Below are positions 1 to 64,000 of a DNA stretch of 64,000 nucleotides, piece after piece. The position numbers and the translations under genes are program-made. The stretch is from Tupaia tana (Eukaryota > Chordata > Mammalia > Scandentia > Tupaiidae): contig JAKSZU010000003.1 in NCBI GenBank assembly GCA_026018925.1, positions 191,228,139-191,292,138 on the forward strand, given 5' to 3'. How positions within the stretch are numbered: the first letter of the stretch is position 1; each line of letters starts with the position of its first letter. The notes beneath the pieces are model-generated. The model did not search any database. It had not been told where the DNA came from and was given only the letters and a program-made list of their open reading frames with translations.

Positions 1-470
1 ACTTTTTGGAGATTGTGAACCGTGCAACTCTGAACATTCACATAGAACTGAATAGAAAAGTGTGTGGTCATGTATTTTCATTTCTTTTGGATAAAAATCT
101 AGGAAAGGGTCACAGAAGGGAAATTCAAAAAGTCTGTTGAAAAATGGAATTAAAGTATAAGTTTATTTTAGTGCAAAAAAATGAAATCCATTTTTTTGTA
201 GTACGTGCTTTCCGTGAATTTTTAGGATCCCTTGTATGATGTGGGTTGTTAAATACTGTAAAAAAAAAAACTGCCAAAATATTTACCAAAAGGGCTTTAC
301 CACGTTGTATTCCCACCAGCAATGTCTAAGGGGTCCAGTTGCTCCATATTCTTATCTAGACTTGGTGTTATGCTTCTTGCTAATTTTAACCTTTCCTAGT
401 CAGTGTGTAGGGGTGTTTCTTTGTGATTTTAAATTGTGTTTCTCTAAGGACTAATTATGTTCAGGGGCTT
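1..470 (-). mobile_element. Old L1 ORF2 relic carrying a MITE
   Basis: From about 280 to 455 the + strand reads TATTCCCACCAGCAATGTCT and onward as the reverse complement of degraded L1 ORF2. A MITE interrupts it at 122-237. Confidence 0.6.
122..237. mobile_element. Mariner-like MITE, about 115 bp
   Basis: The ends AATTCAAAAAGTCTGTTG and GTGAATTTTTAGGATCCC form imperfect inverted repeats around GTTTATTTTAGTGCAAAAAA. The same family recurs at 24226-24775. Family name uncertain. Confidence 0.55.
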
Positions 471-740
471 TTCTTTTTTTTTTTTTTTTTGGAGAGATTT
501 TTGCTATAGGGCCAGAAAGACAGAGAGAAACAAAACGCAAGAAATCGCCCCCCATCCCCCCCCCCCCCCCGGGGGGGGGAATGGCCCTGCCACAGTCCCT
601 TCTCCTCCATTCTCCTCTCGGGATCTTGGACACGCACACACACACGCCCAGTGTGAGTTTAAGCCACCAGGTACAGGACTCAAACTGCGATTGACTACTA
701 GGAGTCCAGCAACATAGCCATTATGGCAACTGCTGGTCCC
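471..740 (-). mobile_element. L-type SINE (minus) with C/G homopolymer pair
   Basis: A full-length copy runs from a T tract and GAGAGATTTTTGCTATAGGG to CTGCTGGTCCC. Its middle holds a long C run followed directly by a G run (556-580). Confidence 0.88.
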
Positions 741-862
741 ATGTTCAGGATCTTTTAATGTGCCCTATTTGCCCACATACATCTTTTTTTTTTTTTGGTA
801 AAATCCCTATTTAAATTTTTTGTGCATTTCTTTTTAAAATGAAATCATTTGTCTTATTAATT

Positions 863-1118
863 TTTTTGAGAGGTTTTTGCTATAGGATGTGTGTGCTCAC
901 CAGAAAGACAGAGAGAGACAAAGAGACAGAAGGTGAGAAATTACCCCCTTAGAGGGGATGGCCATGCCGCAATCCCTTCTCCTCCATTCTCCTCTTGGGA
1001 TCTCAGGCACACATGTACACATGCCCAGCGTGAGTTTAAGCCACCAGGTCTGGGACTCAAACCACTGTTGATTACATGGGAGTCCAGCAACATAGCCATT
1101 ACACCAACTGCTGGTCCC
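863..1118 (-). mobile_element. L-type SINE (minus)
   Basis: Full copy from TTTTTTGAGAGGTTTTTGCT to CTGCTGGTCCC. Several CpG positions have decayed to TG/CA. Confidence 0.88.
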
Positions 1119-1234
1119 CATTTGTCTTATTAATGCATAGTAAAAATGCTTTATTTTAGATATAAGACCTTTATATAAATAAATGTTCTGTAAGTAGTTT
1201 TCATCTATCTGTGGCTTGCTTTTTCTTTTCTTTT

Positions 1235-1485
1235 GTTTTTGAGGGTTTTTTTTGCCTTAGGGCGCATGTACTACAGGAGAGAGATACAGACACAGTGAGA
1301 GGGAAAGTGAGAAATCATCCTCCTAGGGGGGATGGCCATGCCCAATCCCTTCTCTTCCATTCTTCTCCAGGGATCTTGGGCATGCACACACGTGCCCAAG
1401 ATTTTCAAGCTGCCAGGTCTGGAACTGGAACTACCGTCAGTTATGGGAGTCCAGCGACGTAACCGCTACACCGTCTGCTGGTCCC
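1235..1485 (-). mobile_element. L-type SINE (minus), older variant
   Basis: The tail-side end reads GCCTTAGGGCGCATG rather than GCTATAGGG, and the head ends CTGCTGGTCCC. Confidence 0.85.
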
Positions 1486-1587
1486 ACCTTTTCATTTTTT
1501 TTTTAACAGTGTCTTTTAAAAACCAAGTATTTGTCATTTTGATGGAGTCCAATATTTTTTCTTTTTGTTTTGTTTTGAGTCTTGTGG

Positions 1588-1700
1588 TAACACATTCTAG
1601 GTGGGATGGCCTGTGCCTCTAGTCCTACCTACTTGGGAGGCTGAAGCAGGAAGATTGCATAATGGTAAGACCTTGACCACACATATCCAAATTTTTTTTA
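1588..1700 (+). mobile_element. 7SL/Alu-like SINE fragment
   Basis: GGGATGGCCTGTGCCTCTAG is followed by ACTTGGGAGGCTGAAGCAGG and a T/A-rich end, which is the left-monomer signature of 7SL-derived SINEs. Confidence 0.65.
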
Positions 1701-2420
1701 ATTGCTTTTTTGTTTGGTAAAGCTGGTTTTTTTGTTCCTGTTGTTTTTTGGTTTCTTGTTTTTTAGTTTTCATTTCGTTTTTCAGAGGCAGGAAGTCACT
1801 ATGTTGCTCAGGCTGGCCTCAAGCAAGTGATACTGGCCCAGCTATAGTGGCAAAGCAGTGGTGTAATGCTCTGCAGTGCTGGAAGCCATGTGGAAGATCA
1901 GGGTCTCTACTCTCAGTGGCAAACCAGTCTGAGCTGCAGAAATGGTTTGGCTCACTGCTTTCTTGTTCTTTTCCCCAGCTTCATGGAGTTTCACCCCATG
2001 CCAGTGAAGATCAGTATTCAGCCCAGAGATTTAAGATGTCCCCTGATGCGCGGAGCTTCAGATCTCTGAAGGTCTCTCTATATACAGATTCCTCCTCTCC
2101 ATTGTTATAACCCACAAATCCCAGCTGCCTCAGTCTTCCCAAACTCTGATATCTCATCCTTTCAGCTGAATAAAACCTCTGGCTCAGGGTTCTTCTCTTA
2201 CGTGTTGGTGCTCAGCAGGTCCCTCTTCACAGTAGACTGTGGCAATTATAAGGCTTACCTTTTGTGTTTCCTTCTCTCAGGGATCTTCAGTCACACACTA
2301 TCCGTATCCAGTGATTAAAAACAATAGCATTCATTTAGCCCAGTTTTCTAGTTATTTCTGGTGGATTCTCTACAGTGGTTAATTCTTCATGAGCAGAAGC
2401 AGAAATCACTAACATCAGTG
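1700..2420. other. Intronic sequence, no gene
   Basis: The 120-codon frame at 1748-2110 shows no recognisable domain. The stretch near 2165-2235 (AATAAAACCTCTGGCTC) may be the end of an old LTR. Otherwise nothing recognised. Confidence 0.4.
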
Positions 2421-2965
2421 TTCTAGTCCATTGTGTTGCTAACAGAAATACCTGAGTCTGGGTTATTCATAAAGAATAGAGGTTTTTTTAGAGGTCCAAG
2501 GTCAAGAAGCCACCTCTTTGAGGATCTTGCCAGTAGATAACATGGTAGAGAGTATCACATGATAAAAACTTGTTATGTGTCCATGTCTATGTCATCTTAC
2601 AAACTCATGAGCATATAATTATGGGGGCCCCAACTAATACCTTACCACTTCCCAAAGGGCTCACCTTTCAACACCATGCTCAGATGAAGTCTTTACCCTC
2701 TTAGCACCATTCAGTGGCTCACCAGATTTCAATATATTAGTTTTTAAAATTTTATTTATTACTGTTACTATTATTTTACTTGCTATAGGGCACATATGCT
2801 CGCCAGAGAGAGACAGAGAGAAAGAAAGTGAGAAAGCTAGCTGCCCAGTCTGGGACTCAAACCTCAGTCAACCCTGTGTGAGTCTAGCACCTTAACCACT
2901 ATGCCATCTGCTGACCCCTACCTAATACATTAATTTTGCAAGGACATATTCAAACCATAGCAATC
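2421..2965. mobile_element. Old interspersed repeat split by a SINE
   Basis: AATACCTGAGTCTGGGTTAT on the left and GGACATATTCAAACCATAGC on the right are the two ends of a common old mammalian repeat, interrupted at 2743-2918. Family not named with certainty. Confidence 0.5.
2743..2918 (-). mobile_element. Short SINE (minus) with L-type body piece
   Basis: AT-rich tail, then GCTATAGGGCACATATGCTC, then the head ending CTGCTGACCCC. The middle of the body is missing. Confidence 0.8.
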
Positions 2966-3099
2966 ACCTTATTTTGAAACCTTTTGGTTCCTCAACTGTA
3001 AAATGAGGGTAACATCATCAGGGAATTAAGGTGAAGGTCACATTTTTTAAAAATAAGAAAATGTATTGAGTAGTCACATTACAAAAAAGGAAAAATCCA

Positions 3100-3365
3100 G
3101 GGCCAGCAGATGGCATAGTGCTTATGTCACTGGACTACCACATGGACCACCTCAAGTTCTGGTTCAAGTCCTAGACCTGGTGGCTTGAAAATCACACTGG
3201 GTGCATGTGCATGCTTGCCCAAGATCCCAGGAAGAGAATGGAGAAGAGATTGTGGTGTGGCCATCCCCCTCTCACTGTCTCTGTCTTTCTCTCCAGCAAG
3301 CACACATGCCCTAAGGCAAAAATCTAAAAAAAAAGAAGAAAAGAAAAGAAAAAAGAAAGGGAAAA
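3100..3365 (+). mobile_element. L-type SINE (plus)
   Basis: Begins GGGCCAGCAGATGGCATAGT and ends CCCTAAGGCAAAAATCTAA before an A/G-rich tail (AAAGAAAAG repeats). Confidence 0.85.
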
Positions 3366-4921
3366 TCCAACATTGGGAGAAAAAGAGCTGTCAAAAAGTA
3401 AAATAGATAGCAAGAACAAAGATGAATGGTCATCACAGGCAGGGTAGGCAGCAGAGCTTTGGCTGGGCCCACAGCTGGGTTCACTTATACCTAGGCTTTC
3501 CTCCATGTTGGGGCTGGGCTACACCTTGTGTAGAAGCTCTCCTGGTCCACCTAATCTGGCTGGACCCTGCCAGCTAGAAACAATACCTTGAAGCATCACT
3601 CCTGCCAGAGTTGATCTGCAGTCCAGTGATGGCAGGAACCTCTGCAGTCATAGGTTCTTTTTCTGAACTTCCAAGAACTGTAGATTGTAGTCCTGGCAAG
3701 GGACTGAGATGGCTTATCCTAGCCTTTCTTACAGGTGAGGCAACAGAGGTAAGCTTCAGTCAGAGGATTCTTCCCAGCCAGCTATGGACTCTCAGCTTGG
3801 TTTTACACTATATCCCGTGGCCTAAGAGTGGAAGAGAAGCCCCAGTCCTTCGTGGGCAGGAGGTTAAATTACTAGGGGATTAGGGGAATATGCCTAGAGT
3901 CATGATAGATAGAAAATCTTCTGATTCTTAATCCTGTCCTTCATGGCAATTCACTGGAAGAACCAGAAGCAGCATATGCTTAGAAATAAGTTTGTATCTT
4001 TGCTTTGACATGTGTTTATCCTCAGTATATCCTGACTTCCTCCCTGTGTTTGGCAAAGGCTGAGATGGGCTGGTGGGTGGAGGCCAGAAGTGAAAGATGC
4101 TGGCCCCACCCAGTGCCCGATGAGCTCATCTGTAGCCTGCCCAGTCTTTCAGAGCTCTCTGACTTGCAAGACTGTTTTTATTGTATGGGTTGGCAAAGTA
4201 CTCTTCAAATAGTGTTCTCAGAATCTTCTTCTCCTTTCCAGCAGCAGATAAGAAATCCTGTGACAGAAAAATACATGCCTTTGAGAACATGCTGGAGGCA
4301 AAGGAAAGAGAGAATGCTTTTAGGGGTATGTGGGTGATGGGGGACACACCTGTGTGTGAGCAGGGCAAAGGAGCTCAGAGAACCAGAAACAAAAGTAGGC
4401 AAGAGTAAACAACCTGCACCAGTTCAAGGGGAGGCCAAGCTAGTCCCCAAGTCCTTCCACCAAAACATTTGACATGTTTGCGAGGAGAAGGGCCCTTGGG
4501 GTCAGGCTTACAGTGTACTGGGAGGGGCAGAAGATTGAATAGAAGAATGGAATTTCCCTTCGATAAGGAGAAGCCAAAATTATTAAATCAGTTGGTTTTG
4601 TTGTTGTTGTTGTTGTTTTAGTTCCTATGGTTTCCTTTTCTCTACAAATAAAAATTTTTTACAGAGAAATTACATAAGAGGACATTAACAGGGGGTACAA
4701 ATTATCATCTGCGATGATTTTTAGAACCAGTTTATCAACCACTTCAGATAAGAACTTTTGTTGTATCTGATTGGAGCAATAGAAAATAGAGTTGGTCTGC
4801 AGTCCAGTGATGCCAGGAACCTCTTTAGTCATAGGTTCTTTTATTACTATAAAGGCCATGTTATTACTATACATTGAACATGAACTTGCCTTGTATTTTT
4901 ATTTCTTTATTTTCTTTCTTT
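3366..4921. other. Intronic sequence, no gene
   Basis: Mostly single-copy. A short segment, TCTGCAGTCCAGTGATGCCA (about 4797) and TCTGCAGTCCAGTGATGGCA (about 3617), occurs twice 1.2 kb apart with the following 30 bases. No exon signals or RNA genes seen. Confidence 0.4.
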
Positions 4922-5181
4922 CTTTTTTTTTTCAGAGGTTTTTGCTATAGGGCACATGCGCTCGCCAGAAAGACAGAAAGAGACAAAGAGATAGAAAGCG
5001 AGAACTCACCCTACAGGGGGGATGACCACGCTGCAATCCCTTCTCCTCCATTCTCCTCTCGGGTCATGGGCACACACGCACATGCGCCCGGTGTGAGTTT
5101 AAGCCACTGGGTCCAGGACTCGAACCGTAGTCGGCTACATGGGAGTTCAGCAACATAGCCATTACGCTAACTGCTGGTCCC
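4922..5181 (-). mobile_element. L-type SINE (minus)
   Basis: T tract, GAGGTTTTTGCTATAGGG, body, head with readable box B complement GGACTCGAACC, ending CTGCTGGTCCC. Confidence 0.9.
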
Positions 5182-5189
5182 GTATTTTT

Positions 5190-5425
5190 ATTTTATTTAT
5201 TTCTCCCATCAGAGATAGAGATGGAGAGAGAAAGGCACACACAGCAGGGCCTTCATGTCACAGTCCATCCCAGCCTCAGCCAGCCAGGATGTCCAAGGGC
5301 ACACACACCTGGTGTGTACAAGGAAAACTCAGGAAGTGAACCCAGGACCTTCCCATGTTGCTTCAGCATCCCAGAGCATTGCATTTCAGCTGTGCTTCCT
5401 TGCCTGGCCTCATGCCCTACTTTTT
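5190..5425 (-). mobile_element. Third SINE type (minus), older
   Basis: A T/A-rich start, CATCAGAGATAGAGATGGAG, then CAGTCCATCCCAGCCTCAGCC. The same layout recurs at 60036-60245 (CACAATCCACCTCCAGCCTC), so it is a separate, older family. Confidence 0.5.
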
Positions 5426-5628
5426 TAAGAAGGTTAAAGGTGCTGGAAGGAGGGGATAATAGAGGAAACTTTAGAAAAATTTTGTCTGCAAACTTGCTTG
5501 TAGCACCAAAAATTCAGAGACTTTCCCATATGTGAAAGAGATATTCATTCCTTTGGCCATTCATCTGTTCATTTGCAGCAGAGGGAACAGCATGTGCAAG
5601 ATTGGGCTGAATAAAGAACCTTCTTTTA

Positions 5629-5860
5629 GGGACCAGCAGATAGCATAATGGTTACGTCACTGAACTCTCACATAGTTGGCCGCAGTTCAAGTTCCACTTC
5701 AAACTCATGCCAGGCACATGTGCATGCGTGACCAAAATCCTGAGAGAAAATGGAAGAGAAGGGATTGCAGCATGACTATCCCCCCGGGGAAGAGAAGGAT
5801 TCTCACTTTCTGTCTCTCTCTGTTTCTACAGTGAGCATATACTCTTAAAAAAAAACTTCT
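5629..5860 (+). mobile_element. L-type SINE (plus)
   Basis: Starts GGGACCAGCAGATAGCATAA and ends GCATATACTCTTAAAAAAAA. Confidence 0.87.
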
Positions 5861-5862
5861 TC

Positions 5863-6385
5863 TGGAGCCAGCTTTATGACATAGTGCTTAAGACAGCCGT
5901 ATCAGGACCAGCAGATGGCATAATGGCTACATCACCGAACTCCCATGTTCAGTTAACCGCGGTTTGAATCCCGGACCTGGTGGCTTAAACACACTGGGCA
6001 TGTGTGTGTGTGTACCCAAGATCCCGAGAGGAGAATGGAGAAGGGATTGCAGCGTGGCCATCCCCCCTGGGGGGTGATTTCTTGTTTTCTGTCTCTCTCT
6101 TTCTTTCTGGCAAGTACACATACCCTATAGTAAAAACCTCTCAAAAAAAAAAGACAGCCATATCTATATGACTGACTGTGTGGTTTGAATATCAGATCCA
6201 TGGCTTGAGAAACACACCACGTGCATGTGCGTGCATGCCGCAAATCCTGACAGGGTGGAGAAATAGAGAAGAGATTGTGGTATGACCACACCCCATTGGA
6301 GGGTGCTTCTGCTCTTTCCCTCTCTCTCTCTCTTTCTAATGAGCACATGCACCCTGTGGCAAATCAAAAATACAGAAAAAAACTA
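5863..6385 (+). mobile_element. Older SINE (plus) split by a nested SINE
   Basis: The left part, GGAGCCAGCTTTATGACATA, stops at 5903 and the body resumes at 6165 with TATATGACTGACTGTGTGGT, ending ACCCTGTGGCAAATCAAAAA. Confidence 0.8.
5904..6151 (+). mobile_element. L-type SINE (plus) nested in an older SINE
   Basis: Flanked by AGACAGCCGTATC (5891-5903) and AGACAGCCATATC (6152-6164), a 13-bp TSD with one change. Starts AGGACCAGCAGATGGCATAA. Confidence 0.88.
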
Positions 6386-6660
6386 ACCTGCTTCTGAGGC
6401 TCAAGGGCAAGAACCCTCTGTAGTAGCACAGTCAGTGTCATTGCCAGTTGCACAGCATCCCTGTAAGTGACTTACTTCATAGCAGTGAAACCGTTTTGGG
6501 TTTAATTGGCCTTTTCAATTCTTCTCCTTTATGGATATTGATTGCTGCTTATAAGGAGGACAAGTTTGCTGTGATTACCAGGGCGTTCACCCCTTCTGTA
6601 ACAATCTCTGCAAGGGCCAGAAAATATTGTCACTCTGGGCCTGTGTACTCTTTCCTTCTT
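6386..6660. other. Intronic sequence, no gene
   Basis: Single-copy-looking sequence with no exon or RNA signal. An 86-codon frame here has no recognisable product. Confidence 0.4.
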
Positions 6661-6663
6661 GCA

Positions 6664-6966
6664 CTTTTTTTTAAATTTCATTTTCTTTTATACAGTCACA
6701 TTATTTAGCTTACAAAGTGAATATTTTAACATGTGAACATTTCTCCCTAGTCCAGTTGACTAAACTATAAAATATCTTTAACAGAAATTGGCACGTTCTT
6801 TGTCCCATTAATGCTTTTCCTCCTCATTTTTCTTCTGTTTTCCTCCAACCCTACTCTTTCACACACACTATATCTGTATCTGCATCCTTTACTATGTTTC
6901 TGTATCCTTCAGTCAATCCCTTCCAGTCATAGAGTGCAGACACTCAGTGTATATTAAGTGGGGACA
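6664..6966 (-). mobile_element. L1 3' end (minus): ORF2 terminus and 3'UTR
   Basis: AGAGTGCAGACACTCAGTGT at 6940 onward is nearly identical to the start of the L1 ORF2 end at 47891. A T tract near 6665-6673 marks the poly(A) side, with about 270 bp of 3'UTR between. Confidence 0.75.
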
Positions 6967-7194
6967 ATGGCCGGTGCAGCACGAGTCTTATCAGGCTGTC
7001 CTGATGAATGACGTAACAGTGGCTGGATATTGGATAATGTTTAGGAGCTCTTTGGTTGATCCCTAGATGAAGGGGTTGACTTCTGATTAAGGACCACAGT
7101 GTACAAAACAAATACCATTAAATCCTAGAATTACACATGTTCAAGGTGGTGTGCTGTTTACACTGCAAAAAAGCACAGATGATCTCAGGGAGTC

Positions 7195-7348
7195 TGAAGC
7201 AGAGGTTTTTAAAGTGTGGCTCCTGCCCCAGCAGAGTCAACATTACCTGGGAGCTTGTCAGGAAATGTGATTAGTGCAGGGGGAGGCTGCCAGTCTTACT
7301 TAATCAGAAGTTGTAGGTGTGAGCATCTAAAGTTTGAGAACCACTTAT
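7195..7348 (+). mobile_element. MER5-like hAT MITE
   Basis: Reads AGAGGTTTTTAAAGTGTGGC to AAAGTTTGAGAACCACTTAT. These ends and the middle CACCTGGGA-like motif resemble MER5A/B (Charlie) elements. Confidence 0.7.
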
Positions 7349-7503
7349 CTGTGGTCAACACAGCCACCCTCCAGGCCATTGCTCACGGTGGGAATTCCAG
7401 GTGAAACTGCCCTCTCCTACTCTGTAGATGTGGTAATCATACCATATCCGCTTTTTTTCTTTCAGAAAGACCTTTTAAAAGCTATCTAGATAACATGCAT
7501 CTT

Positions 7504-7754
7504 TTTTAAAGATAGATTTTTGCTATAGGGCACATGCGCTCAGCAGAAAGATGGAAAGAGACAGACAGAAAGCAAGAACTCATCCCTCAGGGGGGATGGC
7601 CACACCACAGTCCTTCCTCTTCCATTCTCTTTTGGGGATCTTGGGCATGCGTACACATGTAACTGGAGTGAGTTTTAAGCCCCCAGGTCCGGGATTCAAA
7701 CCACGGTTGGCCACATGGGAGTCCGGCAATGTAACCGTTACATCTGATGGGCCC
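7504..7754 (-). mobile_element. L-type SINE (minus)
   Basis: Starts TTTTTAAAGATAGATTTTTGC on the tail side and ends GATGGGCCC. CATGCATCTTTTTT flanks both sides as its TSD (7494 and 7758). Confidence 0.87.
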
Positions 7755-7791
7755 AACATGCATCTTTTTTTAAGATTACTTTTTTAAAAGA

Positions 7792-7921
7792 ATTATTTTA
7801 TTTAACTTTGTTTATTTTTAATTTAACCAGAGAGGTCAAATTAAAGCAAGCCGCCAGGTCCAGTACTTGAACTGTGGTTGGCCATGTGGGAGTCCAGCAC
7901 CCTTAACCACCTGCCAGCCCC
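7792..7921 (-). mobile_element. S-type SINE (minus)
   Basis: TTTATTTTTAATTTAACCAGAG, then CCGCCAGGTCCAG, then the head ending CTGCCAGCCCC. Confidence 0.8.
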
Positions 7922-7939
7922 TAAGATTACTCTTTTTTA

Positions 7940-8145
7940 AAATTCAAGGTAGAGAGCATGTGTGTGCACATGAGAAAAAAGTACTCTCAATGGTTCCCTT
8001 TTTCCAACTCTCCAGCTGCTTGAGATCTAGGGTGTGCACATGCATGCTGCATGTTTCAGGTCATCTGGGCTGGGGATCTGAACCCAACTGGCTCTGTGGC
8101 CTCCAGCACTGCAGTCCAGTATGCTACTGACTGGGCCAGCCCACT
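7940..8145 (-). mobile_element. Old tRNA-like SINE (minus)
   Basis: TCATCTGGGCTGGGGATCTG, AACCCAACTGGCTCTG and ACTGGGCCAGCCC resemble a decayed tRNA head. The family is not certain. Confidence 0.5.
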
Positions 8146-8896
8146 TGGGCCATTAAATTGGTCCTTTGAAAACAAATTTCAACAAGCCTTGTGAATAGTT
8201 CAGAAGATCAAAGATGAATGGCCCACAGGTTGACTTATGTCCCACCTCCTGTAGGGAGGAGCCGGATTTCCCTAAATACTTAAACAGACCACACTGAGTA
8301 TACCATCCCTGCTCAAGGTATGTGCAGCTAATTCTCTGAGCAGCCTGGCTGACATTAGTGCCCTGCCTTGGTTAGCTAGGCAGTGGCAGCTTTGAGAGCC
8401 ACAGTTAACTCTAGCCATCACTGTGGAGGTTGCAAACATCATATAGGCTGCACATCCCTAATCCAAAGATTGGCAGTGCTCCAAAATCTCGTTCTGAGCA
8501 CTGGCATGATGCCACAAGAAGAAAATTCAAACGTGACCTCATGTCACAGTCAGAATGCTACAGTACAAAAATACTGCATAAAATTAACTTCAGGCTAATT
8601 GTGTAAGGTAAGGTGTATAAGGTATAAGTGAAACATAAGCAAATGTGTTTAGATGTGAATCCATCCCCAAGGTACCTCAGCCAGACAGGATTACCATGTT
8701 CTGGTTAACCAGGAGGAATCTGAACCCTGGGCCTTCCCATGTGGCTTCAGATTATACTGCAGTGCCTATGCCTCTGTAGCTGGGCTAGGTTGGGGACAGA
8801 GATCTCTGGGGACATTTTCACTAGCCCATGGCACAACAAAATACCACTATGACACATTTTTCTTAAAGCCAAATTGCTTTATAGAACTGTCTTTAT
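8146..8896. other. Intronic sequence, no gene
   Basis: A decayed SINE head may lie at 8690-8785 (GAATCTGAACCCTGGGCCTT). Nothing else recognised. Confidence 0.4.
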
Positions 8897-8897
8897 G

Positions 8898-9163
8898 GGA
8901 CCAGCAGTTGGCATAATGGCTATGTCGCTGGACTCCCATGTAGTCGACCGCAGTTTGAGTCCTGGACCCGGTGGCTTAAACTCACGCCAGGCGCATGTGT
9001 GTACGTGCCCAAGATCCCAAGAGGAGAATGGAGGAGAAGTGATTGCGGTGTGGCCATCCCCCCGGGGGTGATTTCTTGCTTTCTGTCTCTCTGCCTCTCT
9101 CTCTCTCTTTCTGGCAAGTGCATGCGCCCTATAGCGAAAACCTCTCAAAGAAAAAAAAAAAAA
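8898..9163 (+). mobile_element. L-type SINE (plus) with exact TSD
   Basis: Flanked by AGAACTGTCTTTATG at 8883-8897 and 9164-9178. Ends CTATAGCGAAAACCTCTC with a 15-A tail. Confidence 0.93.
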
Positions 9164-9178
9164 AGAACTGTCTTTATG

Positions 9179-9516
9179 ATGACACAAGGATTCCCTCCCT
9201 TGTTGATTGTAAGGCAGCCTTTCTTGAATAAAATGGTCATAGGTGGCAGGTCATTAATACTCTTAACTGTGCAAAATAAAAAGATGACAGCTTATGCTAG
9301 TCAGCCACATCCTTTCTGATTTTCATTAGGAATTACTTCTCTAGTGAACCAGGACACACCACAGTAGGAGGTATTGTTCTCCCATGTGAATCCAGCCATG
9401 AAGGCATTCCCTTAAAGGCCAGAAATATACTTGCTCTGAAGAAAAAAAGTTAACTCCCAAAATGAAATCAAATTGGATGTTGGAAGGCTGAGATGACCAC
9501 ACTGGTGGGAACATGC
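9179..9516. other. Intronic sequence, no gene
   Basis: AT-rich single-copy sequence up to the composite element. No exon signals. Confidence 0.4.
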
Positions 9517-9535
9517 AAAAACGTCCCAAAGACAG
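9517..9535. repeat. TSD, left copy, of composite retroelement
   Basis: AAAAACGTCCCAAAGACAG precedes the first VNTR base and recurs at 12804-12822. The five A are ambiguous because the right copy abuts the poly(A). Confidence 0.92.
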
Positions 9536-11034
9536 GGGACCGGGGCCGCCCGCCTCTGGGCCCGCGGCCAGCGCGCGGGGCCGCCGGCCTCTGGGCCCGC
9601 GCGGGACCGGGGCCGCCCGCCTCTGGGCCTGCGTGGGACCGGGGCCGGCGCGCTGGGCCTCTCGCCTCTGGGCCTGCGCGGGACCGGGGCCGCCCGCCTC
9701 TCGGCCCGCGCGGGACCGGGGCCGCCCGCCTCTGGGCCCGCGGCCAGCGCGCGGGGCCGCCGGCCTCTGGGCCCGCGCGGGACCGGGGCCGCCCGCCTCT
9801 GGGCCTGCGTGGGACCGGGGCCGGCGCGCTGGGCCTCTCGCCTCTGGGCCTGCGCGGGACCGGGGCCGCCCGCCTCTGGGCCCGCGCGGGACCGGGGCTG
9901 CCCGCCTCTGGGCGCACGCGGGACCGGGGCCGGCGCGCTAGGCCGCCCGCCTCTGGGCCCGCGCGGGACCGGGGCCGCCCGCCTCTGGGCCCGCGGCCAG
10001 CGCGCGGGGCCGCCGGCCTCTGGGCCCGCGCGGGACCGGGGCCGCCCGCCTCTGGGCCTGCGTGGGACCGGGGCCGGCGCGCTGGGCCTCTCGCCTCTGG
10101 GCCTGCGAGGGACCGGGGCCGCCCGCCTCTGGGCCCGCGCGGGACCGGGGCTGCCCGCCTCTGGGCGCACGCGGGACCGGGGCCGGCGCGCTAGGCCGCC
10201 CGCCTCTGGGCCCGCGCGGGACCGGGGCCGCCCGCCTCTGGGCCTGTGTGGGACCGGGGCCGGCGCGCTGGGCCTCTCGCCTCTGGGCCTGCGCGGGACC
10301 GGGGCCGCCCGCCTCTGGACCCGTGGCCAGCGCGCGGGGCCGCCGGCCTCTGGGCCCGCGCGGGACCGGGGCCGCCCGCCTCTGGGCCTGCGTGGGACCG
10401 GGGGCCGGCGCGCTGGGCCTCTCGCCTCTGGGCCCGCGCGGGACCGGGGCTGCCCGCCTCTGGGCGCACACGGGACCAGGGGCCGGCGCGCTAGGCCGCC
10501 TGCCTCTGGGCCCGCGCGGGACCGGGGCCGCCCGCCTCTGGGCCCGCGCGGGACCGGGGCCGCCCGCCTCTGGGCCCGCGGCCAGCGCGCGGGGCCGCCG
10601 GCCTCTGGGCCCGCGCGGGACCGGGGCCGCCCGCCTCTGGGCCTGCGTGGGACCGGGGCCGGCGCGCTGGGCCTCTCGCCTCTGGGCCTGCGCGGGACCG
10701 GGGCCGCCCGCCTCTGGGCCCGCGCGGGACCGGGGCCGCCCGCCTCTGGGCCCGCGGCCAGCGCGCGGGGCCGCCGGCCTCTGGGCCCGCGCGGGACCGG
10801 GGCCGCCCGCCTCTGGGCCTGCGTGGGACCGGGGCCGGCGCGCTGGGCCTCTCGCCTCTGGGCCTGCGCGGGACCGGGGCTGCCCGCCTCTGGGCCCGCG
10901 CGGGACCGGGGCCGCCCGCCTCTGGGCGCGCGGGACCGGGGCCAGCGCGCTGGGCCGGCCGCCTCTGGGCCTGCGCGGGACCGGGGCCGCCCGCCTCTGG
11001 GCCTGCGCGGGGACCGGGGCTGCCCGACTCTGGG
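9536..11034 (+). repeat. VNTR domain 1: higher-order array of 32/35/45-bp GC units
   Basis: About forty tandem units, most ending GCCTCT, fall into three length classes: 32 bp (GGGCCCGCGCGGGACCGGGG core), 35 bp (with CGGCCAGCGCGCGG) and 45 bp (with GGCGCGCT). They follow a repeated order. The 35-bp unit recurs at 9558, 9734, 9987 and 10317, giving higher-order periods of 176 and 253 bp. The array is almost pure G+C and extremely CpG-dense. Lack of T/A explains very long open frames on both strands, which are not genes. Confidence 0.93.
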
Positions 11035-11205
11035 CACTCGGCGCCTCTGCTTCGCGTTCCGCAGTCGAGGCCGCCCAGCCCCTGCTGCCCCTCCGGCGCT
11101 GGGTGTGTCCCGCGCTCGGCGCCGACGCTGCCTGGCAGCACTCTGACCAGGCAGGCGAACCGGAGGTGGCGCTGGGTCCCGCGCGCATTCGCGTGCTCGG
11201 GGGCT
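11035..11205 (+). other. GC-rich linker between the two VNTRs
   Basis: This non-repeated CpG-rich stretch includes CGGCGCCTCTGCTTCGCGTT and CCTGGCAGCACTCTGACC. It may be the original unit border or part of a 5'UTR/promoter. No homology recognised. Confidence 0.6.
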
Positions 11206-11768
11206 GGTGTGTGCCCGCTGGGCCTGCGCGTGGCCGCCGGGCCTGAGCGTGGTTGCACGCGCTTGGGGCTGACGTGTGGCCGTCGGGCCTACACGTGACC
11301 GCCGGGTCAGCGCATGGCCGCTGGGTCTGCGAGTGGCCGCTGGGCACACGCATGGCCCCCAGACTGGCGAGTGGCTGCCGGGTCTGAATGTGGCTGCCGG
11401 GCCCGCTCCTGTGCATGGCCGCCGGGCCTGCGCCTACACATGGCTCCCGGGCCGGAGCGTGGTCACTGGGCCGGCGCACGCCGGGCCTGCGTGTGGCTCC
11501 CGGGCCTGCGAGTGGCCACCGGGCCTGTGCATGACCTCCAGGTTGGCGAGTGGCCACCAGGTCTGAGCATGGCCGCCGGTCCTGTGTGTGGCCGCCGGGC
11601 CTGTGCCCGTGCGTGGCCGCCGGGCCTGTGTGTGATCGCCGGGCCTGTGCGTGGTCGCCGGGCATGCGCCCACGCGTGGCCGCCGGGCCCGCGCATGGCT
11701 GCCGGGCCTGCGCCCAGGCGTGGCCAACGAGCCTGCCCGTGACCGCCGGGCCTGCACGTGACCGGCGG
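11206..11768 (+). repeat. VNTR domain 2: degenerate ~19-bp units
   Basis: About 26-28 units of the form GTGGCCGCCGGGCCTGYGC, some extended by about 6 bp (for example CCGTGC), are less uniform than domain 1 and differ from it in sequence. The period is 19 or 25 bp. It ends at GACCGGCGGTTGCGAGCAGC, where composition drops sharply. Confidence 0.9.
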
Positions 11769-12210
11769 TTGCGAGCAGCAAACTGAAGCCGAAAACAAGG
11801 ATTAAGATCTTGCAAATATAAGCAGAAGAAGGAAACCTTGGATGTCTTAAACCAATTGAGAAATGTATGGTATAGGAGGATTTTCGCTGCCTATGGGCAG
11901 TGAGAAGGCGATGGTACCAGCCCTGCATTACCTCAGGGAAAAATAAGAACTATTCTACCATTCTTAAGGAAGCCAGATACTCGAGGATGACTCACGCTGC
12001 AGATCCCCACAACACCATCCTCGGTAATCACAGGATGGATGCTGTGCTGCATCAGCTGATAACCGTCTCTGCCTACCAGAACTGCGTTCCTGAAACTGTA
12101 CTCCATAGAGACTCACCTACAACTGCGGAGCTGCACGAGACCCACCCTTGACCCAACCCTGAATAGAACCTATGTTTCCTATTGTGGAAAACTTTATGAG
12201 CTCATAATTG
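11769..12210 (+). other. Unique domain A of the composite element
   Basis: Single-copy-looking sequence of normal GC content runs from AGCAAACTGAAGCCG to CTTTATGAGCTCATAATTG. An open frame of 83 codons (11900-12151) lacks any family I can support. The domain ends in an A-rich tract, so it could descend from a separate polyadenylated RNA captured by the element. Confidence 0.6.
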
Positions 12211-12240
12211 AAAAAGGAAAAAAAAAAAAAAAAAAAAAAA
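12211..12240 (+). repeat. Internal A tract of the composite element
   Basis: Five A, GG, then 23 uninterrupted A lie in the middle of the element, not at its end. This looks like a fossil poly(A) tail joining two retrotranscribed parts. Confidence 0.7.
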
Positions 12241-12770
12241 GGATGAAAGATCTGGAGGGTATGGTCGCAGGGATGGCAACTGCAGATGCTGGAGACAGCA
12301 CGGGAGAGGTAATGGGAATGAATGATGGAGGGCGGTTCAGGGAACGATCATCACGTTTGATGGACACAGGGGTGAAGGGTGGTCTGTTGAAGATGATGTA
12401 TGTGGGGGTATCATTGTCTTGGCTAATGTTAACTATACTCATGCTGGAAGGGACCATGCTGTACACTGTAAAGATGTCCAATGAAAAAAAAAATAATGAT
12501 AACATTATCGGCACTCTGGCAGAAGGAAAAAGATCCAATGATATGATAGCGGAAAGGATAAATGTGGATGCCGGAGCCTGTAAGGGAGGGGAGTGGGTGG
12601 TCAGGAGAGGGTGGTAGAAAGTGGGCGTGGGGGGCAAAAGGAGGAATCAGTTAACACCAAAAAAAGTAGAGTTCTCTGTTGAAAACTATATACATATATG
12701 TATATTGTATACATCATAATGGGAACTTTATGTAAAATGAATTTAATTAATCTGAGAAAAATAAAATAAA

Positions 12771-12772
<2 letters not shown>
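12241..12772 (+). other. Unique domain B with G-rich purine tract
   Basis: This segment ends in a polyadenylation signal run and the poly(A). Around 12580-12645 it has a G-rich purine tract (GGGAGGGGAGTGGGTGG and similar), a feature typical of mammalian L1 3'UTRs, followed by AT-rich sequence. An L1 3'UTR origin is an inference and could not be confirmed against the other L1 3' ends here. A 124-codon sense frame at 12243-12617 is unassigned. Confidence 0.55.
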
Positions 12773-12803
<31 letters not shown>

Positions 12804-12809
<6 letters not shown>

Positions 12810-12822
12810 GTCCCAAAGACAG
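12804..12822. repeat. TSD, right copy, of composite retroelement
   Basis: This is the same 19 bases as 9517-9535, following the poly(A) tail. The sequence then returns to ordinary AT-rich intron. Confidence 0.92.
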
Positions 12823-13012
12823 AGGCCTAGAAAAAGCTCCAGCTAGTAAAGGCTTGCAAAAATCATTCTCATGTAAAAAAAATACAGTGGGGTCTCAATC
12901 AGGGACTTGATTCTTTCTCTTACCCACCTAACTTTCCAGGACAGAAGAGACCCTAAGAAATCAAAATTGAGATTCCAAGTAGAAAAGTTAAGATTAAAAA
13001 TTATTACTTGGG

Positions 13013-13264
13013 GCCAACCCCAAAATGCAGTGGTTGCTTGAGGGCTGGGCACAGGGAGCCAAATCTCACATGCCTGACCACAGTTCACATCCCAGCGCCA
13101 GCAGTTTAGAAAACATTCCAGACACATGTGAGTATGTGTCCAAAATCCTGATCAGAAATAAAATGGAGGAAAAGGGATTACAGTGTGACCATACCTCATT
13201 CGGGGAGCTTTGTCTCTGGCCAGGACACTCTGACTGGCACACATGCCCTCTGACAATTTAAAGA
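13013..13264 (+). mobile_element. Old L-type-like SINE (plus)
   Basis: GGGGCCAACCCCAAAATGCA head, CCTGACCACAGTTCACATCC box B region and CACATGCCCTCTGACAATTT end. Strongly decayed. Confidence 0.75.
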
Positions 13265-13875
13265 AATTACTATCTGCCAGAGAGGAGAACTCTTTAAAAA
13301 ACTTTTTAAAACAAGGTACTCATTTTAGTTCTTGTGTCTTGCACACAAAAGGCACTCACAGAAACGAAACTAAGCATGTGTGGATCTAGAGTTTGAAATA
13401 CATTTCGTACAGCAAGACACAGACATTGCTTCCCCGGGAGGAAATCCTGGTGTGGAGAGCATTTGACGAACTCTACCTACAGTGGGGTAGAGAGCCACTC
13501 TTGTCTAGCTGCACTTTCAAACCAGACTTTAGGACTCGCTCAGAAGTCTGGTCAAATGTCCTCCAACTTACGTGTCTTTCTGAAGTTGTCAGATGAATTT
13601 CATGTACTTTCCAGCTGGGAACCACTGTGTGAAAGGAAAGGATACTTGTTTGTTAGGTCTTTACAACCCCTTATGTTGACATGTTGGGCATTTCTGCCTT
13701 CAGCCTCCTGTGTCTTCTGGCTATTGGAGTGGAGGTGATGTTATCATGTGTATTTAACAGAGTTAGGATTCTCGTTAAATCCAAAAGCTTGTATAAAAGC
13801 TTGCATAATTATGCATTGACAGTATTAACTTCATTTTAAATGCTCTGACAATTTAACTCCACTTTATTTTATTTC
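13265..13875. other. Intronic sequence, no gene
   Basis: Single-copy-looking sequence. Two overlapping short frames (13393-13738) have no recognisable product and no splice context. Confidence 0.4.
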
Positions 13876-13923
13876 ATTTAGGTTTGGTTTGGTTTTGTTT
13901 TTCACGCCAGGGCACATGTGCTC

Positions 13924-13925
<2 letters not shown>

Positions 13926-13989
<64 letters not shown>

Positions 13990-13990
13990 A
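13926..13990. repeat. (GA)n microsatellite
   Basis: About 30 AG dinucleotides with one interrupting ACAG, an expansion of the purine stretch normally present in the SINE body. Confidence 0.92.
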
Positions 13991-14087
13991 GTCACCTCCC
14001 AGGGTGATGGCCACGATGCAATCCCTTCTCGTGCAGTCTCCTCTTGGGATTTTGGGCACGCTCAGACACATGCCCAGAGTGATTTTC

Positions 14088-14352
14088 TTTCTTTCTTTTT
14101 CTTTTCTTTTTTTTAAGAGAGTTTTGCCTTAGGACACATGTGCTTGCCAGAGACAGACAGAGACAGTGAGAGGGAAAGTGAGAAATCATCCCCAAGGGGA
14201 TGGCTATGCCACAGTCCCTTCTCCTCCTGGGATCTTGGGTTTGCATACACATGTGCCCAATGTGAGTTTCAAGCCACCAGGTCCAGGACTTGAACCATGG
14301 TCAACCATGTAAGAGTCAAGGGACATAACTGCTACACTATCTGCCGGTCCCA
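14088..14352 (-). mobile_element. L-type SINE (minus) nested in an older SINE
   Basis: Flanked by CCCAGAGTGATTTTC (14073-14087) and CCCAGATTGATTTTC (14353-14367). Contains GCCTTAGGACACATG and ends CTGCCGGTCCCA. Confidence 0.9.
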
Positions 14353-14689
14353 CCCAGATTGATTTTCAGACTGCCTGGTCCAGGACCTAAACTGTTCAGT
14401 CAGCCATGTGGGAGCCAGTGCCTTAAGCTCCATACCACCTGCTGGCCTTTCACTTTAAATATATGAATTTTTGCTTTGTCATACCTGTTGTAACTATGCC
14501 AGATAAGTTTATAGACACCTTCTTAATGTACCTGTCATACTAGTGTGCTCTGTATACCTCTCCCCAACTTTGACATCTGAAGACTGAGATGTCTTTTGGG
14601 GTTATAAATATCAATGCCTAGGCTGCAGTCTTAGGCATATCTCACTATAATATCACTAACTGGACAGCTTCAATAAGATACACACAGCC

Positions 14690-14770
14690 AGAGCTGGTTA
14701 AGGGAACCAGATCCCATAGCTGACTGCAGTTTGAATCCTTGCACTGGCAGCTTGAAAACACACTAGATGC
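14690..14770 (+). mobile_element. SINE head fragment (plus) split by insertion
   Basis: GCTGGTTAAGGGAACCAGATCC and CAGTTTGAATCCTTGCAC are head and box B of an older SINE, cut at 14770 by the next element. Confidence 0.7.
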
Positions 14771-15035
14771 GGGAACCAGCAGTTAGCGTAATGGCTATGT
14801 TGCTGGACTCCCATGTAGTCAACCACGGTTCGCATCCCGGACCCGGTGGCTTAAAACTCACACCGGGCGCATGTGCGTGCGTACCCAAGATCCTGAGAGG
14901 AGAGTGGAGGAGAAGGGATTGCGGCGTGGCCATCCCCCCTGGGGGGTGATTTCTCGCTTTCTGTCTCTATGTCTCTCTCTGTCTGGCGAGTGCACGTGGC
15001 CTATAGCGAAAACCTCTCAAAAAAAAAAAAAAAAA
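14771..15035 (+). mobile_element. L-type SINE (plus), young subfamily
   Basis: ACACTAGATGC flanks it at 14760-14770 and 15036-15046. Head begins GGGAACCAGCAGTTAGCGTA with box B GGTTCGCATCC. Confidence 0.9.
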
Positions 15036-15082
15036 ACACTAGATGCTATGGTTGAGTGAATGACTGGCTACTCCTCAAACCC

Positions 15083-15281
15083 TCCCCCCCCCCCCAGCCC
15101 CCGGCAGGAGATAGCACTTCCCAATGGGGCAAAGTCACACCACACTCTCTTCTCTTTCCTGTTGAGATTTTGGGTGGACACACATGATGGCCTGTTTTCA
15201 GGTCACTGGGGCTGGGATTCAAACAATTCACTCGGCCATTTGAGAGTCAGCTCTCTTAACCACCAGGCCATGGAGCTGGCC
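15083..15281 (-). mobile_element. Old SINE (minus)
   Basis: C run, TGGGGCAAAGTCACACCACA, GGGATTCAAACAATTCACTC and end CATGGAGCTGGCC. A decayed head and body. Confidence 0.65.
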
Positions 15282-15424
15282 TGCGGGCTTCTTAAGATTA
15301 TAGTTGTCTGCTCCTAACTCAGTCACCTGAATCAGAAAGTATTTGAGAGTGGGATTCAGGCATGTGCAGTTAGTAACCTGTGGTTAATGGCCTGTAACCT
15401 CTGGTTAACAGCCTTCACTTGAGG

Positions 15425-15905
15425 GCAGTGGTTTTTCAAAGTACCTGAATCAGCAGTAGCAGCTTTACCTGTGAGCTTCTTAGAAATCCAAATTCTCAGT
15501 ACCCCACCTAGCCCCAAAACTCCTAAATCAGAAATTCTGGGAACTAGCAGTTAGCATAATGGCTATGTTGCTGGACTCCCACGTAGTCGACCACAGTTCG
15601 CGTCGCGGACCCGGTGGCTTAGAACTCACGCCGGGCGCGTGTGCGTGCGAGCCCAAGATCCCAAGAGGAGAATGGAGGAGAAGGGATTGCAGCGTGGCCA
15701 TCCCCCTGGGGGGTGATTTCTCGCTTTCTGTCTCTCTGTCTCTCTCTGTTTGTCTGGCGAGCGCACGCGCCCTATAGTGAAAACCTCTCAAAAAAAAAAA
15801 AAAAGAAAGAAATTCTGGGGGAGGTCCAGGCTGCACTCTATAGTTTAGCAAGCGTTCCACCAGTTCTGACGCGTGTTCAAGTTGGAGAAACTGCTTTAGG
15901 ACAGC
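15425..15905 (+). mobile_element. MER5-like hAT MITE split by a SINE
   Basis: CAGTGGTTTTTCAAAGTACC to CTAAATCAGAAATTCTGG, then resuming GGGGGAGGTCCAGGCTGCAC after the SINE. The motif order fits MER5-type elements. Confidence 0.7.
15541..15808 (+). mobile_element. L-type SINE (plus), young subfamily, in MER5-like element
   Basis: GAAATTCTGG flanks it (15531-15540 and 15809-15818). Retains many CpGs and box B GGTTCGCGTCG-like. Confidence 0.9.
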
Positions 15906-16039
15906 TCTTTGGGTCAGAGTTGCTACACAGTATTTTTTCCTAGAAGCAGTTGCTTACGTAAATGCCAATTTCCCACCTTTAAGGACAGACCTAACCTCTC
16001 TTGCTGCTTCACTTTTGACACACTAATTCTGTGAACCTG

Positions 16040-16522
16040 TTGTTACAGGGTACATGTGCTCACCAGGAACAGGGTGAGAAAGCACCCTCTGTGAGACCAG
16101 CAGTTAGTGTAATGGCTATGTCACTGGACTCCAGTATAGTCAACTGTGGTTCGAGTCCTGGACTCGGCAGCTTAAACTCAGGCCGGGCGCTTGGGCACGT
16201 GGGCGCGTGCGTGCGTGCCCAAGATCCCGAGAGGAGAAAGGAGAAGGGATTGTGGCGTGGCTATCGCCCCTGGGGAGTGATTTCTCACTTTCTATCTCTC
16301 TGTCTTTCTGGCGAGCACAAGCACTCTATAGCAAAAAACCTCTCCAAGAAAAGGGAAAGCACCCTCCAGGCAGTATGGTCACTCCTCAGTCCCAGCCCTT
16401 TGTCCTCTCAGGATTTTGGGCATACACACCATGTCTTTTAAGTCGCTGGGTCCAAGACTCAAACCATAGGGTTGGCCATGTGGGCTCCAGGTGCCTGAAC
16501 TTTTACGCCATCTACTAGCCCC
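16040..16522 (-). mobile_element. Older SINE (minus) split by a nested SINE
   Basis: TTGTTACAGGGTACATGTGC side up to 16089 and AGGCAGTATGGTCACTCCTC to CCATCTACTAGCCCC from 16367. Confidence 0.82.
16090..16354 (+). mobile_element. L-type SINE (plus) nested in an older SINE
   Basis: Inserted opposite to its host SINE, with TSD GAAAGCACCCTC at 16078-16089 and 16355-16366. Confidence 0.9.
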
Positions 16523-16852
16523 AGTGAACCTATCTGATGTTTCCTGTGTGTCTGCTTCCTCCTAACTCACACAGTTCAGTACCTGGGCAGCTGTCAGGGC
16601 CCATCTTAAATTGTGTTCCCCCCAAAAAGCTCCTTTTTTTTTTTTTTCTCTAACTTCTTCTAGTTGGAAATAAGTGCCCATGGCATTCGTTTTTATCTTT
16701 TTTTAATGAGCTTTTGTATTCTCTACCTACCATTTCCTTTGTTACTGAGCAAGTAACTTAACCTGTTTCCTCATTTGTAAGATAAGAATAGCAATAATAG
16801 AGCCTATCTCATTGATGGATTAATACTTAGAATAATATCCAACAAGTGTCAG

Positions 16853-16990
16853 GGTTTTTATTTTATTTCAATTTGACCAGAGAGGGGCAGAGGGGGCGGG
16901 GGGGGGGGGGGGGCGTCAGGTTCGGGACTTGAACCGTGGTCAACCATGTGGGAATCCAGCGTCCTTAACCACTACACCACCTGCTGGCCC
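16853..16990 (-). mobile_element. S-type SINE (minus) with G run
   Basis: TSD CAAGTGTCAG (16843-16852, 16991-17000). The purine stretch is largely replaced by a G run near 16897-16913. Confidence 0.88.
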
Positions 16991-17000
16991 CAAGTGTCAG

Positions 17001-17946
17001 TTCTAAAAGTAATCGTATTCATAGCCTTAAGTAATGGGTGTATAATATTTATAATAACAGACTATTGCGTGGCACCTACACACTGAACTAATATCAGCTT
17101 TTATCGCTTATACTTTTAGCTAAGTCACTAAGCATTTTGCAATATTTATAGTTATTATTGTTATTTTGTACTTATCCTCTATCCTGCTATTAGTCTTCAA
17201 GTTTGTGACATCAAATCATCATCTTTCTCTATTCTGAATCTATCTCCCAAAATATGTAATAAGCACAGTAAATGTGGACTTATGCTGAAGTCCACAATTA
17301 CTGTAGGTTAAGAAGCCTCAAAGGAGCCCTTCCTGAACATGTCCCTCATCGCCTTCTTTAAGCTAGTGCCTTTGATCTCTGGCTTCTTGGTGATATCATC
17401 CCTCCTCAAGGCCCAGAGGAAGCGAGTAGGACTGGCTGTCCAGCGTGGAGTCCAGTGGACTGTGCACTCCGCCTGCAATCTCTTTCAGATAATAAGTTCC
17501 TCTAAAACTTATCCAGAATGGCCTAGACAGTTCTTTCTGTTTTAAATTATGTTTTTAAAAGCAAATCTGTGAGCCTTATTTCTAACTCCTTGCCAAAAAA
17601 AGTGAAATTCCTTTTGAGTGTAGTGTTGTCCTCAGGCAGCAGAGGGGGGGAAGGATAGGAAATGGTACCCAGAGACCACAGTAATGGTTATCGAATTGTA
17701 ATGGGATTAGGTTTTTAGGTGTTGAAAGTAGAGATTACTCAGAGGTAGAGGAGCCCACCGCCTGGGCTCCCTGCGACCCTGTGAAGATGCCTGGCTGCTG
17801 TGTGATCTGGGACTCCTTCCAGGCTGCACGCAGGGCGCTGGGATGATGTCATAGTGGAGCCGAGTCCTTTTCTTTGTAAAATAGTTCCATGTGTCATAAT
17901 AATATTCTATATTTGTAATTCTTGGATTGCTGCAAGCTTATGTGAC

Positions 17947-17950
<4 letters not shown>
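17001..17950. other. Intronic sequence, no gene
   Basis: Single-copy-looking. A moderately GC-rich patch at 17735-17870 has no CpG cluster or exon signals. Confidence 0.4.
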
Positions 17951-17977
<27 letters not shown>

Positions 17978-18220
17978 TTTTGGAGAGGTTTTTGCTATAG
18001 GGCGCATGTGCTCGCCAGGCAGAGAGAGACAGAAAGCGAGAAATCACCCCTCGGGGGGATGGCCATGCCACAATCCTTTCCCCTCCATTCTCCTCTTGGG
18101 ATCTTGGGCACGCACGCACACGCACCCGGCGTGAGTTTTAAGCCACTGGGTCGGGGACGCGAACCGCGGTCGACTACATGGGAGTCCAGCAACATAGCCA
18201 TTACGCTAACTGCTGGTCCC
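17951..18220 (-). mobile_element. L-type SINE (minus)
   Basis: Long T tract, GAGAGGTTTTTGCTATAGGG, box B complement ACGCGAACCGCGG, end CTGCTGGTCCC. TGACTT flanks both ends. Confidence 0.9.
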
Positions 18221-18850
18221 TGACTTCCTGTTTTGATTAAGTATTCCAGGTGTTACCATATTCTGACATTTCTGTTACGTTTGTAATAGTTTTATAGATG
18301 TAAGGAGAGTTCACTGAGTTATAACGAGATGACGAATAGAAACAGTACAAGATAAGCTCTAAAATGCTTACTCTCTGGTAAGCCACTCCAGTATAAAATC
18401 ATTAATTTTTTGGGTAGAATTGTCAGTTGGGGTTTAATCAGCAAATGCTATAGACAAATGATCTGGATTTTAGCAAGGCATTTGATAAAGTGTGTTCTGG
18501 CATTCTTACAGGTAAACCCTGTAGACAGAATGGTACAGCTAAGAGGATTCCTAGCTGCGGGATGACTGGAAACAAGCAGGGAGAGTTAATGAGCTGCTGA
18601 GAACGCCTAGTGGGGTCAGACCAGGTGCAGGCAGGAGCCAGCTATAATACTCACCCACTCCCTCTGTCTTCCACCTGGCCCAGGGAACATTTTTAGTAAT
18701 GATTTATCAATAACATGGTCATTTAGGGCATGTGCAATTGAGATCTGCCCAACTTCTAGTGGGATAATGCATGTGTTACATGAAGAATGGGTCCTGGGTG
18801 GTACCCACTGTCCTCCATGGAGTCAGTCTGCCTCTACTCTTGCCAGTATG
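18221..18850. other. Intronic sequence, no gene
   Basis: AT-rich single-copy-looking sequence. No exon or repeat recognised. Confidence 0.4.
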
Positions 18851-18864
18851 ATCCCTTCAGTGCT

Positions 18865-19123
18865 GCTGCTTTTTATTTTTTTAAGAGGTTTTTTGTTTTT
18901 GTTTTTGTTTTTTTTTTAGTATAGGGCATGTGCACTCACCAGAAAGACAGAAAGCGAGAAATCACTCCCCAGGGGGGATGGCCACGCTGTAATCCCTTCT
19001 CCTCCATTCTCCTCTCAGGGTCACACATGCACATGTGTACAACATGAGTTTAAGCCACCAGGTCCAGGACTCGAACCGCAGTTCGAGTCCAGCGACATAG
19101 CCATCATGCTATCTGCTGGTCCC
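18865..19123 (-). mobile_element. L-type SINE (minus)
   Basis: Exact 14-bp TSD ATCCCTTCAGTGCT at 18851-18864 and 19124-19137. The head has a small deletion around the box B flank. Confidence 0.92.
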
Positions 19124-19129
19124 ATCCCT

Positions 19130-19960
19130 TCAGTGCTTCTTAAACCCACTTTCTCTCTATCCTTCCTTACTTCAGGGCCCATCACTTCTCTCTTAGACTA
19201 CTGTAGTAATCTTTTAACTGGTCTCCCTGCCTCTAATACTGTCCCCTCAGCAATAAGAGCCCTCTAGTGAAAGTGTTCACCTGGCTTGGCTCTTAAAGTA
19301 ACTCATGGCATTCTCTGTCTACTGAAAATGTCCAGTCTCTTCCACACTGTCTAGGAGGCTTCGTGTCCTGACCACATTTCTTTTCTAGCCTCATCTCCTG
19401 TCCTTCCCCTCCTCGAATGTTATGTGCTAGTGATATCTGGCAGGTAGCTGGTGGGGCCCCACTTGATCCGTTCTGTTTCATACTTTTTTTTTTTTTTTTT
19501 TTTGGAGAGGTTTTTGCTATAGGGCACGTGCGCTCGCCAGACAGACAGAGAGAGACAGAGAGATAGAAAGTGAGAAATCACCCCCTCAGGGGGGATGGCC
19601 ATGCCGCAATCCCTTCTCCTCCATTCTCCTCTCAGGATCTTGGGCACGCTCGCACACGCACCCGGTGTGAGTTTAAGCCACCGGGTCCGGGACATGAACC
19701 GCGGTCAACTACGTGGGAGTCCAGCGACATAGCCATTATGCCAACTGCTGGTCCCCGTTCTGTTTCATACTTTTGAACTCAGGCAGTTACTCTGGCTTTG
19801 GTGGTTCCCACACATTCTCATCCCTCTTCTCCTTTGAGATGCAGATCATCTTTTCTACCTGTGTATTGGAATTATCTGTTCACACACTTCTCTGTCACTG
19901 GACCATAAACTCATTAAGGGCAGTAGTGTTAATTTCATTTTAGCACTAGCATGTAATAAA
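19130..19960 (+). mobile_element. L2-like LINE fragment split by a SINE
   Basis: CTTTTAACTGGTCTCCCTGC, TAGCCTCATCTCCTGTCC and CTGGACCATAAACTCATTAAGGG are typical landmarks of L2 3' sequence, interrupted at 19488-19754. Confidence 0.6.
19488..19754 (-). mobile_element. L-type SINE (minus) in L2
   Basis: TSD CCGTTCTGTTTCATACTTTT at 19468-19487 and 19755-19774 (20 bp including tail-side T). Confidence 0.92.
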
Positions 19961-20473
19961 CAGGCAGTAAGTTTTTTTATCTGAACTGAGAATACAAAAA
20001 GATCTTGACAACTGAAAAACAGACTGTAAAACTTAACAGGGAGATAAAGTTTAACAGGGATATACTTGGGTTTACAATAAACAAACAAAGAAAACAAGTC
20101 TCACCATAAGTACTGAGTCCAAGATGGGAGAAATATGACTCACCACCGTCAGTCAGCCATGTAAAGAAAGGAAGGGCTGTGGTTGCGTTGACTTAGCTCC
20201 ACATGACTCAGCAGTGTGGTGCAACTCCGTAACCCAGTGTCCAGTTCGGGAAAGTCACAGTCTTGCTGGTCACACCAAGGGAAAATCATCATCTGTCCAT
20301 GGGACATACTTAGAGAGGCTGAGGCATATCCAAAGGAAGGCAGCTAGAACAGTGAGAGAAAGTGAATCCCGTCATATAGGGAAGGAGGTAGGGGTGTTTT
20401 ATCTGGAGAAGATGGGGGGGCACAGTTATTGTAATCAGATGTCTAAAGGTTGTCATTAGGAATCTCAAAGTGC

Positions 20474-20733
20474 GGGGACCAGCAGTTGGCGTAATGGCTG
20501 TGTTGCTGGACTCCCATGTGGTTGACCACGGTTCTAGTCCCGGGCCCGGTGGCCTTAACTCAAGCTGGGTGTGTTTGCGTTCATGCCCAAGATCCCAAGA
20601 GGAGAATGGAGGAGAAGAGATTGCGGTTTGGCCATCCCCTCTGGGGGGTGATTTCTCGTTTTCTATCTCTCTGTCTCTCTCTGTCTTTCTGGCGAGTGCA
20701 CACGCCCTATAGCAAAAACCTCTCCAAAAAAAA
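20474..20733 (+). mobile_element. L-type SINE (plus)
   Basis: TSD AGGAATCTCAAAGTGC (20458-20473) and AGGAACCTCAAAGTGC (20734-20749). Ends CTATAGCAAAAACCTCTCC. Confidence 0.92.
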
Positions 20734-21244
20734 AGGAACCTCAAAGTGCAGAATTGGATCAGCAAGTGGAAACTTCAAAAAGAACTTGGTGACAGATCTA
20801 CTGTCATGGAATATACTGTCTCATGAGCTCCTGTAGTCACTGTAGGTGCAATCAAGAGTCTCTGGGAAGGAAGAAGTCTGAGGTCCTGGAGAAAGTTCAG
20901 ACTAAATGTCCTTTTCTCTTGGTCAGCTTGAAAGTTTGGTAATTCAAGAGGTCACTGAGTTTGTATTTACTAAATGTCGGGGAGGAGGAGATCACATCTT
21001 CGACACTAGTTGTTTCTCTATGGAGGGGGAATTATGAATTAACCTAAATTGAAATTGCTTCTGGGCCAGAGACTGAACTTCAGTGGGTTAGTCACTTACT
21101 ACTTACTGTTTGTTTGAAATCTAGTCAAGAAAGACATGTCATCGTCCCACTCCCGTGTATTCAGAGCCTTCCATTCTTCCATGTTCTTTTGTAGAAAACT
21201 GAATAAAGTGATTTCCTCTTTCCCTTTGCCTTTTTGCTTTTTAG

Positions 21245-21624
21245 TTCTAGAGAGTCTTGGCTTCTGGGAGGAAGTCAGAGGGATCATCTCAGGATCAGAG
21301 CTGCTCACAGGACCTCCCTGTACCTTCAGGGTACCAGGCCTACCCCAGTACCTCCAGAGCCTCACCAAACTAGCCATCGCCGCCGTGTGGACAGTGGTAG
21401 CCACAGCTGGGGAGCAAACCGGAGATGCTCCCATCTCCTTCTCACAGCTGTTAGAGTCTGCCTTCCCTGAAGTGCGCTCGCTGGCTCTGGATGCCCTTTT
21501 GGAAAAGTTCTTGTCAGCAGCCTCTGGATCAGGAGAGAAGGGACTGCCACCATTGCTGCGCAACATGGGAGAGAAGTTCTTATTGCTGGTGATGAAGGAA
21601 GATCACCCGGAGTGCTTCTGCAAG
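21245..21624 (+). CDS. THADA: THADA coding exon A (126 full codons)
   Basis: THADA is the mammalian relative of yeast Trm732, a very large helical-repeat (ARM/HEAT, DUF2428) scaffold reported to support FTSJ1-dependent 2'-O-methylation of tRNA position 32. This exon follows a pyrimidine-rich tract and TTTTAG acceptor and ends CTGCAAG|GTAAAG. It starts with two bases of a split codon and ends in phase 0. Recognisable residues include LPQYLQSLTKLAIAAVW, ISFSQLLESAFPEVRSL and GEKFLLLVMKEDHPECFCK, all helical-repeat sequence near the C-terminal third (about residue 1480 of roughly 1950, from memory). There is no internal stop. The open frame continues into flanking intron on both sides, so splice sites rather than the ORF limits define the exon. 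Confidence 0.93.
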
Positions 21625-22195
21625 GTAAAGTCTCTAAGTACTGACTGTGCCCTCCCGCTCCCCCATCCTTCTGTGAGCCGTGACACACAGGATCACAAAG
21701 GCAAGATTGATTTGGGCTCTCCAAAGGCAATAGCAAGTAGATTCGGCATCCAGAGGGTAAGCGCTCTCTTGATTTGGTGCCTGTCGTGGCTTCTGGTACA
21801 GAAGGGAACCTAGGAACTGCTTTTGGTCACAGTGGCATTGATGACAGACACTGACCAAAGTCAGAGAAGCCACTCTCGATGTGTAGGAAACATGTCTTTG
21901 CTGACATGGCTTTTTGGCAGATGATGGTCTAGAGGCATAATCAAGAGGAAAGAGCACTGACGCAGCGATCTGGGCATCTTGCTCCACTCCCAGGTCACTC
22001 GGGCCCTCAGAGTTGTCATTGTTCCACCCTGCCTCAGTCTCCCACAGGTATTACCAGGAAATAAGTCATTGAGAGTCTTGAAAGTTAGACCTCTCCCTCT
22101 CCCCCTCGTTTGTACTAGTGCCTTTAGCATCTGGAGACTTTTCTCTGAGTATTTTTTTGCCTTTTTTTTTTTCTTTCTGGGTTTGACTCCCACAG

Positions 22196-22314
22196 ATACT
22201 GAAAATTCTTCACTGCATGGACCCCAGTGAGTGGCTCTCCCAGACGGAGCCCTGTGTCCATCTAACCCCCAAGGAGTTCTTGACCTGGACAATGGACATT
22301 GCCTCGAATGAAAG
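22196..22314 (+). CDS. THADA: THADA coding exon B
   Basis: This exon follows a T-rich tract and CCCACAG acceptor and ends AATGAAAG|GTTCGT. It starts in phase 0, directly continuing exon A, and ends with two bases of a split arginine codon. The peptide contains ILKILHCMDPSEWLSQTE and LTPKEFLTWTMDIASNE, which I recognise as THADA. The donor GTTCGT is a weak match to GTRAGT. The intron from exon A is only 571 bp and carries no recognised repeat. Confidence 0.93.
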
Positions 22315-22500
22315 GTTCGTCCCCGGCATCCTTGTGTAACCTTCAGGATGTGTGGTCTCATCAGTCATTATGCAATAAACTTGCTCACAGTTCTTACCAA
22401 AAACTCTGGTTCTTTATTTCTGTTTTAGCCTCCAGTCTAGGAGCAGAGCTCCTAAACCAAACAATAGAATGATGTCAGCATTTCACATTAATGACACCGA

Positions 22501-22745
22501 GTTGGCCCTGTCACCTGGTGGTTAAGGGGAGTGGATCTCACATGGCCAACCACAGTTTGAATCCTGGCCGTAATTCATAGAAAACACTCAGGGCATGTAT
22601 ATGTGCATGCCCAAAATCTTGGTGGGGTAGAGAAATGGAAGAGGGGATTGCACTGTGGCTACACCCACTGAGGGGTGCTTTCTCCCTCTGTCTCTAGCAA
22701 GCACAAGAACTGTCTAACTCAATTTTTTTAAAATAATACATTTTA
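22501..22745 (+). mobile_element. Old SINE (plus) between exons B and C
   Basis: GTTGGCCCTGTCACCTGGTG head, CCACAGTTTGAATCCTGGCC box B, ACTGAGGGGTGCTTTCTCCC body. Decayed. Confidence 0.8.
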
Positions 22746-22872
22746 AAAAGTAACTAAAAGGTAATCTGGAGGCATTTATATATCCAGGATGTAGAGGTTT
22801 TCTGTGTTCACATTTGCATGGATTGCAATCTGCCAAAACCAACTGTGTATAAAATATTTGTTTTATGTTGTT

Positions 22873-23108
22873 TTTTAGAGAAATTTTTTTCTGTAGGGCG
22901 TGTGCTTGCCTGAGAGACAGAAAGTGAGAAATCACCCCCTCTCCGGCAGTATGACCATGCCACAATCCCTTCTCCTCCATTCTCCTCTATCGTGGGTGTG
23001 CGCACACACATGCCCAGCATGCGTTTTAACCCACTGGGTCTGGGACTCAAACTGCAGTCAACTACATGGAGGTACAGCGATATAACCATTATACCTTCTG
23101 CTGGTCCC
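22873..23108 (-). mobile_element. L-type SINE (minus) just before exon C
   Basis: From TTTTTAGAGAAATTTTTTTC to CTGCTGGTCCC. AAAATGCTTG-like flanks are weak. It ends 49 bases before the exon C acceptor. Confidence 0.87.
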
Positions 23109-23157
23109 AAAATGCTTGATTTTTATTTTTGTATGTCTTTTTGCTTACATTTTCTAG

Positions 23158-23230
23158 ATCTGAAATTCAGAGCGTAGCCCTGAGACTTGCCTCAAAAGTA
23201 ATTGTCCACTACATGCAGACACATGAGGAG
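23158..23230 (+). CDS. THADA: THADA coding exon C
   Basis: This 73-base exon lies between a TTTTCTAG acceptor and GAGGAG|GTAAGA donor. Its first base completes the arginine codon split at the end of exon B, and it ends in phase 0. The peptide is SEIQSVALRLASKVIVHYMQ followed by THEE, matching the helical-repeat region of THADA. The SINE at 22873-23108 ends only 49 bases before the exon, so it sits close to the branch-point region without touching the acceptor. Confidence 0.93.
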
Positions 23231-23416
23231 GTAAGACCTATTCCTGTTCTGGGGCCTGCTTTTTCTCCTCTTATTTACACAGAGGTATCAGTAGAAATGA
23301 ACTGTCCTGGCAGGCAAAGTCACTGTAGGGTGTGTATGTGTGGCTTGTATGAAAACGTGTTGGGTTTTCACTTTGGGTGTAACTTGTCAAGATATTTTGA
23401 GCACTGTCTTTCTCTT

Positions 23417-23430
23417 CTCTTGTTGTAGAC
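23417..23430. repeat. TSD, left copy, of RPL21 retrocopy
   Basis: CTCTTGTTGTAGAC lies directly outside the poly(A) end of the retrocopy and is repeated exactly at 24168-24181. Confidence 0.92.
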
Positions 23431-24167
<737 letters not shown>

Positions 24168-24181
24168 CTCTTGTTGTAGAC
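24168..24181. repeat. TSD, right copy, of RPL21 retrocopy
   Basis: This is an exact repeat of 23417-23430, placed immediately upstream of the retrocopy's 5' leader. Confidence 0.92.
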
Positions 24182-24278
24182 ATTTTTGATTAGAGGCCAT
24201 GAGGTAATACAACCCAGCACACGTACAAAGGAACTTCAAAAAGTTCATGGAGAAATGGAACTAATATATGGGTTTATT

Positions 24279-24376
24279 GGGCCAGCAGGTGGCATGGTGG
24301 TTAAGACTCTAGACTCCCACATGGCCAACTACAGTTCGAGTCCCAGAACTGGTGACTTGCTTTTTTGCTTTCCCTT

Positions 24377-24411
<35 letters not shown>

Positions 24412-24458
24412 GGTCAAATTAAAAGATAATAATAATAATAGATAAAATTAAAGGAATA
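24279..24458 (+). mobile_element. S-type SINE (plus) inside MITE
   Basis: GGGCCAGCAGGTGGCATGGT head, (CT)n, TCTGGTCAAATTAAAAGATA and an ATA-rich tail. Confidence 0.88.
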
Positions 24459-24463
24459 ATTCT

Positions 24464-24650
24464 TTTTTTAAAGGGTTTTTTTATTTGATATTATTTGTAA
24501 TTATTATTCAGTGTACTGTAGGGTAGGTGCACTCACCAGAAAGAGAGAGAGAGGGGACACGTGAGAAAGCAAGCTGCCAGGTCTGGGACTCGAACTATGA
24601 TCAGCATATGGGAAGTCCAGCACTTCAACCACCACACCAACTGCTGACCC
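24464..24650 (-). mobile_element. Short SINE (minus) inside MITE
   Basis: GTACTGTAGGGTAGGTGCAC, GTCTGGGACTCGAACTATG and CTGCTGACCCC, head to head with the previous SINE's tail. Confidence 0.83.
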
Positions 24651-25181
24651 CAATTCTTTTTCTTTTAATGATTTTTTTTTTTTTTTGCTGCAAAAAAGTT
24701 GGAAATCCATGAATAATTTTTTTTCATAATATACATTTTCCTTGAGCTTTTTGAAGACTCCTTATATGCCCAAACTTCTTGTTTTTTTCCAGTTAGCTAA
24801 ACTCCTCATTTAAAGAGGAGTACGCAAGTCGATTCCCAGAATATTTCAGATTGCAACCTCATGAACTAAGTATGAAAATACATTACTAAGGCTTAAATAT
24901 TCCCCCAAAACTTGGCCCAGCTGGCTCTGGATGGAGGCCCAGATGTGCCCACCTGTTTTTCATCTCTCTGGGGATGAGGTGGAATTAGAGTAAGAAAAGC
25001 AGCTTCCTGAGAAGAGAAATACAGGCATACTTGGGTGCCACAAGAGATACACCAGTATAAAAGAGGAAGGCAGACAATACCACAGCAACGGTACCTGAAG
25101 ATCTCGATTATGCGTTACCACACTATGTTAGTGGTGGCATATGATGTGGATTCTGAGTCCTTACAATAAACCTAGCACTGG

Positions 25182-25449
25182 GACCAGCAGTTGGTGTAAT
25201 GGCTATGTCGCTGGACTCCCATATAGTCAACCACAGTTCGAGTCCCGGACCTGGTGACTTAAACTCACGCCGGGCACGTGTGCGTGCATGCCCAATATCC
25301 CAAGAGGAGAATGGAGGAGAAGGGATTGCGGCATGGTCATCCCCCTGGGGGGTGATTTCTCACTTTCTGTCTCTGTCTTTCTGGCAAGCGCACGCACCCT
25401 ATAGCAAAAACCTCTCTATAAATAAATAAATAAAATTTAAAAATTTAAA
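25182..25449 (+). mobile_element. L-type SINE (plus), exact TSD
   Basis: AATAAACCTAGCACTGG at 25165-25181 and 25450-25466. The tail is AAATAAATAAAT rather than pure A. Confidence 0.92.
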
Positions 25450-25466
25450 AATAAACCTAGCACTGG

Positions 25467-25880
25467 TACGGGCCTTGACAATGCAAAGATGAAGAGACAC
25501 TGGAGGTGTCTCTTGAGACAGTCTAATGAGAGAAAGAGTGTGTTAGATTATTACAGTAAATGCTCTGGTATGGAGTAATATATGGGTTGTAGGAACCTAG
25601 AGGAGGGAGGGAGTGTCTGGAAGCTAGGGAGGACTTCATGGGGAAGATCTTAAATTCAGAGAGCCTGAGGCTGTGCAGAGATAAGGCAGAGGGTGAGAAT
25701 TAACAGATAGGTAAACAGTTTCCTTGGGTCTGTCATTCACAGGCAGGCCAGGGGGCCAAGCCTAGCATATACAAAAAGCCCAAAAGATGTCAGATGGAGT
25801 GGGAGAACAGTAGGAAGAGAGGATGTATTTAATAACTATAGCCTAGAGTATAAAACACCAAATTCTAAGAAAGTAGTCAC
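25467..25880. other. Intronic sequence, no gene
   Basis: Purine-rich single-copy-looking sequence. AGGGAGGACTTCATGGGGAA-like phrases suggest an old repeat, unnamed. Confidence 0.35.
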
Positions 25881-26149
25881 AGGGCCAGCAGGAGGCATGG
25901 GAGTTAATGTGCTAAACTCCCACATGGTAAAAATAGTTCAAGCCCTGTACCTGGCAGCTTGAAAATCATGCCAGGCACATGTGCATGCACGCCCAAAATC
26001 TCAGGAGGAAACCGATTGCAATATGGCCATCCCCTCCCCGGGTTGGGGGGTGAGGATAATTTTTCACTTTCCCTCGCACTGTCTCTCTGTCTCTCTCTGG
26101 CAAGTGCATGCACCTGATGACAAAAACATAAAAGGAAAAAAAAAGGAAG
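25881..26149 (+). mobile_element. L-type SINE (plus), older
   Basis: AAGAAAGTAGTCAC (25867-25880) is repeated as AAGAAAGTAGTCGC after the A/G-rich tail. The end reads CACCTGATGACAAAAACAT. Confidence 0.87.
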
Positions 26150-26554
26150 AAGAAAGTAGTCGCAAGGCAGCCTAACAAGTCTGCTAAGACATCATTCTTA
26201 TCTAAAGCTGTTTTTACCCAGTTATCATGTGCATTTACTTAAAACCACTGCTTGGTGCTTGAATGAAGTGATATTTCATGAAAATTGGGAGTTTTCCAGT
26301 GAGAGAAAAATTAACAGAACTGTAGAGGAACATAGAAAAGAGTTCCTGGCAATACTTGGGTTTCTTTGTACATTGAGAGTTAGACTCTTCCTCAAGGTCT
26401 AAGGTGCTCCTCAGTTTAGTTCCATAAATGCCTTTAGATAATCAAAGGAGTCAGTAGTCATAATTTGAACATTTAAAGAGGTTCATTTGATAGGGGAAGT
26501 AAGTATATCTGGAACAATTCCCTTTCTAGAAAAAGTGGGAAAAAAGCTGTTTAA

Positions 26555-26994
26555 AGGATGGAAACAATTCAGTGTTCAACTGATGAATAAGTAAACAAAA
26601 TATGGTATATCCATTCAGTCGATGGAATATTACTTGGTCATAAAAAGGAATGAAATTCTAATATGCATCGTATAGCATGGATGAACCTTGGAAACATTAT
26701 GCAGAGTAAAAGATGCCGGTCACAAACAGTTGCATATTGTGCAATCCCATTCTTGTGAAAATCCAGAAGAAACAAAATCAGAGGCAGAAAGTAGATTAGT
26801 GGTTGTTTAGGACTGGGAGAATGGGAGGATGGGAGAACAATAGCATTTCTCTTTGTGGTGATGCGAATGTTCTAAAATTGACTCTTGTAGTGGTTGAATA
26901 TATTTGCTGTGTTAATTGTCCGCTTTAAATGGGTGAATTGTATGCTGTGTGGATTATATCTCTATGAAGCTGTTACTATTAAAAACAACAGAGC
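26555..26994 (+). mobile_element. L1M-type 3' end (plus)
   Basis: ATGGAATATTACTTGGTCAT, GTTGCATATTGTGCAATCCC, TTAGTGGTTGTTTAGGACTG, AAATGGGTGAATTGTATG and TCTATGAAGCTGTTACTATT are the ordered landmarks of old L1M ORF2-3'UTR. Confidence 0.85.
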
Positions 26995-27178
26995 TGGGGC
27001 CCTCAGGTGGCATGGTGGTTAAAGTGCTGGATTCCCACATGATCGACTGCAGTTGGAGTCCCAGACCTGGCAGATTGCTTCTTCACTTCTCCTTTCTCTC
27101 TCTGTATCTTTCTCTGGTCAAATTTAAAAATAACAAAAATAAATAAATATTTAAAAGAGTAATAATAAATAAAAGAAA
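26995..27178 (+). mobile_element. S-type SINE (plus)
   Basis: GGGGCCCTCAGGTGGCATGG head to CTCTGGTCAAATTTAAAAA and an AAATAA-rich tail, inserted in the A-rich end of the L1M. Confidence 0.85.
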
Positions 27179-27913
27179 AGGGCTTTGCTTAAACTGCAGT
27201 GCTAGTTAGGACGCTGCTTTACATGTAACAAACTTTTAAGTACTATGACTTAAACCAGATGGAAGCAATCCAAAGCCAATATGGTGGCATGACAGTGCTG
27301 AACCTTCAGGCCTTCTGCTTTGCTATTCTGCTACCCTCAACATATGGCTTCTATCTTATGGTCCCAGTGGCAGCTTCAGCTCCTACCATATTGTCCTTGT
27401 TCAGCTAGCAGAAAGGGAGGATCCAAGAAGCAAAGCTTATAGGCATTCCCCAAGGCATGTCCTGCTAGTGTGTAGAACCACTAACAGTGACATCCCAGCA
27501 GGGAAATTTGGTCTTTAGCTGGGTGCTGCGTACCCAGCCAGAAACCTGGGATTCTGTCACCAAAGACAAGAAGAATGTTTAGTTATTATGGACAACAAGT
27601 TATTAGCTGCTGCAGTCTTTCCGCACAAGCTTGGTGTTTATCAAAGCTGTCAAACTATAAAGCATGCCTGTGTCCTGATAACCTGATTTGCATTAGGTAA
27701 GACTCAAGACATTTGCTCTCTAGTTACAGTTACTTCATAATATTGAAAGACAAGTCAGATTCTCTTCCTTGGGCATGTTTATTTCTCCCTAGTTGGGATA
27801 GAGAAGCAACTGAAAAAAAGTTTCTTCCCCCTGAAGTAAGAGCTCACCCGCAGACATAGTTTGGAGTAGCTCGTGTCTTCCGAACTACTGAGAGGTACAT
27901 CTTATGCTTTCAG
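27179..27913. other. Intron before exon D
   Basis: Single-copy-looking. No repeat recognised. The polypyrimidine tract for exon D is weak (CATCTTATGCTTTCAG). Confidence 0.45.
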
Positions 27914-28067
27914 AGTGGGGCCTCGCTGGCTGTGGAGCTCAAGCGGTGGGCTCAGCTGGTCGTCTTGTCCTGTGGAGACCATCTGCCCACAGCGTCCAGG
28001 CTGGCTGCTGCTGAAGTCCTCACCAGCACCATACCTTTCTTCCTCACCAACCCCCATCCAACCCTTG
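27914..28067 (+). CDS. THADA: THADA coding exon D
   Basis: The exon is preceded by TTATGCTTTCAG and ends ACCCTTG|GTAAGT, a consensus donor. It is 154 bases long, begins in phase 0 after exon C and ends with one base of a split codon. The peptide includes LAVELKRWAQLVVLSCGDHL and EVLTSTIPFFLTNPHPTL. Residue spacing around the exon C/D junction matches the human protein as I remember it, with no insertion or gap. The preceding intron of 4.7 kb contains the RPL21 retrocopy and several SINEs. Confidence 0.93.
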
Positions 28068-28289
28068 GTAAGTGTGTGTTGGGGGCTTCCTATCCCAAGC
28101 GCACTAAGGACATGAATGGGTACTCTAGGCTAGAATAGAAAGGAAGATGGAAAATGGCGGCCTGCACCATACCTTTGCAGCTTTCCGGTATATTTCTGCC
28201 CTCCTAGTTCATAGTCTCATCACCAACAGCTTCTGAACCAGCCTCTTTCTTTTCAGTCTTATCCCTCAAGCCATTCTCCACAAAGCTTC

Positions 28290-28600
28290 TGAGAGCCTCT
28301 GTGGTCTTTTGGAAATGCAAATCTGGTTATTTCAGTCCACTGCTCAAAACCTTTAGTTCTCATTGCCTTCAGGATAAAATCTAAATACCCCTTAACTGGA
28401 TGATAAGGCCCTTCCTGTTTTGTCACTGGCCCACTCCTCCCTCCTCATCGCCCACCACTCCTGAACTCAGACCCTATCATGTCCATCATCAGCAGGCAGC
28501 AGCTCTCTAAATAGACCACTGCTTGGCTGACTTCTGCTTGTTTTTCAAGACCCAGCCTAACACCTCCTCTTCCAGGAAGCCTGTAGCAGTAATTTAGGTA
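28290..28600 (+). mobile_element. L2 LINE fragment
   Basis: CACTGCTCAAAACCTTTAG, CAGGATAAAATCTAAATACC and CTCTTCCAGGAAGCCTGTAG are L2 3' landmarks in the expected order. Confidence 0.7.
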
Positions 28601-29865
28601 AGAATTAAATAGGTCAGTATGAAGCTGGAGCAGTGAGGAAAAAGGAAGGATAGGCTCTGAAGACATCAGGAAGGAGAATCAACAAGACCTTGTAGAGTTG
28701 AGGTTGGTGGAGAAGGAAGATTCTAGGCTTCCAGGCTTCTGGCTAAGTGACTGGGTGGGCTACTGGTTTCTTTCCCTGAATTTAGTTTTCATTTTAAGAT
28801 ATCTTTGGAACATAAAGATGGAAACATTTTGAAACCAAATGGTTGTACTGAGTAAAATTCAAAGCTAGATCTGTAACAGAAAGAGCATGGAACCCCAAGT
28901 GGAGCCACTGCTGTTCATGGTATAACTAAAAGGTCCGCTGCTCTGATACCGTACTCGTCATGGGCAGGACCGTGCCCCTGGAAAGGACAGGGACGTACAG
29001 TGCTAGACCACTGGGTGCTGGTCTGCCATGGCCCTCGTGTTGATGATCCTCTGCAAGCATAGGCCCAGCCTTCCTGTCCAACAGGTACCCTTGCTGTGAG
29101 GCCCTGCTCTCCTCTCACCTTCCTCCTGAAGTCTGCCTCAGTGGCAGTGGTCCACTGTGAGCTTTCCCTGCTGGCTGTGAGTCACAACCCCACAGTTTCC
29201 TTCTGGACTACCGACTGTCTTGTGTTCTTGTCGGTTGCTCAGGGGTGGATATTCTCTTTTCCTGTTCATTGTCCCGGTTAGCACCTAGCACAGGCTGACT
29301 GGACAGAGTCAGTGCCCGCGGGTAATGACAGACAGCTAGTGGGCCCCACAAACATGTGATGCAGGCTTATGCCGTTAGCATGGGTCCCTCCCTGTTTTTG
29401 ATTCTTGCCCCCAAAGCATAATCTTGATTGATACTTGGCTTTCAGAATTTATAATCTCAGTCACTCAAATCAAGACTAGGCTACTTTCCCCAAAGCACTC
29501 AATACATAATTTCCTTCTTGAGAATCATGACTCACTTGGAGTATAGAGGGTTGGGGGGGGGGGGGGGGGTGGGAGCATAGGCAGTGCCTTTCTCAGCTGG
29601 CCACATTTCTAGGGGCCTTGGCCAGGGCTGGTTACCCCAAGAGAACCTTCTCTTTTCCCCAGAAAAGACATTTTCAAATCTACCCTCTTAAGAGCTATTG
29701 TCTCACAGTGCTTGTGTGGCTCTCATCTTCTCATCTCGTAATATACAGAGAAATAGCAGTGGCTGTACCTCATTCAGCACTGTCTTCCACGTGGATTCAA
29801 AGCAGTACTTACATCTGCTTGTCAATTCCATTCGAAGTAATTCACATTGCTTTTGGTCATCTTAG
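28601..29865. other. Intron between exons D and E
   Basis: Single-copy-looking with a run of about 19 G at 29550-29569. No gene features in either strand. Confidence 0.45.
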
Positions 29866-29997
29866 AGTTGCAGGATACACTTGCTCTCTGGAGATGCGTG
29901 CTCACCCTCTTGCAGAGTGAGGAGCAAGCCGTCCGAGATGCAGCCACAGAAACCGTGACGACCGCCATGTCACAAGAAAATACCTGCCAATCAACAG
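29866..29997 (+). CDS. THADA: THADA coding exon E
   Basis: The exon follows TGGTCATCTTAG and ends CAATCAACAG|GTACCT. Two leading bases complete the codon begun in exon D, and one base is left over at the end. The peptide includes LQDTLALWRCVLTLLQSEEQ and VRDAATETVTTAMSQENT, which are highly characteristic of THADA. The next human exon (starting around EFAFCQ, from memory) was not found in the remaining 34 kb, so the following intron is long. Confidence 0.93.
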
Positions 29998-30185
29998 GTA
30001 CCTCATTCTTACCCTTTTGCATTGCCTTGTTACTCTAGGACAAAGGTTAGCACACTCTTGTGTAACTAGCCAGATAGTGACTATTTTAGGCTTTTTTGGC
30101 CATTTTGTCTCTGTCTTAACATTCTGTCTTCACTCTGCCATTTTAGTGGGGAAGCAGCCATAAATAATGGGGGGAAAAAGAGCAA

Positions 30186-30352
30186 GTTTGGCCAGTGGTG
30201 TGGTGGTTAAGGCACTGGACTCCTACATGGCCGACCATAGTCCAAGTCTCAGACTTAGCAGCTTGCTTTCACATTTTCCCTCTTTCTCTCTGTCCCTCTC
30301 TGATCGAATTAGAAAAAAATAATGATGGTGAATAAAATTAAATAATTCTTTT
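30186..30352 (+). mobile_element. S-type SINE (plus)
   Basis: GTTTGGCCAGTGGTGTGGTG head, TCTGATCGAATTAGAAAAAA end. Confidence 0.83.
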
Positions 30353-30546
30353 TAAAACCAGCATAATCTTGTTCCAATGGAACTTTATTTACAAAAGCAG
30401 GCAGCTTCCCAGGTTAATCTGCTAGCCACCATTTACTCATCCCTGCTCTGAACTCCTAGAGAAAAATTGTTTTCAAAGGTAGAAATTTAATAAACTGTGT
30501 TTGGCCTTTTGTCATCTTTTTAAATGAAGATAAACTTTATCTGTGT

Positions 30547-30815
30547 CGGGAACCAGCAGTTAGCGTAATGGCTATGTCGCTGGACTCCCACGTAGTCGAC
30601 CGCGGTTCGCGTCTCGGACCCGGTGGCTTACAACTCACGCCGGGCGCGTGTGCGTGCGTGCCCAAGATCCCGAGAGGAGAATGGAGGAGAAGGGATTGCG
30701 GCGTGACCATCCCCCCTGGGGGGTGATTTCTCGCTTTCTGTCTCTCTGTCTCTCTCTGTCTGTCCGGCGAGCGCACGCGCCCTATAGCGAAAAACCTCTC
30801 AAAAAAAAAAAAAAA
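30547..30815 (+). mobile_element. L-type SINE (plus), young subfamily type copy
   Basis: Exact TSD AAACTTTATCTGTGT (30532-30546 and 30816-30830). Intact CpGs and diagnostic GGGAACC, GGTTCGCGTCTC, CTTACAACTC and GCGTGACC. Confidence 0.94.
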
Positions 30816-30884
30816 AAACTTTATCTGTGTGGTTATATAACTCAAGAATTCAGATTCATCATTTGTTCCTACGAGAACTTTTTA

Positions 30885-31385
30885 AAAAAAAATTTTAATT
30901 GATAATTTTGTACATATTTATGGAGTACATATAATTTTTCAGTACATAAATATAAAGTGTAAGGATCATATAAGGATAATTAGCTTGGCTTGCATTTCAA
31001 ACACCAGTACTTGGTTAAGAACATTAAACATCTTTCTTTTTTAATTAACATATATCAATTATACATATTGTGGGAGTATAGTATGACTTTTCAGTACAGG
31101 ACTATATATAATGTGTAATGATTAAATCAGGGTAATTAGTACGCCCATCAACTAACCTTTGGCATTACTTGTGGGAACGTTCAAAATTCTCTTATTAGTT
31201 ACTTTGAACTATATAGTATATTGTTGGTTGTCTTTTTATAAAAGATTACAAATGGCTCCTCTTACCTCTCAGAAATTTTGTTTTTGTTGATCAACATCGG
31301 TTTTCTCCACTACCAGCCATCCTTCCTACTTCTAGCAGTCATTCTTCGCTTCTCCACTTCTGTAGGGTCTATTGTTTTTGTTTCT
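30885..31385 (-). mobile_element. Two adjacent L1M 3' ends (minus)
   Basis: TTTAATTGATAATTTTGTAC near 30893 and TTAATTAACATATATCAATT near 31042 each begin an L1M 3'UTR complement, with AATCAGGGTAATTAGTACG later in the second. Confidence 0.75.
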
Positions 31386-32060
31386 GGCAGAGTGACACTG
31401 TTGGTGGGGGCTGGGTGTCAGGAAAGTTCTTTGGGTCAGCCATCTCAGTGACAAGCAAGAATACCATTCTGATGGAAGAGTTCACAAGCCAAACAAAAAA
31501 GTTCATCTTAATGGACAGCAGAATGGGAGAGGAAGTAGCCATGCAGTGTCTGTAACTGACCCAGGGCCCCTCATCTCCAGGGTGGGGCTGCTCATAGAGG
31601 TGATGCATGGGGCCGTGTTTCCTGGAAGCTTCCCCAAATATGTGAAGTCTCTGGTATCTGAGTCCTCGGTTACAGTGCTCTGTGTGCTTTCTACTGTGTA
31701 TGTGGAAGAAGCTAAGTCTTGAATAATCTCTCAGTGATGCTACTGCAGGCAGCTTAAGCTTAAGTGGAAAAGCGTTCAGAATAGTGCCGTGAGTGAGGCC
31801 AGGCAGGCTTCTCCACTCCAGGCCCCAGTCTGCCAGACTTTCGATAGCTAAAATTCCGCCATTAGTGATTCATTCTCCTTTCTGACTGCAGCTTTTCTCT
31901 GAAGGATACACAAAATAACTAGTGAGTGCTCAGTAAATATTTGGTGAAATGTAACACTCAGAAGATTTCTCTAGGACCCTCTCAACAAAATATGGAAAAG
32001 ATAACTTCATGGTGAATTCATAGGTGGAATCCATCCTTCCTAATCTTGGTGTTTTTTGAG
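31386..32060. other. Intronic sequence, no gene
   Basis: Single-copy-looking. GTGAGTGCTCAGTAAATATTT near 31922 looks like an L2/MIR end. Confidence 0.4.
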
Positions 32061-32064
32061 TTAT

Positions 32065-32115
32065 TTTTGTTTAACTTTATTTATTTATTTATTTATTTTA
32101 ATTTGACCAGAGAGG

Positions 32116-32151
<36 letters not shown>

Positions 32152-32253
32152 AGAGAGTAGAGAGGAAAAGTGAGAAAGCAAGCTGCCAGGTCTAGGACTT
32201 GAACCACGGTCGACTATGTGGAAGTCCAGTGCCCTTAACTACCTATTGGCCCC
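32065..32253 (-). mobile_element. S-type SINE (minus)
   Basis: (TTTA)n, TTTTAATTTGACCAGAGAGG, a GA run and head ending CTATTGGCCCC. Confidence 0.87.
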
Positions 32254-32287
32254 ATCCATCTATTCTTTAGTCTATAGTCCTTTTTCT

Positions 32288-32559
32288 TTTTTTTTTTTTC
32301 AAGTTTTTTTTTCCTCTGCCATAGGGCACATGTGCTCACTAGAGAGACAGAGACAGCGAGAGGAAATGTGAAAAGTCACCCTCACCTCCAGAGGAGATGG
32401 CCATGCCACAATCCCTTCTCCATTCTTTTACTAGAATTTTGGGCACACACGCACAGGCTCCTGCATGAGTTTCAAGCTACTACTAGGTATGGACGACTCG
32501 AACCACAGTTGGCCAAGTGGGAGTCCAGCACCTTACCCACCACACCACCTGCTGGCCCC
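32288..32559 (-). mobile_element. L-type SINE (minus), older
   Basis: CTCTGCCATAGGGCACATGT to CACCTGCTGGCCCC. The flanks TCTATAGTCCTTTT and TCTGTAGTCTTTT are a diverged TSD. Confidence 0.85.
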
Positions 32560-32739
32560 TAATCTGTAGTCTTTTCCCTACTACTTTTTATTTCTTCCTG
32601 AATTCTTCCAACTTCATTTGTGATAAAACTGTATTACTATGTCTTCCCTTCTTTTAATTCCTCCCCTCCCCAGGAAATAAAAATCAGCAATTATATATTA
32701 TGTTAACTGTCTTCTACATATAAAACCCCATATATGAAA

Positions 32740-33033
32740 GGGACCAGCAGTTGGTGTAATGGCTATGTTGCTGGACTCTCACGTAGTCGACTGCGGTTTG
32801 AGTCCCGAACCTGGTGGCTTAAACTCACGCCGGGTGTGTGTGTGTGCGGTCCCAGACCCAGTGGCTTAAACTCACGCCGGGCGCGTGTGCGTGCGTGCCC
32901 AAGATCCTGAGAAGAGAATGGAGGAGAAGGGATTGCAACGTGGCCATCCCCCGGGGGGTGATTTCTCGCTTTCTGTCTCTGGCTCTCTCTGTCTTTCTGG
33001 TGAGCGCGTGTACCCTATAGCAAAAACCTCTCC

Positions 33034-33052
<19 letters not shown>
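32740..33052 (+). mobile_element. L-type SINE (plus) with internal duplication
   Basis: About 46 extra bases: the box B to AAACTCACGCCGGG segment occurs twice (about 32799-32840 and 32852-32887). The tail is followed by (TA)n. Confidence 0.88.

Positions 33053-33076
<24 letters not shown>
33049..33076. repeat. (TA)n microsatellite
   Basis: About 13 TA dinucleotides directly after the SINE A tail. Confidence 0.93.
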
Positions 33077-33080
<4 letters not shown>

Positions 33081-33540
33081 CTGAAGGAGTAAAAAAAAAA
33101 GTGTGAAAGTCTACTTGTTGTTTTTTTGTTTTTTTTTTTTTCATTTCTTTTCTTGGCCTAAATTAAAGGATTGGAGGTGCAAAAACAGACAAGAATTCTG
33201 TAACTGTTAGATGCACCTTAGCTGGACCATATTCCCACTGGAGTGGGGGAAAGCCTACAGGAAGTCATTAGAACAACTGACAACCTGTAGATTAAAATCA
33301 GTGTTAGATTTCCTAAATTTGATATGTATACTGTGATTTTGAAAAAAATATTTTTGTTCTTAGGAAATTCACACTGAAGATATTAAGGAGTAAAGAGGCA
33401 TAAGACCTGCCGCTTGTTTTCAGGTGGTTCAGGAAAACTTGTTAAACACAGAATAGAGCTGCTGTACTAGGATCTGTAGTTTGAAATTATTTCAAAGTAA
33501 AAAGTAAAAAAAAAAATTTTTTTTTTTAGTTCTATTTCAG

Positions 33541-33782
33541 GGGTCAGCTCCACAACCTAGTAATTAAGTTAGCTAGATCCCACGTGGCCAACTATGTTTC
33601 AAATCCTGGTCCTGGCATCTTGAAATACATGCCGGTCACTTGTGCGTGCCCCAAATCCCAAAAGGATGCAGAAATGGAGAAGAGACTGTGGTATGACCAC
33701 CCCACTGGAGACTGCTTTCTTCCTCTCCCTCTGTCTCTCTCTAGTGAGTGTATATGTTCTCTGACAATTAAAAAAAAAAAAT
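33541..33782 (+). mobile_element. Old L-type-like SINE (plus)
   Basis: GGGGTCAGCTCCACAACCTA head, CCACCCCACTGGAGACTGC body, CTCTGACAATTAAAAAAAA end. Confidence 0.8.
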
Positions 33783-33924
33783 TCAGTTTCACAACTAGAA
33801 AAGCTCAAAACAGTAATAGTGGTGGGCCATCTGATTGGTTTATCAGTAGAGAATTTAGCCTTCAGAGTGACTTCTTTCCCCTAAATTATATTAAAACATC
33901 TTGTTTCTGCCACTGTTTGTTTGT

Positions 33925-34163
33925 TGTTGTTTTTGTTTTATTTTGCCATAGGGCATGTGCACTTGCTAGAGACAATGAGAGGGAAAGTGAGAGATCACCC
34001 CGGAGGTATGGTCACGCCACAATCCCTTCTCCATTCTCCTGGGATCTTGGGCATATGGGCACATGTGCCTGCCATGATTTTCAAGCTGCCAGATCCGGGA
34101 CTTGAACTGCAGTCAGCCATGTGGGAGTCCAGTGCCTTAATTATCATGCCACATACTGACCCA
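33925..34163 (-). mobile_element. L-type SINE (minus), older
   Basis: TTTTGCCATAGGGCATGTGC to CATACTGACCC, with GGACTTGAACTGCAGTC as box B complement. Confidence 0.83.
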
Positions 34164-34359
34164 CCTATTCCTTTTTTTTTTTATAAATACTTTCTTGGAA
34201 TGAATTTCTGCATCCAAAAAACTAAGTTCAGGCTAGGTTCCCATAATGCAGAACTCTCAGCCGCATCACTCCCCCCATAGTGGCCCTTCTGTGGCCTGGG
34301 CGTGCTCTCTGTTCTCCTGGCCAGGGATGTGCAGAATCTCCATAGTACAGGTTGATATT

Positions 34360-34625
34360 TTTTTTTTTTTTTGAGAGGTTTTCCGCTATAGGGCGCGTGC
34401 GCTCGCCAGACAGACAGAGAGAGACAGAGAGACAGAACGCGAGAAATCACCCCCCAGGGGGGATGGTCACGCCGCAGTCCCTTCTCCTCCATTCTCCTCT
34501 CGGGATCTTGGGCACGCACGCACACGCGCCCGGCGTGAGTTGTAAGCCACCGGGTCCGAGACGCGAACCGCGGTCGACTACGTGGGAGTCCAGTGACATA
34601 GCCATTACGCTAACTGCTGGTTCCC
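34360..34625 (-). mobile_element. L-type SINE (minus), young subfamily
   Basis: Almost the reverse complement of the 30547 copy, with the same diagnostics. Flanked by CAGGTTGAT on both sides. Confidence 0.93.
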
Positions 34626-34639
34626 CAGGTTGATTTTTT

Positions 34640-36560
34640 TTTAAGCATAAAATAACCACCTTTCTGCTTTAAATGGAAAAGTAACCGAGGACTGAGAATC
34701 ATCCTTGTTTTTTTGCATAGTCAGAAGTTTAGCTTACTGATCTGTCAGAACAGCACCATCTTCGTTTAAGCATCTTCATTTTAACAAGGATATCAAGCCA
34801 TGATGGTAACTCTTCACACTCCTTCAGCATACAGGGATTTTCTCTCGTTGGTATTGCAAGTTAGTTATCACTGTTGAATCTTGAGTTCTATAAAAATACA
34901 TGTTTATTTTGTTCCCAGATCAGTGGTTTAAAAAATGCCCCAGTAAAGTAACATTATTAAATTTTGTTAATATTTTAATGTCTTCTTTGAGAAGTCAGAA
35001 TAATGACAAATTTTAAATTAATCCTCCTTTTTTTTTTCCCAATAAAACCCCGAAAACACAAGAATTCCATGCCTCTGAGATCTCACACTAAGCAAGGACC
35101 AGATGCAGACAGCAAGAGTTTTGTTCTGACGCCATCCACTAACAGCCTGCTGGGGCCATGGGAAGTTCCAGCTTCTGACTGGACAGACAGTCCAGGGAAG
35201 ATCTCAGGTGCAGCTGGCCCAAAGGAAGGGAGAAAGGGACACGGATGAGGATGGAATGCTTAACACAGAAGGAAAAGTTAGATCCCCAGCCTGGAGTTGG
35301 GGCACTTTGGGAGCTGACTGGGTAGCAGCAAGTGGATTCACGTGGTCAGAACACAGACTCGGGCCAGGCAAGGGAGAGAAGTAGGAGGTGAACCTGGAGA
35401 GGCAGAGGCACCCACCGTGGGAGGACTTTGAATACCCAGCAGTGACCTTCCTCCATAGACAGTGGGGGCTAGCAAGGGCTGTGAATAGGAGAACAGTGCT
35501 TCCAGAAGTGTGTCAGAGGAGCTCCCTTGGCAGGGCGTATGAGATAGATCAGGGTTGGGGGCCACTGCGAGGAATTGTGGGACAGTGGGACCAAGTGGGA
35601 GCTGACAGCCGCAGCCCGCAGGAGCTGCCATCTGCAGTGATGGCATAGAAGAGGGGACTGACCTGGAGAGTGTGGAGGTGTAGACTGAACAGGATTTGAA
35701 GACTGCTGCTTGTGGGAAGTGGAAGAGAGGGAAAGCGAAATGACTTCAGGGTTTCAGATCTCTGAGGCGCCCAGGGGAAGTACCTAGACATGCCACTGGC
35801 ACTGATGTGGAAGTTTGGCTGTGGCGTTCTAGGAAGTGGAAATACCAGGAATTACAAAGGCACTCAGCAGCTGCAAGGCATTGTGATCTGGGACACAGTA
35901 TTCCTTAGGCTTTAGAGAGCTCGGAGATGGAAATTGAGAGGGCAAAAGGGGACCTTTATCTGCCGTGGGAACAGAATGAATTGTCTGGGCTCTGTCCTGC
36001 CCTCCCCAGAACACAGCAGAGCTCCCCTCACAGGGCTGTTGTCAGGCCTGTGGGCATGGCTAGCCCCTGCAGGAGAGGCAACCACTAAGTCTGCTGTCCA
36101 AGTGTCATCGCCCTGGCACACAGTAGCTTTACATGTAGATTTATGGGATGAATTAGTTAGCATTCTAGAAGGCCTAGAGGAAGCACTGGCCCTCCTGAGG
36201 ATGGTCTGTTCACCGTTCTTGCCTGCTGGGTGCTCCTGCTACCCTCCTGCTTGTGCTCACCCAACATGGCTCCTCTGGAAGCATTGCGCACAGCCTGTGA
36301 ACAAGTCCGTGTGGCACCTACAGCTCCCTCAGCCTTGGCAAGTCAGAACCTGAGGAAGCCCCAGGGGTAGGACCCTCTCCCCTGCCTCCCAGTCTACACC
36401 AGTCACAGAGCCTGCAAAGGGAGACAGGAGCAATGGTGTTTCTAGGACTTAAAAGTAGGGCATTGAAATCTGCAGCCAGAATAAGAAAGTGGATGGGCAG
36501 GACTCTGGGTGAGGCCCCCTGTTCTTCTTTTCTTTCTCTGACCTTACTTCAGTCTTAAAA
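34640..36560. other. Intronic sequence, no gene
   Basis: About 1.9 kb without recognised SINEs, the longest such stretch so far in this intron. Purine-rich around 35250-35770. No coding frame with recognisable domains. Confidence 0.4.
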
Positions 36561-36570
36561 AGCTCAAGAA

Positions 36571-36760
36571 GGGGGCCAGCAGGTGGCGTGGTGGTTAAGG
36601 TGCTAGACACTCCCACGTTGTCGAACATGGTTCGAGTCCTGGACCTGGTGGCTTGCTTTCTCACTTTCCGTCTCTCTTTGTCTCTATCTCTCTCTGGTCA
36701 AATTAAAAAGATAAATGAATGGATAAATAAAATTAAATAAATTTTTTTTAAAAAAAAAAA
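36571..36760 (+). mobile_element. S-type SINE (plus)
   Basis: GGGGGCCAGCAGGTGGCGTG head, CTCTGGTCAAATTAAAAAG and a long AT-rich tail. GCTCAAGAA flanks both sides. Confidence 0.88.
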
Positions 36761-37436
36761 AGCTGCTCAAGAAAGACTTCTTGTTCAAGAGCAAGAGACC
36801 TCGAAGCCATCACTGCAGCCCCTACCCCCTCTTCCACTCAAATAGCTTACTTGTACCTGTCTTATCTGCCATGTTGGGATTTAATTCATTCGAACAGGGC
36901 TTCCGCGTGGGAAAAAGCAATCTGGGCAATATTTAAACTTAAGTCACTATCTCTGTGTGGTTCTCCAGGAAGGCAGAGTTCTAGGTGAGAGTGGCAGAGG
37001 AGGAACCTGTGAAAGTACCAATGTATCAAGCTGCTTCTAGAAGGAGAGAGGATAAAGGGCACCTTGGGAAAATCTGCATCACTTGGAGGACTAGAGGATG
37101 CGAGGGTTCGGTGCCTGGGGTTCTTACATAGGTCTTCCTGCAGGCGAGGCTTTGAACCTCTCCTTTCTGTCGAGTCCTTTGATCGATGGAGCATGTTTAG
37201 CTGCAGAGTCCAACTTGGGGACTCCACTTTGTAGAGACAGGGTTTCTGGGAGCTGGAGAGGCCGTGGGGGACAGGGCAGGCAGGAACTGGTTTTTTGAGC
37301 CTCCTTTGGGCCCTCTGTGTGGCCCACCACTGGATCTCCCTTTCCTCCTCTGTCAGCCTTGGTCTTTGTTGGCCACCTGCTTCAGATGGCCTCCTTCCAT
37401 CCTGCTTCCCTTTGTGGGCTTCAGAAAAATGTTTCT

Positions 37437-37695
37437 TGGGACCAGTAGTTAGCGTAATGGCTATGTTGCTGAACTCCCATGTAGTCAACCACAGTTCAAG
37501 TCCTGGACCCGGTGGCTTAAACTCATGCCAGGCGCGTGTGCATGTGTGCCCAAGATCCTGAGAGGAGAATGGAGGAGAAGGGACTGCAGCATGGCCATCC
37601 CCCCTGAGGGGTGATTTCTCGCTTTCTGTCTCTCTCTGTCTCTCTGGCGAGTGCATGCACCCTATAGCAAAAACCTCTAAAAAACGAAAAAAAAA
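37437..37695 (+). mobile_element. L-type SINE (plus), left half of a SINE pair
   Basis: Starts GGGACCAGTAGTTAGCGTAA after AGAAAAATGTTTCT (37423-37436). Its A tail runs straight into the next element without its own right TSD. Confidence 0.9.
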
Positions 37696-37874
37696 ATTTT
37701 TTTTAAGTTATTTTATTTAACTTTATTTATTTAAATTAGACCAGAGAGGGACAGAGTGAGAGAGAAAGAGAGAGAAGGGGAAAGTGAGAAAGCAAGCCGC
37801 CAGGTCTGGGACTTGACTGTGGTCAGCTATGTGGGAGTCCAGCAACCTTAACCACTACGCCACCGGCCAGCCCC
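37696..37874 (-). mobile_element. S-type SINE (minus), right half of a SINE pair
   Basis: TTATTTAAATTAGACCAGAG to CGGCCAGCCCC, then AGAAAAACGTTTCT (37875-37888), the partner of the TSD left of the previous SINE. Confidence 0.87.
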
Positions 37875-37888
37875 AGAAAAACGTTTCT

Positions 37889-38190
37889 AACCCAGCTGTG
37901 GTAACATGTGCTGTCCAGACACTATGCTCTGCAGTCTGAGACCTGGGAGACCTGGGTTCAATTCCCAGATCAACCTAAGGGCTGGGCGTGGTAGCATGCC
38001 CCTGAAATCCCAGTGACTTGGGGAGGCAGAGGCAGGAGGGTCATTCGCTCAAGGCTGGCTGAGCAACCTGGTGAGACCCTGTCTAACAAAGAGCCGGACA
38101 CGGTGACACATGCCTGTCATCCCAGCTAGAAGGCCAAGGCAGGAAGATCGTAACATGGGAGATCTTATCTTTAAACGAAGAAAGAAAATA
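37889..38190 (+). mobile_element. tRNA/7SL-like chimeric SINE
   Basis: A tRNA-like part with box B-like GGTTCAATTCCCAG (37953) is followed by 7SL/Alu-like GGCTGGGCGTGGTAGCATG, GGGGAGGCAGAGGCAGGAGG and GTGAGACCCTGTCTAACAAA, and then a second 7SL-like copy CCGGACACGGTGACACATGC. Confidence 0.75.
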
Positions 38191-38338
38191 GTTACTAATG
38201 ACTAGAAGCCTGCTCTAGTTGGTGCAGGATGAGACAGAAGCCACTTAACAAGGAATTTTAAGGGGCTCCAGACCTCATATCCCCTGTTAGTGCTTAGGTT
38301 CAAGAAGGAGACTTCTATTATGGAAAAAATATAAGCCC

Positions 38339-38525
38339 AGGTGTGGTGACACAGGTGGTAAGGCACCACTCCACTGTACTGGAGCCATATGGGAAGGCCC
38401 CAGGTTCAGATCCGGGATGAACCTGAACACACATGATCCTAGCTGGCTGGAAGGCTGGGGGTGGCAAGATGTGGTAAGGGGTGTCTGCCTGTCTCTCTCT
38501 GTCTCTGTCTCAGGAAATAAATAGT
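38339..38525 (+). mobile_element. tRNA/7SL-like SINE, second type
   Basis: CCCAGGTGTGGTGACACAGG, box B-like AGGTTCAGATCCGGG, a diverged CTAGCTGGCTGGAAGGCTGG and an AAATAAATAG end. A sister copy surrounds 56539-56794. Confidence 0.6.
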
Positions 38526-38567
38526 CTACATACTTTTCATCCTACTTTACTTTTGAGAGGCAGACAG

Positions 38568-38570
<3 letters not shown>

Positions 38571-38600
<30 letters not shown>
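38571..38600. repeat. (CA)n microsatellite
   Basis: About 13 CA dinucleotides. Confidence 0.9.
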
Positions 38601-40400
38601 TACCAAGAGAGGGAGAGAGAAACAGAGAGAAGCAGACAGAGCAACCATGGTTCTTTTCCTTGGCCCCAAGTAATTCTGATCCTTTCCCCCTACGAGGCCA
38701 CTAACTCACGAGTCCTGTAAAACCTCTCACCCTGCCAACAATGAACGTTGGCGATACAGTACAACTTCTGCCTTTCTAATCTCCCCTTTCTCTGAACCGC
38801 GGCAACATTTGGTTATTGTATCAGCCCAAATAGTCCTTGCTTTTTTATTCTTTTATCATTTTCTCTTTCATGTGCTTTGGTTTTATCTTCCCAGCTAGCC
38901 CATGACTTAGAGCTTAGAGACTTCTGCTCGGTACACAGCAGGTATTTAATTTATGTTGATGGATTGATCTCTCACCACAGTCAGTCCCTAGTTCCCCAAG
39001 GAGATTCAGAGAGTCCTTTGCAAAGGGAAAGAGCTCCAAAACATCAGTGAACCCTCCTTGCTGGAACCAGCTTGATTGAGGGCACTGCTGACCACTGGTC
39101 ATATAAACCCGAGCAGTCTTTCTGCCTTGCTGTCTGGGTCTTGTAGGCTAAGAGTTTGCAGCTCTGTGCTGTGTCCCTTTTCCATTGTTACCTCTTGAAC
39201 CTAGGTCTCAGACTGTGGGGCCAGACTGTGGAGCCAGCCTGAGGCCCCAGGAACCGTGGCCCTGGGTTAACTAGGGACCCCAGAGGAGCCCCTGTGCTTG
39301 GCACAGCGCCCCATAGAGATTCTGGAATAATGTGCAGCATGGCAGGAAGTGGAAGAGTAGACTCTCTGAGGTTAGAGAATGGAGCAATGGGCAAGCAGCA
39401 CTGAGAGGCTGTGTCCGAGCAGTCACGCAGTCCAGGGCAAGGTGAAGAAGGGAACACCAACACCTGCTCGGTTTCTCCCAGCACCCATTCCTCCTACCCA
39501 CACCCACTCACACACACTCAGGTACTGTCAGCCTGCAAGCCAGCATGAAAGCATGAACACTTCTTAAATGCCTCAACCCTTGAGCAAACAGGGAGGAGGC
39601 CTGGGGCAGAGATAGGGAGGCCCGGGTCACTGTGACATTTCACTGTGGCCCTCTGGTGAGACAGTACAGTCAGCAAAGCCAGGCCAGGCTTGTGGGGCTT
39701 CGTGCTGAGTCACAGGTGGCTCCACCCATGGCCTCTGAGGCATCCCACCAGCCTCAGCCCTGGTCCCAGGCCCTGTGCTTTTGTTTGACTCCTACCAGTT
39801 CACAGGGTCAGGCTGCAGAAGTGGTCTCCAAGTATCACCTCCCTCCTCTGCCCTCAGATGGTTCTTTCCTGATCGGCTCATGTAACTGTCTCCAAAGTGG
39901 CCTTTCTGTTGTGTGTGCTAGAGCCCAGCCCAGACTCAATTCTAGAGGGCCTTGAGTGTGACCTAATGTGTGTGAAACTAAGTACTTTTTTCTAAAGAAG
40001 AATAACCCAAAAAGTTTAGAACCTCTCCACTAGAATATACCCTCCTACCTGTCTCCAAATCTGAGCCAACTTCCCCTTCAGATCAGTTAAACTTATTTGC
40101 CACCATTGTTTTCCATGCCTATTTTTAAATTCTCAATTGTTGACTGACACCTTCTCTCATTCTTGCCCAGATGGTCCACTGATATTTTTCTTAGTATTTA
40201 AGTATGAGACAAGAAGTGGTTAGATCAAACATATTCATTCATACAACAAATAGTTACCAAGTGCCTCTCCATCAGGTTTGTGTCATGTGCTAGGCTAAGC
40301 CACCATCATCTCTGACAGGCAAACACCTCCAACCTGGTCCTCCTGGCTTTACTCTGCCTGCAGCCCATTGTCCCTTGGCTAATGCTTAGCTCTTTCTAAG
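38601..40400. other. Intronic sequence, no gene
   Basis: Largely single-copy-looking. TACACAGCAGGTATTTAATT near 38932 resembles an L2 3' end. No exon recognised. Confidence 0.4.
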
Positions 40401-41010
40401 GGGCAAATTAGAGGTGTTGTGCTCCTGCACAGAGCCTCCTCTTGGCTTCCCATCTTACTCCAAATAAAACCCAAACTCCTAAAATAATACACAAAGTCCT
40501 GGGACCAGCAGTTGGCGTAATGGCTATGTTACTGGACTCCCATGTAGTCGACCGCGGTTTGAGTCCTAGACCCAGTGGCTTAAACTCACGCCGGGCAGTG
40601 TGCCCAAAATCCTGAGAGGAGAATGGAGGAGAAGGGATTGTGGTATGGCCATCCCCCCTGGGGGGTGATTTCTCGCTTTCTGTCTCTCTGTGTCTCTCTT
40701 TCTTTCTGGCAAGCGCATGCGCCCTATAGCAAAAAACTCTCAAAACAAAAAGCAAACAAACAAAAAAACAAGTACACAAAGTCCTATCTGATCTAATCCC
40801 TGCCTCCCTCCCTTTCCAGCCTCAGGTCTTGCCTCCTTTCCCGGTCTTTCCGTGTTTCAGCTACTTCAACCTTCTTCGGCCTTCTCCAGCTTGCTAAGCT
40901 CCTTCAGGTTCCAAGGCTTTTATTCAAGCTGTTTGCTCTGCTGGGAATGTTCTTCGCCTAGACCTGTGCAACGGATTCCTTCATAGCATCCGATCTTATT
41001 GGGTTGTCTG
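40401..41010 (+). mobile_element. L2 LINE fragment split by a SINE
   Basis: AATAAAACCCAAACTCCTAA, TGATCTAATCCCTGCCTCCC, TCAAGCTGTTTGCTCTGCTG and GAATGTTCTTCGCC are L2 landmarks. Interrupted at 40501-40772. Confidence 0.75.
40501..40772 (+). mobile_element. L-type SINE (plus) in L2
   Basis: TSD TACACAAAGTCCT (40488-40500 and 40773-40785). The body lacks about 14 bases of the GTGCGTGC stretch and the tail is AAAC-rich. Confidence 0.92.
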
Positions 41011-41084
41011 GAAGGTTACTCAGATTACAGTAACCACCAAGTCATAGTTTTCACTCAACCGGGATGGTTTAATTGTCTGTGTAC

Positions 41085-41222
41085 TTTGCTTTTGTTTCTG
41101 TTTTTGCTAGAGGGCATGCACACTCCCACAGAGGAGGAAAGAGAGAAAGCCACCCCATATTAGGACACAGTCACAACACAATCTCTTCTCCATTTCTCTA
41201 TCTTGTTGAGACTGAGTGCATT
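41085..41222 (-). mobile_element. Old SINE fragment (minus)
   Basis: TTTTTGCTAGAGGGCATGCA and ACACAATCTCTTCTCCATTT, a decayed L-type body cut by the following insertion. Confidence 0.7.
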
Positions 41223-41223
41223 T

Positions 41224-41490
41224 GGGACCAGCAGTTGGCACAATGGCTATGTCGCTGGACTCGCATGTAGTTGACTGCGGTTCGAGTCCCAGACCCAGTG
41301 GCTTAAATTCGTGCCGGGTGCATGTGCGTGCGTGCCCAAGATCCTGAGGGAGAATGGGGAAGGGATTGCAGTGTGGCCATTGCCTCCTGGGGGTGATTTC
41401 TCGCTTTTTGTCTCTCTGTGTCTCTCTGTCTTTCTGGCGAGCGCATGCACCCTATAGCAAAAACCTCTCCAAAAAAAAAAAAGAGAGAGA
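41224..41490 (+). mobile_element. L-type SINE (plus)
   Basis: GGGACCAGCAGTTGGCACAA to CTATAGCAAAAACCTCTCC and an A tail ending in (GA)n. Confidence 0.9.
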
Positions 41491-41699
41491 GAGATTTAGG
41501 GCATTCATGCAAATATACCCAGGGTGCTTTTCTTCTTCCTTTTTTTTTTCTATTTTATTTTATAATTTTTTATTTACATTTAATTGTACATCTTTGTAGA
41601 GCACAACATGGATTTTCACAACATTTCATGCAGTGAATGAAAATAAAATCAAGGATAATACCATATTCATCATTTTCAACAATGTACACTACATTTGAG

Positions 41700-41795
41700 A
41701 TATATATGTATACACATATATTTGTGTGTATGTGTGTATATATGTGTGTGTGTATATGTGTGTGTGTATATGTATGTGTGTGTGTATATATATAA
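41700..41795. repeat. (TG/TA)n microsatellite
   Basis: Mixed TATATG/TGTGTG repeats interrupting the L1-derived region. Confidence 0.9.
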
Positions 41796-42178
41796 ATTGG
41801 CACTGTCTGCTTTTCTCACTCAGTTGCAGTATGCTTTCCACAACCCATTTGCCCTATCTACCTGCATTCCTGTGTCTGTCAAATACTTTTTTTGATCCCA
41901 ACTTATCCCCCCCAATCCAACCCCCTTCCCTTATGCATTTTCTGTTATTTACAATTGTTCTCTACTTCCGCATCTTCAAGCGTGTACTGATGTCTATCGC
42001 AGATGGAATTGCTTTCTTCAGTTCTGTCTGTCTGTTTATTGCTGGTGTATAAAAAGCTATAGATTTCTGTATATCAACTTTGTATCCTGTAACTTTACTG
42101 GAATGCCTTTTATTTCACTCTCCTGTCTGATTACATAAGCTGGGACTTCCAATACTATATTGAAAAAGAATGGAGAGG

Positions 42179-42388
42179 GGCCGGCAGGTGGCATAGTGGT
42201 TAGGGGTGCTGGACTCCCGCATGGGTTTGAGTGTGGTTTGAGTCCTGGGCCTGGTGGCTTGCTTTCTTGCTTTCTCTCTCTCTCTCACTCTGTCCCTCTC
42301 TGGTGAAATTAAAGTAAGTAAACAAATAAATAAAGTTAAATAAAATAGTTGTTTTTTTTTTTTTTTTTAAGAAAAAAAAGAAAAGAAA
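42179..42388 (+). mobile_element. S-type SINE (plus) in L1
   Basis: GGGGCCGGCAGGTGGCATAG head, TCTGGTGAAATTAAAGTAAG and a T/A tail. AAAAAGAATGGAGA and AAAAATAATGGAGA flank it. Confidence 0.88.
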
Positions 42389-42600
42389 AATAATGGAGAA
42401 AGTGGACAAGCTTGTCTTGTTTCAGTCTTCAGTGGGGAAGCTTTCAGCTTTTCCCATTCAATATAATGTTAGTTATAGATTTGTCATAGATGACTTTTAT
42501 TGTGTTGGGATATATACCTCTGTACATATTTTGTTGAGAGTCTTAATCATGAAGGGATGTTACATTTTACCAAATGTATTTTCTTTATCTATTTATATGA

Positions 42601-42696
42601 CCAGGGTGCTTTTCAGGCTGCCAGGGCCAAGGCTTGAATAACGGTCAGCCATGTGGGATCCAGCTCCCTTAACTACTAGGCCACAGGCGAGCCCTC
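42601..42696 (-). mobile_element. Old SINE head fragment (minus)
   Basis: CAGGCTGCCAGGGCCAAGGC, AATAACGGTCAGCCATGTGG and CACAGGCGAGCCC. Confidence 0.65.
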
Positions 42697-42764
42697 TCTG
42701 TATAGTTTTTATTTGTTACTTTCCTTTTTTCCTTTTCCACCAGAATAAAAGTTGTAAGAGAGAA

Positions 42765-42913
42765 ATTTTTATTTATTTATTTATTTATTTTTTAATTTAA
42801 CCTGAGGGAGAGGGAGCGGAAAAGTGAGAAAACAAGCCACCAGGTCTGGGACTCGAACTGTAGTGGACCATGTGAAAGTCTAGCACCTTAACCACTCTGC
42901 CACCAGCTGACCT
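42765..42913 (-). mobile_element. S-type SINE (minus)
   Basis: (TTTA)n, TTTAATTTAACCTGAGGG and head ending CCAGCTGACC. Confidence 0.85.
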
Positions 42914-42930
42914 CAGATTTTTGTCTTTTT

Positions 42931-43176
42931 TTTTTTTTGGAGAGGTTTTTGCTATAGGGCACGTGCGCTCGCCAGGCAGACAGAGACAGACAGAGAGATA
43001 GAAAGTGAGAAATCACCCCCCAGGGGGTTGGCCACGCCGCAATCCCTTCTCCTCCATTTTCCTCTTGGGATCTTGGGCACGCACGCACACGCGCCTGGCA
43101 TGAGTTTTAAGCCACCGGTTCCGCGGTCGACTACATGGAAGTCCAGCGACATAGCCATTAAGCTATCTGCTGGTCC
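42931..43176 (-). mobile_element. L-type SINE (minus)
   Basis: TSD CAGATTTTTGTCTTTTT (42914-42930 and 43177-43193). About 12 bases around box B are deleted, leaving ACCGGTTCCGCGGTCGAC. Confidence 0.9.
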
Positions 43177-43514
43177 CAGATTTTTGTCTTTTTATTCACT
43201 GTTGTATTCCCAGAATCTGGTCTGTAAGAGATGCTCAGGGGGAAAAAAAGTTAAACACAATAAAGAGATTTATGTTTTTAGGATAGACCTGGAGGGGGCC
43301 ACAGATGGGTTTGTTTAGAGTCTGTGTTGTTAAATTGCCCTAAGGTGGTAGATCCTTGTTGGGGCAGATTAAATTACTTACCTTCTGCTCTACCTCTTCC
43401 CAGAGATTGCTTATTCAACCAAGAACTGATTGAGCATCTACTAAGATCAGGCTGTTATGGCAGATTCCGAACTAACTCCATCTCTTCCTCATCATTCGAT
43501 CCTTTCTCTCACAG

Positions 43515-43805
43515 GATGGAATTTTTTATATATAATTTTAATTGACATAAAATAGTTGTACATATTTCTAGGGTACAATGTGATCTTTCAGTACAGGTAG
43601 ACAATGTGTAATAATCAAATCAGGGCAATAAACATAACCGTCTTCTCAAACATTATCATTACTTTGTGTTGTGAACACTAGAAATCCTTTCTTCTGGCTA
43701 TTTTGAAACACACATGAAATTGTTATTAACTGTAGTTATTCCACTGTGCCTTAGTACTCTAGAACCTATTCTTCCTACCGTTTGTGGCTGCTAAAGGATT
43801 TGATC
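43515..43805 (-). mobile_element. L1M 3' end (minus)
   Basis: TTTTAATTGACATAAAATAG, AATCAAATCAGGGCAATAAA and TTCTGGCTATTTTGAAACAC are the classical reverse L1M 3'UTR landmarks. Confidence 0.82.
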
Positions 43806-44047
43806 ACATAGAGTTGGACAGAGTAGAATGGAGGATAGCAGAACGTGGAAAGGAAAGAGGACAGGGCAATAAGGAAAACGTGGTTGTCAGGATGGGATTT
43901 CTTGAATGAAAGTTTCATCCACAGGGAAGTCTTGTCAGCCGATCATCGATCATCGAGTGGAGGATTGGGGACAGAGGAGATAGGTGAATCTTGAAGTCTC
44001 GTGAGATAAGCAGGGCTCTGAGAATGGAGACCTTCCTCCCAACGCTC

Positions 44048-44142
44048 CTGTCCCTCTCACTCTGTCCCTCTCTGGTGAAATTAAAGTAAATAAACAAATA
44101 AATAAAGTTAAATAAAATAGTTCTTAAAAAAAAAAAAAAAGG
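44048..44142 (+). mobile_element. S-type SINE 3' fragment (plus)
   Basis: Begins CTGTCCCTCTCACTCTG, so the tRNA head is missing, and ends TCTGGTGAAATTAAAGTAAA plus tail. Its tail flank GAATGAAGAAAGTGGACAG resembles the L1 flank of the 42179 copy, suggesting a duplicated or related L1 context. Confidence 0.75.
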
Positions 44143-44559
44143 AATGAAGAAAGTGGACAGACTTGTTTCAGTTTTGTCTGTCTCTTCACCACTTTGAGCA
44201 GATAGGTGGGGGAGGGAGAATGTCACCATTCTCAGCTGCTCCTACTTCCTTTTACCTCATTTTATCCTCACAACACTAGGAGAAGCTTTACCGTTTTCTC
44301 CATCTTAACATATAAATAAGCTGAATTCAGAGAGCTGGAGGAATGGGCCCACAGTGTCATGAAAGCTGAGCGTCAGACCATAGCCGAAGCCGGGTCCCTG
44401 TGGGGACATAAGCCCGGCTCTCTCAGCAACTGCCCTAAGATGAGGAAGGGCCCAAACAGCCCTGGACCTGGAACCAAGGAGTTAAAAGAAAGGAAGACCT
44501 CGAAGGTCTTCTAAACTCAGTAGTGTTTGAAAGAACTCTGAAATTATACCCTGTTCTTA

Positions 44560-44760
44560 GTTTGTTATTGTGTTGCTAATAAAGATACCTGAGCCTGGCT
44601 GAATTGAGGAGAATGAAGGGTTTATTTTGACTCAGGGCTGATTGTGTCCCTATTTTCCAGTCCCCTTCCTAGAGGCAGAGAATCACATGACTTGAGGGTT
44701 TTAGAACCTCTAATTATAGAAAGAGACCGAAACCAGGAAAGAATGATTTCCTCGCAGTCA
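44560..44760. mobile_element. Old interspersed repeat, same family as 2421
   Basis: GTGTTGCTAATAAAGATACCT and CTGAATTGAGGAGAATGAAG parallel the element at 2421. Family uncertain. Confidence 0.4.
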
Positions 44761-47400
44761 CATAATTAGTGGGGAAATGAGGTTTAAACCCCAAATCCCC
44801 TGAAACCAGCACAGGACTTCTCTGTACTCCCCCGCCCCAAGCCTTGATGTACATGGAGGAAGTGAGAGAACATAGGGGCGCTCATTGAGGATAATTCGGA
44901 CTCCCGGAATGGAGAGAACCTGCAGGGCCGAGGCAGGGTGCTGTGGGCAGGGGCAGAGGGGACAGAGCCCGGCCACGATGAGGGCTTGCAGGAACTCCAG
45001 CGCTGCGGTGGGAAGACAAGAGTGTCCTAGGAAACCAGGTATCTCCCAGCAGTAAGGCTGCTCCCAGGAGTCGGCTCTGAGCCTCCCTCCCATGGCCGTG
45101 TGGTGCTCCCCTATCGTCAGCAGGGTTCTGGGGACAGGAAACACAGGAAGTCAGTAGTTGCAATCCCAACTCCTGGGTGGACCTCTGGCACTGCCCTGGT
45201 GGAGGCTGAGGGAGAATGGCTGATGAAGGAAGGTAATCATACAGGAACTAGTTATCTGTTTTCACATATGTTCTTTCAAATCAAAGATGCTGGATCAAGG
45301 CATCCACAGCCCCCCACCTTCACCTCAGTGCCACCAGCTGCAGTGGGCTGTCACCGTGGAGCTCCACTTGCCACATACCAAGTTACATTTCCCACCAGTG
45401 GCTGTTCCCAGGGAGCCTGAGCGCCCGACGTTCACCTGTGTCCCAGCACGTCACTGGCAGCTGCTCCCATGGTGTGCAAAAGCAGATGCAAACTGACGCA
45501 TCCGTCCTGAGCCTGGCAGTGAGTACCTGGCTGGGCCTGGTTTCCAGGGTGATGGGATTATTCCCATGGCCACCCAGTGACTAAGCCCTACAGAGGCAAC
45601 ATTAGCCTCCTTTTGAGGAAACGAAGGTCATTTCTGCATCAGTTTGCCTCCGCTCTTGCTGCTGGTGATAACTGAGCTCCCTGGTCCCAAGGTGGCAGGC
45701 CACTGTGGCAGACCTGGATAAGCCACAGTGTGGCGTGTGGGCCATCTGGTGCTGATGCAGTCGGCGGGGTTCTGTCTTCCCTGTTAGTCAGGAAGGCGCA
45801 GGCCTGGTGGTCTCCGTAGCCTGGCCGTCTTTTACGGCTTCCTTCCCTTCGGGGACCTTCTCCTTCCTCAGCAAGGCCATCGTAGGGTGCAGGTTTCTGT
45901 CTTCCCTGTGGCGAGCAGTCTTCCTTTTGCACCTGAGCCAGTGTCAGGATTTGGGTCCTGCCCTGTCAGGAATGGCCAGATGGGCCCCCTTACTGTTCAC
46001 CCCTGGATTGGTTAGGATGCCTGAGGAGCCTGCTAACTAGCAGCCCCTCTTTCCCCTCAGGCCAAGCCTCAGGCCTGACCGCATAAGGAACATTCCAGGA
46101 CAACACCTGCCCTTTTCCCACAGAGTCGGTTCACCTACAGACTTCCTCCTCCATCCCAGCCACCAAGTGTCAGACCAGACCGTCAGAGCATAGCCAGTGT
46201 CATGGCATAACCACTGCCCTGCAATTCCGCAAGGCAGAGACAAGGCCCAACAAAGGGCTCCATGGAGGCTGCCGAGAAGGCCCTCATTCTACAGCATCCT
46301 GTGCTGATACTTCAGGAGATGCCATGGGTGACACCAGAGACTGAAGCCTATTCACAGAAACCTCCAGATTCTGTTCTCAGATCTCGGAACATTCCCTTGC
46401 TAGAGTGATAGATAGCCCGGACAGCCTTGTCTCCATGTGCTTTTTGACCTCAAGACCACATGGCAGGAGCCCTCTGTGCAGAACAGAAGAGAAGGTGATT
46501 CTGGTAGTGTCAGGGCATCCCAGGCATAGCCCTAACGTACCCCCATGGCACGACGGGGTGGAGGGTTGCATTTAGCTGAGATGGGTGCTGTAAGCCCGTG
46601 TCTCTCAGCGCGTCTCTGTATGGAGCACCCAGCTCCAATGTAGACGTGAACGTGTATATGCGGGTGGTGAGGACAGCAGGGTTTCAGGAGGTGTGTCCCG
46701 AGGCACTGTGATCAGCATGCCATTCCCCTGGGTGTCTGAATGAACAGGAAATCCTCCCTTGCCCAAAGTGAACTTTTTTGAGGCTGGTCTGCAGAAGCAG
46801 CTAGTGGCAGAAGCAGAGTGGGCTTTGACCATAGCTTATCCTCTCCACAGCCGGTCACTCCTCTCTCCTTCCTCCTGGCCCTGCCTCCTTTCCCCTTCCA
46901 CACATGTATGAAGTACTGAAATTACTGGGGTACAACCAAGGGCCTTGGTTTGGGTCATATCTTGAGATGGATTTTCGGAAGTATTTTCTGGGGTTTCAGG
47001 CACGAAATTGCTGGCGTTGGAGTCGGTACTCAGATGTGGTATCCGTAACAGACCTGAGCTAACAGTGCTAAATGGTGGCAGCTTCCCCCCAATACTGGGC
47101 TCAGTGGTCTGGTGTGATGGGCCTTGTCGCGGAGAAGCATGCTGTTCTTGGAGCTCTGACGTTTCAGTCTGCACCAGCCCACGCCTGGCCCAGGGCAGTT
47201 TCAGCAGTCCAGTGAGCAGGGAGGAGGGATGGGAAGGCCTCCTGGAAGTCACATATGCCCTTTTCATCATGTCCTATTGATCTTCTCAACCGAAGAGGCT
47301 CGGAAGTGTGGTCTTGAGCTGAGTGGACCCATACCCAGCTAACATGTCCATTTCCATGTAAGGAAGGAAGAGTGGATTGGGGCAATAGGAGTGTCTCTTC
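44761..47400. other. Intronic sequence, no gene
   Basis: About 2.6 kb of SINE-free, moderately GC-rich sequence. Several frames of 60-145 codons overlap in all directions without recognisable domains or paired splice signals. Confidence 0.4.
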
Positions 47401-47419
47401 TCTCACTCTGCACCTTCTT

Positions 47420-47697
47420 TTTTTTTTTTTTTTTTTTTTTGGGAGAGGTTTTTTCGCTATAGGGCGCGTGCGCTCACCAGACAGACAGAGAGAGACATAG
47501 AGACAGAAAGCGAGAAATCACCCCCCAGGGGGGATGGTCACGCCGCAATCCCTTCTCCTCCATTCTCCTCTCGGGATCTTGGGCACGCACGCACACGCGC
47601 CCGGCGTGAGTTGTAAGCCACCGGGTCCGAGACGCGAACCGCGGTCGTCTACGTGGGAGTCCAGCGACATAGCCATTACACTAACTGCTGGTTCCCA
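47420..47697 (-). mobile_element. L-type SINE (minus), young subfamily
   Basis: Exact TSD ACTCTGCACCTTCTT (47405-47419 and 47698-47712). Shares all diagnostics of the 30547 copy. Confidence 0.94.
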
Positions 47698-47882
47698 ACT
47701 CTGCACCTTCTTCTCAGGTGCTAAATGCTGAGCTGCTGGAAAGTGCTGGCCACTCCGCAGTAACTGCTGGGGACCGAGAAATGAATTAGAACCTCTGATC
47801 TTTTTTTTTTTTTTTAAATTTTGTATAATTTTATAACTCTCTAACAACAGAAGCAGTATGGTTTCAAATATATATATATAAA

Positions 47883-48826
47883 TTTTTTTTTTAGAGTGCA
47901 GACACTCGGTATATATTAAGTGGGGACATACAATGCCTCTCCTTCATAGCATGGCTTGCTTCACTCAGCAGTAAGTCTTCCATATTCATCCATTTCCTTT
48001 CAAAAGCCAGGGTTTTGTTGTTTTTTATGGATAAATAGTATTCCATTGAGTATATGTGCCACAGTTTTTCTAACCATGCATCAGTTCGTGGGCATTCAGG
48101 TTGTTTCCATGACTTAGCAATCATGAAAAGTGCCGCAATAAACATCGACGTGCAAGCACTTTTTCGATTAAGTATTCTTCTGTCCTTCGGGTAGATACCA
48201 AGGAGTGGGATTGCTGGATCATATGGTAGTTCTATTTGTAGATTTTGGAGGAATCTCCAAATTGTTTTCCACAGTAGTTGGACCAATTTACAATCCCACC
48301 AGCAGTGTAAGAGAGTTCCCTTTTCACCACACCCCTTCCAGCACTTATCATTTTTTGTTTTTTTAATCTTAGACATTCTGACTGGGGTTAGGTGATATCT
48401 CATTGTTGTTTTGATCTGCATTTCTCTTACAATGAGGGATGTTGAGCATTTTTTCATATGCCTTTTAGCTATTCGTATGTCATCTTTAGAGAGTGGTTTT
48501 TTCAGCTCATTCTCCCATCTTTTAATAGGATTGATTGTCTTTTTCCAGAACAGCTGCTTGAGTTCCTTGTGAATTCTGGTTATCAGTCCCTTGTCTGATG
48601 CATAGTTTACAAAAATATTTTCCCATTCTGAGGGCTGTCTGTTCACACTAATCACTGTGTCTTTTGCCATGCAGAAACTTCTTAGTCTGATGTAATCCCA
48701 CTTGTCTATTTTATGGATCATAGACTGTGCGTTGGGAGAGCCTCTGATCTTAAACAGTTGGGAATCTACCTTGCAGGGGTTATTCTGCCTGAAATCAACA
48801 GACTTTCCTTTGCATGCATCCAAATT
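47883..48826 (-). mobile_element. 5'-truncated L1 with open ORF2 C-terminus
   Basis: An unbroken 310-codon frame (48823 to stop at 47891) encodes the end of L1 ORF2, the reverse transcriptase/endonuclease protein. It includes the cysteine motif [18 protein letters not shown], then [17 protein letters not shown] and [15 protein letters not shown]. There is no catalytic RT or EN domain. The stop TAA passes directly into an A tract and (TA)n, so the usual 3'UTR is absent. The open frame indicates a young insertion. Confidence 0.9.
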
Positions 48827-49147
48827 ATTTTTTTTATTTTAGCAACGCATATGGCCAATTTCATAAGAAAAGAAATAGTTATGAACTGATTTTAAGAATT
48901 TTGATCTAAAAGTTTTCTCTAACTTGATCAAGTTCAGTTGCTGATCCCTGTTCAGTGTTTTAGGACCACACACATTACTCAAAATGCAAAAACATCATCA
49001 GGAAACAAGCACGCAAGCCTTGCAATCACATTACCCGTAGCTAAACTTCACTAGGAAAATAACGAATGGTGAGGACACACTTAGGAGGGACCAGTGAGCC
49101 ACAATGAGAAGGAGCTCTCAGTGAGTTGAGCGAGCCACAATGAGAGG

Positions 49148-49357
49148 AGCCAGCCAGTGGGGTGGGGGTTACGGCAGCTGGATCCCATATGACCAAGTCT
49201 GTAGTCTGCATCCTGGCAGCTGGGCACGTGTGTGTGCAGGCCCAAGATCCCGGGAAGAGAATGGAGAAGGGATTGCAGTGTGGCCATACCCCCTGGGGGG
49301 GTGATTTCTCGCTGTCTCTCTCTCTGCTGAGCACACGCATCCTATAGCTAAAACCTC

Positions 49358-49405
<48 letters not shown>
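49148..49405 (+). mobile_element. L-type-like SINE (plus) with 44-nt A tail
   Basis: GAGCCAGCCAGTGGGGTGGG head lacks a clear box B. Body CCCCTGGGGGGGTGATTTCT, end CTATAGCTAAAACCTCTC, then about 44 A. Confidence 0.82.
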
Positions 49406-49406
<1 letters not shown>

Positions 49407-49530
49407 AGGGTCTCCCTCTGTTGTGATCCTGCCTCAGCCTCCCAAGTAGCTGAAGTAGCTGGAGCGTAGGCACATGCCACTGCACCCGGCTTTTAAGGAG
49501 ACCGGAATTGAACCCCGGCTTCCCTATTCT
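49406..49530 (-). mobile_element. tRNA/7SL-like chimeric SINE fragment (minus)
   Basis: CAGGGTCTCCCTCTGTTGTG, CCTCAGCCTCCCAAGTAGC and GCCACTGCACCCGGC are reverse 7SL/Alu-like. Adjacent GGAATTGAACCCCGGC is a box B complement, as in the 37889 element. Confidence 0.75.
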
Positions 49531-49775
49531 TTTTTTTTTTTTAAGAGAGATTTTTGCTAGAGGCCATGCACGCTCTACAGAGAGACAGAAAGCAGGAAGT
49601 CAACCCCCCAGGGATGATTGCCATGCCACAATCTCTTCTCCATTCTCCTCTCAGGATCTTGGGCATGCATGCACATGCGCCCATCATGAGTTTAAGACCA
49701 CCAGGTCTAGGACTCAAACCACAGTTGACTATGTGGAAGTCCAGCGATATAGCCATTATGCCACCTTCTGGTCCA
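49530..49775 (-). mobile_element. L-type SINE (minus)
   Basis: AAGAGAGATTTTTGCTAGAG to CACCTTCTGGTCC. The body is shortened in the purine stretch. Confidence 0.87.
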
Positions 49776-49987
49776 TTATTTTAAAAGCCAGTCATAGAAC
49801 ATAATGGTTCTACCTGAGAGTTTGAAGTGTGTTGTTGTTTTTTTTTTTAATAAAAGGAGAAAAGATTAAGATTTTCACACTCTTCCAACCACCATCCACC
49901 CACCACACGCATCTTTTAATGTCTTCGAAATGAGAATGTTCAGGGAAAAATGCCCAGTAATGTACTTAGTTTAGAAAATTGGCTTCT

Positions 49988-50220
49988 GGGACTAGCAGAT
50001 GGCGTAATGGCTATGCCACTGGACTCCCATGTAGTCGACCATGGTTCGAATCCCGGACCCAGTGGCTTAAACTCACACTGGGCACGTGTGCATGCGTGCC
50101 CAAGATCCTAAGAGAAGAATAGAGGAGAAGGGATTGCAGTGTGGCCATCCCCCGTGGGGAGTGATTTCTCACTTTCTGTCACTCTGTCTTTTTGTCTCTC
50201 TCTGTCTTTCTGGCGAGCGC
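49988..50220 (+). mobile_element. L-type SINE (plus), 3'-truncated
   Basis: GGGACTAGCAGATGGCGTAA to TTTCTGGCGAGCGC, then abruptly TGCTGTGGAGTGGG: no CTATAGC end and no tail. Confidence 0.88.
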
Positions 50221-50690
50221 TGCTGTGGAGTGGGTCTGGGGTGGGAAACAGAGTTAGGAAAATATATGGAACCTGACATAAAAGATTCTATTTCTGTTTG
50301 GGAAAGGATTCAGGTTGTCTTTAGGTTGAAGCAGCAGAACTGAGTGGCACCTGACCCCCAGCCTCTGTGGCCTTCTCCTTCAGCTTTCCCTGCTGGGGCT
50401 GGTCTGTTAAAGATGCCTTGCTTGGCAGGCAGTGGCAGGAACCTTCCTTCATGAGTAGCCCCCTAGAGAAACAGGAGTGGTAACAGATACTGTAAGTGAG
50501 AGCCACCTGCCTGCAGCACTGAAGGAAAGACCCCTGCATGAGTCTGGCCCCAGCATTCTCCGTGCCCAGGCAAGTGAGTGCTCTGCCAGTTTCCAATTAG
50601 GTTACTATGATTTTTTATTTCTCTAACCTCTCTAACCAACAGGGTGATAGAGGCTCTGATGGTGAGTCCTGTTTTTATTTTTCATAATCT

Positions 50691-50850
50691 ATTTTTAATG
50701 AATTATTTATTTTATTATTATTTTTTAATTTGACCAGAGAAAGAGAGAGAGAGAGAAAGTGAGAAAGTAAGCCATCAGCTCCAGGATTTGAACCAAGGTC
50801 AGCCATGTGGGCGTCCAGTACCCCAGCCACCATGCCACCTGCCAGCCCCT
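50691..50850 (-). mobile_element. S-type SINE (minus), first of a same-site pair
   Basis: TTTTTAATTTGACCAGAGAA to CCTGCCAGCCCC. CATAATC lies at its left, right and again after the next SINE. Confidence 0.87.
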
Positions 50851-50861
50851 CATAATCATTT

Positions 50862-51046
50862 TTTTAAATTTTTATTTGACTTTTTATCTATCTTTTTATT
50901 TATTTATTTAAATTTGAAGAAAGGGACAGAGTGAGAAAGAGAGAGCGAGGGCAAGTGAGAAAGCAAACCACCAGGTCCAGGACTCAAACAGTGCTTGGCC
51001 ATGTGGGAGTCCAGCGCCCTTAACCACCATACCACCTGCCGGCCCC
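50862..51046 (-). mobile_element. S-type SINE (minus), second of a same-site pair
   Basis: TTTAAATTTGAAGAAAGGGA to CCTGCCGGCCCC, followed by CTCATAATCTATTTTTAT. Confidence 0.87.
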
Positions 51047-51059
51047 CTCATAATCTATT

Positions 51060-52540
51060 TTTATACTTTGAAGCTGTGGTTATAAAATAGGCACTCCAAG
51101 TGTTGGCTCTGCCCCATGAGGCTCAGGAGGTGTCCAGGTACTCTGTCGAGGCTGCTTCCCCTGGCCTGTTCCGTGCCGGGGAAAGTCAGGAAGTGCAGGG
51201 TTGCTGGAAGTATGTGACTTCTGTGACCACGAGCAGGCGACCGGCCAAGTATTGTAGATTTGACACTGAGGAGCTGGCAGAACTGTGTTTCTGGTGGCTC
51301 CCTAATCACACGACATGGGTCAGGATCCTGGAGGCAGAGCTCCCTGTGCCAGGGAGAATGTTCATCTCCTGCGCGTGCCCAGGGCACCCTTCTTCCCTTG
51401 CACCCATGGAGAAGGGTGCATGGTGAGGCCCAGGGGCAAACACAGCACCCGCACAGCAGGCCTCTTGTTTCACCCCCACCGTTTGCGGGGAGTGCTGTCC
51501 TGTCCCTGTTACCACAGAGCCCTGAGAAAGGCCATGAGAGCCCTTCCTGAGGACCCTCCAAGCTCCCTCCTGCCAGCTCCAGCCTCTCCCTCTCTCCTCT
51601 TGCCTTCTCTTTTCCCCAGGCTCCCCCATCCCCTCCCTTTCTCCCAACCCAGAGCAGGTCTAGGAACTCCCGACAATGACGACTACACGAGGACGACGAG
51701 GATGTTGTTGGCCTACAAACAATGCTGGGTCTTTTTGAACAGGCTTGTCCATAAATCTCAAGATTGTTTTTCATCTTTGAAAAAGCCGCTTCAATCAGCA
51801 AGTCATTATTCTTGTAAGGGGCAGGGGAAAGTTCACCAAATTTCAGACTTCACTTTCTTTTTACTGTTTCACAACATTTACTCCCCGCAAACCACAGAAA
51901 TGGCTTTTAAAACCAGTCCACAATAGGCGAGGGGGAGCCAGGGCCAGCCACTCGGGGAAGGAAGAAGGTGAGATTGAGGGTAGGTTTGCCCAGATTGGGG
52001 CTGGCTGGTCTAGCCCATGGGAGAAAATGATTTCAGAGTCTCAGGGAACTAAAAACCCACTGTTCTTATTTTAGACTGGTGGATTTGGTGGGCAGGGAGA
52101 TTTGGAGAGGCAAGAGTGCTGTTTGTAATGAAAGGCTTAACTTAGCTGTTACTATAACTTAAAGAGAAAGATGTAGTGTGATGTAGCTAATGGACTAGAG
52201 CATTCCTGGCTTCCATGCTGTACCTGCTAAAAGAGAGCAGGGGAGAGTGAGCTTGGAGCAGAAGGAAGAGAAAGGAGGAATACAGGGGACAGCATGGCTC
52301 TCAGTCGAGACTGGCTCTTTCTGTCCTCCTGCGTCTTTTTTGCTTCTTGGTTTCTGGACCCCACACTTGTTCTCGTGGTTACAAGACGGCTGCGGCACTT
52401 CCTAGAGCCCAACCAAGCATTCCGGGCATCTACATAGGAAGGAAGGGGAAGAACATACATTTCCTTATCACAAGGTTCTCTTTACCCAGGAAGAAAAACT
52501 GTCCTGGGTACACGGCCTTCTTAGCTGTGAGGTAGGCCGA
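51060..52540. other. Intronic sequence, no gene
   Basis: Moderately GC-rich. Frames of 246 and 203 codons overlap on opposite strands (51061-51926) but show no domain. No splice pairing fits THADA. Confidence 0.4.
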
Positions 52541-52549
52541 GGAAGTCTC

Positions 52550-52576
52550 AGGCACAGGGCAGTGAAGTGGGGCTAG

Positions 52577-52615
<39 letters not shown>

Positions 52616-52675
52616 GCAGTGAGGTGGCGCTAGCTGCGCACAGCACACACACACATGGCAGTGAGGTAGGGCTAG

Positions 52676-52710
<35 letters not shown>

Positions 52711-52816
52711 GCAGTGAGATGGCGCTAGCTGCGCACACACACACACAGCAGTGAGGTAGTGCTAGCTACACACACACACACACACACACAGAGGGCAGTG
52801 AGGTGGCACTAGCTAC

Positions 52817-52849
<33 letters not shown>

Positions 52850-52910
52850 GAGGGCAGTGAGGTGGCGCTAGCTACACACACACACACAGAGGTCAGTGAG
52901 GTGGCGGCTA

Positions 52911-52947
<37 letters not shown>

Positions 52948-53035
52948 GGGCAATGAAGTGGCGCTAGCTGCATACACACGCACACACCCCCACGGCAGTG
53001 AGGTGGGGCTAGCTACACACACACACACCTGCAGC
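52550..53035. repeat. CA-rich minisatellite, about ten units
   Basis: Each unit is GGGCAGTGAGGTGGCGCTAG followed by CTAC or CTGC and a variable (AC)n tract, giving unit lengths of about 40-60 bp. A compound mini/microsatellite with strong length instability expected. Confidence 0.93.
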
Positions 53036-53360
53036 TAGAGTCAGGCCCTCCTAGAGAGAGCAGCACTGTGATTTTGGTTGGTAGGAAGAAGGAGGATGGC
53101 TGTTGGGTTGGCTGCCAGGGGAGGGCTCTGTGTAAGTCCAAGGAGTGCCATGACCCATGGAGGAACTGTAAGTCCTGTGTGAAGAACGGAGGAGGGCTGC
53201 TGCTACCTCAGCTGTCAATGGGAGGCGGCCGGGGTTTAAGGAGGAAAGTGAGGAGGTGATTACACTCTAGGGAGGGAACACCAGTGTCTTCTTCAGACAC
53301 GCTTTTCCTGCTTCATTGTGCATGCAGATCCCCTAAGGATCTTGTTGACCCGAGGGTCTG

Positions 53361-53620
53361 GGACCAGCAGATGGCATGATGGTTACGTAGCTAGACTCCC
53401 ACATAATCGACCGTGGTTCAAGTCTGGGTCCCCAGTGGCGTACACTCACTCCAGGCGCGTGTATGTGCGTGCCCAAGATCCCGAGAGGAGAATGGAGGAC
53501 AAGGGATTGCAGCATGGCCGTCCCTCCCGGGGGGTGATTTCTCACTTTCTGTCTGTCTATCTCTATCTCTCTGGAGAGCACATACACCCTATACCAAAAA
53601 TCTCTCTTTAAAAAAATAAA
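53361..53620 (+). mobile_element. L-type SINE (plus)
   Basis: GGGACCAGCAGATGGCATGA to ACCCTATACCAAAAATCTCTC. AGGGTCTG flanks both ends. Confidence 0.9.
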
Positions 53621-53841
53621 AGGGTCTGATTCAGTCAGTCTAGCATGTCTAACCAAAACCTAGGTGATGCTGATGTGACTCGTCAAGGGACTCTGAGGAT
53701 GCTCTTGGGAAGTAAGTGTTCGAGTGTGTGTGTGATAAGCATTGTAAAGTAAACATTAATATAACCAAAATAGGAATTAAGACTTTAAAACCATTAAATA
53801 AAATAAGATAGTAACTTTTAGATTGAGTTAACAAGTAATTA

Positions 53842-54310
53842 GGGGCCAGGGCCACAGGTGGCATGGTGGTTAAAGGTGCTGGACTCCCACATGACCAACC
53901 ACAGTTTGAGTCCTGGACCTGGCAGCTTGCTTTCTCACTTTCCCTCTCTTGCTCTGTCCCTCTCTGGTCAAATTTAAATAAATAAATAAAGTTAAATAAT
54001 CTCTTTTTTCTTTTTGGAGAGATTTTTGCTATAGGGCACGTGCGCTCACCAGAAAGAAAGAGACAGAGAGATAGAAAGTGAAAAATCACCCCCAGAGGGG
54101 ATGGCCATGCCACAATCCCTTCTACTCCATTCTCCTCTCGGGATCTTGGGCACGCACGCACACGTGCCAGGTGTGAGTTTAAGCCACCGGGTCCGGGACT
54201 GGAACCATGGTCGACTACATGGGAATCTAGCAACATAGCCATATGCCAACTGCTGGTCCCCCAATAAAATAATAATTATTTTAAAAATAATTCTTTAAAA
54301 ATAAAAAAAG
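53842..54310 (+). mobile_element. S-type SINE (plus) whose tail hosts another SINE
   Basis: GGGGCCAGGGCCACAGGTGG head, TCTCTGGTCAAATTTAAATA, GTTAAATAA tail cut near 54000 and resuming at 54262. AATTAGGGG flanks at 53838 and 54316. Confidence 0.83.
54001..54261 (-). mobile_element. L-type SINE (minus) nested in a SINE tail
   Basis: CTTTTTGGAGAGATTTTTGC to CTGCTGGTCCCC, with box B complement GGACTGGAACC. Confidence 0.9.
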
Positions 54311-54319
54311 AAAGAAATT

Positions 54320-54592
54320 AGGGGCCATCAGGTGACTTGATGGTTAAGGCATTGGACTCACACATGACTGCCCCAATTCAAATCTAAACTTGGCAGCTTG
54401 AATCACTCTGAGCATGTATGTGTGCATGTATGTGTTCACAAAACCCTGAAAGTAGAATGGAGGAGAAGGGATTGCGGCATGGCCATCCCTCCCTTGCAGG
54501 GTGGTGATTTCTCACTTTCCCTCTCTCTCTCTGTCCAGTGAACATACACACTCTATGGGAAGACCATTAAATTAAAAAAAAAAAAAAAAATC
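54320..54592 (+). mobile_element. L-type-like SINE (plus), older
   Basis: GGGGCCATCAGGTGACTTGA head, CCCCAATTCAAATCTAAAC box B, GAAGACCATTAAATT end and A tail. Confidence 0.8.
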
Positions 54593-55229
54593 AAAGCCCC
54601 GAATACTTTTTGGGAATCCTATTATGTCTGCATGTACCTAAAAAGCCAAACAGTGGTTAAAACCCAGTGGAAGTTTCTCTCTCAAGTAAAAGCAACCTGT
54701 TAGGAGGAGTCTGGATTGATTGGCAGTTCTCAGCCACAAGGGACCCAGACCCCAGGCTTCCTCTCTCTGCTGCGCTATCCTGGCATGTGTCTTCCATCCT
54801 CAAGGCCATCTATGGTCCAAGATGATCTCTAGAAGCATTGGCCATCATGTCCTCGTTGCTCTTGGAAGAAAGGAGAACAGTGAAGAGCTTCAGCCCTACC
54901 CCCTTTTAAGGAGGCCTTCCAAAGTCCTATAAAAGACTTCTGTTTACCTCTCACTGCTGCAGCTTCATAATGTGGCCATATTTAGCTGCAAGATGTGCAA
55001 AGAAATGTGGTCTTTGGGCTGGGCACAATACCTAAAGTTCTCTTACTAAGGAAGAAGGGACCACATCCAGCTTTATGCATTTGACACAGAGATACACCTA
55101 AAATAACTTGGGAGGGTTAGAAACAAAAGGACACACCAAACTATCCCAGGTACCTGGCAACAGAAAGAAAGTAGGGTGGCAGCAGTAATACCAGGCAAAA
55201 TAAAACTCAAGGTAAAACGTTTGAAAATA

Positions 55230-55368
55230 GAGGCCGGCAGGTGGTGTGGTGGTTGGGTCGCTGGATTCTCACATTGCGGGGAGCGGGGGGTGATTTCTCA
55301 CTTTCCCTCCACTGTCTCTTTCTGTCAAGTGCACATACCCTGTGGCAAAAACTAAAAAGAAAAAAAAA
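55230..55368 (+). mobile_element. SINE (plus) with internal deletion
   Basis: Head GAGGCCGGCAGGTGGTGTGG joins GGATTCTCACATTGCGGGGA, so box B and half the body are missing. AAAACGTTTGAAAA-like and AAAGTTTGAAAAAA flanks. Confidence 0.82.
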
Positions 55369-55537
55369 GTTTGAAAAAATGTATGATCATAAAGAAGATA
55401 AAACAAGCATAAACCTTTATACAGGAGGAAAAAATAGCATCAAGATGTACCAAAAAAAAATATTGGAAAAAAATATTAAAATTGTAATCATAGGTAGAAT
55501 ACTTTAGCCTGCCTTCGTCAGAATTTAAAAGGTCGAG

Positions 55538-55807
55538 GGACCAGCAGTTAGCATAATAGCTATGTCACTGGACTCCCATGTAGTCGACCGCAGTTCAAGT
55601 CCCGGACCCGGCAGCTTAAACTCACGCCAGACATATGTGCATGCATGTCCAAGATCCCAAGAAAAGAATAGAGGAGAAGGGATTGTGGCATTCCCATCCC
55701 CCCTGGGGGGTGATTTCTGACTTTCTATCTCTCTGTCTCTCTCTGTCTTTCTGGCGAGCGCACGCACCCTATAGCGAAAACCTCTCCAAAAAAAATTAAA
55801 AAAAAAA
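55538..55807 (+). mobile_element. L-type SINE (plus), 18-bp TSD
   Basis: AGAATTTAAAAGGTCGAG at 55520-55537 and 55808-55825, identical. Confidence 0.94.
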
Positions 55808-56349
55808 AGAATTTAAAAGGTCGAGTACACCAAACATAAGTAAGGTTATAAAGGACTTGAATCTCATATTTCAAAGCCTGGATAAATATAAACCTTGTAC
55901 CTTACAAACAGAAAGTAAATCTCCCTTTCAGATAGCTACATAATTTATAAAAATTGATTGAGTTTTAGGTCACCAAGAAAATTTCAATTCCATAACACAG
56001 TAATCTTTCTTGACCATATTCTGACCCCGGCTACAGGCACACTAGAGATTTCAAACAAAAATATAACAACAAAATACCACGTAGCTCTTTGAGCAGTCTT
56101 CTAAATAAATTGTGCCAGCGACAGGCATTAAAGACTCATTGGTAGGTCAAGCAGGTGAAAATGCTATCAAGACTTAAATAGATGAAAGCTCTCAGAGAGA
56201 ACTGTTATTAGACAACTAAATTGTTATCTAGAATATATTGAGAAATCTTTCAAAAATTAATAAATGAAGACAGTAGGGGGGAGCAAAAGAGAAAAACCAA
56301 GCACTCTCAGAAGAAAATAGACATGAGCTGTGCACATGGTAAAAATACT

Positions 56350-56910
56350 CATCCTCATTAATCATGAAGAAATGTCGAGGCCAGACAGCACAGCAGTAAA
56401 AGGCAACACCCTGTAAGACTTCGTACATGGGAGGGTTCCTCATTCACGTCCAGAGACCTCCCTGGGTGTGCCAGGCATGAATGTGCCTGTGATCCAGGGC
56501 TGCCTGAAGGCTGGGGGTAGATCACTGACATGCTGACTTATTATTTTTTTTTTAGAGGTTTTTGCTATAGGGTGTGTGCACTCACCAGACAGACAGAGAG
56601 AGACAGAAAGAGAGAAATCACCCCCAAGGGGAGATGGCCACACTGCAGTCCCTTCCCCTCCATTCTCCTCTCGGGATCTTGGGCACGCACGCACACATGC
56701 CCGGCATGAGTTTTAAGCCACCGGGTCCAGGACGCGAACCATGGTTGACTATGTGGGAGTCCAGTGACATAGCCATCATGCCAACCACTGGTCCCTGACA
56801 TGCTGACTCTTTAAGGGATGCTGTCACTCTCTGTCTCTGTCTCTCCCTTCCTACCTCCCTCCCCTGGTTTTTCTCTCATGGAAGAAATAAATAAATGAAC
56901 TTTAAGAAAG
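56350..56910 (+). mobile_element. tRNA/7SL-like SINE, second type, split
   Basis: GGCCAGACAGCACAGCAGTA, GGGCTGCCTGAAGGCTGGGG and, after the inner SINE, GTCACTCTCTGTCTCTGTC then AAATAAATAAATG. Parallel to 38339-38525. Confidence 0.6.
56539..56794 (-). mobile_element. L-type SINE (minus) nested
   Basis: Exact TSD CTGACATGCTGACT (56525-56538 and 56795-56808). Confidence 0.93.
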
Positions 56911-57089
56911 AGAATTAAGAAAAGAAAGGAAGAAAGGTCAGTGAGAACGACAGTGCCCCATCGTTTTTCCTTCTGTCATCGGCACAGAATAAAAGATGGC
57001 TCTCACCTGGGTGCCACAGCTGTGAAGGCGCCCACATCGTACCGGTGGAACTGGAAGTTGGCGCTCCTTCTTAGAGGGTGTTTAGTGAT

Positions 57090-57430
57090 ATAGAGGGAGT
57101 GTGACATGTATATACTGACTGAGCCGGTAATTCTACTGCTAGGAATTTCTCCTGTAGCAATATTTGCACAGATGTGAGAAGATACATATATAAGGTTATT
57201 CCTTTCCACAGTGTCTATATTAATAACAGGGAAAGAGTGAACATCCTAAATGTCCATCAGAGGATTAACTGATTTTGATGTCTGCATATAACATGCAGCA
57301 GTTTAAAGCAATGGGGCAAGTATCTATGAACTAACATGCAGAGAGAGCCACGATGCATTGCCACCTGGAAGAAGGAAGTAGCAGAACCGAGTCTCTGGAA
57401 TGATTCCACTGTAAGCCCTAACGAGAGCTA
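57090..57430 (+). mobile_element. L1M ORF2/3' relic (plus)
   Basis: TAATTCTACTGCTAGGAATT, ATAACAGGGAAAGAGTGAAC and AATGTCCATCAGAGGATTAA are L1M ORF2 3' landmarks. Confidence 0.75.
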
Positions 57431-58310
57431 TTATTATTATGTATCAGTAGTAATTTTTCGTGAGTCTAGAAAGCCATCTATTAGAGTTATGACCTCTACT
57501 GTTTGCAGGGGCCTAGCAGGAAGCATGAATGCTTGAACTGGCTGGGGGTGCAGTCAGAGTCGGAGGTAGAGACTGGCGGGAACCAGATCACATGCTGTGT
57601 GGGCTGTGGCCAGTTGTGGCCACTTGTCGCTGCACAGGTTCCCCCAGCAAGCACCCACGGATAAGGACTCAGGAGCAGCAGCTCTCTGTTTGGGCCCCAG
57701 GTCAGCCCTTTTGACTCTGTAGCAAGGGCAGTAGCAGCGACCCTGTTGCCCTCCCTTTGAGTCCTCTTCAGCAAGTGCTGGGTGAGCCTGGAGCTTTTGG
57801 TTGAGGCTAGCTTCATTGTCCCCTCCCCTTGGCATGGCCAAATAGGCTTAGTCACATCACTCTGAAGCTATCACAGCTAAAATTGAGGGTAAGATGTTTA
57901 TAACACCCTAGAATTTATGGTCTGTGTCTTGTTTTGCCTTTGTGAGTTCCTCCATGCTCTTAGCTCACTTTACCACAGAACCCCCAGAATCTTCTGGAAG
58001 CCCCACGCAGGCCTAGTTACCCATCATCCTAATGTGAGCCCTGTTAGAGTTATTCCTTTTTGTCTCTGTAACCCTCGGCAGAGAGAGGGAGTCAGTCTTG
58101 GCCATCCTGAAGAAGAATAGCTGGAAATAAATAGCTAACAGAGGAGAAGGAGGGTTGTGAACCCCTGTTGCTGACTTCTGCCCGGCTTAGCAGCATTTCT
58201 AAGATGCTCCTCAGTTCAAAAACTGACCTTCAAGTTGATTTCCCCCTCGACCCTCACCGTAAATATTGGCCTGGTCATTGAGGTTGTCATCCAAAGAATA
58301 GTTTGGTCTC
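57431..58310. other. Intronic sequence, no gene
   Basis: Single-copy-looking. Overlapping 60-119 codon frames at 57496-57855 lie in both strands without domains. Confidence 0.4.
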
Positions 58311-58316
58311 CAGTGT

Positions 58317-58490
58317 AGGGTTGCCAGATTTAGCAAATAAAAATACAGGACACACAGTTAAATTTGAATTCCAGATAAACATCGAATAATTTGGTAGTAT
58401 AAATATGCTCCGTACGGCACTTGGGTATACTTATACTAAAAAGGTTTTCATTGTTTATCTAAAATTCAAACTTGATTTGATGCCTGTTTA
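58317..58490. mobile_element. Palindromic DNA-transposon MITE
   Basis: AAATTTGAATTCCAGATAAA on the left pairs with TTTATCTAAAATTCAAACTT on the right. It starts GGTTGCCAGATTTAGCAAAT, a familiar mammalian MITE, family not named. Confidence 0.65.
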
Positions 58491-58656
58491 ACCAGCAGCC
58501 CTTTTCTGTCGGGCTGTCATGGCTCCCCTTCCAAGGGAGACATCTGAAAGTGTAAGGATGAAGATCAGGACTTGTAAATAAGTTCCCCCACTGATACGTA
58601 CTGTCCAGGACAGGACATATTCCCTCACCCCAGAGCCTGCTGAGCCCCCAACTCTT

Positions 58657-58908
58657 TTTTTTTTTTGGAGAGGTTTTTGCTATAGGGCGCGTGCCAGACA
58701 GACAGAGACAGAGAGATAGAAAGCGAGAAATCACCCCCCAGGGGGGATGGCCACGCCGCAATCCCTTCTCCTCCATTCTCCTCTCGGGATCTTGGGCACG
58801 CACGCACACGCGCCCGGCGTGAGTTTAAGCCACCAGGTCCGGGACTCGAACCACGGTCAACTACGTGGGAGTCCAGCGACATAGCCATTACGCTAACTGC
58901 TGGTCCCG
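58657..58908 (-). mobile_element. L-type SINE (minus)
   Basis: Lacks about 10 bases (GCGCTCGCC) after GGGCGCGTG. CCAACTCTT flanks both sides. Confidence 0.92.
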
Positions 58909-60030
58909 TGAACCTCCAACTCTTGCCGTTTTGAGTCTCCTCACTCCTGTCACTTGTTTCCTTGAACCTGAGCTTGAGCCATGCCCTCCTTCCTCTAGAT
59001 TTTCCCCCACCCTCATCTTTTCTCCTCCTCCCTCCTCCTCCTCTAACTGGTGCAGAACGCATAATTAAAGTTTACGTATTTGAGTGTTGGTTATTACTAA
59101 ATAAGGTTTTGTGTTCCTTGCCGTACTTGAAATAGCAGGGGAATTTAACTTTGTGTGTGTGTTCCACTTTTTTTGACAAGTAGCCTTTAATTCCTTTTTA
59201 GCCATGTGCATTCTTGACCTCTACCTTGAGGTCAAGGGAGGAAAAATCTCCCATGTCCAGGGTGCAAGATCTGCTCAGGTGTACTTTCCTAGAACAGATG
59301 CCAGTGGGGCAGGTGGGAAGTGGGATGGGTGAGTGGGGGTGGGGGGAGTAAAGGGGGTCTGTCTGAGTTGACTGTTGTGGCGAAGAGGCACAGAAGGCTC
59401 CCATACTGCCCCAAAGCTTAGCCTTTCATAATTGGAACCCCCCCCCCCCCCCGAGTGGGGAAAGTCCCCGTCGCTCCTCTTCATGATTGAGCACCTGGCT
59501 TTACCAGTGAAAAGCAGCTTCCGTTAGGGACAACCATAGTTTGTGGCTAATGACTAGGGCCCCGGTGATCTGCTTTTATCCTCTCCCTCTCCTGATAGAA
59601 GCCCACACTCGAAAGAACTGCCATTCTGACTTCTTTTCCAAAACAGGTAAGGTCTGGAGGATTCCCTGACCCTCCCCGGCACTCCTACCTCCTGTCACTA
59701 GTTGCTACTACCCTGCAGGACCCTGATAATCTGTCCGGCTTGGTTTCTTCATTCTCACTTTCCACCCCCCAGCATCTACTCCACAGCTAGGGAGGCGTTT
59801 CCCTTGTCAAAGGGAAGGAGACCTTTGAAGGGGCAGCCTGTGCTGAAGAGAGAACACTGATGAGGGAGTCAGGAATCACCTCCACCTGGACTGTCTCTTG
59901 GCCCCAGTTTCATCGTCTGTAAAATGGAGTGACCCCGCGTCTCACAGTTTCTGTATTAATTCATTCATGAGAATAAAAACAAATGTTGAAAGTGAACAAG
60001 GTTCCATCCTGAGCCCAACTGCTAAATGGT
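58909..60030. other. Intronic sequence, no gene
   Basis: Pyrimidine-rich around 58980-59045 and a C run at 59440-59453. No exon recognised. Confidence 0.4.
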
Positions 60031-60035
60031 ATTTT

Positions 60036-60245
60036 TTAAAGATTGATCTATTTATTTCGTCAGAGAGACAGACAGAGAAGCAGGCACCCTAGCAGAGTCC
60101 TCATGCCACAATCCACCTCCAGCCTCAGCCAGCCCGGGTCGCGGGCATCCGTGGTACACAGATGGCATCCAGAGACACCTCGCCACATGACCAAGAGTCG
60201 GGGAGCTTTGTGTGAGTGCCTGGCACTGCAGTTGGCAGACTATAT
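60036..60245 (-). mobile_element. Third SINE type (minus), older
   Basis: TTTAAAGATTGATCTATTTA, CAGAGAGACAGACAGAGAAG, CACAATCCACCTCCAGCCTC. Same family as 5190-5425. Confidence 0.55.
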
Positions 60246-61415
60246 CTTTTTAAGGCTGGAAAATTAGAAACTTGTTTACTATGGAATCATTTTTATTCAC
60301 CAGATTAAGGGACCTTGCCGTTTTCTTTTTGTTTTGTTTTGTTTTTAACTCCTCCTGTCATGGATTCCTGAATATCTGGGTGTTCTTTTTTATTTCTTCT
60401 TTCAGGCAGAGAGAATTTAAGAGAGACTGAAGGATCAAGTCTGTCTCCCTAGACATTTCATCCTGTCTTTCAGTAGGAAGGAGTTTGGCTCTTTTGAACT
60501 TGACCCAGTGGTTTGTAGCTGCTTCCAGGCATCTTCTTGGCCCATCAAGTAGGCAGCTCCTTGAGCTTGAGGGCTCCACTTGCCAGAGGCCGTAGTTACC
60601 CGGGATCTGATCTCCCACCTTTGACAGGAATAAGATAACAGGCTGGCCCACCTGGAGCCTGTTGCTTTTTGCTGAGCAAAGTCCCGTCAGCTGTGTGGTG
60701 CAGCGCTCTCACCCAGCTGCAAACCCGGCAATGAGCGAGCCTGAGCGTCATGCGCCTGCGTGGGAAACCGAGCACCAGAGGCGACAGCATTCCCACTCCA
60801 CTCCTGGACAGGGCTTGGGCATTCCTTGTTACAGCCACTGTGGGCTCTGACAGGCAGATTTAGCCAGAGCCTCTCTCAGCTGTTGCTAGGGGGTGCTGGA
60901 GCCCCTTGTCACCCAGAAGTCTATTCAGTCCTTCATCCTCACAGCAGAGCCACAGCAGTGAAAAACAATGAAAATCAGCCACGCCCATGGAAATTCATGT
61001 TGGGGAAGGAAGGCAGGCGCAGGATCAAAGGCTCTTGTAACCCAAGAATTCCTCAGCAGCTCTAGCCCCTTAATAATTATGGTTTGGAGATTTGCCAGGA
61101 AGCAAAACCACTTAGCATGCCATATTTAACAATGAACAGTTTTCTGTGTTCATAATAGTCACTGTGCAGAGCAAATAGGCACCTTGAACAAAGGCAGGAT
61201 ATTTATATGTGTATATAAAGTAAACCACACCTTCCTTAAACCTAAACATGCTTTCAGGGAAGAATGCGGCACATCCCCCTGCACTGGTACCTGCTTTATG
61301 AATAAGTTGGAGAAAGGCTGCATATTCTGTCCTTCTAACCCCACCTCTCTGGGTTAAGAAAAAATCTTTGTTTAACCCAAAATCTTTGTTCCAAACTTAC
61401 TTAAAATATCTACTA
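60246..61415. other. Intronic sequence, no gene
   Basis: Single-copy-looking. Nothing recognised. Confidence 0.4.
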
Positions 61416-61504
61416 ATTGGCCAGCTGGTGGCATGGTGGTTAAAGTGGCTAGATCCCACATGGCTGACTACACAGTTTCCCAGACCTGGCAGCTTGAAAA
61501 ACAC

Positions 61505-61545
<41 letters not shown>

Positions 61546-61715
61546 ATACCCAAAACCCCAGGAGGAAAACGGAGGAAAAGGGATTGCAGTATGGCCAGAC
61601 CCCTTGAGGGGTGCTTTCTTTCTCTCTCTCTCTCTCTGTCTCTGTCTCTCTGTCTCTCTCTCTCTTTCTCTTAGGCTAGCACACACACCCTATAGCAAAA
61701 GTTTTAAAGTAGTAA
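61416..61715 (+). mobile_element. Old L-type SINE (plus) with (TG)n expansion
   Basis: TTGGCCAGCTGGTGGCATGG head. The GTGTGCGTGC body segment has expanded to about 20 TG (61504-61545). Ends CACACCCTATAGCAAAAG. Confidence 0.87.
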
Positions 61716-61733
61716 TTTTAAAAATACCTACTT

Positions 61734-61895
61734 GGGCCAGCAGATGGCATGGTGGTTAAGGTGCTGGACTCCCACATGGCCAACTGCAGTTCATGTCCTG
61801 GACCTGGAGTCTTGCTTGCTTGCTTGCTTTCTCTCTCTCTCTCTTTCTCTCTCGTGAGCACATGTGCCCTGCAGCAGATTTTTAAAATGATAATG
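61734..61895 (+). mobile_element. S-type-like SINE (plus)
   Basis: GGGCCAGCAGATGGCATGGT head, (TTGC)n, (CT)n, then CGTGAGCACATGTGCCCTGC, an L-type end on an S-type front. Confidence 0.85.
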
Positions 61896-61900
61896 ATGAG

Positions 61901-62130
61901 GGGCCGGCAGGTGGCATGGTAGTTAAAAGCATTGGATCCCTACATGGCTGACCACAGTTTGATTCCTGGACCTAGTGGTTTGCTTTATCACTTTCCCTTC
62001 CTCTCTCTCTCTATCTTTCTCTGGTGAAATGGAAAATAATAATAATAATAATAACAAATTGAAATAAATAAATGAATGAAAATTCTTTTTAAGAAATGAT
62101 GATAAATAAAATTAAATAATTCTTTAGAAA
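61901..62130 (+). mobile_element. S-type SINE (plus)
   Basis: GGGGCCGGCAGGTGGCATGG head, CTCTGGTGAAATGGAAAATA and (AAT)n tail. Confidence 0.88.
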
Positions 62131-62200
62131 GAGAAACGTGCTAACTATTCTGAAAAGCTCATATCTCAAGTAACTTTTTTTGAGAAATAATGGCCTATGT

Positions 62201-62398
62201 GGGGCCGGCAGGTGGTGTGGTGGTTGGGAGCACTGGACTCCCACATGCTGACCGCAGTTCGAGTTCTGGACCTGGTGGCTTGCTTTCTCACTTTCCCTCT
62301 CTTTCTCTGTCTTTCTCTGATCTCTTATTGTTATTATTATCTGGAAGATAATAACAATAATAATAAATAAAGTAAAATAAAATAAGGGGAAAAAAAAG
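62201..62398 (+). mobile_element. S-type SINE (plus)
   Basis: GGGGCCGGCAGGTGGTGTGG head, TTCTCTGATCTCTTATTGTT and an AT-rich tail. Confidence 0.87.
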
Positions 62399-62648
62399 AA
62401 AGCATAGCTCATGGAAGTAGGAAGCAAGGGTTGAGACCAGCGGGGGATGCAGAAAACAAGGCCTCAGCACAAGGGGTGATGATTGATTATGTTCGCTGGA
62501 GGCCCAGGTCTCTGCATCAGGTTTGAGGAATCTGGGATCTGGTTCCCTCGGTTAGTGTTTGCTCAATTAGAGTTTATCTGACAGACATTTGTCATTGAGG
62601 GAAATTAGAGATCAATGACTATGGAGAAAGTTTTTAGAGTTAAACCTT

Positions 62649-62907
62649 GGGACCAGCAGGTGGCATAGATGTTAAGGCAGCTGGATCCCACATAGCCAAC
62701 TCCATGGTTTGAGTCCCAGACCTGGTGGCATGCATGCCCAAAATCCGGAGAGGTGAATGGATAAGGGACTGTGACATGGCCTTCACCCCCTGGGCAGTGA
62801 TTTCTTACCTTCTCTCTCTCTCCTTCTTCCTCCCCACTTTCCTCTCCTCTCAGTGAGCACAAAAGCCCTATAGCAAAAACATTTAAAAAAATAAATTAAT
62901 AAAGAGC
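62649..62907 (+). mobile_element. L-type SINE (plus)
   Basis: GGGACCAGCAGGTGGCATAG to CCTATAGCAAAAACATTTAA. GAGTTAAACCTT and GAGCTAAACCTT flank it. Confidence 0.9.
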
Positions 62908-62919
62908 TAAACCTTAAAG

Positions 62920-63945
62920 GATGGCCATCATTTCAGAAGGGAAAGATGGAGAGCATTTGAGATAGATGAAGGTGATGAAGTATGAGTTCAGGAGAGGAAT
63001 GGTTGGTATGTTCCAAGCCTCGAGTACATAAGGTTGGTGTGCTGAGATGGAGCGGAGTGAAGTGGAGGACCATGGGATCAAGCATATTCTTTCCGATGCA
63101 GATGACAGAAAGCCCAGCCCAATCCACTTCAGCACAGAGCCACATATTGGGACATGTAACGTAATTCCAGGACTGGGGCTGGCTGCAGACATGGCATAAC
63201 TTAAGGGCCCAAATGGTATCTTGCCGTTTCTTCCCCCCGCTCCTAGATTGGGTCTAAGATCAGCCCGAACTCCCCTGGAGTTTAAGATGGCCACAGCAGC
63301 TCTTGCTTTTACATCTTTATTTGTTCAAGTCCTCTGTCAGTCAAGTCCCATTGCAACTTACTGACTCTAGTTAGGTTCCAGGCCCCTCCCACACTTATCC
63401 CAGAAGCATGGAGTGTGATGTCCTGGATGGCTTAGACCTGGACAGGTGCCCAGGCCTGGAATGGAGGGGTTGATTAACCCCACCCAAACCACATGAACTT
63501 AGGAAAAGTGGGAGGGACTAGCTCTTTAAGGAGAGATTGAAGAACATCTTCAACCATCAGGTGGATGAATGGAAGCTGGGTAGTAAAACCAGCAGATGTC
63601 TGCCAAAACCTGGAATGCCAGGCCACGAATCAGGATTCATTTTCATAAGGGAACCATAAAGATTTTTGAACAAATGAGTGATGTGATGGTAGCTGTGTAG
63701 TAACATTAATTCAGCTACAGTTTAATAGCTGTCAGGTGTTTGGTACCTGGTAGAGCTTTAATAAATATATATATTGAACAAGAGAATGAAAAAGAGATGA
63801 ATGGATGGATTGGGGGAGGGTAGAGAGATTAATTGGGGAGCATTTTTAGGAAGCTGACTGTAGTAGTTTGGAAGTAGAGGTAGCAAATGAAGACCATGAC
63901 AAAAAAAAAAAAAAAAGGTTCTGTTGTTACAAAACCCATATAAAG
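62920..63945. other. Intronic sequence, no gene
   Basis: GAGTGATGTGATGGTAGCTG near 63675 and the following text look like an old interspersed repeat that I cannot name. No exon recognised. Confidence 0.4.
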
Positions 63946-63946
63946 T

Positions 63947-64000
63947 GGGAACCAGCAGTTAGCGTCATGGCTATGTCGCTGGATTCCCACGTAGCCGACC
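63947..64000 (+). mobile_element. L-type SINE (plus), cut by window end
   Basis: GGGAACCAGCAGTTAGCGTC with the young-subfamily GGGAACC start. Continues past the window. Confidence 0.9.

Follow-up and report, generated by a model that had tools for sequence, protein, structure and literature searches.

Is the segment at positions 9517-12822 a VNTR-composite retrotransposon with the plan of SVA and LAVA in a mammal that is not an ape, as the initial annotation proposed, or is it a LINE-1 (L1) that has lost its ORFs? VNTR composites are described as specific to hominoids in the available extracts of two reports (PMC4432496, PMC5753468), the first of which also places SVA2, the ancestor of SVA and LAVA, in macaque. 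Among the open-licence papers listed for this question, none described a VNTR composite or colugo retrotransposon outside apes in its title or abstract. Based on the sequence of the window (the whole 64,000-nucleotide stretch of DNA that was analysed) and of further copies in the genome, we consider the segment to be, with high probability, one copy of a young, dispersed and non-autonomous retrotransposon family of the VNTR-composite type.

Structure of the insertion

We found that a single insertion occupies positions 9536-12803 and is flanked by perfect 19-bp target-site duplications (TSDs), AAAAACGTCCCAAAGACAG being present at both 9517-9535 and 12804-12822 (19/19 identity). The insertion, all parts of which are read on the forward (+) strand, begins with array 1 (9536-11035), a GC-rich VNTR of 1500 bp with a GC content of 87%, a CpG observed/expected ratio of 0.87, and 32-, 35- and 45-bp units that show a higher-order periodicity of 176 and 253 bp. 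Cutting this array with a script gave 36 pieces, of which 19 were 32 bp long, 6 were 35 bp, 6 were 45 bp, and 5 were others, and elsewhere in the genome the unit lengths are the same while the arrays differ between loci. Direct reading places a GC-rich non-repeated stretch (11036-11210) between array 1 and array 2 (11211-11768), which consists of degenerate units of ~19 bp and to which arrays in the old copies L089 and L090 are related at 65-72%. Next come the unique sequence of domain A (11769-12216, or 11769-12210 when the whole A-rich sequence up to 12240 is set apart), an internal A tract evident both from direct reading and from other copies (12217-12240), and domain B. The initial annotation counted two unique domains; A stands as such, and B is more aptly divided into B1 (12241-12505) and B2 (12506-12772), the second of which resembles the first weakly, contains a G-rich tract (12584-12611), and ends in three overlapping AATAAA motifs (12760-12775). 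The poly(A) tail follows at 12773-12803, with 36 A counted from 12773, though the final five may be part of the TSD. Direct reading and the 19/19 TSD thereby confirm the basic layout that had been annotated, namely an insertion with a TSD, two GC-rich arrays, domains, and poly(A).

Searches for coding homologues, with frames from domains A and B, and for RNA homologues gave no convincing relatives. Frames 12063-12614(+) and 11876-12148(+) had no protein homologue, and neither these two nor frame 12197-12646(-) had a Pfam match. Rfam returned nothing at gathering score for the whole window and, at E≤10 on 9401-12950, two chance-level matches and no SRP RNA. A pattern scan of IMG/VR with a piece of domain A was likewise empty, and the comparisons made here found no source for domain A or for the arrays.

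A dispersed family with a common domain order

To be recognized as a family, the annotation held, the element should have many dispersed copies with a common domain order, different TSDs, and a shared 3' end, all of which we found. An exact 24-mer from the start of B has 99 matches genome-wide, the window included (reversed control, 0). Among the scored genome hits, again with the window included, all 40 for domain B cover 530-532 of its 532 bp at 99-100% identity, and 39 out of 40 for domain A have the top score, with 100% identity over 442 bp. This dispersal of the A and B hits and of the 99 B-start sites led us to reject a satellite or a chance flanking repeat. Domain A, or its 3' end, lies directly upstream of B in all 48 B loci that were read without selecting on A (8 B-centred loci, 20 B-start sites, and 20 more read 110 bp upstream), A being shortened in L006, L074, L077, and L098. 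Conversely, the A-centred loci, which are the best 30 hits and therefore bias the estimates of youth and identity upward, contain B1 in 30 out of 30 and B2 in 29 out of 30 instances. Since A and B recur together across the genome, their pairing is not due to chance. The A tract between them comprises 12-36 A in 68 out of 69 young copies and 11, 11, and 8 A in three older ones; in the young copy L024 a different base directly precedes B, so that the script reads the tract as 0.

We also asked whether the segment could be a one-off chimera, in which a template switch of the L1 reverse transcriptase joined the arrays, A and the A tract to an L1 3' end (B). The tract at 12217-12240 does look like a poly(A) junction, and chimeras of L1 with other RNAs by template switching have been described, in which unrelated RNA parts are fused to an L1-related 3' end as they are here (PMC13174262, available extract). 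Such chimeras arise as single events, whereas the fusion in this element is inherited by the whole family: because the A-B junction recurs in the 48 loci and 8-11 A mark it in the three older copies, it must have been passed on from copy to copy. For the present copies a one-off chimera is thus refuted by the recurrence of the junction in 48 out of 48 loci, and we regard this explanation of the segment as highly improbable, although an A-B fusion could be the way in which the family began.

Insertion sites

Of the 15 loci whose 5' end could be seen, 10 have a clean TSD of 13-19 bp (the window, L015, L020, L021, L024, L035, L038, L089, L090, and L091), a length of 13 bp being reached by 5 out of 182 mismatched control pairs. 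The remaining loci are less clear: L004 has a 14-bp TSD whose string is repeated identically in the flank and L032 an 18-bp one, seen by eye, of low complexity, neither of which we counted as clean; the TSDs of 9 bp in L006 and, by eye, 8 bp in L016 have lengths that mismatched pairs also reach; and none was seen for L012. The L1 endonuclease prefers two pyrimidines followed by a run of A. At 9 out of 13 target sites, two pyrimidines precede at least three A. Poly(A), TSDs of an L1-type insertion, and many dispersed copies are features that the family has in common with the hominoid VNTR composites.

Age layers and possible subfamilies

In the youngest layer, B has diverged by about 0.1-0.2%. 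The mean divergence from the majority is 0.14% for B1 (30 loci) and 0.24% for B2 (29 loci) in the loci selected on A, and 0.37% for the stretch 11040-11210 (27 loci). Two older copies are 89-93% identical and are already without ORFs. We further observed distinct lineages about 90% apart, as well as changes common to 3 loci and others common to 9 loci, which look like subfamilies. In L035, ~110 bp of foreign sequence lies between two A tracts, all within one TSD, an arrangement as expected after 3' transduction from a copy that had itself been inserted earlier. Both the apparent subfamilies and the L035 insert argue against the idea that the loci arose, without a self-spreading family, by retrocopying a single host transcript (a lncRNA or a gene with a CpG-island start) again and again. 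That idea draws on the old copy L090, which begins with a CGG-rich, CpG-island-type stretch in place of array 1, and on the tested frames of A, for which searches of Pfam and of proteins gave no match; on balance, we find it improbable.

Relation to LINE-1

An old L1 family has a 3' end to which the last ~125 bp of B1 are related; one such 3' end lies in the window, outside the insertion, at 41557-41681(-) (65% over 125 bp). Remnants of L1 ORF2 occupy 41995-42613(-), and the ORF1 and ORF2 sequences of this genome's L1s match the window only there and at 47894-48739. A PDB search with 41965-42087(-) returned no L1 protein, and searches with two neighbouring pieces did. L1 ORF1 and ORF2 proteins had no match in the element, and we read the L1 ORF matches inside composite loci as flanking L1s. 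When six old L1 3' ends were compared, B1 was matched by four of them, B2 weakly by one, and A by none. B2 aligns with the old L1 end in the window at a score that 6 out of 500 shuffles equalled; comparisons of A with B1, B2, or that old end, of B1 with the stretch immediately 5' of it, and of B2 with the L1 fragment adjoining L089 did not rise above shuffles.

The young L1s that we sampled are of two types, with monomeric 5' UTRs (monomers of 240/129 bp and 158 bp). Neither the 5' UTRs of L059, L061, and L062 nor the 3' UTRs of L060, L061, and L062 showed a significant match to the element, L059 and L060 each being incomplete at one end. A 24-bp stretch is shared by B1 and the 3' UTR of the 1290-type L1, L060 (83%, E 0.003), but 37 out of 500 shuffles were as good, and across the comparisons of B1 or B2 with the L060 and L061 3' UTRs the counts were 37, 202, 422, and 84 out of 500. 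Twenty RT-centred L1 loci, which stop short of the UTRs, had no match either. The element is not a gutted copy of the sampled young L1s, because their 5' UTR monomers differ and their 3' UTRs are dissimilar, so that, for the two types, derivation from a present-day L1 by internal deletion is unsupported.

A broader version of this explanation is an ORF-less descendant of an autonomous L1, in which the arrays and A would represent the 5' UTR and B the 3' UTR, ORF1 and ORF2 having been lost, as in other deletion families derived from L1. An extinct ancestor of this kind is conceivable given the kinship of B1's terminal part with an old L1 3' end, and the borderline B1-L060 stretch and the B2 alignment (6/500) point the same way. 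On the other hand, the UTRs of the young L1s and the RT-centred loci are without (significant) match, no old L1 3' end matches A, the two copies that are 89-93% identical already lack ORFs, and B without an upstream A occurs in none of the 48 loci not selected on A. We judge an L1 descent of the whole element unlikely. Between the two origins that the annotation offered, the dissimilar young L1 UTRs and the two ORF-less older copies favour an independent VNTR composite over an L1 with deleted ORFs.

Comparison with known systems and proposed life cycle

Like the hominoid VNTR composites, as far as the extract of PMC4432496 describes them, the element is non-autonomous, carries a GC-rich VNTR of ~30-50-bp units, and has poly(A) and TSDs; its VNTR forms higher arrays, as in their young subfamilies, and its 3' part is of other origin (the 3' part of LAVA also contains an L1 fragment). 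The VNTR itself agrees with the roughly 30-50-bp GC-rich type in its 32-, 35- and 45-bp units, its 87% GC, and its variation across loci. Unlike theirs, which lies in the middle, this VNTR is at the 5' end; the element also has a further array of 19-bp units and a host that is not an ape. Its 3' domains probably differ too from the SINE-R, AluSz-L1ME, PTGR2 or FRAM 3' parts of those elements, the end of B1 being related to an old L1 of this genome. The hexamer repeats of SVA, LAVA, PVA, and FVA are absent (CCCTCT occurs 0 times and AGAGGG once in 9517-12822), as is an Alu-like (7SL-derived) region, since Rfam gave no SRP RNA and the head of the Alu consensus matches nothing in the element. The label "SVA-like" therefore fits the plan, with its GC-rich VNTR, unique sequence on the 3' side, poly(A), and L1-type insertion, and not the parts; from its sequence, the element is one that appears to work like SVA and LAVA but is no member of either, having neither CT hexamers nor an Alu-like region. 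GC-rich 5' tandem units, a non-repeated stretch, poly(A), and a TSD also recall mouse-type L1s with a monomeric 5' UTR (PMC9022269, available extract), which differ from the element in that it is without ORF1 and ORF2 and that the young L1s here have other monomers and 3' UTRs.

The copies directly display a common domain order, variable 5' ends, and scattered insertion sites marked by individual TSDs and A tails. We propose that RNA polymerase II would start in or near the CpG-rich 5' region, which may act as promoter, and would produce a single unspliced RNA of array 1, array 2, A, the A tract, B1, and B2. The AATAAA cluster that closes B2 would direct cleavage and polyadenylation of this RNA, after which L1 proteins of the host would carry out target-primed reverse transcription. 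Insertion would leave an A tail and a TSD, with some copies truncated at their 5' side, and the arrays would expand and contract at the DNA level. The family may be active at present. We give even weight to the fuller scenario of a second, independent SVA-type origin, in which an ORF-less element with a 5' VNTR promoter would have been spreading in this mammalian lineage since long before the recent burst (copies ~10% diverged), would have acquired a new VNTR in its youngest subfamily, and would still be jumping.

If this family is unrelated to SVA and follows the same plan, then what recurs is the plan and not the ape parts. Lacking CT hexamers and an Alu-like region, it would serve as a natural experiment on which components can be dispensed with, and an independent counterpart of SVA would permit testing what such elements require to spread. 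Its VNTR allows array change to be followed among near-identical copies, and its young CpG-rich insertions could supply the host with new CpG islands and with polymorphism. That this host is not an ape, as annotated, is supported by the monomeric L1 5' UTRs and by a dense tRNA-like SINE. As a separate observation, the host DNA contains an old 7SL-like dimer, which is consistent with Euarchontoglires.

A dispersed family of composite insertions

The composite insertion (9536-12803) is flanked by a 19-bp target-site duplication (TSD), both copies of which are identical (19/19). It opens with array 1 (9536-11035), built of 32-, 35- and 45-bp units with higher-order periods of 176 and 253 bp; this array has 87% GC and a CpG observed/expected ratio of 0.87, the ratio being 0.20-0.31 in the DNA flanking the element. 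A GC-rich stretch without repeats (11036-11210) separates it from array 2, whose 19-bp units extend up to 11768. The 3' half runs from domain A (from 11769) through an A tract (ending at 12240) to domain B (B1, 12241-12505; B2, 12506-12772), three AATAAA motifs and a poly(A) tail. Every part that the initial annotation had listed for a single insertion (TSD, two GC-rich arrays, two unique domains, polyadenylation signal and poly(A)) is present.

The element belongs to a dispersed family. We searched the window's own genome (2.948 Gb in 1198 contigs; copy counts include the window copy). For domain B, all 40 scored matches, from 2081 unverified first-look candidates, were 99-100% identical over 530-532 of 532 bp; for domain A, 39 of the 40 scored (from 2900 unverified candidates) were at top score. 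An exact 24-mer from the start of B matched 99 times genome-wide (reversed control, 0), a lower bound because altered copies escape an exact search. A lay upstream in 8/8 B-centred loci, and B1 and B2 lay downstream of A in 30/30 and 29/30 A-centred loci, respectively; these 38 loci collapse to 33 distinct places, 32 of which contain the exact 24-mer. When B-start sites were chosen regardless of A, A was found upstream in 20/20 of a first set and, with 110 bp upstream read, in 20/20 of a second. A or its 3' end precedes B in all 48 loci (8+20+20) chosen without regard to A, with A shortened in L006, L074 (only the last 34 bp), L077 and L098. Altogether 72 of the 99 B-start sites were read, 72/72 with A or its 3' end, and comparison of coordinates placed 9 further sites next to A matches. 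The search for many dispersed copies with a common domain order, suggested in the initial annotation, therefore found them, and their TSDs differ, as had also been proposed.

Hallmarks of insertion

Among the 15 loci whose 5' end was in view, 10 have clean TSDs of 13-19 bp: 19 bp in the window copy, 18 bp in L038, 16 bp in L091, 15 bp in L020, L024, L089 and L090, 14 bp in L021, and 13 bp in L015 and L035. As a control, 5 of 182 mismatched flank pairs reach 13 bp. The TSDs of four loci are not clean: 14 bp in L004, 18 bp by eye and of low complexity in L032, 9 bp in L006, and 8 bp by eye in L016. Because the L004 string is found six times within 3.5 kb, this copy seems to lie inside some other repeat. 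No TSD was found in L012, with its 5' end in view. Of the 13 target sites with a TSD of at least 9 bp, 9 show two pyrimidines followed by three or more A; the exceptions are the window copy (GC/AAAAA), L015, L020 and L024. The 5' breakpoints fall within array 1, array 2 or A. L035 ends ~9 bp into B2; before its TSD come two A tracts separated by ~110 bp of foreign sequence, likely the product of a 3' transduction. At L089 (~3474-3650), a composite and an L1-like 3' fragment adjoin each other at a single target site, whose 15-bp sequence is present three times.

Relation to L1

An RVT_1 profile search gave 24721 candidates, of which 150 L1s were scored and four loci (L059-L062) read at 10 kb. 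Open frames of 1290 and 1343 codons recur among the 150. Within the 1290 type, L059 and L060 share 99.1% identity over 4368 bp; within the 1343 type, L061 and L062 share 99.5% over 6126 bp. The two young types differ in their monomeric 5' UTRs (240/129 bp in L059; 158 bp in L061 and L062). L059 departs from L1 soon after ORF2, L060 is 5'-truncated with a 3' UTR and A tail, and L061 and L062 have a common 3' UTR. The window itself holds an L1 ORF2 C-terminal fragment (47894-48739, minus strand), which over 279 residues is 84% identical at the protein level to the young L1 of 1290 codons.

The five composite segments had no match in L059-L062 at E 1e-3, and young-L1 proteins (ORF1 and ORF2) had none within the element. 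A sensitive comparison with young-L1 5' regions stayed at chance level (best E 0.035), and 37 to 422 of 500 shuffles were as good as B1 or B2 against the 3' UTRs of L060 and L061. A 24-bp stretch of the L060 3' UTR (about 8620-8645) resembles B1 (83%, E 0.003); this similarity is borderline and falls about where an old L1 profile also matches B1.

By contrast, the last 125 bp of B1 are 65% identical to an old L1 3' end at 41557-41681 (minus strand), which adjoins ORF2 remains, and 0/500 shuffles were as good. Four of six old copies of this 3' end match B1 at E 0.01, and ORF2 remains occur in three of the old copies (L063, the window's own, L065 and L068). Against a profile of these old L1 3' ends, B1 reaches 33.4 bits (E 7.5e-11), and the best of 300 shuffles 2.6 bits. 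A younger L1-like end beside L089 matches as well, with a score of 27 (500 mononucleotide shuffles gave at most 13). B1 and B2 resemble each other weakly (3/500 shuffles as good), which suggests that domain B may have arisen by duplication of an L1 3' end.

Proposed mechanism and comparison with VNTR composites

Copies of the family are dispersed and lack ORFs; they carry TSDs and A tails, and their 5' ends vary. We propose that Pol II would transcribe from the CpG-rich 5' part, that the RNA would be polyadenylated at the end of B2 and inserted by host L1 proteins used in trans, and that the arrays would change at the DNA level. PMC4432496 and PMC5753468 describe VNTR composites (SVA/LAVA-type elements) as specific to hominoids and as combining a 5' region of CT hexamers and Alu-like sequence with a GC-rich VNTR and 3' parts that vary. 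The SVA-like architecture seen in the initial annotation holds for the VNTR, the TSDs, the A tail and a foreign 3' part that contains an L1-related piece, but not for the hexamer and the Alu-like region, both of which are absent. The element probably works like VNTR composites but is not a member.

Age and older copies

Divergence from the column majority is 0.14% in B1 (30 loci), 0.24% in B2 (29 loci) and, at 11040-11210, 0.37%, or 0.06% outside CpG (27 loci); these values describe the youngest layer only, because the loci are the best matches to A. With a neutral rate near 2e-9 per site per year, B divergence places this layer at roughly one million years old, or younger. Similarity is lower across the entire array 2 (mean identity to the window copy 98.6%, 28 loci).

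Older copies (L079, L084, L087) are about 90-94% identical in A and B1. Over A-B, identity to the window copy is 92.6% for L089 (=L084) and 89.0% for L090 (=L087); between these two it is 90.9%. Both keep the A-B layout with 8-11 A between the domains. The A tract is an inherited feature and reaches a greater length, 12-36 A, in 68/69 young copies. Upstream of its array-2 region L089 retains about half of one 32-bp unit, and its loss of array 1 may be truncation. L090 begins (about 1498-1660) with a CGG-rich, CpG-island-like stretch in place of array 1, possibly a trace of the founding transcript; this one old copy suggests that array 1 may have been added in the young subfamily.

Host and other repeats

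A tRNA-like SINE of ~270 bp (e.g. 30548-30818), its head recognised by eye, covers 10.9 kb of the window in 57 merged pieces, some of them only its CT-rich part. Two copies are 97-98% identical to that at 30548, so this SINE is also young. Human L1 is without a monomeric 5' UTR (PMC9022269), in contrast to the L1s of this genome. Because L1 5' UTRs here are monomeric and the tRNA-like SINE is so abundant, the host is not an ape, in agreement with the initial annotation. An old 7SL/Alu-like dimer (37980-38149, plus strand) has two halves 74-77% identical to an Alu head sequence; Rfam SRP RNA scores 24.3 and 15.3 bits there, both below the gathering score. It is consistent with a host in Euarchontoglires, from which 7SL-like SINEs are reported (PMC7245038). 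An open frame at 23648-24136 (minus strand) matches ribosomal protein L21e across the full Pfam profile and is probably a processed pseudogene. At 52553-53028, a compound array alternates (CA)n runs with a ~22-bp GGGCAGTGAGGTGGCGCTAGCT-like motif.
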